Shown piece by piece: positions 1 through 36,031 of a stretch of 36,031 bases of DNA. Position 1 is the stretch's first letter; each line of letters starts with the position of its first letter. A model generated the notes under the pieces. That model was not told the DNA's origin, did not search any database, and was given only the letters and a program-made list of their open reading frames with translations. Source of the DNA: Miniimonas arenae (lineage in GTDB: Bacteria; Actinomycetota; Actinomycetes; Actinomycetales; Beutenbergiaceae); NCBI RefSeq assembly GCF_006351005.1, contig NZ_VENP01000034.1, forward strand, positions 1 to 36,031, given 5' to 3'. The translations under genes and the position numbers were made by a program.

Positions 1-380
1 GCCAGCCGGTGCGACCTGTCGCGGACTGAACCGCCTCGCGACGCACCGGTGCTACCCACGAAGGTTCGCCGTCGTGCGCCGCGGCGATCGCCGAGGCCCA
101 GATGGTGCAAGCCGTCGCGCACTGAACTGCCTCGCGACGCACCGGTGCTGCCCACGAAGGTTCGCCGTCGTCCGCCGCCGCGCCACCCGAGAGCCAGCCG
201 GTGCGACCCGTCGCAGACTGAACCGCCTCGCGACGCACCAGGGGCCAGCCACGCAGGTTCGCCGTCGTGCGCCGCCATGCTCCCGAGAACCAGACCGTGC
301 CATCCGTCGCGGTCTGGACCTCCGCGCGAGGCGAGCTGGCCGCAGGACTCAGGCCCCGCCGTCGCGCGCCCCGCCGCTCA
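1..380. repeat. 96-bp tandem repeat array, about four decaying copies
   Basis: The word ACTGAACCGCCTCGCGACGC or a close variant starts at 25, 121 and 217, and a diverged copy falls in the same phase at 313, so the period is exactly 96 bp. Each unit contains a GGTGCG...CGCGACGCACC inverted pair that can form a hairpin, followed by a TTCGCCGTCGTGCGCC-like word related to the dispersed motif found elsewhere in the window. Reading frames exist on both strands, but their products are Arg/Pro-rich and look like shadows, so I call no gene here. The array continues to the left edge and may extend beyond it. It ends at the 3' end of the rhamnosidase pseudogene. Confidence 0.8.
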
Positions 381-1803
381 TGACGCGGCCCCGCTCACGA
401 CGCGGCCCCTCGCACCCGCCCCCGCACCCCCCGCCCCCGCACTCCCACCCCCACCCACCGAAACGTCCGCGAACCGCGCCCGCCGCACCACGATCCGGTG
501 CGCTCCGGCGGGGAGCACGGCGTCGGCCCGGATCACCCGACCGTGGACTGGGCCGTCCTCCCCACCCGACACAACCTCCACCCGCGACCGCGCGGACACC
601 GCCAGATCGAGCCGCGCCCGCGCGTAGAACGGCACCTCCACGTCGAGCAGCAGGTCCTCACCGTCGGCCCACCACGCGACCGCCGCACGCCCGAACGACG
701 TGAGGACCGACGCGCGGGCCCGCCCCAGCGCCCGCGCCGGCCGCGGCGCGACCACGAGCGTCCGGTAGCCGGGGTCCGTCGGGTCGGGGGCGAGGCCCGC
801 GACATGCCGACACGCCCAGTCGATCACCGCGCTGTAGGCGTAGTGGTTGAACGAGAGCATCACGTCGCCCTGCGCCATGCGGCCGTCGTGGATCGAGCCG
901 TCGGCGCGGATCGCGTCCCAGCGCTCCCACACGGTGGTCGCGCCCTGGCGCACCTGGTAGAGCCACGACGGTGGCTCGTCGCGCAGGAGCATGAGGTACG
1001 CCTCGGCGTCGTGCCCCGTCCGCGTGAGAGCGGGTAGCACGTGCGGCGTGCCGAGGAAGCCGGTCGCGATCCGCCCGTCGCTCGACCGGACGAGCGCGGC
1101 GAGCCGGTCGCCCACGACGGCGTGCTCCGCCTCGGGCGCGACGCCCAGCTCGATCGCCAGCGCGCACCCGGTCTGCGTGCCCAGGGCATGCTCGCGCCAC
1201 CGAGCCCACGTCCGCGCGGCGACCTCCTCCGCCAGCAGATCGGCGGCCACGGCCAGCGCGACGTCGCCCACCACGCGCTCGACGCGCGCCAGCAGCCGCG
1301 CGCTCCAGACCAGGAACGCGTGCGCGACGAACGCCGAGGACGTCCTCGCGAGCTGCTCGCGAAGGATCTGCTCGTCGCTCGCGCGGCCGCGCAGCGCAGC
1401 CCGAGCCAGCCGGTGATGTTCTGGGGGAGGTCGACGCGCGTCACAGGCGCGCCCGCCCGCGCGTCCGACAGCGTGCCCGACGGCGAACCCACCGACACCA
1501 CGCCCGGCACCTCGGCCACGGTCCGCACGGGCGACGCGATCCGCGGCTCGAAGCACAACATCGGCACGTCGAGCACCCGCGCCGCACCCAGCCCGAGTCG
1601 TCGACACCCGCGCGATCCCAGCCGTGCGGCTCGTCCCGCAGGTCCACCTCGTACCCGTCGTAGAGGCTGTTGCGCCGCACGCCGCCGCGCCCGACCCGCC
1701 AGGCGCAGTCCGTCCCGACAACCTCGCGGGCGCCGTAGGCGTGCTCCAGCACGAGCTCGGCGACGAGCCCGAGGTCCGCGGCGGGCAGGTCGGTCGCGCT
1801 CAT
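378..1803 (-). pseudogene. alpha-L-rhamnosidase (GH78-type) pseudogene
   Basis: Three fragments of one protein lie in three frames. The first (1803 to about 1595) reads EVVGTDCAWRVGRG, NSLYDGYEVDLRDE and a GWDR...DDSGW segment typical of the rhamnosidase N-terminal domain. The second (about 1595 to 1400) reads RVLDVPMLCFEPRIASPV and QNITGWLGLR, the usual lead into the catalytic domain. The third (about 1395 to 378) gives the end of the six-hairpin barrel (TGFLGTPHVLPALTRTGHDA, GATTVWERWDA, FNHYAYSAVIDW) and the C-terminal beta domain. The central catalytic part between GRASDE and SSAFVAHAFL is missing, and the extreme N-terminus is absent. So there are two frame changes plus an internal and a 5' deletion, and no active enzyme is expected. 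The head-to-head LacI remnant suggests one deletion removed both 5' ends. Confidence 0.85.
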
Positions 1804-1829
1804 GCCGCCGGCTCGGGCTCCTCGCGTGG

Positions 1830-2111
1830 ACGGGCCAGGTGACCGAGTGGCTCGTGCAGCTCGCGCGCACCCGCGGGCTGCGCGTCGGCGAGGACGTGTC
1901 GCTGGTCAGCCTGTGCACCGACGTCACCGCAGCGGCGCTCGAGCCCGCCGTCACGCACGTGTCGCCGCAGCCGCGCGAGCTGTCACGGCTCGCGATGCGG
2001 GTGCTGTTCGAGCGGATCGACGGCGAGCCCGACGTCGAGCGGCCGGCCCGGTTGGAGCTCCTCGCGCCGTCGGGGGTCGAGCGGCGCGCGAGCGTCGTCA
2101 CGTACGACTGA
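1830..2111 (+). pseudogene. C-terminal remnant of a LacI-family regulator
   Basis: The last 94 codons read as the end of a LacI/GalR effector domain: a helix LVQLARTRGLRVGEDVSLVS, then PAVTHVSPQPRELSRLAM, a helix with RVLFERIDGE, and the final LLAPSGVERRASV. The helix-turn-helix and most of the ligand domain are absent, and no start codon or ribosome binding site precedes the homologous part. It sits head to head with the truncated rhamnosidase, a usual arrangement for a local repressor and its glycosidase target. The intact pair probably shared a divergent promoter that was lost by deletion around 1803-1830. Confidence 0.75.
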
Positions 2112-2222
2112 CCACCGGCACTCCCGTCCGGAACGGCGACGGATCGAGCGAGTCGGTCCGCGGGTCTACGATGAGCCCGTCGTCTGGGGGGACGGCGCGT
2201 CTCACGGAGCTGGGGGGCTCTC

Positions 2223-2462
2223 ATGACCGCAACACCGAGCTGGTATCAGGACTCGACCGAGCCGCCGCTGCGGCGCCGGTGGGACGGCACCCACCTGGCG
2301 GAACGCGCGCGGCGTTCTGCTGCGCGGGTCGACCGCACCACGAGCAGCGCGATGGCCGGCGAGGCCCCGAGCCGCGAGACGTCGGACGCCGACCGGCTCG
2401 TGGCACCCGGCCGTTCGAGCGAGCGCTCCGAACCGGAGGTGCGCCACCGCAGGCGCTGCTGA
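2223..2462 (+). CDS. short DUF2510-domain protein, probably a degenerate duplicate
   Basis: This 79-residue ORF starts MTATPSWYQDST and continues with LRRRWDGTHLAER, the DUF2510 signature seen at the N-terminus of many actinobacterial membrane proteins. After about residue 28 the sequence is polar and unrecognisable and has no membrane segment. The ATG follows a G-rich stretch (AGCTGGGGGGCTCTC). Its leader and first codons closely resemble those of the next gene, so the two look like a tandem duplication of which this copy has lost its remainder. It may be expressed as a small protein or be a relic. Function unknown. Confidence 0.5.
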   Translation: MTATPSWYQDSTEPPLRRRWDGTHLAERARRSAARVDRTTSSAMAGEAPSRETSDADRLVAPGRSSERSEPEVRHRRRC

Positions 2463-2568
2463 GTCTCACTGCGGCGGGCCGAACGTCCCACGTGCGGCCG
2501 CGTCCCCGCGGATAGTGTCGATCGGTCCGTCACAGGGGACGGCATCGAACTCGAGCACGGGGGCCCCC

Positions 2569-3345
2569 ATGACCGCAGCACCGAACTGGTACCCAGATCC
2601 GACCGACGCACGCATCCAGCGGTGGTGGGACGGCACGCAGTGGACCGAGCACACCCGGGCCGCCACGGCCGCGCAGTCCGGCGCCGCCGCCGAGTCCGCG
2701 GTCGCACAGACCGCGGTTGCCCAGACAGCCGCGATCCGAGGCTCCGACTCCGGCGCTGCACAACCTGCGTGGGGCGCGCTCCCGCCCGAGGCCACCGAGG
2801 ACCAGGGCGGGCAGGCCGCCGAACCGAGGCGACGCCGTCGTGCGTGGGTGCTGCCGATCGCGACCGGGGTGACGTGTCTGCTCGTCGGGATGGGCTTCGG
2901 CGCCGCGGCTGCGGGCGCCGACCCTCACCCCACGCAGAGCACCGAGTACCAGGCCGTCGCCGCGACGCTCGCCTCGACCGAGGCCGAGCGGGACGGGCTC
3001 GAGGAGGACCTCGACGAGGCCAACGGCGAGCTCACCACCGCCGAGGACCGGATCACGGAGCTCGAGGCCGCCGCGACGACCGCCGGCGACCTCGCCGCCC
3101 GCGAGACCCAGGTCGCCGAGCGCGAGGCCGCGGTGCAGACGCGCGAGACCGACGTGCAGACCCGCGAGGACGCCGTCGCGGCGCAGGAGGCAGCCGCCGC
3201 GGCGCCCGCGAGCAGCACCGACCCGCGGTTCGGCACCTGCAAGGAGGCGAGGGCCAACGGCTACGGCACCTACGTCAAGGGCGTGGACCCCGAGTACGAC
3301 TGGTACCGCGACGCCGACGGCGACGGAAGGGTCTGTGAGCCATGA
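2569..3345 (+). CDS. DUF2510-membrane-coiled-coil-Excalibur protein
   Basis: A 258-residue protein with four visible parts. DUF2510 is at residues 5-26 (NWYPDPTDA, RWWDGTQWT). A basic stretch at 86-91 precedes a single membrane segment at about 92-115. Residues 128-212 are Glu/Ala-rich with heptad character (TEAERDGLEEDLDEANGEL), consistent with an extracellular coiled coil. The Excalibur domain is at 218-258, with Cys224 and Cys256 and the Asp-rich loop DADGDGRVC, which in this family resembles a calcium-binding loop. Topology would be N-in with the coiled coil and Excalibur domain outside; a cell-envelope role is inferred. The ATG at 2569 is chosen because the DUF2510 domain begins there; an upstream in-frame start at 2515 would add unrelated residues. 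Its stop overlaps the RidA start. Confidence 0.85.
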   Translation: MTAAPNWYPDPTDARIQRWWDGTQWTEHTRAATAAQSGAAAESAVAQTAVAQTAAIRGSDSGAAQPAWGALPPEATEDQGGQAAEPRRRRRAWVLPIATGVTCLLVGMGFGAAAAGADPHPTQSTEYQAVAATLASTEAERDGLEEDLDEANGELTTAEDRITELEAAATTAGDLAARETQVAEREAAVQTRETDVQTREDAVAAQEAAAAAPASSTDPRFGTCKEARANGYGTYVKGVDPEYDWYRDADGDGRVCEP

Positions 3346-3698
3346 CCGACATCACGCGCACCGCCACGCCGTTCAGCTACTCCGCCGCCGTCGCGGCGGG
3401 CGACCTCGTGTTCCTCGGCCTGCACCGCGGCTTCGGCGACGACCTCGTGGCGCAGCTCGACGGTGCGATCGAGGGCGTCACCGCAACGCTCAGCGGCTAC
3501 GGCGTGTCCCTGACCTCGCTCGTCAAGGTCAACGTCTGGCTGCGGGACGTCGCCGACCTGCCCACGATGGAGCACCGGTTCGAGCGCTACTTCCCGGGCG
3601 GTGAGTACCCCGCGCGGATGACCGCGACCACGCAGTTCTTCGACGCCGACTGCCTCGTCATGGTCGAGGGGATCGCCTACCGGGGTCCGCAGGGTTGA
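3342..3698 (+). CDS. RidA/YjgF-family protein
   Basis: A 118-residue protein of normal RidA length. Recognisable segments are AGDLVFLGLHRGF near the start, LTSLVKVNVWLRDVADLPTM in the middle, and EYPARMTATTQFF...LVMVEGIAYRG at the end. Arg92 lies where active RidA enzymes carry the arginine that binds the carboxylate of enamine/imine substrates, but the flanking signature is not the canonical one, so deaminase activity is plausible and unproven. The family usually acts in the cytoplasm as a trimer. The ATG overlaps the stop of the preceding envelope gene by four bases (ATGA), which implies translational coupling. Confidence 0.85.
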   Translation: MTDITRTATPFSYSAAVAAGDLVFLGLHRGFGDDLVAQLDGAIEGVTATLSGYGVSLTSLVKVNVWLRDVADLPTMEHRFERYFPGGEYPARMTATTQFFDADCLVMVEGIAYRGPQG

Positions 3699-3739
3699 CC
3701 CCCGGGGCCGACCCGACGCGGCGCGGCGCCCGCTGCCCG

Positions 3740-4156
3740 CTACATCAGCGCGTCGAACCGGGCCCGCAGCGCGTCGGCGAGGCGGTCCAGCCCGCCCGCG
3801 TCGAGGCGCGGCACCTCGTCCCACGACTCCGGGTCGTGCCACGGCGCCGTCGCGGGCGTTCCCGGATCGCGCACGAACACGTGCTGGTGAAAGTGCGCGA
3901 TGCCCAGGCCCACGATCGCGGTGAAGACGTGCTCGGTGTCGAACCAGTCGGCGAGGATGCGGCCGCGGTCCAGCTCGCTCGGGCCACCTCGGCCGCCTGC
4001 GCGGCGTCGAGATCCTGCCAGCGCCAGGCCGGTCGCGCGCGAGAGCGGTCGGTGGCTCACCACGACCTGGTCGTCCGCCCACAGCACCGGCCCAACGAGC
4101 TCACCGACCCCGCGGTGCTTCTCGCAGAGGGGGCACGGTTCCGCCGGCGTCGCCAT
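3740..4156 (-). CDS. HIT-family nucleotide hydrolase/transferase, middle region suspect
   Basis: A 138-residue protein with CPLCEKH at residues 8-14 and the histidine triad HFHQH at 88-92, the catalytic signature of HIT proteins, which act on dinucleoside polyphosphates or other nucleotide phosphoesters. The ends look normal (VVSHRPL at 33-38, EHVFTAIVG at 75-83). The stretch between, about residues 44-72, is shorter than usual and low in family likeness. In the neighbouring frame, 3961-4020 reads DLDAAQAAEVARASW, which resembles the helix expected here. Two compensating frame changes plus a small deletion, or a sequencing error, could explain this. It lies downstream of the inositol operon but a long palindrome separates it, so it is probably a separate unit. 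Confidence 0.7.
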   Translation of the reverse strand: MATPAEPCPLCEKHRGVGELVGPVLWADDQVVVSHRPLSRATGLALAGSRRRAGGRGGPSELDRGRILADWFDTEHVFTAIVGLGIAHFHQHVFVRDPGTPATAPWHDPESWDEVPRLDAGGLDRLADALRARFDALM

Positions 4157-4210
4157 CGCTCGACCGCAGTCGCGGCCGGTTTCGCGCCGGTCCGCGCCGG
4201 TCCGCACCGA

Positions 4211-4290
4211 ACCCTCGCACGCGTGCCCGACGGCGAGGCCCACCCTCCGTACGGAGGGTGGGCCTCGCCGTCGGGCACGCGCGAGGGTGA
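4211..4290. terminator. near-perfect loopless palindrome, probable operon terminator
   Basis: Two 38-40-nt arms meet with no spacer at 4250/4251. Thirty-one bases pair perfectly, followed by a 2-nt difference and more pairing. The palindrome lies 3 bp after the iolE stop and before the HIT gene, the right place for an intrinsic terminator of the inositol operon, although there is no T-run. Each arm contains a copy of the dispersed word GTGCCCGACGGCGA, in opposite orientation (4223-4236 and 4265-4278). Confidence 0.6.
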
Positions 4291-4293
4291 GTC

Positions 4294-5151
4294 TCAGGCG
4301 AGCGACTCGAGGTAGGCCTTCGAGGTCCGGACGTCGACCTTGGGACCCTCGCCCGCGGGGGCGCCGTCGAGGATGGTGTCCTGCTCGAGGACGTACCAGC
4401 CGTCGAAGCCGGCCGCGCCGAGCGCCGAGACGATCCGCGGGAGGTCGACGTCGCCCTCGCCGAGCGGCACGTAGATGCCCTCGCGGACGGCCTCGGTGTA
4501 GGTGAGCTCGCCCGCGCGGACCTTCGCGGCGAGGTCGGCGCGGACGTCCTTGGCGTGCACGTGGTTCACGCGCGCGGCCCAGTCGTCGACGAGAGCCGCG
4601 GGGTCGGTGCCGCCGATGAGGAGGTGGCCGGTGTCGAGCGTGAGCGCGATCGAGGAGCCCTCGAGGACGCGGAGCACGTCGTCGCGCGTCTCGACCATCG
4701 TGCCGACGTGCGGGTGCAGCGATGCGCGGATGCCGCGTGAGGCGGCGAGCGCCGTGAGGCGGTCGAGGTTGCGGAAGACGGTGGCCCACTGCGCGTCGTC
4801 GAGCTCGGGGCGCTCGTCGTAGCCGTCGAGCCCCGACGCCGCCGCGAGGACCAGTACGTCGCCGCCGGCGGCCTCGAACGAGTCGAGCTCGGCGTCGACG
4901 GCGGGCAGGGGGTCGTGCTCGGGGTCGTGCAGCAGGACGGGGACGAACGCGCCGACGGCGGCGAGGCCGTAGGGCTTCAGGGCTGCGGCGCGGTCGGCGG
5001 GAGCCTCGGGCAGCCAGCCCTGCGGGCCGAACTCGGTGGCGGTAAGGCCGAGCTCGGTCATCTCCGCGAGAACCTGGTCGGGCTCGAGCTGGTAGCCCCA
5101 GCCCGGGACCTCGCACACGCCCCAGCTGATCGGGGCACCGGCAATCTTCAT
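4294..5151 (-). CDS. iolE: TIM-barrel inosose dehydratase-type protein (IolE-like)
   Basis: A 285-residue sugar isomerase/epimerase-fold protein beginning APISWGVCEVPGWGYQL, an opening common in actinobacterial proteins annotated as myo-inosose-2 dehydratase. Likely metal or catalytic residues fall in the expected strands: Glu154 (HPHVGTMVE), Asp173 (TLDTGH), His199 (NHVHAKD) and Glu256 (WYVLEQD). It would remove water from 2-keto-myo-inositol to give the trihydroxycyclohexanedione cleaved by IolD. The ATG is preceded by GAGAGAGA. It is the last gene of the operon, 211 bp after iolG, with repeats between. An IolH or other epimerase role cannot be excluded from sequence alone. Confidence 0.75.
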   Translation of the reverse strand: MKIAGAPISWGVCEVPGWGYQLEPDQVLAEMTELGLTATEFGPQGWLPEAPADRAAALKPYGLAAVGAFVPVLLHDPEHDPLPAVDAELDSFEAAGGDVLVLAAASGLDGYDERPELDDAQWATVFRNLDRLTALAASRGIRASLHPHVGTMVETRDDVLRVLEGSSIALTLDTGHLLIGGTDPAALVDDWAARVNHVHAKDVRADLAAKVRAGELTYTEAVREGIYVPLGEGDVDLPRIVSALGAAGFDGWYVLEQDTILDGAPAGEGPKVDVRTSKAYLESLA

Positions 5152-5236
5152 GGTCTCTCTCTCGTTGTCGTTCGGTGGTGGACCTGCATGTGAGGGGTGG
5201 AACTAGTGCCGTCGGACCTGCGTACCGCCACCCCGT

Positions 5237-5354
5237 TCGCGAGAGGATCTCCGTCCTTTCTCGAGAGGATCTCGGAGGCTCCGAGCCGACGGAGATCCTC
5301 TCGAGAAAGGACGAACTTCCTCTCGAGAAAGGACGAACTTCCTCTCGAGAAAGG
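5237..5354. repeat. nested inverted and 22-bp direct repeats between iolG and iolE
   Basis: A perfect 22-bp inverted repeat has arms 5252-5273 and 5292-5313, built around TCCTCTCGAGAAAGG. Inside it a smaller hairpin is possible (CTCGGA 5271-5276 with TCCGAG 5280-5285). The right arm runs into direct repeats with a 22-bp period starting at 5296, 5318 and 5340, each beginning TCCTCTCGAGAAAGG, and a partial copy lies near 5240. This takes up most of the 211-bp gap. It could terminate or protect iolG mRNA, bind a protein, or be one member of a dispersed repeat family; I see no second copy in the window. Confidence 0.85.
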
Positions 5355-5362
5355 GTTGGGGG

Positions 5363-6376
5363 TCAGGCGGAGACTGGCGCGCCGAGGCGCACCCGCTCGC
5401 CCGTCGTGGCCGAGACGGTCGCGGCGTCCGCGAGCACGAGCGCCTCGCGCCCGTCCCGCAGCGACGGGCTCGGCGCCACGCCCGACTCGATCGCCGTGAT
5501 GAAGTGGTCGAGCTCGGCGGAGTAGGCGTGCTCGTAGCGCTGGAGGAAGAAGTCCAGGTACGGGCCCGACGAGCCGGAGACCCCGCGCCCGTTGAACCGG
5601 ACCGCGGTGGCCGTGTGGTTGGCCGCCTCGAGCGAGCCGAGCGGACCGAACGCCTCGAGCCGCTGGTCGTAGCCCGCCGCGCAGTGCCGCGAGTTGATGA
5701 TCGTGGCGACCCCGCCGTTGGCGCCGCGCAGCGTGACGACGGCCGCGTCGAAGTCGCCGATCGCCGCGATGTCGGGGTCGAGGTGCTGCCCGACGGCGGA
5801 CACCTCGGTGATCTCCCCGAGCAGGAACCGCGCCATGTCGAAGTCGTGGATCGTCATGTCCCGGAAGATCCCGCCCGAGCCGACGAGGTACGGCGCGGGT
5901 GCCGCCGCCGGGTCGCGGCTGATGATGGTGAGCTGCTCGAGCGCGCCGATCTCGCCGTCGGCCACGCGCCGCGCGATCTCCGCGAACCCGGGGTCGAAGC
6001 GCCGGTTGAAGCCGACCATCACCCGGTCGGCGCGGTCGCCGACCGCGGCCAGGCACTCGTCGACCCGCGCGAGGTCGAGGTCGACCGGCTTCTCCGTGAG
6101 GACGGCCTTGCCGGCCTCGACGGCGGCCACGATCTGCGGGACGTGGAACCGGGTGGGCGAGCCGACGATGACGGCGTCCACGTCGGTGGCGGCGAAGACG
6201 TCGGCCACGTCGGTCGTGGACCGGACGCCCGACGAGCCGACCGAGCCGGCAATCCGGGCGGCGGCCTCGCCGTCGGGGTCGGCGACGAGCGCGAGGCGCG
6301 CCGCGGGGTGGGCGGCGACGGACCGCGCGTGCACGGCGCCGATGCGGCCGGCGCCGATGATCGCGAAGCTCAGCAT
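5363..6376 (-). CDS. iolG: myo-inositol 2-dehydrogenase
   Basis: A 337-residue Gfo/Idh/MocA-family NAD-dependent dehydrogenase that oxidises myo-inositol to 2-keto-myo-inositol, the first step of the pathway. The Rossmann motif GAGRIG is at residues 8-13, the EKP motif at 95-97 supplies Lys96, and RDMTIHDFD gives Asp173 and His177, matching the Lys/Asp/His set of characterised inositol dehydrogenases. Length is normal. The ATG at 6376 is chosen because the Rossmann strand starts immediately after it and GGAGA lies just upstream. It follows mmsA by 65 bp on the same strand. Confidence 0.92.
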   Translation of the reverse strand: MLSFAIIGAGRIGAVHARSVAAHPAARLALVADPDGEAAARIAGSVGSSGVRSTTDVADVFAATDVDAVIVGSPTRFHVPQIVAAVEAGKAVLTEKPVDLDLARVDECLAAVGDRADRVMVGFNRRFDPGFAEIARRVADGEIGALEQLTIISRDPAAAPAPYLVGSGGIFRDMTIHDFDMARFLLGEITEVSAVGQHLDPDIAAIGDFDAAVVTLRGANGGVATIINSRHCAAGYDQRLEAFGPLGSLEAANHTATAVRFNGRGVSGSSGPYLDFFLQRYEHAYSAELDHFITAIESGVAPSPSLRDGREALVLADAATVSATTGERVRLGAPVSA

Positions 6377-6441
6377 GAGGGTCTCCAGGCTGGTCGAACG
6401 GGTGGGCAGGGGTTGGAAAGATCGAGGGCGCGGCGCCGCGG

Positions 6442-8001
6442 CTACTTCTGCGCGTCGCCCGAGAAGTGGAAGGACACGGCCGCAGGCCCCGCGTCCCGGT
6501 GCGGCCAGCGCTGCGTGACCACCTTGCCACGCGTGTAGAACCGGATCCCCTCGGGCCCGTACACGTGGCTCTCGCCGAACAGCGAGTCCTTCCAGCCGCC
6601 GAAGCTGTGCCACGCGACAGGCACCGGGATCGGCACGTTGACGCCGACCATGCCGACCTTCACGCCGCGCCGGAACGTCCGCGCCGCCTCGCCGGAGGCG
6701 GTGAAGATCGCGGTCCCGTTGCCGTAGGGGTTCGCGTTGACGACCTCGATCGCCTCGGCGAGGCCGGACACGCGCACGACGTCGAGCACCGGTCCGAAGA
6801 CCTCCTCCTCGTACACGGTGTGCTCGGGCGAGACGTGGTCCACGAGGGTCGGCCCCACGAAGAAGCCGTTCTCGTAGCCGGGCACGACGTACCCGCGGCC
6901 GTCGACGACGAGCGTCGCGCCCTCGGCCTCGGCCGAGTCGATGAGCCCCTCGATCCGCGCCTTGGCGGCGGCCGTGATCACCGGGCCCATCTCGGCGCCC
7001 GGCTGGTCGCCCGCCGACACCTTCACGGAACGGGCCCGCGCCGCGAGGCGCTCGACGAGCGCGTCCGCGACGGACTCCTCGACCACCGCGACCGACAGCG
7101 CCATGCACCGCTCGCCCGCGGCGCCGTACGCCGCTGCGACGAGCTGGTCGGCGGCGTCGTCGAGGTCGGCGTCGGCGAGCACGACGCCGTGGTTCTTCGC
7201 GCCGCCGAGCGCCTGCACGCGCTTGCCCTGCGCGGCGGCGACGTCGTGCACGTACCGGGCGATCGGCGTCGAGCCCACGAACGAGACGGCCGCGACGTCC
7301 GGGTGGTGCAGCAGCGCGTCCACGACGACCTTGTCGCCCTGGACCACGCTGAACACGCCGTCGGGCAGCCCGGCCCGCTGCCACAGCCGCGCGAGGAAGA
7401 GTGAGGCGCCCGGGTCGCGCTCGGACGGCTTGAGCACGAACGCGTTGCCCGTGGCGATCGCCACGGGCGCCATCCACAGCGGCACCATGACGGGGAAGTT
7501 GAACGGCGTGATGCCGGCGACGACGCCCAGGGGCTCGCGCCAGGAGAACACGTCGATGCCGGTCGCGGCCTGGTCGGACAGCTCGCCCTTGAGCAGCTGC
7601 GGGATGCCGCACGCGAACTCCACGACCTCGAGCCCGCGGCCGATCTCGCCCTTGGCGTCGGGGATCGTCTTGCCGTGCTCGCGGCTCACGAGCGCCGCGA
7701 GCTCGTCGGTGTGCGCCACGAGCAGCTCGCGGAACCGGAACAGCACGCCGGCTCGCTTGGCCAGCGACAGCTGGCCCCAGCTCTCCGCCGCGCGGGCCGC
7801 GGAGGCGACGGCGGTGTCGACGTCGTCGACGCTGCCGAGCGCCACTGCGCCGATCACCTCACCCGTCGAGGGGTCGAAGACCGGCTGCTCGGCGTCGCCG
7901 GTCGAGGCGCGCTCGGCGCCGTCGATCCAGTGCGTCACGGTCGTGCTCGCAGTCGCGGTCGAGTCAGTGGGAGCGGAGGTGGTGGGCGTGGTCGCGGTCA
8001 T
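6442..8001 (-). CDS. mmsA: methylmalonate-semialdehyde dehydrogenase (CoA-acylating)
   Basis: A 519-residue aldehyde dehydrogenase; in inositol catabolism (then called IolA) it converts malonic semialdehyde to acetyl-CoA and CO2. Key residues are Asn168 in TPFNFP, Lys191 in LKPSE, and the nucleophile Cys299 in GAAGERCM. The segment LGGAKNHGVV has Asn where hydrolytic aldehyde dehydrogenases carry the general-base Glu, as expected for the CoA-acylating family. The first 22 residues are Thr/Ser/Ala-rich and look like a poorly conserved extension; a later start is possible but no internal Met precedes the domain. It follows iolD by 20 bp. Confidence 0.92.
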   Translation of the reverse strand: MTATTPTTSAPTDSTATASTTVTHWIDGAERASTGDAEQPVFDPSTGEVIGAVALGSVDDVDTAVASAARAAESWGQLSLAKRAGVLFRFRELLVAHTDELAALVSREHGKTIPDAKGEIGRGLEVVEFACGIPQLLKGELSDQAATGIDVFSWREPLGVVAGITPFNFPVMVPLWMAPVAIATGNAFVLKPSERDPGASLFLARLWQRAGLPDGVFSVVQGDKVVVDALLHHPDVAAVSFVGSTPIARYVHDVAAAQGKRVQALGGAKNHGVVLADADLDDAADQLVAAAYGAAGERCMALSVAVVEESVADALVERLAARARSVKVSAGDQPGAEMGPVITAAAKARIEGLIDSAEAEGATLVVDGRGYVVPGYENGFFVGPTLVDHVSPEHTVYEEEVFGPVLDVVRVSGLAEAIEVVNANPYGNGTAIFTASGEAARTFRRGVKVGMVGVNVPIPVPVAWHSFGGWKDSLFGESHVYGPEGIRFYTRGKVVTQRWPHRDAGPAAVSFHFSGDAQK

Positions 8002-8021
8002 GGCGGGCTCCTTCGGACGGG

Positions 8022-10004
8022 TCACAGGTAGGTGCGCTGCGCGGCGCGGGCTGCGGTGTACTCCGCCCGGGCGCGCTGCGTGCTGGGCAGGGTGGAGGTC
8101 TCGGCGACCGGCACGTCCCACCAGGCCGAGCCCGGCGGGTTGGGGCCGTACAGGTCGGTGACGGCGTGGACGATCGTCGTCTCGTCGGCAGCGGCCGCCT
8201 CGAGGTACGCCGCGCGGAGCTCCTCGGGCGTGGTCACCCGGATCACCCGGACGCCGAACGACGCGGCGTTGGCGGCGAGGTCGACCGGGGTGGGCGCGCC
8301 GTCGAGCGCCCGCGTCCCGGCGTTCCGGGTGCGGAAGCGCGTGCCGAACCGCTGCGAGCCGCGCGACTCGCTCAGCGCGCCGATCGAGGCGTACCCGCCG
8401 TTGTCCAGCAGCACGAGCACGACGGCGAGCCCCTCCGACACGATCGTCGCGATCTCCTGCGGCGCCATCTGGTACGTGCCGTCGCCGACGATCGCGACGA
8501 CGGTCGCGTCCGGCCGCGCGAGCTTGACGCCGAGCGCCGCGGGGATCTCGTACCCCATGCAGGAGTAGCCGTACTCGAGGTGGTACTGCTCGGGGCTGCT
8601 CGCGCGCCACAGGCACTGCAGGTCCCCGGGCATCGAGCCGGCCGCGTTGATGAGCACGTCCGTGGGGCGCATGAGCTCGTTGAGCACGCCGAACACCTGA
8701 GTCTGCGCCATCGCGGTGCGCTCCCGGCGGGGCGCGCCGGTCTCGTCGACAGCGTCGTCGCCGCCCTCGCCCTGGCCCGCCTCCTCGAACGTCCCGTCGT
8801 AGCAGGCGTCCGTCACGCCCTGCCACGCCGCGACGCGCTCGGCGATCTCGTCGCCGTAGCCGTCCTCCGGGCGGTACCCGGCCAGCGCGTCGGCCAGCGC
8901 GGTGAGCCCGGTCCGGGCGTCCGTGACCACCATGTCGGCGGCGTGCTTCGCGGCGTCGAACGCCGCGACGTTGAGGTTGACGAAGCGGACGTCCTCGTGC
9001 GCGAAGACGGTGTGGCTCGCCGTCGTGAAGTCCGTCCAGCGGGTGCCCACGCCGATCACGACGTCGGCGCTCGCCGCGAGCGCGTTCGCCGCGTCGTTCC
9101 CGGTCGCACCCACCCCGCCGACGGCGAGCGGGTGGTCCCAGGGAAGAGCACCCTTGCCGGCCTGCGTGTCCGCGACGGGGATGCCGGTCGCCTCGGCGAA
9201 GGCGCGCAGCGCGTCGCTCGCCTGCGAGTACACGACGCCGCCGCCCGCCACGAGCAGGGGACGCCGGGCCGAGCGGATGGTCGCGACGGCGCGCGCCAGG
9301 GCCGCGGGCTCGGGCACCGGCCGCGCGACGTGCCACGTGCGGTCGCGGAAGAACTCGCGCGGCCAGTCGTAGGCCTCGGCCTGCACGTCCTGCGGCAGCG
9401 CGAGCGTCACGGCGCCGGTCTCCGCGGGGTCGGTGAGCACCCGCATCGCCTGCGGCGCGGACGCGAGGAGCATCTCGGGGCGCCAGATCCGGTCGAAGTA
9501 GCGCGAGACGGGGCGGAACGCGTCGTTGACGGTGACGTCCGGCCCGAGCGGGTGCTCGAGCTGCTGGAGCACGGGGTCGGGCAGCCGGGTCGCGAAGACG
9601 TCCGAGGGCAGCAGCAGCACGGGGATGCGGTCGATCGTCGCGAGCGCCGCGCCCGTGACCATGTTGGTCGAGCCCGGGCCGATCGACGCCGTGCACGCGA
9701 ACGTCTGCAGCCGGTTGGTCGTGCGCGCGTACGCGACGGCAGCGTGCACCATGCCCTGCTCGTTGCGCGCCATCAGGTAGGGCAGCTCGTCCGGCCCGTG
9801 CTCCTCGCCGGCGTACCCGGCCTTGACGGCCTCGACGTGCGCTTGGAGCAGGCCCTGCCCGAGACCGGCGACGTTGCCGTGGCCGAAGATCCCGAAGACG
9901 CCGGCGAAGAGGCGGCGGCGCTCGCCGTCGCGCTCGGTCCACTGGTGCGCGAGGAAGCGCACGAGCGCCTGGCCCGTGGTGAGGCGGACGGTGGCGCTGG
10001 TCAT
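8022..10004 (-). CDS. iolD: 3D-(3,5/4)-trihydroxycyclohexane-1,2-dione hydrolase
   Basis: A 660-residue thiamine-diphosphate enzyme that opens the inositol-derived ring to 5-deoxy-glucuronate. Glu82 in ARNEQGMVHAA is the cofactor-activating glutamate, and the ThDP/Mg signature runs from GDG (about 507-509) to DNGGY (about 534-538). A middle FAD/NAD-like domain is intact. A short acidic, Gly-rich insert (GQGEGGDDAVDE) precedes the C-terminal domain and looks like a species-specific linker. The start at 10004 overlaps the iolB stop (ATGA), so translation is probably coupled. Confidence 0.93.
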   Translation of the reverse strand: MTSATVRLTTGQALVRFLAHQWTERDGERRRLFAGVFGIFGHGNVAGLGQGLLQAHVEAVKAGYAGEEHGPDELPYLMARNEQGMVHAAVAYARTTNRLQTFACTASIGPGSTNMVTGAALATIDRIPVLLLPSDVFATRLPDPVLQQLEHPLGPDVTVNDAFRPVSRYFDRIWRPEMLLASAPQAMRVLTDPAETGAVTLALPQDVQAEAYDWPREFFRDRTWHVARPVPEPAALARAVATIRSARRPLLVAGGGVVYSQASDALRAFAEATGIPVADTQAGKGALPWDHPLAVGGVGATGNDAANALAASADVVIGVGTRWTDFTTASHTVFAHEDVRFVNLNVAAFDAAKHAADMVVTDARTGLTALADALAGYRPEDGYGDEIAERVAAWQGVTDACYDGTFEEAGQGEGGDDAVDETGAPRRERTAMAQTQVFGVLNELMRPTDVLINAAGSMPGDLQCLWRASSPEQYHLEYGYSCMGYEIPAALGVKLARPDATVVAIVGDGTYQMAPQEIATIVSEGLAVVLVLLDNGGYASIGALSESRGSQRFGTRFRTRNAGTRALDGAPTPVDLAANAASFGVRVIRVTTPEELRAAYLEAAAADETTIVHAVTDLYGPNPPGSAWWDVPVAETSTLPSTQRARAEYTAARAAQRTYL

Positions 10005-10993
10005 CTCGACTCCTTGACATCGGACGTGGGCTGGTGGGTGAGCCGCGGGTCGACCGGCTGGTCCGGCCACGTCGCGCGCACCCAGGCGAGCGCGGGGTCG
10101 TCGGTCGAGAGCCAGCGGCCGTCCGTGGCCGGGCCGGCCATGACGTTGAGGTAGTACAGGTCGAAGCCCGGCGGCGCGGTGCACGGGCCGTGGAAGCCGT
10201 GCGGCACGAGCGCGGTGTCGCCGGTGCGGACCTCGGCGAGCACGTCGATCGGGCGCTCGGGCGTCCCGTAGGTGCGGTGGTACCCGACGCCGGGCGTGCC
10301 GTCCGGACCGTCGGCGACCTCGAAGTAGTAGATCTCCTCGAGCTTGCGCTCGGCGGAGCCGTCGGCGTCGGAGTGCACGTCGTGCTTGTGCGGCGGGTAG
10401 GAGGACCAGTTCCCGCCCGGCGTGACGACCTCGCAGACGAGGAGGTGGTCGATCGCCACCTCGGTGTCGAGCGTGTAGTTCGTGACCCGACGGCTCGCGG
10501 CGCCCGCGCCGCGCAGGTCCACCCGCGCCGAGGCGGCCGGGAGGACCTGCAGCGGGAGCGCGCGGCTCGCGCGCGCCGTCGCGAGGGCGACCCGCACTGT
10601 TCTCGGCTCAGCCGGCGGCTCCTGGGTCGACTCGTGCTGCACTGACGCCCCCGGCGCCGCCGTCACCGTCACGACGGCCCCGAGCGGCAGGTACGCGACG
10701 TCCGTCGGCCCGGCGAACACCGACGCGCGGCCCGTCAGCGTGACGGTTCGGCTGCTGGTCCGGTCCACCTCCGCGGCGCTCGGGTCGGGGAGCTCGACGG
10801 CGAGCACCACCCCGCCGCGCAGCGGCACCACGAGCGCCTCGTCCCGATCCAGGGCCCACGTGACGCTCGGGGCGTCGGGGCCGAGCTCGACCACGCGCAG
10901 CCCGCTCCACGCCCAGCCCGCGGACTCGGGCGTGACGTCCACGACCTGCGGCCCGTCGCCGGCCCGCCGGACGTACCGGTCGGTGTCGTTCAT
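10001..10993 (-). CDS. iolB: 5-deoxy-glucuronate isomerase
   Basis: A 330-residue bicupin that isomerises 5-deoxy-glucuronate to 2-deoxy-5-keto-gluconate. The C-terminal cupin is well kept: CEVVTPGGNWSSYPPHKHD, with the metal-binding His pair near 202-204, and LEEIYYFE, with a likely Glu ligand about 15 residues later, then GFHGPCTAPPGFDLYYLNVM. The start codon follows GAGGTGAGG, a good ribosome binding site. It lies 71 bp after the aldolase gene and its stop overlaps iolD. Confidence 0.93.
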   Translation of the reverse strand: MNDTDRYVRRAGDGPQVVDVTPESAGWAWSGLRVVELGPDAPSVTWALDRDEALVVPLRGGVVLAVELPDPSAAEVDRTSSRTVTLTGRASVFAGPTDVAYLPLGAVVTVTAAPGASVQHESTQEPPAEPRTVRVALATARASRALPLQVLPAASARVDLRGAGAASRRVTNYTLDTEVAIDHLLVCEVVTPGGNWSSYPPHKHDVHSDADGSAERKLEEIYYFEVADGPDGTPGVGYHRTYGTPERPIDVLAEVRTGDTALVPHGFHGPCTAPPGFDLYYLNVMAGPATDGRWLSTDDPALAWVRATWPDQPVDPRLTHQPTSDVKESR

Positions 10994-11002
10994 CCTCACC
11001 TC

Positions 11003-11028
11003 GTCACTGATGGTGGTCACTGATGGTG
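11003..11028. repeat. two perfect 13-bp direct repeats upstream of iolB
   Basis: GTCACTGATGGTG occurs twice back to back in the 71-bp gap between the aldolase gene and iolB, just outside the iolB ribosome binding site. It may be a simple duplication; a regulatory role is not supported by anything else visible. Confidence 0.7.
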
Positions 11029-11064
11029 TTGCTGCTGGATCTGCCTGATGCCGCCGGTAGCTCG

Positions 11065-11952
11065 CTACAGCAGCGCGACGGTCGCGTCGACCGCGGCCGC
11101 CACGTCGCCGTCGGGCGGGTACAGCAGCGAGCGCCCGACGACGAGCCCGCGCACCCCGGGCAGCGCGAGCGCCGCCTGCCAGTCGGCCAGGGTGGCCTCC
11201 TGGTCCGCGCCGACCTCGCCGCCGAGGATGAGCGCGGGCAGCGTGGTCGCCGCCATCACGCGCTCCATCTCGGGCACGTAGGGCAGCTTGAGCCAGGTGT
11301 ACGCGGACGTGCTGCCGAGAGCCGACGCGATCGCGGTGGAGGTGCGCACGGCGTCGGTGCTGAGGTCGTTGCGCACCCGGCCGTCGACGCGGCGGGACAG
11401 GAACGGCTCGACCATCGCGATCCGCCGCTCGGCCGCGAGGGCGTCGACGGCGTCCGCGCACGCGTGCAGCGTGGCGAGGCTGCCCGGGTCGTCGAGGTCG
11501 AGCCGGAGCAGCATCTTGCCGCCGTCGAGGCCCGCCGCGAGGATGCCGGGCGCGTCGTAGCCCGTGAAGCGGTCGTCGAGCTCGAACGTCGCGCCGTGCA
11601 GGCCGCCGCGGTTCATCGAGCCGAGCACGAGCCGGCCGTCCAGGGCGCCAAGCGCGGCGAGGTCCTCGACGAGGTCGGCGGTGCCGAGGAACCCGTGCAC
11701 GCCGGGTCGGCCGAGCGCCACGACGATCCGGTCCAGCAGGTCGAGCCGGTCGGCCATCGCCATCGGGTCCCCGCCGGCGCCCAGGGCACCCCGGCCGGGG
11801 TGGTCGGCCGCGATGACGAGGAGCTTCTCGCCGTCGGGCACGCCCGCGAAGGGCCGGCGCTGGGTGAGCAGCGCGCGGAAGGCGCCCGGGTCGGCGAAGC
11901 GCAGGGCGGTGAGGTCGCGGGTGGACAGGTGCGTCCGGGGCGCGGCGGTCAT
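11065..11952 (-). CDS. Cgl0159-type (beta/alpha)8 aldolase of inositol catabolism
   Basis: A 295-residue TIM-barrel protein resembling the Cgl0159 family found in actinobacterial inositol clusters. Segments include KLLVIAADHPGRG at 43-55, GGKMLLRLDLDD at 144-155, and Lys222 in YTWLKLPYV, a candidate Schiff-base lysine. ILGGE (242-246) and VVGRSLLYP (271-279) look like the C-terminal phosphate-binding loops. By position it would replace IolJ and split 2-deoxy-5-keto-gluconate 6-phosphate into dihydroxyacetone phosphate and malonic semialdehyde; this function is inferred from family and context. Start and iolC stop overlap by ATGA. A VPDGE word at residues 38-42 carries one of the dispersed motif copies. 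Confidence 0.8.
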   Translation of the reverse strand: MTAAPRTHLSTRDLTALRFADPGAFRALLTQRRPFAGVPDGEKLLVIAADHPGRGALGAGGDPMAMADRLDLLDRIVVALGRPGVHGFLGTADLVEDLAALGALDGRLVLGSMNRGGLHGATFELDDRFTGYDAPGILAAGLDGGKMLLRLDLDDPGSLATLHACADAVDALAAERRIAMVEPFLSRRVDGRVRNDLSTDAVRTSTAIASALGSTSAYTWLKLPYVPEMERVMAATTLPALILGGEVGADQEATLADWQAALALPGVRGLVVGRSLLYPPDGDVAAAVDATVALL

Positions 11953-12917
11953 CGCAGCCCCGCCGGGACGCGGCCGAGCGCGAGGACCTCGCGCACCTCG
12001 GACTCGGTGGGCATCGCGGTCGAGCACGCCAGGCGGGACGCGACGATCGCGCCCGCGGCGCTCGCGAACCGCAGCGTCTCCTCGAGCGACCAGCCGGCCA
12101 GCAGCGCGTGGCAGAGCGAGCCGCCGAACGCGTCCCCGGCGCCGAGGCCGTTGACGACCTCGCACGGGGTGGCCTCGACCTCGACCCGCTCGTGCGCGGT
12201 CTTGCCGAGCACGCCGCGCGGCCCCTGCTTGATGATCGCGATCTCGACGCCGGCCGACAGCAGCGCGTCGGCCGCGCGGTCCGGATCGGTCTCGCCGACC
12301 GCGACCTCGCACTCCTCACGGTTCCCGACGGCGACGCTCGCCGTCGCGAGGACGCGTCCCACGCCGTCGTGCGCCGCAGCGGGGGAGTCCCAGAAGGTGG
12401 GCCGGTAGTCCAGGTCGAGCACCGTGCGACCGGGGTGCCCGGCGCGCTCGGCCATCGCGACCCGGTGCATCGTCGCGCTGGGCTCGCGGCTGAGCCCGCT
12501 CGCGCTCACCCAGAGCAGCGTGGCGCCGCGGACGGCGTCGAGATCGAGGTCGTCCGGGCCGATGCGCAGCTCGGGGGAGGGCTCGGCGCGGTAGAAGTAG
12601 AGCGGGAAGTCGTCCGGCGGGTGGATCTCGCAGAACGCCAGCGACGTGGCGACGTCCGGGAGGGCGAGGACGCCGCCGTCGTCCACGCCGAACTCGCGCA
12701 GCGCGCGGGCGACGTAGCGGCCGAACGGGTCCTGGCCGACTCCGGTCACCACGCCGGAGCGTCGGCCCAGCTTGCTTGCGGCGACCGCGACGTTCGTGGG
12801 GCTTCCGCCGAGGAACTTGCCGAAGGTCGTGACGTCCTCGAGGCCGACGCCGATCTCGAGGGGGTAGATGTCGACACTGCTGCGTCCGATCGTCAGCACG
12901 TCGAGGTCCGCCTGCAT
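11949..12917 (-). CDS. iolC: 5-dehydro-2-deoxygluconokinase
   Basis: A 322-residue PfkB-family kinase that phosphorylates 2-deoxy-5-keto-gluconate. The N-terminal substrate part shows LTIGRSSVDIYPLE and FLGGSPTNVAVAASKLG, and the ATP/anion-hole signature GAGDAF is at 259-264, with Asp262 as catalytic base. The ATG at 12917 is chosen because the first beta strand starts at residue 6; an in-frame upstream start at 12974 would run into the promoter and the operator repeat. It is the first gene of the inositol operon. Confidence 0.92.
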   Translation of the reverse strand: MQADLDVLTIGRSSVDIYPLEIGVGLEDVTTFGKFLGGSPTNVAVAASKLGRRSGVVTGVGQDPFGRYVARALREFGVDDGGVLALPDVATSLAFCEIHPPDDFPLYFYRAEPSPELRIGPDDLDLDAVRGATLLWVSASGLSREPSATMHRVAMAERAGHPGRTVLDLDYRPTFWDSPAAAHDGVGRVLATASVAVGNREECEVAVGETDPDRAADALLSAGVEIAIIKQGPRGVLGKTAHERVEVEATPCEVVNGLGAGDAFGGSLCHALLAGWSLEETLRFASAAGAIVASRLACSTAMPTESEVREVLALGRVPAGLR

Positions 12918-13099
12918 GGCACTCCTTCGTCCAGGCTCCTGGGCGCGCGCCGGTTCTGCGCGCCTGCACAGCATATGTCAGGACATCCATGCAAGGGAAG
13001 CGGTATCGTAATGATTCCCCGGATTTGTCAGGACGTGTGTTCAACCTGAGGTCCGATTGCTCTACGCTGACCCCACACCGACGACCGACGGAGGTTGCC
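12918..13099. promoter_or_regulatory. divergent iol promoter region with two GntR-type operator candidates
   Basis: This 182-bp gap separates iolC from the regulator gene. Two similar inverted repeats, ATGTCAGGACAT at 12975-12986 and TTGTCAGGACGT at 13025-13036, share the core TGTCAGGAC and are 50 bp apart, about five helical turns. The symmetric TGTC-NN-GACA form suits a dimeric GntR-family repressor. The first copy lies where an iolC promoter is expected; the second lies upstream of a TACGCT -10-like box (13062-13067) for the regulator. Binding by the adjacent GntR protein is inferred. Confidence 0.65.
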
Positions 13100-13837
13100 G
13101 TGGCCGACCCTTTGCGCATCGATCTCGACCGATCGAGTCCGGTGCCGCTCTACCACCAGGTGGCGACGGCCATCGAGGCGCACATCGAGGACGGCACGCT
13201 GCGCCCCGGGGCCTTCCTGGAGAACGAGATCGCGCTCGCCGCCCGGCTCGGGATCTCCCGCCCCACGGCGCGCCAGGCGCTGCAGGAGCTCGTGGACCAG
13301 GGCCGGCTCATCCGCAAGCGCGGGGTGGGCACGCAGGTCGCGCCCGACCGGATCCGCCGCCTCGTCGAGCTCACCTCGCTCCAGTCCGACCTGCAGCGCG
13401 CCGGTCGCGCACCGAGCACCGAGGTGCTCGGGTGGGAGCAGGTCGACGCGGACGCCGAGGTCGCCGGGCTGCTCGACGTGCCCGTGCACACGCCCGTCGT
13501 GTGGGTGCACCGGCTGCGCAGCGCGGACGGCGAACCCCTCGCATTGATGGCGAACGTGCTCCGCGCGGACATCGCGCCGTCGGCCGAGGAGCTCTCGACG
13601 TCGGGGCTCTACGACGCGCTGCGGCTGCGCGGGATCCAGGCCAAGGTCGCGCGGCAGCGGATCGGTGCGCGGGCCGCCACCACGGCGGAGTCGCGCTCCC
13701 TGCACGAGCCCGCCAAGGCCGCGCTCCTCACGATGGAACGCACCGCCTACGACGAGTCCGGCGCCGTCATCGAGTTCGGCCGGCACGTCTACCGGGCCTC
13801 GCGCTACACGTTCGACACGACGCTGTTCAGCCACTGA
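13100..13837 (+). CDS. GntR/HutC-type transcriptional regulator of inositol catabolism
   Basis: A 245-residue regulator with a winged helix-turn-helix at about residues 14-80 (ENEIALAARLGISRPTARQA, then RGVGTQV for the wing) and a UTRA ligand domain at about 95-240 (PVVWVHRLRSADGEPLALM, ALLTMERTAYDESG). The GTG at 13100 is chosen because GGAGG lies 6 bases upstream and the protein then starts just before the DNA-binding domain. Its divergent position and the paired operators make it the likely IolR-like repressor, with an inositol intermediate as probable inducer. Its last codons overlap the end of the convergent permease gene by 11 bp. Confidence 0.85.
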   Translation: MADPLRIDLDRSSPVPLYHQVATAIEAHIEDGTLRPGAFLENEIALAARLGISRPTARQALQELVDQGRLIRKRGVGTQVAPDRIRRLVELTSLQSDLQRAGRAPSTEVLGWEQVDADAEVAGLLDVPVHTPVVWVHRLRSADGEPLALMANVLRADIAPSAEELSTSGLYDALRLRGIQAKVARQRIGARAATTAESRSLHEPAKAALLTMERTAYDESGAVIEFGRHVYRASRYTFDTTLFSH

Positions 13838-15134
13838 CCTCGCGCGTGCCCGACGGCGAAGGCTCGCCCTGCGCGGTCGGCTCGCCCGCGGTCGCCGCGC
13901 CCTCGCGGGCCGCGTCCTTCGTGGGCTCGCCCTGCGAGACCGCACCCGACGGCGCGAGCGGGTGCTCGCCGTCGTGCGCCTCGCTCGTGGTGCCCGACGG
14001 CGAGGGCTCGCCCGCGGCGTTCTTCGCGCCGCCCACCCAGCCGCCCGCCTCGACGGCGTCGCGATCGCCCGTGAGCCACCGCAGCCAGCGCGCGCCGGGG
14101 TCGCCCTCGAGGACGACGGCGCGGACGAGGAGCGTGAGCGGGATCGACAGGATCGCGCCGAGCGGGCCGATCACGAACGACCAGAAGATGACCGACATGA
14201 AGCTGAGCGTCAGGCTCAGGTTCACCGCGTCGGAGACGAACTTCGGCTGCACGAGGACCTGCAGCACCACGTTCACGACGCAGTAGATGGCCACGACGGC
14301 GAGGGCCAGCGGCCACCCGCCGATGACGAGCGCGAGCAGCGCGGGTGGGACGAGCCCGAGCACGAACCCGATGTTCGGCACGAAGTTGGTGACGAACGCG
14401 AGGATCGCCCAGACCATCGCCGCGGGCACGTCGAGCAGCCACAGCGCGATGCCGTCGAGGATCGCGACGACCGCACCGAACGAGGCGTTGACCACGTAGT
14501 AGCGCCGCACGTTCGTGGTGTAGGCGCCGAACCGGGCGAGCGGGCGGCGGGCGCCGGGGCCGTAGGTGTGCTCGGCGTGGGAGTACCGCGCGGCGTCGGC
14601 CGCCATGAAGATGACGTAGGCGAGCACGAAGAAGAACGACGTGAGCACGGACAGCGCGGTGCCGCCGAGCGACTGCGCGAGTCCGGCGATCCGGCCCGGA
14701 TCGAGGAACGAGGCAATCGCGTCCGACGCCGGCTCGTCCAGACCCACCTGGACGAGCCAGTCCTGCAGACTCTGGGCCGTGCCGACCAGCTCGTCGCCGA
14801 ACTCGGGCAGCAGGTCCACGAACCGCGCGCCCGCGAAGACGAGCATGAGCGCGAGCGCCGCGAGCACGAGGTAGGCGGTGACGATGACGGCGGTCGTGGC
14901 GAGCCAGCTCGGCCAGCCTCGGCGCTCGAGCGGGTGGCGCACCGGGTGGCAGATGATCGCCACGACGGCGCCGAGGGCGAGGGGACCGATCACCTCGCGG
15001 GCCGCGGACATGCCGGCGAAGACGATGATCGCGGCGGCGGTGCCGAGCAGGACGGTCATCGTGGGGGAGAGCGGCGAGCGTGCGACCCGTCCCGTCTCGG
15101 GGGCGGCGGAGCGGTCGGGCGCAGGGCTCGTCAC
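13827..15134 (-). CDS. AI-2E family transporter
   Basis: A 435-residue integral membrane protein with about eight hydrophobic segments and the family features RYYVVNASFGAVVAILDG, AILAFVTNFVPNIGFVLG and the C-terminal FVIGPLGAILSIPLTLLV. The family contains AI-2 exporters and Na+/H+ antiporter-like members; the substrate here is unknown. The GTG at 15134 gives a short cytoplasmic N-terminus; a later Met at 15062 is the alternative. The last 65 residues or so are a low-complexity tail with repeated GEPSPSGT, produced by the dispersed GTGCCCGACGGCGA word read in the opposite strand (13846-13859, 13990-14003). The 3' end overlaps the convergent GntR gene by 11 bp. Confidence 0.85.
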   Translation of the reverse strand: MTSPAPDRSAAPETGRVARSPLSPTMTVLLGTAAAIIVFAGMSAAREVIGPLALGAVVAIICHPVRHPLERRGWPSWLATTAVIVTAYLVLAALALMLVFAGARFVDLLPEFGDELVGTAQSLQDWLVQVGLDEPASDAIASFLDPGRIAGLAQSLGGTALSVLTSFFFVLAYVIFMAADAARYSHAEHTYGPGARRPLARFGAYTTNVRRYYVVNASFGAVVAILDGIALWLLDVPAAMVWAILAFVTNFVPNIGFVLGLVPPALLALVIGGWPLALAVVAIYCVVNVVLQVLVQPKFVSDAVNLSLTLSFMSVIFWSFVIGPLGAILSIPLTLLVRAVVLEGDPGARWLRWLTGDRDAVEAGGWVGGAKNAAGEPSPSGTTSEAHDGEHPLAPSGAVSQGEPTKDAAREGAATAGEPTAQGEPSPSGTREVSG

Positions 15135-15175
15135 AGCGTCACAGTAGCGAGACGCACTCGGCACCCGGCACCGGT

Positions 15176-15181
15176 TACCGT
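15176..15181 (+). promoter_or_regulatory. -10 box TACCGT, leaderless-type start
   Basis: TACCGT ends 6 nt before the GTG of the PIG-V-like gene and there is no clear ribosome binding site, so transcription probably starts at or next to the start codon. Confidence 0.5.
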
Positions 15182-15187
15182 GTGCCC

Positions 15188-16483
15188 GTGACGGCCGAGA
15201 CGGCAGCGGCACCCGCGCCGACGACAGCACCGCCTCGCCCCACCTGGCTCCGCGTCCCGGTCTGGGCGTGGCGCGTGCTCGCGGTCTACGCCGCGAGCCG
15301 GGTGCTCGCGACCACCGCGCTGCTCATCGCCCGGAACTTCCAGGGCGAGGCGATCGAGAGCTGGTTCGGCGGGCACCCCCGGCCGCCCTACGGGGTGTTC
15401 GTCTCACGGTGGTGGGACGGCTGGTGGTACGAGCAGATCTGGGCGCACGGCTACCCCTCGACGCTGCCGATCTCGGACGGCTCGCTCGCGCTCCCGGCGG
15501 GCGTCGTCGACCTGAACGAGTGGGCGTTCTTCCCGCTCTACCCGATGCTCGTCAAGGCCGTCACCGCGGTCACCGGCGGGACGTGGGTCGTCGTCGCGCC
15601 GCTCGTGGCCCTCGTGCTCGGCGCGGCCGCGCTGCTGGTGGTGCACCGGGTCGTCGAGGTGGCGGCGCCCCGGGCGGTCCAGGCGCGGCCGGGCCTGCCG
15701 CTGGCCACGGTGGCCGTCGTCGCGTTCTTTCCGCCCGCCGTCGTGTTCCAAACCGCGTACACCGAGTCGCTCGCGCTGCTGCTCGTGGCGACCTCGCTGC
15801 TCCTGATCGTGCGGCGGCGCTACGCCTGGGCGATGCTCGCCGTCGGGCTGCTCGGCTTCAGCCGCGCCGTCGCGCTGCCGATGGCGGCCGTCGTGGCGGT
15901 GCACCTGCTGCTGCGCTGGCGCGCCTCGCGCGCGAGCGGGCCAGCGCGCGAGCCGTGGCCGCGCCGCGAGGCGGTGCTCGGCGTCGTGCTGCTCGGCGTC
16001 TCGGGGCTGTCCGGCGGGATCTGGCCGCTCATCGCCGGCTGGGTGACCGGTCGGCCCACCGCCTACCTCGACACCCAGGCCGCGTGGCGGCCGGCGCGCG
16101 GGCTCGGCCTGTTCGCGGGCTGGGTGCGGGTGGAGGACTTCTCCCCGCTCGGCGTGGCCATCACGGTGGCGTCGGTCGGGCTCGTCGTGGCGCTGCTCGT
16201 GCTGCCCGCGGGGCGGCGGCTGGGGCCGGAGCTGTGGACGTGGTCGGCGACGTACGTGGCTTACCTGGCCGCCGTCGGGGACCTGATCTCGAGCCAGATC
16301 CGGTTCCTGCTGCTCGCGTTCCCGCTCGCGGCGGCGCTCGTGGGGCTCGTCACCCGGCCGCGGTGGGCCGCGCGGACGTGGCTCGCGGTCCTGCTGGTGG
16401 GGCTCGCCGTCGCGCAGGTCGCGTGGGTGTGGACGGTGTGGATCCAGGTGATGCACGAGACGACGTTCCTGCGCGCGCCGTAG
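15188..16483 (+). CDS. PIG-V-like multi-spanning membrane protein, putative mannosyltransferase
   Basis: A 431-residue protein with ten or more hydrophobic segments. An early external loop contains SRWWDGWWYEQIWAHGYP, and NEWAFFPLYPMLVKAVTAV follows, the arrangement seen in PIG-V/GT-C glycosyltransferase-like proteins that use polyprenyl-phosphate sugars. FFPPAVVFQTAYTESLALLL and FSRAVALPMA also fit this family. A role in envelope glycan or lipoglycan assembly is inferred; the acceptor is unknown. The GTG at 15188 is chosen by its distance from the -10 box; a GTG two codons earlier is equally in frame. It is followed by tandem repeats and a structured element. Confidence 0.75.
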   Translation: MTAETAAAPAPTTAPPRPTWLRVPVWAWRVLAVYAASRVLATTALLIARNFQGEAIESWFGGHPRPPYGVFVSRWWDGWWYEQIWAHGYPSTLPISDGSLALPAGVVDLNEWAFFPLYPMLVKAVTAVTGGTWVVVAPLVALVLGAAALLVVHRVVEVAAPRAVQARPGLPLATVAVVAFFPPAVVFQTAYTESLALLLVATSLLLIVRRRYAWAMLAVGLLGFSRAVALPMAAVVAVHLLLRWRASRASGPAREPWPRREAVLGVVLLGVSGLSGGIWPLIAGWVTGRPTAYLDTQAAWRPARGLGLFAGWVRVEDFSPLGVAITVASVGLVVALLVLPAGRRLGPELWTWSATYVAYLAAVGDLISSQIRFLLLAFPLAAALVGLVTRPRWAARTWLAVLLVGLAVAQVAWVWTVWIQVMHETTFLRAP

Positions 16484-16491
16484 CGCGCGCG

Positions 16492-16607
16492 GCGTCGGCC
16501 TGGCTCCCGCCCGGCGTCGGCCCTGCGTCGGCCTGGCTCCCACCCGGCGTCGGCCCGGCGTCGGCCCGGCTCCCGCCCGGCGTCGGCCCTGCGTCGGCCC
16601 GGTCCGG
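16492..16607. repeat. 33-bp tandem repeat, about 3.5 copies
   Basis: Units begin with GCGTCGGCCYGGCTCCC at 16492, 16525 and 16558, with a partial one at 16591, and differ at only a few positions. The array starts 9 bp after the stop of the PIG-V-like gene and codes for nothing recognisable on either strand. Confidence 0.85.
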
Positions 16608-16643
16608 TCGCGCGCGCCGGCCACGGAGACGAGGGCCGTGCAC

Positions 16644-16791
16644 TTTGACTGGTCGCGCGTGCGAATTGACTGGTTGGATCGCTCCGCGTCAGATGGCGTT
16701 CCGCATCGCCGCAGGTCAGCGCTCCATGGTCCGACGCGTCCGGCGAGCGATCGCAACCCAGCCAGTCAATGTGCACGGGCGACCAGTCAAA
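16644..16791 (-). repeat. structured element 1 of the TGACCTG-core family
   Basis: Two copies of WTTGACTGG start at 16644 and 16665 (21 bp apart), and two inverted copies lie at 16762-16770 and 16783-16791 (again 21 bp apart), so the element forms a long imperfect hairpin; pairing also extends inward (GATCGCTC with GAGCGATC). On the minus strand its middle contains TGACCTGCGGCGATGC (16703-16718), identical to element 2 at 29963. It lies between the convergent PIG-V-like and M50 genes and could also serve as a bidirectional terminator. Confidence 0.8.
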
Positions 16792-16822
16792 GCGCGCCAG
16801 CTCGGAGCGGAGGGCGCGCCGA

Positions 16823-17578
16823 TCACCACCGCAGCACGGGCCACAGCAGCCAGCCGGCCGCCGCGCTCGCGCCGGCGATGACGAGCAGGAACGTCCCCAC
16901 CCACCACCAGCCGGGCCAGCCGGTCAGCCGCGCGAGCACCGCGGGGTCGCTGCCCTTGGGCGAGCCGGCCACCGCGAACCAGTGCCGCCAGGCGCCCAGC
17001 AGGAGCAGCACGGCGACGGCGAGCAGCACCCCGGCCGAGCGCGCGTCACCGCGCCACCACCAGAGCACGCCGGCGACCGCGCCGACCAGCAGCGTGGTGC
17101 CCGCCGTCGACCACGACCGGACGAAGACCAGGCTCAGCAGGCAGATCAGCGCGACGGCGCCGAGCGCCGCCGGCGCCCAGCCCGTGAGCGCGGTCCAGAC
17201 CAGTCCCGCGCCGATGACGGCGGGAGCGGGGTAGCCCGCCCAGGTGGTGAGCTCGAGGCCGGGGCCACGCGGCTTGCCGACGGTCACCGCGTGCCCCGAC
17301 ATGTCCGCGCGCACCACGAACCCCGTGAACCGGCGGCCCACCAGGATCCCGACGGCGGCGTGCCCCAGCTCGTGCACGAACGTCACGAGGATGCGGGTCG
17401 CACGCCACAGCTCGGGCACGGCGACCAGCACCAGCCCGACGGCGAGCACCGCCCACGGCAGCCACGTCGGGTCCCAGGTGGTCACGTGGGTGACCGGGTC
17501 GGTGGGGCCCGCCGTCGTGCGCTCGACAACGGCGCGCCACCAGGGCGCGTCGGCCCACGGGAGGGTCAGCCGGATCAC
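16823..17578 (-). CDS. M50-like membrane metalloprotease (site-2 protease family)
   Basis: A 251-residue protein with about six hydrophobic segments. HELGH at residues 69-73 lies inside a membrane segment, the zinc site of intramembrane M50-type proteases. A second motif Asp, usual in a later segment of regulated site-2 proteases, is not obvious, so this fits the short M50B-like group of unknown substrate. Its GTG start overlaps the stop of the Rsm22-type gene (GTGA), implying translational coupling although no functional link is evident. Confidence 0.75.
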   Translation of the reverse strand: MIRLTLPWADAPWWRAVVERTTAGPTDPVTHVTTWDPTWLPWAVLAVGLVLVAVPELWRATRILVTFVHELGHAAVGILVGRRFTGFVVRADMSGHAVTVGKPRGPGLELTTWAGYPAPAVIGAGLVWTALTGWAPAALGAVALICLLSLVFVRSWSTAGTTLLVGAVAGVLWWWRGDARSAGVLLAVAVLLLLGAWRHWFAVAGSPKGSDPAVLARLTGWPGWWWVGTFLLVIAGASAAAGWLLWPVLRW

Positions 17579-18975
17579 GCGGGGGGCACCTGGCTCGAGG
17601 CGGTGGGGGCGGTCGCGGGGTGCGCGGTGGCGGGCTGCGCGTCGTCGGGCTGGACGGCGGCGGTGGTCCCGACGACGCCCTGCCCGGTGGAGGTGAGCGC
17701 CGCCGTGGTGGGCTGCTCGCCGTCGGGCTGGACGGCGGCGGGCGTCTCGCCCCAGGTCTCGCCCCACTCGACCTTGCGCGCCGCGCGGAACGCCGCCTTG
17801 TCGCGCTTGCTTACGGTGCGCTCGACGCGCTCGCCCGACGGCGTGCACAGCTCCAGCCGCACGTGACCAGGGTGCGTGGCCGGGTGGCGCAGGACGCGGG
17901 CGTCGTGCCGCACGGGATGGCGCGCGGGGTCGCGGACGGCGGCGACCCACGCGAGCTTCTCGTCCTCGTAGGAGAGCTCGCCGCCCTTGGCGACGCGGTG
18001 CTCCCGGGTGCGCGGCAGCCGGACGGCGGCGTGGCACCAGTCGCTCTCGCGGCTGGCCACCGGGCAGGCGAGGGCGTGCGGGCACGGGCCGGCGAGGGTC
18101 CAGCCGGCGGCGAGCAGCGCGTCGCGCACCGCGAGGATCCGGCGGTAGCCCGCGGGCGTGCCGGGTTCGACGATCACGACGGCGTCGCGTGCCCTGGCCG
18201 TCAGCGTCGCCACGACGGCGGCCCGTTGGGCTTCGGTGAGCTCGGACAGGACGTAGGCGGTGAGGGCGACGTCGACGTCGACGTCGACGTCGAGGGCGGG
18301 GGCTGGCGGTGCGGGCCGGGGGGCCGTGGGCTCGGACGCCGTGGATGTCGGCGTTGCAGGCCCGGGTGTTGCGGACTCATCGGGCCGGCGTTCAGGCGCA
18401 GGCGCCGCGTGCGTCGGGGTTGGGCGCGCGGCGTCGCCGAGGTGGGTCTCGACGGCGAGCCCGCTCGCGCGCAGCAGCCGCTCGGCCGCGGCGAGCGCAG
18501 ACGCGGAGTAGTCGCGCAGCTCGGCACGCTCGAGGCTCGGCCAGGTGTCCCACGCCGCCCACGTCGCGGCGCCGGTCCCGGCCCCGACGTCGAGCAGGCT
18601 CACCGGCTCGAGGCTCGGCACTGCGGCGGCGAGCTCGCCCAGCGCGAACCGGGCGGCCGCGTACGTGGCGGGCATGCGGGTGGTCAGGTAGGCGGCGGCG
18701 TCGGGCGCGTCGGCGATGATCGGGGCGTCCGCCGGGTGGTCGGCGAGGTAGCGCCGGGAGAGCCGCTGGGCTCGAGCGGCGGTGCCGGTCGTTGTGCCGC
18801 CTGGTGTGGTGCTGCTGGGTGTGGTGCTGGTGGGTGTGGTGCTGGTGGGTGTGGTGCTGGTGGGTGTGGTGCTGGTGGGTGTGGTGCTGCCCCTGGCTCC
18901 TCCGCGGCTGGCCTGGCTCAGTGCCTCGTCCAGCGCCACAGCGAGCGCGCGCGGCAGGGCGATCGAGGCGGGCAC
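17575..18975 (-). CDS. Rsm22-type ribosomal small-subunit methyltransferase-like protein
   Basis: A 466-residue protein with a SAM-binding motif LLDVGAGTGAATWA (127-140) and the Rsm22/METTL17 signature CPHALACPVASRESDWCH (298-315), followed by KGGELSYEDEKLAW. Cys298, Cys304, Cys314 and Cys377 match the four cysteines that hold an iron-sulfur cluster in that family. VERTVSKRDKAAFRAARK and WGETW complete the conserved C-terminus. Probable role: small-subunit assembly or rRNA modification. The GTG at 18975 is chosen because the protein then begins with the conserved helix SIALPRALAVALDEAL. Low-complexity inserts are present: an STTPT repeat (30-57), a Pro/Ala linker with a DVDVDVD run (about 183-236), and a C-terminal tail from 412. 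Confidence 0.85.
   Translation of the reverse strand: MPASIALPRALAVALDEALSQASRGGARGSTTPTSTTPTSTTPTSTTPTSTTPSSTTPGGTTTGTAARAQRLSRRYLADHPADAPIIADAPDAAAYLTTRMPATYAAARFALGELAAAVPSLEPVSLLDVGAGTGAATWAAWDTWPSLERAELRDYSASALAAAERLLRASGLAVETHLGDAARPTPTHAAPAPERRPDESATPGPATPTSTASEPTAPRPAPPAPALDVDVDVDVALTAYVLSELTEAQRAAVVATLTARARDAVVIVEPGTPAGYRRILAVRDALLAAGWTLAGPCPHALACPVASRESDWCHAAVRLPRTREHRVAKGGELSYEDEKLAWVAAVRDPARHPVRHDARVLRHPATHPGHVRLELCTPSGERVERTVSKRDKAAFRAARKVEWGETWGETPAAVQPDGEQPTTAALTSTGQGVVGTTAAVQPDDAQPATAHPATAPTASSQVPPA
18803..18892. repeat. 15-bp VNTR inside the Rsm22-type gene, six copies
   Basis: GGTGTGGTGCTGGTG repeats six times with single-base differences in the first and last copies. On the coding (minus) strand it encodes tandem STTPT in a non-conserved linker. 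Copy number can change by 5-residue steps without breaking the frame. Confidence 0.9.
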
Positions 18976-19035
18976 CGGCTCAGTCTCCCAGGCTCGATGC
19001 GCGGACGACGGCAGGCAGCGCCCATCGGGACCGCC

Positions 19036-19041
19036 TACCGT
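19036..19041 (+). promoter_or_regulatory. -10 box TACCGT, leaderless-type start
   Basis: TACCGT lies 7 nt before the GTG of the ComB-like gene. The surrounding CTACCGTGTG...GTGAC arrangement nearly repeats the one at 15175-15191, and no ribosome binding site is visible. Confidence 0.5.
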
Positions 19042-19048
19042 GTGGGCC

Positions 19049-19783
19049 GTGACCGCCGACCCGTCGTCCAGCTCTGCGCCGACCGTGCCTGCCGCGCCGT
19101 CCGGTGTGCGCGCCGCGCAGGCAAGCACGAGCTCAGCACCAGAGCCGACTCCGTTCGACCAGCGCTCCTACCAGGTGCGCCTCGACTGGGGCGTCGACGG
19201 ACTCGCCCGGCTCGCGCCGGCCGACGTCGTCGTGGTGGTCGACGTGCTCCGGTTCTCCACCACGGTGACGCGGCGCCTCGAGCATTCCGCCGATGCCGTG
19301 TCCCTGGACGCCGACGCCGACGCCATGTCGACCAACGGCGCCCCGCTGGCCCGCGCTGCGGAGGCGAGCGGCGCCGTCGTACTGCTCGGCGGCGTGCGCA
19401 ACGCGACGTCCGTCGCGCGCGCGTGCCTGGCCATCCAGCACGAGCGCGCCGCTCGGACGAGCGTCGCGGTGATTCCCGCCGGTGAGCTCACGGGCCGCGA
19501 GCCGGGAGCGACGCTGCGGTTCGCCGTCGAGGACCTGCTGGGGGCCGGCGCGGTGGTCGCGGCGCTCAGCGCACTCGGCACCGACCACACGTCGCCCGAT
19601 GCCGCCGCGGCGTGCGAGGCGTACGTCGGGCTGGGTCGCGCGGTGGCGCACCTGCTCACTGCGAGTGGGTCGGGGCTCGAGCTCGCCGAGCGCGGGCTCG
19701 GGGACGAGGTGCGTGCGGCCGCCGCGATCGACGCGACCGACGTCGTGCCGGTGCTGCGCGGTGGCGCGTTCGTCGCTCGCTGA
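19049..19783 (+). CDS. 2-phosphosulfolactate phosphatase-like protein (ComB family)
   Basis: A 244-residue protein whose core from about residue 40 fits the ComB fold: DVVVVVDVLRFSTTVTRRLE, VVLLGGVRNATSVARAC, VIPAGELTG and DLLGAGAVVAALSA. In archaea ComB removes phosphate from 2-phosphosulfolactate during coenzyme M synthesis; actinobacterial homologues have no known coenzyme M pathway, so the substrate is uncertain. The first 35 residues are Ser/Pro/Ala-rich and probably disordered. No other sulfolactate genes are nearby. The GTG start is supported by the -10 box 7 nt upstream. Confidence 0.8.
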   Translation: MTADPSSSSAPTVPAAPSGVRAAQASTSSAPEPTPFDQRSYQVRLDWGVDGLARLAPADVVVVVDVLRFSTTVTRRLEHSADAVSLDADADAMSTNGAPLARAAEASGAVVLLGGVRNATSVARACLAIQHERAARTSVAVIPAGELTGREPGATLRFAVEDLLGAGAVVAALSALGTDHTSPDAAAACEAYVGLGRAVAHLLTASGSGLELAERGLGDEVRAAAAIDATDVVPVLRGGAFVAR

Positions 19784-19844
19784 CGCGACAGCGGGACCTC
19801 GAGCGCGGAACGGATCGCTGGCTTGGCTCACAAGCCCGGATCAA

Positions 19845-19966
19845 CCCATGATTTGTGCCGGGTTCGGAGTCGGGACCGGTACAGATCGCTGGCATCGCCA
19901 CGCACCGAAGCGTGAGCCCAGCGATTTGTGCCGGGTTGGGGCCTTGAGCCGGTGCAAATCGCTGGG
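19845..19966. repeat. tandem pair of hairpins, 72-bp period
   Basis: The word CCCAGCGATTTGTGCCGGGTT (variant at 19845, full at 19917) alternates with its inverted form (19874-19893 and 19946-19966), so two hairpins sit in tandem 72 bp apart. The second pairs 16 of 18 bases. A partial inverted copy lies at 19808-19822. The array is in the convergent gap between the ComB-like and CHAT genes and could terminate both; it lacks the core of the other elements. Confidence 0.8.
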
Positions 19967-20020
19967 TGCACGCTCGGCATTCGCGAGGTTCGGACCCCGC
20001 GAGTACCGGCGCCGCGGCGG

Positions 20021-22738
20021 CTACCAGCCGTTGCCGAAGCAGACCAGGGCGGCCGCGGGCGATGCACCCGGGGGGCGTGCGCCGTCGGGGCCTGCGGACC
20101 GCGCGCCGGACGTCGCGCCCAGTGCGGCGAGGGCGTCGGCCGGCCCGATGCCGTCGGTGAGTGCCCGGTGCAGCGCGACGACGAGCTCGCCCGCGCTGTC
20201 CGGAACCCGTGCGGGCGCGGCGACCACGCAGCGCGCGCCCGCGTGCAGCCACGCGCGCGCCATCCCAACCGTCTCCTGACCCCACACCGCGGACGAGCGG
20301 CCGAGCTCGCACGAGGACAGCACGACGTAGCGGGGCACGTGCGCGAGCAGCTCGATGTCGTACCCGAACCACGGCCCGTCGACGAGCTCGAAGCCCGAGA
20401 ACAGCGGGTTGTCTGCGGTGTGCCGGCCGTGTGCGGCGATGTGCAGTACCTCGTGGCTGTCCGCGAGGGCGGTGACGGCGGCCGCAGTCGCGCCGTCACC
20501 GGTGAGCGTCTGCGCGACTGGCCAGACCGCGGCGCACGCCTCGACCTCGGCGGCCGCGTCCGCCAGGTTCGGGCCCGCCACGAGCCCCGCCGACGCGGGT
20601 GGGGCCAGCGAGCCGGCCGGCCCCCCAGCAGGACCGATACCAGCACTCACAGCAGCAGCACCAACACCAGCAGCACTAGCAGCCCCGGCACCGGCCTCGG
20701 CAGCACTGCCCGCAGCACCAACACCACCAACAACACCACCACCACCGTCAGCACCAGCACCGGCCCACACCCGCGCCCGCCGCAGCCAGTCCTCGAGCGT
20801 CTCGGGCACCGAGACCGCCACCGACTCCAGCCCGGGCATGAGGTTCCACGGCAGGCTCGACACCGCCGGCGGCGCCGTCACGACGAGCCGCCGCAGCCGC
20901 CCGCGCCCGCGCCCGAGCCCGCGCGAGCCGAGCCCGCGCCCGCGCGAGCCGGGCCCCCGCCCGAACGAGGCCCCCTCGAGCCCCAGCGGCGCGAGCAGCG
21001 CATCCGCTATGGTCGCGAGCCGCCGCCGCAGCGACGCCTGCACCGCGCCGGCCATCGCGGGCCGCAGACGTGCGGCGGCCATGTCGAGGTCGGCGAGCAG
21101 CGCGGAGACGTCCGCGGCGATCGGTGACCACGCCCCGAGCCGGACCAGGCGCGGCCCACCCGCGGCCGGGTCCAGCACCACGGCCGCGATCTCCTGGTCC
21201 GTGCGCAGGTAGGAGACGAGCACGGCCTCCTGCGCGGCGAGCGTTGCGGTCAGCCCCGCGACGTCGAGCCCGCCGCCGACCTGCGACGCCGGCCCCGACC
21301 AGGGCGAACGCTCGCGCCAGTCCGACCCCGGCGCCGCGAGCGGACGGTCGGTGGTCTCGCCGCGCCGCGCCGCCGCCAGGTCGAGCTCCGCCGACCGCTG
21401 CACGGGCGTGGCCCGCGAGACGAGGCCGCGCGTCAGCTCCGACCACGCGAGCACCGCCTCGGCGTCGCCGAGGGCCACCGCCGACGTCGTGCCCGTCACG
21501 AGAAGCCGGAGCCGGTGCACCGACATCGAGGTGCGCAGGTCGACGTCCTCGTACCGCTCCTGCCACGCCTTGACGAGGTCCATGCCCGCGCGCGCCCGAC
21601 GCAGCGCAGTGCGGTGGTGCCCGGCCGCCGCGGCCACCTCCGCGCTCACCTCCTGGTAGTGCGCGCGGTCCACCACGCTCTCGTTCGCGCGCGGCCTGGC
21701 CGTCGCGAGCCGCGCTCGCGCGCCCGCCACGTCACCCCCCCGCGCGAGCGCCGACGCCTGGTAGCGCGCCAGCTGGCGCGCCGAGTCGCGCAGACCGCCG
21801 GCGGCGAGCGCGTCGCGGACCTCGACGGCGTGCCGCAGCGCCGTACGCGTCGGCGGCCCGGACGGGCCGGCGGTCCCCGCCAGCTCGAGCCGCGCGATGG
21901 CCGCCTGCGCCCGCAGGTTCCCGACGGCGTCGCCCACCCGGGCGAACCGGCGCGCCGCCGCGCGGGCGTACGGAAGCGCACGCTCGACGTCGTACAACCG
22001 GTAGGTCTTCGCGATCGACAGCTCGGCCTCCGCCTGCTGCCGCCGCCAGCGGGCGCGGCCGTACGCCGTGGCCGCCCCCTCCAGCAGCCCCACCGCCTCG
22101 CGCGGCATCCCGGCGAAGAGGAGTAGCTCGGCGTGCGCGAGGTCGCACGTCGCCGCGAGCTCGGGGCCCAGCGGCGCGAGCACGGCGCGCGCCTCGGCCA
22201 TCTCGCGCTGCGCGCCGACCAGGTCCCCGCGCGCCAGGAGGACGAGCGCCGCGTTGTGCTGCGCCTTGGCCGCCCCGACGTCGTTGCCGGCCCGGCGGAA
22301 CGCGTCCGCGGCGCGGGAGAAGCACGCCTCGGCGAGCGCGAGGTCCTCGGACTCGTCCGCGAGCATGCCGCGGTTGAGCAGCACGTTGGCGAGGCGGCCG
22401 GGCTCGTGGTCGAGGCCGCGCGCGGCGACGTCGAGCATCGGCGCGGCCTCGGCGAAGTCGCCGAGGTGGATGAGGACGAGCCCCAGCTGGCCCGCGAGCA
22501 CCGCGGTGGTGCGCGAGGAGAGCCCCGGGGTGGCGAGTGCGTCGCGGCACAGCTGCGCCGCCGTCGCCGCCTCGCCTCGCGCGGCGAGCACGTAGGCACG
22601 CGTGCCGACGACGAGCGCAGCCTGGTCGACGTCGGGATCGCGCGCGGCCGCGAGGTCGAGCAGCCGCGACGCCGTGCCGAGTCGGCCGGCGTTCGCGTGC
22701 CCGACCGCGCGGTCCAGGAGCTCCTGGGTGCTCAGCAC
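20021..22738 (-). CDS. TPR-CHAT domain caspase-like protease
   Basis: A 905-residue protein. Residues 1 to about 430 are Ala-rich helical repeats of TPR type (ALVLLARGDLVGAQREMAEA, LARGGDVAGARARLATAR). The C-terminal CHAT domain contains LHIAAHG with His770 and VVLSSCELG with Cys810, the catalytic dyad of this caspase-like family. Two low-complexity inserts lie in or before it: an Arg/Gly run (594-616) and a Gly/Ala-rich loop (659-722). No signal peptide or membrane segment, so it is cytoplasmic. The GTG start is 1 nt after the stop of the protease gene, so the two are co-translated. TPR-CHAT proteins usually serve as sensors or executioners in proteolytic signalling; the trigger and substrate here are unknown. 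Confidence 0.88.
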   Translation of the reverse strand: MLSTQELLDRAVGHANAGRLGTASRLLDLAAARDPDVDQAALVVGTRAYVLAARGEAATAAQLCRDALATPGLSSRTTAVLAGQLGLVLIHLGDFAEAAPMLDVAARGLDHEPGRLANVLLNRGMLADESEDLALAEACFSRAADAFRRAGNDVGAAKAQHNAALVLLARGDLVGAQREMAEARAVLAPLGPELAATCDLAHAELLLFAGMPREAVGLLEGAATAYGRARWRRQQAEAELSIAKTYRLYDVERALPYARAAARRFARVGDAVGNLRAQAAIARLELAGTAGPSGPPTRTALRHAVEVRDALAAGGLRDSARQLARYQASALARGGDVAGARARLATARPRANESVVDRAHYQEVSAEVAAAAGHHRTALRRARAGMDLVKAWQERYEDVDLRTSMSVHRLRLLVTGTTSAVALGDAEAVLAWSELTRGLVSRATPVQRSAELDLAAARRGETTDRPLAAPGSDWRERSPWSGPASQVGGGLDVAGLTATLAAQEAVLVSYLRTDQEIAAVVLDPAAGGPRLVRLGAWSPIAADVSALLADLDMAAARLRPAMAGAVQASLRRRLATIADALLAPLGLEGASFGRGPGSRGRGLGSRGLGRGRGRLRRLVVTAPPAVSSLPWNLMPGLESVAVSVPETLEDWLRRARVWAGAGADGGGGVVGGVGAAGSAAEAGAGAASAAGVGAAAVSAGIGPAGGPAGSLAPPASAGLVAGPNLADAAAEVEACAAVWPVAQTLTGDGATAAAVTALADSHEVLHIAAHGRHTADNPLFSGFELVDGPWFGYDIELLAHVPRYVVLSSCELGRSSAVWGQETVGMARAWLHAGARCVVAAPARVPDSAGELVVALHRALTDGIGPADALAALGATSGARSAGPDGARPPGASPAAALVCFGNGW

Positions 22739-22739
22739 G

Positions 22740-24497
22740 CTAGGCGTCGCCCCGATCCACACCCGGGTCCGCCTCGGGCCCCGGGCACAGCCCCTCCTCG
22801 CAGTCGGCGGGGTCGTGCATGAGGTGCCCCTGCAGGTTCGCCCACACCTTGGCGGCGCGCTCGGTGCCGAAGCCGGCGTCCCACGCCTCGGGCGCATCGT
22901 CGAACGCCCGCACCAGGCGCGCCGCGAGGTGCGGCGCGGCGAACGAGGTCCCGCTCCAGATCGCGAAGTGACCGCGGTAGTCGTCGGGGTCGAGGGTTTC
23001 GCGGTGCCGTCCCTTGACCACGCCGCCGCAGTCGTCCTCCTCGTCGACCCGCGCCACCGGCTCGAGCCCGCCGCGGAACGGCGGTGTCGCGCTCACCATC
23101 GCCGCCCCGGTCATCCACGTGGTGACCCAGTGGCCGAAGTTGGAGAACAGCGCGAGCGTGCCGTTAGGGTTGCGCGCGCCGACGGAGAACCACGGCGCGC
23201 CCGGCGCGGGGTCCTTGGCGAAGCGCGCAGGGGACAGCTCGCGGTTGGTCGACTCGTTGCCCGCCGACATCACCACGACGACCCCGGCGCGGGAGAACGC
23301 CTCGATCGCCGGCCGCATCAGCAGGTCGACCGTGCCGTCGTCGTCCCAGGGGCGCTCGTGGTAGTACCCGAGAGACAGGGACAGGACGTCGACGGCGTAG
23401 GTCCCGTTCTCGATCTCGACGGCGAGCGTGTGCAGCGCGTCGTACAGGTCGCTCTCCGCGACCGCGCCGTCGCCCGCGACGACGCGCCAGGACAGGATGT
23501 CCGCGCGCGGTGCGACCTGCCGCACGATTCCCGCGATGAAGGTGCCGTGGCCGGCGACGGAGTCGAGCACGCCGTCGAACGGCTCGTACTGCCCGGGATC
23601 CGCCTCCGCAGAGAGCGTGCCGATGGTGAGCGGCGTGATGTCCTTGACGCCGGTGCGCAGCCACGGGTGGTCGCCCACGCCGGAGTCCACGATCGCGACG
23701 ACGGGGCGGCGCCCGCGCTTCGGGTCCGGGCCGCGCGAGGGTCGCGGGAGCACGACGGCGACCGGCGAGCGTCCGCCGGTTCCCGGCAGCACGTAGCTGT
23801 CGGCGGGGGAGGCCAGGCCGTTCGTGCCGTAGAAGCCCTTGGGGTTGGTGCCGTAGAAGCCGAGGCCGTTGGTCCCGTAGAACCCCTTCGGATTGGCCGA
23901 GAAGGAGCCGGTCGGTCCGGTCGCGGGTGCCGACGGCACGGGCGTGGTGAGGAAGACGGCGTGGTCGAGCGCGAGGCGTGGAAGGTCGGCGTCCGCGCGG
24001 GCCGAGGCGTCGCCACCCACCTCAACGTCCGGCTGGCCCCCGTTGCCGAGGTCCCCGGTGTCCACGTCCCTGGTGTCCAGGCCCCGACGGCGCCGGTCCC
24101 GCACGCGTGGGTCGGGCTCGCGCTCGCTGCGGACGGCCTCGACGAGGGTGAAGGCGTCGGGCGTCGTGATCCCTGCGATGCCCGGCAGCGGGACGATCTT
24201 CAGCCGCGTGACCACCTCCTCCCCGCCCTGCTCACCGTCGTTCGGCGGGATGACGACCCGGCCGCCGTCGCCGAACGAGCGGTCGACCTCGAGGAACCAG
24301 CCCAGCGGCTCGACGCGCGCGTTGAGCGCGTCGCGATACCGCTCCGCGTCCGCGCCGATGAGGAGCACCCGGTCCGCGGCGTACACCGTGGGCAGGGCGC
24401 GACCGGTCCGCGCCTGGGCGGGGTCCAGCACGGCCCACGGCACGCTCGGCCGGAGCGGCTCGTCGCCCGGCTTCTCGTCGGGCTTCTCGTCAGGCAT
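22740..24497 (-). CDS. cytoplasmic subtilisin-like serine protease (S8)
   Basis: A 585-residue S8 protease with the full triad: Asp271 (VAIVDSGVG), His317 (GHGTFIAGIV) and Ser518 (SGTSFAAPH), plus oxyanion Asn414 (SAGNES). It has no signal peptide, unusual for subtilases, so it acts inside the cell. Residues 1-190 form an N-terminal region of unknown fold with a charged linker (124-170). Just before the protease domain lies a repeat of FYGTN (206-210, 214-218, 222-226) in a Gly/Asn/Lys setting, a possible autoprocessing or recognition segment. The start follows GGAAGGAA. It is adjacent to and co-transcribed with the CHAT gene; one protease activating the other is an attractive inference. Confidence 0.88.
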   Translation of the reverse strand: MPDEKPDEKPGDEPLRPSVPWAVLDPAQARTGRALPTVYAADRVLLIGADAERYRDALNARVEPLGWFLEVDRSFGDGGRVVIPPNDGEQGGEEVVTRLKIVPLPGIAGITTPDAFTLVEAVRSEREPDPRVRDRRRRGLDTRDVDTGDLGNGGQPDVEVGGDASARADADLPRLALDHAVFLTTPVPSAPATGPTGSFSANPKGFYGTNGLGFYGTNPKGFYGTNGLASPADSYVLPGTGGRSPVAVVLPRPSRGPDPKRGRRPVVAIVDSGVGDHPWLRTGVKDITPLTIGTLSAEADPGQYEPFDGVLDSVAGHGTFIAGIVRQVAPRADILSWRVVAGDGAVAESDLYDALHTLAVEIENGTYAVDVLSLSLGYYHERPWDDDGTVDLLMRPAIEAFSRAGVVVVMSAGNESTNRELSPARFAKDPAPGAPWFSVGARNPNGTLALFSNFGHWVTTWMTGAAMVSATPPFRGGLEPVARVDEEDDCGGVVKGRHRETLDPDDYRGHFAIWSGTSFAAPHLAARLVRAFDDAPEAWDAGFGTERAAKVWANLQGHLMHDPADCEEGLCPGPEADPGVDRGDA

Positions 24498-24559
24498 ATC
24501 GGTTCCTTCCGGAGGGCGGAGGGCGCACAGAGCGGGGCGGAACGACGGGGTTCACTCTG

Positions 24560-24585
24560 GCACGACGGCGAGCACACCGTCGTGC
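24560..24585. terminator. intra-operon hairpin, possible attenuator
   Basis: A perfect 9-bp stem (GCACGACGG / CCGTCGTGC, loop 8 nt) lies in the 141-bp gap between the regulator-like gene and the S8 protease gene. Three CACCAGAG words follow at 24594, 24608 and 24617. The hairpin could uncouple expression of the sigma/regulator pair from the proteases. No T-run. Confidence 0.4.
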
Positions 24586-24638
24586 GTCCGGCTCACCAGA
24601 GAGAGATCACCAGAGCCACCAGAGGTCAGCCGTCACGT

Positions 24639-25133
24639 TCAGACGGAGAAGGCCGGCGTCTCGTGGCGCAGGCCGCCCTCGAGGTCGAAGCGCAGGAGCG
24701 CGATGCCGGCCGGCACGTCGTGCAGCGCGAACCGGCCGTCGGCATCCACCGAGGCCGTGGCGAGCGGGACCTGCGGCCGACCGCCCCGGGCGGGCTCGCC
24801 GTCGGGCACCACGAGGCGCACGGTGCCGGCCGCGGCGGGGGCGACCCAGCCGTCGATCCGGCCGGGCGCGATCCGCAGCATGACGTCCAGCCCGCGGCCG
24901 GTGAACTCGATGACCGTGAGCTCGGCTCCCGCGGCGCGCACCCCGAGAGCCTGCGCGTCCGCCTCGGCGACGAGCGTGAGCAGCGCGTACTCGGTCTCGA
25001 GGTCCTCGGCGGCGCGGGCGGCCTCCACGACGGCGGCCATCTCGCGGTCGAGGCCCTCGGGCATCGGATCGAGGTCCTGCCACATCAGGGCCAGCCGGGC
25101 GAACAGCGCCTCGTCGCTCTCGTACGTGGTCAT
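24639..25133 (-). CDS. 164-aa regulator-like protein paired with the sigma factor
   Basis: The N-terminal half is acidic and helical (LDPMPEGLDREMAAVVEAAR, EDLETEYALLTLVAE), with the layout of proteins that often accompany sigma factors of CHAT operons. A middle segment reads LTVIEFTGRGLDVMLRIAPG and IDGWVAP. The C-terminal 50 residues (ATASVDADGRFALHDVPAG) look like a carboxypeptidase-regulatory beta fold. No zinc-finger HXXXCXXC anti-sigma motif and no membrane segment are present, so an anti-sigma role is only suggested by context. VPDGE near residue 110 carries a dispersed-word copy at 24796-24809. The start overlaps the sigma-factor stop (ATGA). Confidence 0.6.
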   Translation of the reverse strand: MTTYESDEALFARLALMWQDLDPMPEGLDREMAAVVEAARAAEDLETEYALLTLVAEADAQALGVRAAGAELTVIEFTGRGLDVMLRIAPGRIDGWVAPAAAGTVRLVVPDGEPARGGRPQVPLATASVDADGRFALHDVPAGIALLRFDLEGGLRHETPAFSV

Positions 25134-25762
25134 GCGACACCTCCCTGGGTGGAACCGGCGCCGGCCTCGAGGGCGGCGCGGAGCTTGGTGAGACAGCGGG
25201 CGCGGGTCGGCCCGATGCTGCCGACCGGCATGCCGAGGTGCTCCGACAGCGCGGCGTAGTCGGGTCGGTCGGAGAACGCGACGACGCGGAGCAGCCGCTG
25301 GCAGCGCTCCGGCAGGGAAGCGACGGCGGACCACAGCGAGCGGTGGTCCTCGCGCTGGGCGGCGAGGTCCTCGGCGGCCTCGCTCGCGGGCAGGACGGCG
25401 TCCCACGCCGCGTCGTCGGCGGGGACTGCCGTGCGGGCCAGGTCGGCCTCGCGGCGCAGCCGCCACGACTCCCTCCGGGTGCTCGTGACCAGCCATGACC
25501 CGACGGCGCGGGGGTTCTCGATCTCCGCCCGACGGCGGACCAGCGCCACCCACACGTCCTGGATGACGTCACGCGCGGTGTCCTCGTCGAGGCGGCACGC
25601 GCGGGCCACGTGCCACAGCACGGGGGTCATGAGGCGCACGAGCTCGTCGGCGCTCGCCGTCCCGTCGCGCCATGCGGTGAACGCGCCGGCGGCCTGCTCC
25701 CAGACGGAGGGCGGGTGGCCGCTCGGCGCGCGCTCGTCGCCCACGGTCGACATTGTCGTCAT
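25130..25762 (-). CDS. ECF-like RNA polymerase sigma factor
   Basis: A 210-residue sigma-70 family protein. Region 2 is visible as MTPVLWHVARACRLDEDTAR followed by DVIQDVWVALVRR; region 4 as SLPERCQRLLRVVAFSD, then DYAALSEHLGMPVGSIGPTR, the -35-binding helix-turn-helix. There is no region 1 or 3, as in ECF factors. Start choice is weak: ATG at 25762 or 25753, or a GTG further upstream; no strong ribosome binding site is seen. It is the first gene of the operon and probably drives its own unit or a stress regulon. Confidence 0.85.
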   Translation of the reverse strand: MTTMSTVGDERAPSGHPPSVWEQAAGAFTAWRDGTASADELVRLMTPVLWHVARACRLDEDTARDVIQDVWVALVRRRAEIENPRAVGSWLVTSTRRESWRLRREADLARTAVPADDAAWDAVLPASEAAEDLAAQREDHRSLWSAVASLPERCQRLLRVVAFSDRPDYAALSEHLGMPVGSIGPTRARCLTKLRAALEAGAGSTQGGVA

Positions 25763-26006
25763 GGTAGTGGTGAGGGCGCCAGGCCTTTCCTGATACACGG
25801 CCCTCTCGGCGCACGCCCTCGCGGCGCCGCCTTCTCGGCGTCCGCCCTCCCGCCCGGCGCAGATGCGTGCTGCGCGGTGAGCGAACGCCCGCCCGACCCC
25901 GCCTCGATGAACCACGTCCGCCCTCGCGTCGGTAATACACTCACCAAGTCGCCCGACCCGAGGCGACGGCGCCAGTCGCCACACTTGACGAAGCCGCGAG
26001 GTCCCC
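25763..26006. promoter_or_regulatory. divergent promoter region of the sigma and ATP-grasp operons
   Basis: This 244-bp gap separates divergent start codons. TAATAC at 25933-25938 is the only AT-rich hexamer and could be a -10 for the rightward operon; TTGACG at 25986 is too close to the ATG to be a useful -35. I see no convincing inverted repeats or an obvious sigma-specific site for the leftward operon. Confidence 0.3.
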
Positions 26007-28820
26007 ATGACCGATCTGCTCGCGAGCTATCGCGCCGCGGGTCCGGGTCACGACGAGATGCTCCAGTCCACGGGGGCCGCGCGCGAGGCGTGGGCGCTCA
26101 TGGCCGAGCTGGCCGGGCTCAGCGACGGGGTGCAGCTCGCGGACCGGGCGCGCGACGTCGCCGGGCTGCTGCAGGACAGCGGTGTGCGGCAGGGCGCCGG
26201 CCCTGAGGAGCGACCCTGGCTCCTCGACCCGATCCCCGTGCTCTTCGACGAGCACGAGTGGGCCCACGTCGAGGCCGGTCTCGAGCAGCGGGCGCTGCTC
26301 CTGGACCACCTGCTCACCGACCTGTACGGCGAGGCGACGCTGCTCACGAGCGGCGTGGTGCCGCCCGCCCTCGTGCTGGGGCACCCCGGGTTCGTCCGGG
26401 CGGTCAACGACATCCGCAACCCGGGGCCGCACCAGCTGTTCATGGTGGGCACCGACCTCGCGCGCAACGCCGACGGCACCTGGCAGGTCCTCGCCGACCG
26501 CGCCCAGGTCCCGATCGGCATGGGCTTCGCGATGCAGGACCGCCGGATCATCGCCGAGGTGCTCTCCGGGCTCTACCGCCGAGCCCGGATCCGCCGCGTC
26601 GGTCCGTTCTTCCAGGCCGTGCGCCGCGCGGTGCGCGAGGCCGCCCCCGCCGGTGCGGGACACAACCCGCGCGCCGTGCTGCTCACGCCCGGTCCGTTCT
26701 CGCCCGCCGCGTTCGACCAGGCCTACCTCGCCACGATGCTCGGCTACCCCCTCGTCGAGGGCGAGGACCTCGTGGTCGAGCGCGGCCGCGTCTGGATGCG
26801 CTCGCTCGGCCGGCTCGAGCCCGTCGACGTCATCGTGCGCCACCTCGACGCGGAGTACTGCGACCCGCTGGACCTGCGCGGGGACTCCCGGCTCGGCGTC
26901 GCCGGCCTCGTCCAGGCGGCGCGCGACGGCGTGGTGACGATCGTCAACCCGCTCGGCTCGGGCGTCCTGGACAACCCCGGGCTGCTCACCTACCTGCCCC
27001 GGATCGCGCGCCAGGTGCTCGGCGAGGAGCTGCTCATCCCCTCGACCGTCACGTACTGGTGCGGCGAGCGGTCGATGTGCTCGCACGTCATCGCCAACCT
27101 CGACCGGCTCGTGGTGCGCTCCACGGACGGGTCCCAGCCCGCGGTCCGCGGCTGGGAGCTCACGATCTCCCAGCGGGCCGACCTCGCGGTCCAGATCGCG
27201 GGCCAGCCCCACCTGTGGGTGGGCCAGGAGCGCGTCGAGGCGTCGACCACCCCCGCGGTGCACGGCGTGGCGCTCGAGGCGCGGCCGACGCAGCTGCGCA
27301 CCTACGCCGTCGCGAGCGGCGAGGGTTACCAGGTGATGTCCGGCGGGGTCGCGCGCGTGGCGCGTGCCGGCAGCGACGTCGTGGACCCCAGCCCCACCGA
27401 CGCCGCGAAGGACGTCTGGGTGCTCTCCTCCCAGCCGTACACCGTCACCGACCCGTGGGTCTCGGAGGACGCCGGACCGAGCCCTGCGCGCGTGCCGACG
27501 TCGATCTCGCCCGGTGCCGCCGAGGACCTGTTCTGGTTCGGCCGCTACACCGAGCGGGCCGAGGGCGTCACGCGCCTGGTGCGCGCCGTCGGGGACCGGT
27601 TCAACGACTTCGCCGCACCCTCGCAGCCGAGCGCGACGGCGTGGGCCGCCTCGCACGGCGGACGGCACGCGGGGCGTCAGTCCTCCGACGGCGTGGCGGC
27701 GCTCGCGGTCCTGTCCACCACCCTCATCGAGGTGCTCGGGCCGCACTCGCTGTCCGACCTCGTGCTCGACGCGCGCGCCGCGCCGTCGGTGGGGCACGCC
27801 GTCGCGCGCATGTCCCGGTGCGCGAACTCGGTGCGCGACCAGATGTCGACCGACACGTGGACCGCGCTGTCCTCGCTCGAACGTGCGCTGTCCACCGAAC
27901 GGCGCCGGCAGGAGCGCGAGGGCACGCTCGGCACCGACACCGACGTCACCGCGATCACGGCCCGCCTGCTCGAGGGGCTGCTCGCGATCGCCGGCATCCT
28001 CGCGGAGTCGATGGTGCGCGACGTCGGCTGGTGCCTCATGGACGCCGGCCGCCGGCTCGAGCGCGCCCAGCAGCTCCTCGACGTGCTGCTCGCGACCTTC
28101 CGGGTCGAGCGCGACGCGGCGGTGGACACGCTCGTGCTCGAGTCCGTGCTGATCGCGCACGAGAGCGTCATCACCTACCGCCGCCGCTACCAGGCCACGG
28201 CCTCGGTCGAGACGGTGCTCGACCTCCTCCTCAAGGACGCGACGAACCCGCGCTCGCTGCGGTTCCAGCTGCGCAAGCTGGCCGACGTCCTGGCGCAGGT
28301 CCCCGCGTCTGCGCGCTCGACGTCGACCCGCGACTCCCTGCTCGCCGACGTCCAGGACCTCCTCGAGGAGATGGACACGGGCGCGGCGTCCGAGCCCGAC
28401 GGCGAGGGGCACCGCACGCGCCTGGCCGAGAGCCTGGAGTCGATGCGGTGGCGCCTGCGGGAGCTGGGCGAGGAGATCGCGCGGGTGCACTTCACCCACC
28501 CGGTGCCCGTGCCGTGGCTCGACGCGTCCGGCACGTTCGCGCCGGTCCCGGGCGGGTCGGCGGGGGGTTCTCCGGGCGGTCTGCCGGGTGCCGGTGCGGC
28601 GGGCGACGGACGGACGACGGCGAGCCTCGCCGTCGGGCCCGACGGCGCCACTGCCGGCGCTGGGTCGGGCGGCGCGACGGGCTCCTCGGTGGGGACGGTC
28701 ACCGCCGGCGCGGGCGCGCCGACCGCGGCCGGAGCCGGACCCGCGACGGCGAGCTCCGCCGTCGGGCACGACGGCGAAGCCGTCTGGAGCGAGCCCGGCC
28801 GCGGGAGGGGGGAGTCGTGA
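26007..28820 (+). CDS. circularly permuted ATP-grasp / alpha-E fusion protein
   Basis: A 937-residue fusion. Residues 1 to about 490 match the circularly permuted type 2 ATP-grasp family (HPGFVRAVNDIRNPGPHQLF, MGFAMQDRRIIAEVL, LLTPGPFSPAAFDQAYLA, VNPLGSGVLDNPGLL). From about 500, AAEDLFWFGRYTERAEG opens an alpha-E helical domain (to about 840, WRLRELGEEIARVHFTHPVP). The final 95 residues or so are a Gly/Ala/Thr-rich tail with dispersed-word relatives, probably disordered. The ATP-grasp part suggests ATP-dependent ligation of a carboxylate and an amine; product unknown. These two domains with a transglutaminase-like protein form a recurrent bacterial gene trio, often as separate genes. Start ATG follows GAGG. 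Confidence 0.88.
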   Translation: MTDLLASYRAAGPGHDEMLQSTGAAREAWALMAELAGLSDGVQLADRARDVAGLLQDSGVRQGAGPEERPWLLDPIPVLFDEHEWAHVEAGLEQRALLLDHLLTDLYGEATLLTSGVVPPALVLGHPGFVRAVNDIRNPGPHQLFMVGTDLARNADGTWQVLADRAQVPIGMGFAMQDRRIIAEVLSGLYRRARIRRVGPFFQAVRRAVREAAPAGAGHNPRAVLLTPGPFSPAAFDQAYLATMLGYPLVEGEDLVVERGRVWMRSLGRLEPVDVIVRHLDAEYCDPLDLRGDSRLGVAGLVQAARDGVVTIVNPLGSGVLDNPGLLTYLPRIARQVLGEELLIPSTVTYWCGERSMCSHVIANLDRLVVRSTDGSQPAVRGWELTISQRADLAVQIAGQPHLWVGQERVEASTTPAVHGVALEARPTQLRTYAVASGEGYQVMSGGVARVARAGSDVVDPSPTDAAKDVWVLSSQPYTVTDPWVSEDAGPSPARVPTSISPGAAEDLFWFGRYTERAEGVTRLVRAVGDRFNDFAAPSQPSATAWAASHGGRHAGRQSSDGVAALAVLSTTLIEVLGPHSLSDLVLDARAAPSVGHAVARMSRCANSVRDQMSTDTWTALSSLERALSTERRRQEREGTLGTDTDVTAITARLLEGLLAIAGILAESMVRDVGWCLMDAGRRLERAQQLLDVLLATFRVERDAAVDTLVLESVLIAHESVITYRRRYQATASVETVLDLLLKDATNPRSLRFQLRKLADVLAQVPASARSTSTRDSLLADVQDLLEEMDTGAASEPDGEGHRTRLAESLESMRWRLRELGEEIARVHFTHPVPVPWLDASGTFAPVPGGSAGGSPGGLPGAGAAGDGRTTASLAVGPDGATAGAGSGGATGSSVGTVTAGAGAPTAAGAGPATASSAVGHDGEAVWSEPGRGRGES

Positions 28821-29851
28821 TCCGCAGGCGCGAGGACGTGCAGACCCCGCGGCACTACCGGCTGGCGCACCGCACGACGTACACCTACCCCGAGGTCGTG
28901 ACGAGCTCGTACGGGCGGGCGGTCATGCTGCCGCGCGAGGGCGGCGGGCAGCACGTCGTGACGTCGGCGCTGCACATCTCCCCGACCGCGGCGGAGATCG
29001 GGGAGCACAAGGACTTCCACGGCAACAGGTCCTCCTACTTCGTGGTCGACACCGAGCACACCGTGCTCGAGGTGCTGGCGGAGTCCGTGCTGACGGTGAC
29101 GCGCAAGCAGGCGCAGGTCGACCGGATGCCGATGATCTCGTGGTCGCAGGCCGCGGAGGTCACGCACACGCTCGGCTCGCCCGGGCGGGGGAGCTCGGCG
29201 GCGTCGCACGGGATCGGGGGCAACGCCGTGATCGCGGTGTCGGAGGCGACGCTCGCCTCGGACATGGTGGACGTCACCGAGGAGGTGCGGGAGTTCGCTG
29301 CGCCGTCGTTCGGGCCGGGGACCCCGCTCGCGCACGTGATCGCCGACCTGTGCACGCGGATCCACGACGAGCTGGAGTACAAGTCCGGCTCGACCACCGT
29401 GCGCACCACGCTGCCCGAGCTCCTCGCGCAGCGGCAGGGCGTGTGTCAGGACTTCGCGCACCTCATGATCGGCTGCATGCGGTCGATGGGACTCGCCGCG
29501 CGCTACGTCTCCGGGTACATCGAGACGAACCCGCCGCCCGGGCGGCCGAAGCTGCGCGGCGTGGACGCCTCGCACGCGTGGGCCTCGGTGTGGGTGCCGG
29601 GCGGCGGCTGGCTGCACGTGGACCCCACGAACGACCAGTTCATCGACAACCGCTACGTGGTCCTCGGCTGGGGCCGGGACTACCGCGACGTCTCACCGCT
29701 GCGCGGCATCGTGTTCACGGAGGGGCGCGGGTCGTCGCTGTCGGTGGGGGTCGACCTCATGGAGCTCACGCAGGAGGAGCTCGAGGAGGTGCGGTCCTCG
29801 CACGCGGCGACGGCTGCGGCGGGGGTCGGGGCGGCGCGCGCGCGGCGGTAG
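28817..29851 (+). CDS. transglutaminase-like cysteine protein
   Basis: A 344-residue protein with an N-terminal transglutaminase-associated beta domain (HYRLAHRTTYTYPEVV) and a transglutaminase-like core: Cys210 in QGVCQDFAHLM, His253 in DASHAWASVW and Asp269 in HVDPTND. No signal peptide, so it is cytoplasmic; such proteins generally act as peptidases or amidases. The GTG start overlaps the stop of the ATP-grasp/alpha-E gene (GTGA), so the products are probably made together and may make and cleave the same amide or peptide bond. That link is inference. Confidence 0.88.
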   Translation: MIRRREDVQTPRHYRLAHRTTYTYPEVVTSSYGRAVMLPREGGGQHVVTSALHISPTAAEIGEHKDFHGNRSSYFVVDTEHTVLEVLAESVLTVTRKQAQVDRMPMISWSQAAEVTHTLGSPGRGSSAASHGIGGNAVIAVSEATLASDMVDVTEEVREFAAPSFGPGTPLAHVIADLCTRIHDELEYKSGSTTVRTTLPELLAQRQGVCQDFAHLMIGCMRSMGLAARYVSGYIETNPPPGRPKLRGVDASHAWASVWVPGGGWLHVDPTNDQFIDNRYVVLGWGRDYRDVSPLRGIVFTEGRGSSLSVGVDLMELTQEELEEVRSSHAATAAAGVGAARARR

Positions 29852-29892
29852 GGCTGGGGTTGTGGCGCGGCGGTAGCCGTGGGTGCGACCGC

Positions 29893-30044
29893 GGTGACGC
29901 GAGAGCGAATCTGCGTTCCGTCACAGCGACTCGAGCGATGACCGTCCGATCGCTCAGGCCTGTGACCTGCGGCGATGCCCGCTGTGCGCCCAGCAGTGCC
30001 AGGTCAGTCGCTGTGGCGTCACGGCCAGTCGCTGTGGCGTCACG
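29893..30044 (+). repeat. structured element 2 of the TGACCTG-core family, 152 bp
   Basis: Two related 19-bp words start at 29893 (GGTGACGCGAGAGCGAATC) and 29914 (CGTTCCGTCACAGCGACTC), 21 bp apart. Two inverted copies, AGTCGCTGTGGCGTCACG, start at 30006 and 30027, again 21 bp apart. Between them lie a small hairpin (GAGCGAT/ATCGCTC, 29932-29955) and the core TGACCTGCGGCGATGC at 29963-29978, whose GACCTG can pair with CAGGTC at 29999-30004. The element sits between the transglutaminase gene and the AbiEi/DUF559-type gene, of which it is the left flank. Confidence 0.85.
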
Positions 30045-30137
30045 CGCGGGCCCATCTGCCGTCGGACTGGAGACGCATCTGTCACCCCGCCTGCCTCGGG
30101 CTGGAGGCGCTCCCGTCGGCCCGTGTGCTTCACAGAC

Positions 30138-30173
30138 TGTCCCCACAACCGCAGCGGGACCGGTCATCCACAG
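30138..30173 (+). other. two DnaA-box-like words upstream of the AbiEi/DUF559 gene
   Basis: TGTCCCCACA (30138-30147) and TCATCCACAG (30164-30173) each resemble the TTRTCCACA DnaA box with one or two mismatches. They lie 50-85 bp before the ATG. A binding function is speculative. Confidence 0.3.
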
Positions 30174-30223
30174 ACTTGAGGCTCGCCGCCGCGGTCCGCG
30201 CGCGTCGCGGGTGTGCTGAAGCC

Positions 30224-31234
30224 ATGAACTCCGCAGAACAGCAGGGCGTGCTCGGCGAGCTGCGTCGACGCGGGGGCGCCGCGCGCGTGCACGAGCTCGC
30301 GGCGACGCCCCATCTGATCCGACTGTGTGTCGCGCGCGGTGACCTCGTGCGCATCGAGCGCGGCTGTGTGGCGCTGCCCGACGCCGCGCGCGCGTTCGCG
30401 CTCGCCGCCCAGCAGAACGGCCTCGTCTCGTGCGTGTCTCGGCTGCACCTGCTCGGCGTCCAGGTTCCGGGCGATCCGGACGTCGTCCACGTCTCCGTGC
30501 CCACGCACCGGGGTCACGCCAAGGCCTTGCCCGACGGCGTGGTGCGCCATCACGAGGAGGCCCAGCGTGACGGCGAGCTCCGCGCCACGAGGTTCGTGGA
30601 CGCCGTCGTTCGCGCGGTGCTGTGCCTCGTGCACTCCGGGACGTACGACCTCGCGGTCGGAGTCGTCGACCAGAGCCTCCGTCGGGTGCCGCCCGGCAAG
30701 GTGGGCGCGGTGCGGCGCTACGTTCTCGCGCAGGTTGCCCGGACGTCGGTCGCGCTGGCTCGGGCACTCGACGACGACATCGACCGGCGCGCTCGCGCCT
30801 TGCGCGAGACCGAGGTGAGGCTCGTGCTGCGGCGGGGTGGGCTCGCCGTCGCACCCGGGATCGAGATCCCGACCGTCGGTGAGGTGGACATGCTCGTCGA
30901 CGGCCTGCTGATCACGGAGATCGACGGGTTCGCGTATCACCGCGATCGCGTGCTTTACCGGAAGGACCGACGGCGCGACCGCACGGCGCTGGACCTGACT
31001 CTGCTCACGCATCGGTACGCGTGGGAGGACAGCGACCCGCTTGCCGTGCTCGCGCGCACGAGAAGTCGCCTCGTGACGATGACGGGACCGTTGCCGTTCG
31101 CCGAGCACGTCTCGGACGAGCTGCGTGCCGGCGTCGAGGCGCTGCGGAGCGCTGCGGTCGAGCCGCGGAACCGGGTGGTGGGAGCCCGGCACCTGACCGG
31201 CGCAGCTCGGGCCGCTGTCGTGTGGCCGGTGTGA
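30224..31234 (+). CDS. AbiEi-type winged-helix / DUF559 (Vsr-like) putative nuclease
   Basis: A 336-residue protein. Residues 1-60 resemble the AbiEi antitoxin winged helix (LGELRRRGGAARVHELAA, then CVARGDLVRIERGCVALPD). A middle helical part follows, and residues 190-275 carry a DUF559-like PD-(D/E)XK core: Glu196 (ETEVRLVLRRGGL), Asp222 (GEVDMLVDG), then Glu232 and Asp234 (ITEIDGFAYH), with RKDRRRDRTAL after it. Such genes occur in many copies in actinobacteria without a partner toxin; function is unknown. The region has no strong ribosome binding site. The gene is bracketed by two 152-bp elements of the same family. Confidence 0.75.
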   Translation: MNSAEQQGVLGELRRRGGAARVHELAATPHLIRLCVARGDLVRIERGCVALPDAARAFALAAQQNGLVSCVSRLHLLGVQVPGDPDVVHVSVPTHRGHAKALPDGVVRHHEEAQRDGELRATRFVDAVVRAVLCLVHSGTYDLAVGVVDQSLRRVPPGKVGAVRRYVLAQVARTSVALARALDDDIDRRARALRETEVRLVLRRGGLAVAPGIEIPTVGEVDMLVDGLLITEIDGFAYHRDRVLYRKDRRRDRTALDLTLLTHRYAWEDSDPLAVLARTRSRLVTMTGPLPFAEHVSDELRAGVEALRSAAVEPRNRVVGARHLTGAARAAVVWPV

Positions 31235-31257
31235 GCGTCAGGTCGATCGAACCGGCA

Positions 31258-31409
31258 CGTGACGGGAGAGCGACTCTGCTTCACGCCACAGCGACTCCAC
31301 ACGTTGTGACCGCGGGTCGCGACGCGCTGACCTGTGGCTTTGCCATGGGACCGCGCGCGAAGAGCCGTTGAGTCGCTCTCCCGTCACGCGGAGTCGCTGT
31401 GGCGTCACG
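31258..31409 (+). repeat. structured element 3 of the TGACCTG-core family, 152 bp
   Basis: Words CGTGACGGGAGAGCGACTC (31258) and CTTCACGCCACAGCGACTC (31279) are 21 bp apart; inverted copies GAGTCGCTCTCCCGTCACG (31370) and GAGTCGCTGTGGCGTCACG (31391) are 21 bp apart. The core variant TGACCTGTGGCTTTGC is at 31328-31343, 30 bp after the second word exactly as in element 2. Total length is also 152 bp. It lies right after the putative nuclease gene and ends 31 bp before the PfkB gene. Confidence 0.87.
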
Positions 31410-31428
31410 CTGCAGGTGGCGTGCGCGG

Positions 31429-31434
31429 CAGGAT
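31429..31434 (+). promoter_or_regulatory. -10-like CAGGAT, leaderless-type start
   Basis: CAGGAT (NANNNT pattern) ends 6 nt before the GTG of the PfkB-family gene; there is no ribosome binding site in between. Confidence 0.35.
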
Positions 31435-31440
31435 GGCCCC

Positions 31441-32361
31441 GTGGCCGCGACCCCGTTCGGACTGTTCGCCGGTCTGGCGACCCTCGACGTCGTGCACCAC
31501 GTCCACCGACCGCCCGGCCCGGACGAGAAGGTCACGGCGACGGCGACCTACGTCGCGGCGGGCGGACCCGCGGCCAACGCGGCTGTCACGTTCGCGGCGC
31601 TGGGTGGCCGGGCCGTGCTCACCACCGTGCTGGGGTCCGGTGCCGTGGCCGACCTCGTCCGGGCGGACCTGCTGCGCTATGGCGTCGAGGTCCTCGACCT
31701 CGCCCTTCCCGGCACGGCCCTCACCCCACCCGTCTCGGCGATCACGGTGACGGCGGGCACGGGCGAGCGCAGCGTCGTCGGGTCGGACGCCCGCGGTGCG
31801 CCCGACGTCGAGCCGTCCGCCCACCTGCTCGCGCGCCTGGGCGCAGCGGACGTCGTGCTGCTCGACGGGCACCACCCGCGCCTCGCGGTCGGCATCGCCC
31901 GGGCCGCGCACGACGCGGGCGTGCCCGTCGTCGTCGACCTCGGTCGCTGGAAGCCGGTCTTCGACGACCTCGCCCCGCTCACCACCCACGCCGTCTGCTC
32001 GGCCGGCGTCCGCCCGCCGGGCGCCACCTCCGCCGCGGACACCGCCGCCCACCTGCGCCGACGCGGGGTCCCGGTGGTGGTCGCCACCGCGGGCGCCGGC
32101 CCCGTCCGCCTGTGGTCCGTGATGCCCGACGGCGAGCCCGCCTCGGGCCTCGACCTCGCCGACATGGCGGTTCTCGTCGAGGTGCCGACCGTCCCCGCGG
32201 TGGACACCCTCGGGGCGGGCGACGCGTTCCACGGCGCGTACGCCTTCGCCGTCGCGCACGGGGCCGGTGCCGTGGAGGCGGCGCGGCTCGGCGTCGAGGT
32301 GGCGGCCGAGCGGGTCCAGCACGCGGGACCGCGCGCTTGGCTCGCGGCGCTGCGCCGGTAG
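31441..32361 (+). CDS. PfkB-family carbohydrate kinase
   Basis: A 306-residue ribokinase-like protein. AAGGPAANAAVTFAALGG near the N-terminus is the substrate-binding signature and DTLGAGDAFHGAYAFAVAHG near the C-terminus holds the catalytic Asp of GAGD. The substrate cannot be told from sequence; it is not linked to the inositol operon. A segment reading MPDGEPASG (word copy at 32122-32135) lies in a loop before the last strand and looks like an insertion compared with the usual compact fold. The GTG at 31441 is chosen because the first strand starts right after it. Confidence 0.85.
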   Translation: MAATPFGLFAGLATLDVVHHVHRPPGPDEKVTATATYVAAGGPAANAAVTFAALGGRAVLTTVLGSGAVADLVRADLLRYGVEVLDLALPGTALTPPVSAITVTAGTGERSVVGSDARGAPDVEPSAHLLARLGAADVVLLDGHHPRLAVGIARAAHDAGVPVVVDLGRWKPVFDDLAPLTTHAVCSAGVRPPGATSAADTAAHLRRRGVPVVVATAGAGPVRLWSVMPDGEPASGLDLADMAVLVEVPTVPAVDTLGAGDAFHGAYAFAVAHGAGAVEAARLGVEVAAERVQHAGPRAWLAALRR

Positions 32362-32583
32362 CCCGCCCGATCGCGTGCGTTCGTCGTCGAGGTGGCGGCT
32401 GCGGGGGTGGGTCACGTCCCGAGCGTGCCCCTGGAACGCACGGCGCGGGGGACGGACCCGGGCCCGTGCCGTCCGCCGCCCTCGTGTGCACGAGCCGTGC
32501 ACCTCGTGGGGACAGCATGGAGGGAAGGCGCATACGTCGGGGGACACCGGGCGCTCGCGCGGCGCCGTCGTTAGGGTTCGGGG
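32362..32583. promoter_or_regulatory. intergenic region with leaderless -10 before the LCP gene
   Basis: This 222-bp gap ends with TAGGGT at 32572-32577, 6 nt before the GTG of the LCP gene, a likely leaderless -10. Further up, GTGCACGAGCCGTGCAC near 32487-32503 forms a short hairpin that could end the PfkB transcript. No ORF here looks real. Confidence 0.4.
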
Positions 32584-33738
32584 GTGCCCGAGAACCCGCG
32601 TGACGACTTCGACGACGACGCGTCCGCCGACGTCCCGTCCGAGCCCGACGAGGGCCGGCTCGACCTCGACGAGGACCGGACGGCCGACCCGGCGGACGAG
32701 CGGCGCACGAACCGCTCGGGCGCCCGCAAGGCGCTGATCGGTGTCCTGTGCGTGCTCCTCGTTCTCGGGGTCGGCGGCGCGTCGGCCGTGTGGCTGTTCC
32801 AGCGCAGCCTGATGAACAACATCGAGTCGCTCGGTGACCCGTTCGCGGGTGTCACCGATCGACCGGTCCCGACCACCTCCACTGACGTCCCCGACGACGC
32901 CGCGTCCACGATCAACTTCCTGGTGCTCGGCTCGGACTCGCGGATCTCGGCGGGCGACCCCACCCAGTGGACGTACGGTGCGCAGCGCACCGACACGATC
33001 ATGCTCGTGCAGATCCCCGCCGACCGGAAGCACGTGTACGTGATGTCGATCCCGCGTGACTCGTGGGTTCCGATCCCGGACCACGGCGAGGCGAAGATCA
33101 ATGCCGCGTTCTCGTACGGCGGTCCGCCGCTGCTCATCCAGACGGTCGAGGACCTCACGGGCGTCCGCATCGACCACTTCGTCGTGACGGACTTCGAGTC
33201 GTTCAAGAACATCACCGACGACCTCGGCGGCGTCGTCCTCGATCTCAAGGAGGACTTCACGGTCGACGGCGTGACCATCCCGGCCGGGGAGCAGCAGACG
33301 CTCGACGGCGCGCAGGCGCTGAAGTGGGTGCGTGAGCGGTACTCGCTCCCGCGCGGCGACTTCGACCGGGTCCAGCGCCAGCAGGCGTGGATGCGCGCGA
33401 TCGCCGCCAAGGTCCGCAACTCCGGCGTGCTCACCAACCCGGTGCAGCTCACCTCGCTCCTGACGACGCTCTCGTCGTCGATCTCTGCCGACGACGGCCT
33501 GACGTCCGACGTCCTGCTCAACCTCGCGCTGGACCTGCGCGGCCTCTCGACCGGCGACATCACGTTCTTCACTGCGCCCTACTCGGGAACCGGGCGCAGC
33601 GACGACGGCCAGAGCATCGTGCTGCTCGACGACGCCGCGCTGGCGCCGCTCATGGAGGCGTGGCGCAACGACGACCTCGGCGCCTACCTCGGGGCGAACG
33701 GCTCGACGCTGGACCGGTTGCCCGCCGTCGTGAACTGA
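32584..33738 (+). CDS. LytR-CpsA-Psr (LCP) family cell-wall ligase
   Basis: A 384-residue protein: an acidic cytoplasmic N-terminus (1-40), one membrane helix at about 49-71, and an extracellular LCP domain. LCP hallmarks are NFLVLGSDSR, RTDTIMLVQIPADRKHVYVM, SIPRDSWVPIP, KINAAFSYGG, and ALKWVRERYSLPRGDFDRVQ with the conserved arginines that bind the polyprenyl pyrophosphate. LCP enzymes attach teichoic acids, polysaccharides or arabinogalactan to peptidoglycan; the polymer here is unknown. The GTG is placed 6 nt after a -10-like TAGGGT. Confidence 0.9.
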   Translation: MPENPRDDFDDDASADVPSEPDEGRLDLDEDRTADPADERRTNRSGARKALIGVLCVLLVLGVGGASAVWLFQRSLMNNIESLGDPFAGVTDRPVPTTSTDVPDDAASTINFLVLGSDSRISAGDPTQWTYGAQRTDTIMLVQIPADRKHVYVMSIPRDSWVPIPDHGEAKINAAFSYGGPPLLIQTVEDLTGVRIDHFVVTDFESFKNITDDLGGVVLDLKEDFTVDGVTIPAGEQQTLDGAQALKWVRERYSLPRGDFDRVQRQQAWMRAIAAKVRNSGVLTNPVQLTSLLTTLSSSISADDGLTSDVLLNLALDLRGLSTGDITFFTAPYSGTGRSDDGQSIVLLDDAALAPLMEAWRNDDLGAYLGANGSTLDRLPAVVN

Positions 33739-33858
33739 TCGAGCGCCCGTGACCTGACCGAGGGTCCGCGAACCGACAGGGACGCTGCGAGGCGAGCGAC
33801 GCCGTCGTGAACCGGCCTTGGCCGCCGGGAGCCACCGGCCCCGGGAGCGGCTCCGGAC

Positions 33859-33877
33859 ACTGACCGTGCGCGTCAGT
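33859..33877. terminator. hairpin between convergent LCP and map genes
   Basis: ACTGAC (33859-33864) pairs with GTCAGT (33872-33877) around a 7-nt loop at the end of map, and a GGAGCC/GGCTCC pair lies just upstream (33828-33854). Both fit a bidirectional terminator; no T-run is present. Confidence 0.4.
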
Positions 33878-34640
33878 CCCGCGCGGTCAGGACGAGCGGC
33901 CCGCTCGGCGTGATTGCCACGGTGTGCTCGGAGTGTGCGCCACGCGAGGAGTCCGCGGACCGCAGGGTCCACCCGTCGGGGTCGGTGTAGATCTCGTCGG
34001 TCGTGGCGAGGAACCACGGCTCGATCGCGATGACGAGGCCGGCCTTGAGCTTGAGCCCGCGGTGCGCGCGACCGTCGTTGGGCACGTGCGGCTCACCGTG
34101 CATCGTGCGCCCGACGCCGTGGCCACCGAAGTCGGTGTTCACGAGGTACCCGTACTGGTGCGCGACCTCGCCGATCGCCCACGAGATGTCGCCCAGCTTG
34201 TTGCCGACCCGGGCCTCCTCGATGCCGGCCGCGAGCGCGACCTCGGTCGCCTCGATGAGCCGGCGGTCCTCGGGCCGCTCCGTGCCCACGATCACCGACA
34301 GCGCCGAGTCGCTCACCCAGCCCTCGAGCTCGGCCGCGAAGTCCACCGAGAGCAGGTCGCCGTCCTGCAGGACGTAGTCGTAGGGCAGGCCGTGCAGCAC
34401 GGCGTCGTTGACGCTCGTGCACAGCACCTTGCCGAACGGCATCGCGCCGAAGCTCGGGTGGTAGTCGATGTAGCAGGACGTCGCGCCGGCGTCGCGGATC
34501 ATCTGGTGGGCGAGCTCGTCGAGCTCCAGGAGGTTCACGCCCACGGCGGCCTTGTCCTTCAGCGCGGTGAGGACGGACGCCACGAAGCGGCCGGCGGGGC
34601 GCATCTGCGCGACCTCGGTGGGGGTCTTGAGCTCGATCAC
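33873..34640 (-). CDS. map: type I methionine aminopeptidase
   Basis: A 255-residue enzyme that removes the N-terminal methionine of new proteins in the cytoplasm. All five metal ligands are visible: Asp100 (LSVDFAAE), Asp111 (VSDSALS), His174 (GGHGVGRTMH), Glu207 (AIEPW) and Glu238 (HSEHTV), with His83 and His181 in the active site. Length is typical of the short class without an N-terminal zinc extension. It starts with GTG; GGGAGG lies upstream, but a TAGGCT -10-like box only 7 nt away suggests a leaderless transcript. Confidence 0.93.
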   Translation of the reverse strand: MIELKTPTEVAQMRPAGRFVASVLTALKDKAAVGVNLLELDELAHQMIRDAGATSCYIDYHPSFGAMPFGKVLCTSVNDAVLHGLPYDYVLQDGDLLSVDFAAELEGWVSDSALSVIVGTERPEDRRLIEATEVALAAGIEEARVGNKLGDISWAIGEVAHQYGYLVNTDFGGHGVGRTMHGEPHVPNDGRAHRGLKLKAGLVIAIEPWFLATTDEIYTDPDGWTLRSADSSRGAHSEHTVAITPSGPLVLTARD

Positions 34641-34647
34641 GCCTCCC

Positions 34648-34671
34648 AGCCTACGGCGGCCCGCCTACGAT
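34648..34671. promoter_or_regulatory. two divergent -10 boxes between map and the Nudix gene
   Basis: Within the 37-bp gap, TAGGCT (minus strand, 34653-34648) is 7 nt before the map GTG and TACGAT (plus strand, 34666-34671) is 6 nt before the Nudix GTG. Both fit NANNNT boxes of leaderless promoters. Confidence 0.45.
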
Positions 34672-34677
34672 CGGCGT

Positions 34678-35163
34678 GTGCCCCTCGTCGTCGCCGCTGC
34701 GATCCTCGATGACCTCGAGCAGCCCACGCGGCTGCTCGCGGCCCGCCGCAGCGCTCCGAAGACGCTCGCCGGCGCCTGGGAGTTCCCGGGCGGCAAGGTC
34801 GAGCCGGGCGAACAACCCAGCGCCGCACTCGTCCGTGAGCTGCGCGAGGAGCTCGGCGTCACGGTCGAGCTCGGCCGCATCGTGCCCGGCCCCGACGGCG
34901 AACGGGCCGAGGACTCCGGCGTCGACTCCGACGACGTCGGCACCGGCTCCGACCTCACCCTCATGACCTGGCCGATCCACCAGGGCCACCGCATGCTCGT
35001 GTGGCTCGCGGTGGTCTCCGAGGGCGTGCCCCTCCCGCTGGAGGACCACGACGAGCTGCGCTGGCTCGACGTCGGCGACTGGCGGTCCGTGCCCTGGCTC
35101 GCCGCCGACCTGCCGATCGTGGGCGCGCTCGAGCGCTTCCTCGGCCTTCCGCGTGTGCCGTGA
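34678..35163 (+). CDS. MutT-like Nudix hydrolase, (deoxy)nucleoside triphosphate pyrophosphohydrolase
   Basis: A 161-residue Nudix protein. The Nudix box starts at the GGKVEPGE segment and ends with RELREELGV, containing all Glu residues needed for metal binding. The preceding AGAWEFPGGKVE and RLLAARRSAPK match MutT-type enzymes that clear oxidised dNTPs. A 20-residue acidic insert (EDSGVDSDDVGTGSD) separates two beta strands and is not usual in MutT. The GTG at 34678 is favoured by the -10 box; a GTG two bases earlier is out of frame. Confidence 0.85.
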   Translation: MPLVVAAAILDDLEQPTRLLAARRSAPKTLAGAWEFPGGKVEPGEQPSAALVRELREELGVTVELGRIVPGPDGERAEDSGVDSDDVGTGSDLTLMTWPIHQGHRMLVWLAVVSEGVPLPLEDHDELRWLDVGDWRSVPWLAADLPIVGALERFLGLPRVP

Positions 35164-35170
35164 GCCGCAC

Positions 35171-35857
35171 GTGACCGCGCAGCCCCTCGAGCGCACGACG
35201 CTCGCGCGCGGCGCGCTGCGCCTCGAGCCCCTGCGCCCGGACCACCTGCCCGCGCTGCACCGCGCGCTCGCGCGCCCCGAGGTGTTCGCCGGCGGCTGGG
35301 GCGGCGGCGCCGCGGCGCTGACGCCGGAGCGCGCCGCCGACCCCGACGCGTTCGCCGCCTGGTTCCTCGACTACGTGCCGCACCGCGCGGGCCTCACCTA
35401 CGTCGTCGTGCGCGTGCCCGACGGCGAGCCCGCGGTCGCGCTCGACGCCGCACCCGAGGTGGTGGGCACCACGAGCTACGGCCACGTCGACCTCGCGTGC
35501 GAGTCGCTCCACGTCGGGTGGACGGCGTACGCGCCGTCGGTGTGGGGCACGACCGTGAACCCCGCGTGCAAGCTGATGCTGCTCGAGCACGCGTTCGCCT
35601 CCGGGTTCCACCGCGTGCAGATCCAGGCGGACGCGCGCAACGACCGGTCCCGCGCGGCGATCTCGCGCCTCGGGGCGACGTTCGAGGGTGTGCTGCGTCG
35701 GACGAACCCGCGCGCCGACGGGACGTGGCGCGACACCGCCGTCTACTCGGTGCTCGCGCCGGAGTGGCCCGCGGTGGAGGCGGGGCTCCGAGCGCGGCTC
35801 GGCGAGGCCCCCGCAGCACCGACCGACCGCCCGGCCGCGCCGGACGGCCGTCCGTGA
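35171..35857 (+). CDS. GNAT-family N-acetyltransferase
   Basis: A 228-residue acetyltransferase of the RimJ/RimL-like group: LRLEPLRPDHLPALHRAL at the start, VGWTAYAPSVWGTTVNPACK in the acetyl-CoA region, and RVQIQADARNDRSRAAISRLGATFEGVLRR with the typical N-x-x-S-x-x-x-I-x-x-x-G helix. A loop between two central strands carries VPDGEPAVALDAAPE, an insertion that includes a copy of the dispersed word (35414-35427). The GTG at 35171 is 7 nt after the Nudix stop; an upstream in-frame GTG at 35153 overlaps that gene. Substrate unknown. Confidence 0.85.
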   Translation: MTAQPLERTTLARGALRLEPLRPDHLPALHRALARPEVFAGGWGGGAAALTPERAADPDAFAAWFLDYVPHRAGLTYVVVRVPDGEPAVALDAAPEVVGTTSYGHVDLACESLHVGWTAYAPSVWGTTVNPACKLMLLEHAFASGFHRVQIQADARNDRSRAAISRLGATFEGVLRRTNPRADGTWRDTAVYSVLAPEWPAVEAGLRARLGEAPAAPTDRPAAPDGRP

Positions 35858-36031
35858 CCGTCGTGGACGTGGCGTGGCGAGACCGCGTGGACGTGCTGCG
35901 CCTCGTCGCACGGGACTGGGTGCCCCGCCTGCCGCGGGTCGCGGCGGTCGTCGTGGGCCTCGCGCTCGTGGCCGTCGGCTGGTACCTGCTGGGTGAACCG
36001 CTGGTGGCGCTGCGCGTGCTCGTGCCGTACG
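35854..36031 (+). CDS. membrane protein of unknown function, truncated by window end
   Basis: The GTG overlaps the acetyltransferase stop (GTGA) and the frame is open to the edge, giving 59 residues. After a charged start (DVAWRDRVDVLRLVARDW) comes one hydrophobic segment (VAAVVVGLALVAVGWYLL). The codon bias is right for a real gene; the family cannot be judged from this part. Confidence 0.6.
   Translation, partial: MTVVDVAWRDRVDVLRLVARDWVPRLPRVAAVVVGLALVAVGWYLLGEPLVALRVLVPY

Follow-up and report, generated by a model that had tools for sequence, protein, structure and literature searches.

The minus strand of a 36,031-nucleotide stretch of Miniimonas arenae DNA (the window) carries an operon of four genes for an ECF-type sigma factor (SIG), a 164-aa protein (REG), a subtilisin-like protease (S8) and a TPR-CHAT protease (CHAT). 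The four may form a self-contained, cytoplasmic, protease-gated and autoregulated sigma switch of an ECF group 54-like kind, a reading that is possible rather than probable. The most informative features turned out to be two that were absent from an earlier sequence-only reading of this DNA, an array of one short peptide inside S8 and a promoter-like motif before SIG. Both the array and the motif, which recurs after CHAT, are new in this analysis. The tie of a caspase-like and a subtilisin-like protease to one sigma factor is already in print, with no explanation in the literature examined.

In the proposed mechanism, SIG would be held by REG at rest, and S8 would be a zymogen whose prodomain is tethered via the peptide array. 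Under cell stress, S8 would mature by cutting inside its own array; P-[FY], the usual start of the array unit, is a P2-P1 pair liked by subtilisins. The array or mature S8 would then engage the TPR domain of CHAT, one of the two proteases would cut REG and thereby free SIG, and the freed SIG would transcribe its own operon from TGTATCA-N16-CTC and also, in many of the lineages, a second transcript starting closely downstream of CHAT, which would act as output or feedback. We infer the anti-sigma role of REG, which protease cuts which protein, the trigger and the reader of the array. The features are as follows:

25772..25797, minus strand: promoter-like motif TGTATCA-N16-CTC before SIG, with the SIG ATG 10 nt after CTC
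25130..25762, minus strand: SIG, ECF-type sigma factor, 210 aa, ATG at 25762, from profile matches
24639..25133, minus strand: REG, 164 aa, its ATG overlapping the SIG stop by 4 nt
22740..24497, minus strand: S8, cytoplasmic pro-subtilisin, 585 aa, from Pfam and a structural model
24168..24392, minus strand: S8 prodomain-like part, residues ~36-110, from the structural model
23820..23885, minus strand: S8 peptide array in the linker, GFYGTN three times (23868-23885, 23844-23861, 23820-23837)
22878..23714, minus strand: S8 catalytic domain, residues ~262-540, with Asp271, His317 and Ser518
20021..22738, minus strand: TPR-CHAT protease, 905 aa, GTG start at 22738, with His766, His770 and Cys810

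Organization and conservation of the locus

All four genes lie where the sequence-only reading had put them, all on the minus strand, and the second product does have 164 residues. The overlap or 1-nt gap described at two junctions was recovered as a 4-nt overlap of SIG and REG and a CHAT GTG 1 nt past the S8 stop; since 141 nt separate REG from S8 in the window, these are the only two tight junctions, as had been said. Gene calls came from a simple gene finder, and the loci of many relatives stop at contig ends.

Linkage of the four-gene order across actinobacteria, which had been put forward as a check, was found: the SIG-REG-S8-CHAT set is complete in 19 of the 20 best relatives, REG being found in all 20, and among the matches listed, from which 80 of 446 loci were kept, REG accompanies 78, SIG 73 and CHAT 71 of the 80. 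Presence across the phylum is patchy, in at least 8 of 396 genomes, a lower bound because three candidates were scored per genome. Among the best relatives, several loci hold a fixed position beside housekeeping-looking genes (gene names judged by eye).

An anti-phage defence module, part of the stress or anti-phage cascade suggested earlier, is very unlikely. TPR-CHAT proteases do work in type III-E CRISPR, as parts of PMC10028731 describe, the distribution is patchy, and a related S8 catalytic domain (36.8% identity, E 4e-38) is encoded in a 7.5-kb record bearing the label Bacteriophage sp., which stands against dismissing the idea. However, defence is left unsupported because several stable loci sit between housekeeping-looking genes, and PADLOC gave weak matches for S8 (subtilase 5.6e-7, IetS 7.6e-4) and none for CHAT, SIG or REG, the last run as an over-long frame. 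The phage collection yielded 13 records with a partly covered S8 domain, and the plasmid collection one plasmid-labelled record of 11.85 Mb, its S8 domain likewise partly covered.

Two intact proteases

Both proteases are assigned by Pfam (Peptidase_S8 9.7e-22; CHAT 3.5e-18), with TPR_12 in the CHAT protein at 1.7e-6 and 28.6 bits, under its cut-off of 30.1; a PDB sequence search with CHAT gave no match at 0.01. The S8 model resembles pro-subtilisins (Z 19-22, rmsd 4.4-4.9), with a prodomain followed by a catalytic domain, and its charged N-terminus shows no signal peptide by eye, as the sequence-only reading had held. Its intact triad was borne out as well: all 67 complete systems retain Asp271, His317, Asn414 and Ser518. 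The same is true of the CHAT dyad, with His766 kept in all 67 and His770 and Cys810 in 66, the sole exception (L171) being interrupted by a contig end; an alternative CHAT version, longer by 8 residues, numbers these residues 774, 778 and 818. Pro-subtilisins and PCSK9 share this order of prodomain and catalytic domain and an intact triad, whereas S8 differs from them in that its linker is long and disordered and carries identical short peptides, and in the absence of a signal peptide.

A lineage-specific peptide array in the S8 linker

Between its prodomain and its catalytic domain, S8 has a linker that contains an array built from a single short peptide. The unit is usually P-[FY]-x-x-[TS]-[NH] and varies in length from 4 to 8 residues; of 101 loci, 93 have the copies in tandem and 8 have them spaced. 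Copies are alike inside one protein but unlike across lineages. In the window, the DNA copies of GFYGTN are only 75-83% alike. The peptide is kept identical between copies whereas synonymous codons are randomised, which places the selection on the peptide itself. Detection of the arrays relied on amino-acid similarity. One codon analysis retained units with a likeness to the consensus of 60% or more, a filter that hides changes; a second dropped this filter and omitted 12 of the 101 loci, in which no array scored highly. A peptide this short, copied, lineage-specific and strictly selected at the amino-acid level is presumably read by something, and offers a handle on the circuit.

Covariation between the array and its partner proteins was assessed in 67 complete systems, with 979 of 2211 pairs used at window level and phylogeny roughly removed. 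Divergence of the array goes along with that of the catalytic domain in S8 (+0.22) and of the TPR part in CHAT (+0.26 and +0.19), but not with that of SIG (-0.17) or of the protease domain in CHAT (partial r -0.22, a value that all 300 permutations equalled or exceeded). This bears on a protease cascade of the kind suggested earlier, in which CHAT would cut the array, strip the prodomain and activate S8, the repeats aiding efficiency and their sequence following CHAT specificity. The two proteases stand side by side and always intact, and the array sits exactly between prodomain and catalytic domain, as such a cascade would have it; yet because the array fails to diverge along with the protease domain of CHAT, which also holds 0 of the top 50 columns against 5.1 expected, the sequence comparison speaks against CHAT cutting the array, and the cascade is unlikely.

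At window level covariation peaks in the TPR part at +0.46, with some S8 windows at +0.36, whereas among single columns only S8 is enriched and the TPR part, with 16 of the top 50 columns against 15.0 expected, stays at expectation; the two results thus disagree over the TPR part. Array divergence points to S8 itself, and perhaps to the TPR domain, and the array probably serves for self-processing of S8, for docking of the TPR domain, or for both. RRNPP signalling likewise joins a TPR protein, the receptor that binds the short peptide, to a lineage-specific peptide, although the peptide here lies inside a protease with no export signal and the TPR is fused to a protease domain. A peptide messenger, by which S8 would cut the array into identical peptides of 4-8 residues that bind the TPR domain of CHAT and switch it on, would account for the multiple identical copies, the variable unit length, the lineage-specific code, the peak in the TPR part and the two different arrays next to each other in L239 and L240; it is quite unlikely given the lack of column enrichment in the TPR part, the height of the S8 windows and the eight loci with spaced copies. 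Of similarly low probability is a fuller account, in which S8 cuts its array at P-[FY], TPR-CHAT reads the peptides, the code drifts with its reader and separates neighbouring circuits, and the freed sigma factor activates a small RNA or a protease inhibitor.

A trans partner of the array was considered and rejected. The array unit recurs in a partner protein (REG, SIG or CHAT) from its own system in 1 of 89 cases at 4 residues (shuffled mean 2.3) and in 0 of 89 at 5. Elsewhere in the M. arenae genome GFYGTN occurs once, in a 45-aa ORF with coding-like base composition and, by eye, a ribosome-binding site before it; this ORF has no relative at E < 0.07 in 23 other family genomes, and the 22 other array-bearing genomes, each searched with its own motif, gave no comparable case. 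The MoxR gene beside the ORF looks incidental, as four relatives have MoxR and a pattern search gave no motif-bearing frame near it. Two genomes (G156, G121) each hold one extra exact array copy, one in a 694-codon frame and one in a short frame with no preceding start codon; the remaining extra matches deviate from their own unit or fall in genomes with no detected array. One match to another genome's motif was seen in G000.

The sigma factor, REG and related systems

The ECF-like nature of SIG, claimed earlier, is upheld by NCBIfam sigma70-ECF (3.7e-16, over cut-off) and Pfam Sigma70_r2 (1.9e-6). REG is predicted to fold into two N-terminal helices and an Ig-like beta-sandwich (model pLDDT 80.8, pTM 0.56). 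The exact 164-aa frame has no significant match to anti-sigma families in Pfam or NCBIfam, its weak matches (CnrY 0.044, CarboxypepD_reg 0.11) lying below cut-off, and nothing informative came from the PDB by sequence (best E 0.036) or by fold. CrdA, the best fold match (Z 8.4, rmsd 4.5, 93 residues), was set aside, as the sandwich is common; Csx30 appeared neither in the PDB sequence search nor in the fold-match lists. We infer, and propose, that REG is an anti-sigma factor and protease substrate.

A 2022 review (PMC8999054), drawing upon Huang 2015 and Casas-Pastor 2021 in its account of ECF54, already places such a neighbourhood in ECF group 54, where an ECF sigma gene stands with subtilase and CHAT genes as here. 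Its "carboxypeptidase" is taken to be REG, whose CarboxypepD_reg match is below cut-off. The ECF54 passages of the review propose a regulation that lacks an anti-sigma factor, the part proposed here for REG, and do not mention the array, promoter motif or downstream RNA present here. In their proposal the proteases degrade the sigma factor itself; REG would then be an adaptor or substrate carrier, in keeping with its lack of significant anti-sigma matches. This is rather improbable, since all 20 best relatives and 78 of the 80 listed loci have REG, which often overlaps SIG as one would expect of a partner. Counted against the sigma switch are the two and three REG genes per SIG in L239 and L240, respectively, which exceed the needs of a simple REG-SIG pair.

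In type III-E CRISPR, according to parts of PMC10028731, the TPR-CHAT protease Csx29 cuts the sigma inhibitor Csx30. That craspase (Csx29, Csx30, CASP-sigma) resembles the present locus in uniting TPR-CHAT and an ECF-like sigma factor, with a possible inhibitor between them; a subtilisin-like protease with an array is added here, and CHAT and REG have no solved-structure sequence match at the limits used. By analogy, the switch most likely would work like the Csx29-Csx30-CASP-sigma output, without CRISPR, and if the parallel holds, a CHAT-sigma output known from CRISPR has a non-CRISPR counterpart in actinobacteria. EACC2 caspase-domain loci (PMC8195603) also combine a caspase-like protease, an ECF sigma factor and a TPR protein; they differ in their domains (EACC2, TRADD-N, DUF1822 TPR), and the relevant passages name no subtilase.

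Promoter-like motif and downstream elements

GTATCA precedes SIG in 76 of 96 loci, and the motif pattern gave 42 matches against 17 for a reversed control pattern, while standard ECF promoter patterns preceded SIG in 4 and 6 of 94 loci, against 2.9 and 9.4, respectively, in shuffled sequences. The motif suggests that the operon is transcribed by its own sigma factor from TGTATCA-N16-CTC, in line with the earlier proposal that the sigma factor sets expression. The window has no Rfam match, and no post-CHAT motif was found within 500 nt in the window genome or in L036-L057.

In 54 of 90 loci, TGTATCA-N16-CTC is seen again a short way downstream of CHAT. Behind it lies a structured RNA in Microbacterium, which shows covariation under a structure derived from the same alignment (17 of 22 sequences) and reached no Rfam gathering score in eight loci; in some Nocardioides the motif precedes a protein resembling a chagasin-type inhibitor, and in one locus another subtilase. 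With the promoter motif the regulon can be predicted, and the RNA or inhibitor-like protein after CHAT provides an output that can be measured. In L282, a tRNA precedes the post-CHAT motif site.

The four-gene set and its distribution

The sequence-only reading had placed a sigma factor, a regulator, a subtilase and a TPR-CHAT protease in one operon, and all four genes were confirmed in place on the minus strand:

25762-25130, minus: SIG, ECF-type sigma factor (210 aa)
25133-24639, minus: REG, proposed anti-sigma factor and protease substrate (164 aa)
24497-22740, minus: S8, predicted cytoplasmic pro-subtilisin (585 aa)
22738-20021, minus: CHAT, TPR-CHAT protease (905 aa)

SIG and REG share 4 nt, and a 1-nt gap separates S8 from CHAT. 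In profile searches the ECF sigma, Peptidase_S8 and CHAT domains were above cut-off, TPR_12 was slightly under, and no family matched REG over the cut-off. Both proteases are intact, as had been claimed, with the catalytic residues of S8 and CHAT conserved.

The S8 query (E 1e-3) found matches in 31 of 99 genomes, the window's own counted, and the loci of the 20 best relatives were fetched for gene-order comparison. The linkage held: REG, S8 and CHAT are present in 20/20, and SIG was called in 19. CHAT lies about 4 kb off in locus L035, past opposite-strand genes. Seven weaker S8 loci contain all four genes (two, L053 and L057), S8, CHAT and SIG (one, L056), S8 and CHAT (two), or S8 alone (two). 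A scan of named genomes, from which the best 80 of at least 446 relatives were retained, reached Microbacterium, Nocardioides, Cellulomonas, Klenkia, Rhodococcus and Phytohabitans; among these best 80, searches with own profiles found REG in 78, SIG in 73 and CHAT in 71, and SIG-REG-S8-CHAT is the majority order. The order is S8-SIG-REG-CHAT in L040-L044 and L046-L048, and S8 is on the opposite strand in L053. Ribosomal protein-like genes and an rpoB-like gene adjoin L045, L049, L050, L052 and L053, and obg-like and proB-like genes adjoin L036-L039 (names by eye). Phylum-wide, at least 8 of 396 genomes, the window's own counted, reach 1e-40.

A phage collection record labelled Bacteriophage sp. 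(MT838002, 12-977) encodes an S8 catalytic domain with 36.8% identity to the window S8; the match begins close to the record end, so its linker is not readable. A second CHAT domain of the window's genome lies within a 1796-aa open frame on contig C93 (L001 / L060), and the surrounding 19.7 kb yielded no called relative of the window's S8, CHAT or REG genes.

A peptide array in the S8 linker

The predicted structure of S8 (mean pLDDT 60, linker below 50) models as a pro-subtilisin, its top 15 fold matches being PCSK9, pro-subtilisins and a lanthipeptide protease (Z 19-22, rmsd 4.4-4.9); they begin at model residues 34-43 and end at 563-585. The linker that joins the prodomain to the catalytic domain contains an array of one short peptide, GFYGTN x3 in the window. 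Units elsewhere include PFIETN, PYWDPV, PYTQPH, GYGDGV, NPFTRT, NPLHDS, NPVWDG, PFMS, GYMGT, PVGGKTN and others, and an ATGNPY array reaches 12 copies. Among 101 loci (the window, the 20 best relatives and 80 from named genomes), tandem arrays were scored in 89 and are evident by eye in a further four (L119, L155, L158, L180), and in the remaining eight the copies are spaced (PYTIPH-like in L040-L044; STP[LM]P in L049, L050, L052). Inspection of the five distant S8s of L053-L057 found no array. All seven additional S8s (L232-L238) carry a tandem array; six of them belong to four genomes that fall outside the class of the window. Of 52 distinct units, 43 are hexamers; read in order, these show P (42 of the 43), F or Y (35), two variable positions, T, S or G (39) and N or H (38).

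Codon pairs differing between filtered copies within one S8 comprise 1279 synonymous vs 65 nonsynonymous, where random single-base changes at array codons would be 23% synonymous. Same-residue codon pairs differ in 1582/4360 cases (36.3%), vs 37.9% expected if codons were drawn independently from local usage. Selection thus acts on the peptide: the copies are old, or held different at the DNA level, yet equal as peptides. Entire arrays shift jointly inside one genus (PFIETN, PFIATN, PLIETN). The variation of unit length from 4 to 8 argues against a rigid solenoid. Two S8-CHAT pairs lie side by side with one SIG in L239:2240-13402 (two REG genes) and L240:5896-17402 (three REG genes); because the paired S8s carry differing arrays, P[LM]YDGH and PFTSGG, the array belongs with the S8-CHAT pair rather than with the genome.

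Candidate readers of the array

Covariation with array distance was computed over 67 complete systems (loci with all four genes) after removing the trend of other regions. Partial correlations were highest for TPR part 1 (+0.26), the S8 catalytic domain (+0.22), S8 after the linker (+0.20) and TPR part 2 (+0.19), values reached by 0, 0, 1 and 3 of 300 permutations, respectively. They were lower for the REG helices (+0.12), S8 prodomain (+0.08), CHAT middle (+0.06), S8 before the linker (-0.03), REG sandwich (-0.09), SIG (-0.17) and CHAT protease (-0.22). In 30-column windows the maximum fell in the TPR part (+0.46; S8 at most +0.36). Among the top 50 single columns only S8 was enriched (31 vs 13.9 expected), the others being TPR 16 (15.0), CHAT middle 2 (6.5), REG 1 (5.3), SIG 0 (4.3) and CHAT protease 0 (5.1). 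We read this as an array recognized by S8 itself and perhaps by the TPR domain, not by the CHAT active site. The P2-P1 preference of subtilisin (AAPF-type substrates) is compatible with P-[FY].

A search of the window's genome (3.4 Mb) found GFYGTN once outside S8, against 0 matches for the reversed control:

L065:9062-9199, contig C1 of the window's genome, minus: 45-aa acidic ORF with KGFYGTNG

These eight residues are identical to two of the three S8 copies. None of another 22 genomes with arrays (G004, G008, four of g6, 11 of the genus of G059, three of g8, G417, G427) showed a comparable trans copy, and this one remains isolated but striking.

Promoter-like motif and possible downstream output

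Upstream of SIG, 76 of 96 loci carry GTATCA, commonly continued by CTCCT or CTC after 16 nt. In 19 array-bearing genomes this promoter-like motif, TGTATCA-N16-CTC, has 42 matches vs 17 for a reversed control; nine (G059, G100, G103, G119, G127, G137, G141, G156, G174) have one match at SIG plus another on that strand no more than 10 kb away. All seven second sites inspected lie directly after CHAT. The motif follows CHAT in 54 of 90 loci having at least 400 nt there, most commonly 18 nt past the stop, against a background of 0.026 per 500 nt; none of L036-L057 has it after CHAT.

In Microbacterium-type loci the motif is followed by a predicted G-rich RNA that bears UGGGGA loops plus a terminal hairpin. 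In an alignment of 17 sequences, pairing holds for 93.6% of cells (shuffled 88.0, slid 34-54), with changes on both sides in 46 cells (shuffled 14.4; 0/500 as high). Small ORFs after the motif in seven such loci share no mutual likeness, and two have a partial ribosome-binding site.

Small proteins lie downstream of the motif in Nocardioides L119, L130, L144, L168 (by eye) and L177. In L182, where no motif was found after CHAT, the next gene (10661-11089, plus strand, 63 nt after CHAT) encodes an Inhibitor_I42 protein (chagasin family, 6.5e-8), possibly a brake on a cysteine protease. A profile of five Nocardioides proteins (L119, L144, L177 and the motif-less L132 and L137) matches it at 2e-11 (single target); Pfam assigned I42 to none of these Nocardioides proteins. 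SIG may drive a further subtilase in L034, since an additional 432-aa S8 gene (4713-6011, minus strand, by eye) comes after the post-CHAT motif, and a response-regulator-like protein is downstream of the motif in L145 (by eye).

The window's genome has no element after CHAT; its second TGTATCA-N16-CTC site is elsewhere:

L282:1501 onward, contig C114, plus: motif directly after a tRNA gene

G-rich DNA (GCAGGGGG repeats, strong hairpin) follows; no gene was called within the next 324 nt, and no likeness to the Microbacterium RNA emerged.

Proposed mechanism and comparison with craspase

In the preferred reading, REG would keep SIG bound; upon stress, S8 would mature via its array and cooperate with CHAT through the TPR domain, and cleavage of REG would then allow SIG to activate its own operon, together with an RNA or protein encoded downstream in many lineages. 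Craspase, in which the TPR-CHAT protein Csx29 cleaves Csx30 and thereby relieves CASP-sigma (PMC10028731), is a precedent, and the four-gene set would operate like it. Membership is not claimed, because sequence search found no homology of REG to Csx30 and CHAT has none to any solved chain at 0.01.

The gene neighbourhood has already been published: a 2022 review places carboxypeptidase, subtilase and CHAT genes around ECF54 and proposes proteolysis without an anti-sigma factor (PMC8999054). A 2021 paper covers caspase-domain loci containing ECF sigma and TPR genes (PMC8195603). No description of the array, motif or RNA was found by title or abstract start, and primary ECF54 sources may mention them.

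Other features of the window

A 22-23 nt repeat (CTTCCTCTCGAGAAAGG core) occurs three times at 5288-5354, between two minus-strand genes, and looks like operator sites. Four direct repeats at 96-nt spacing occupy the contig end (1-335).
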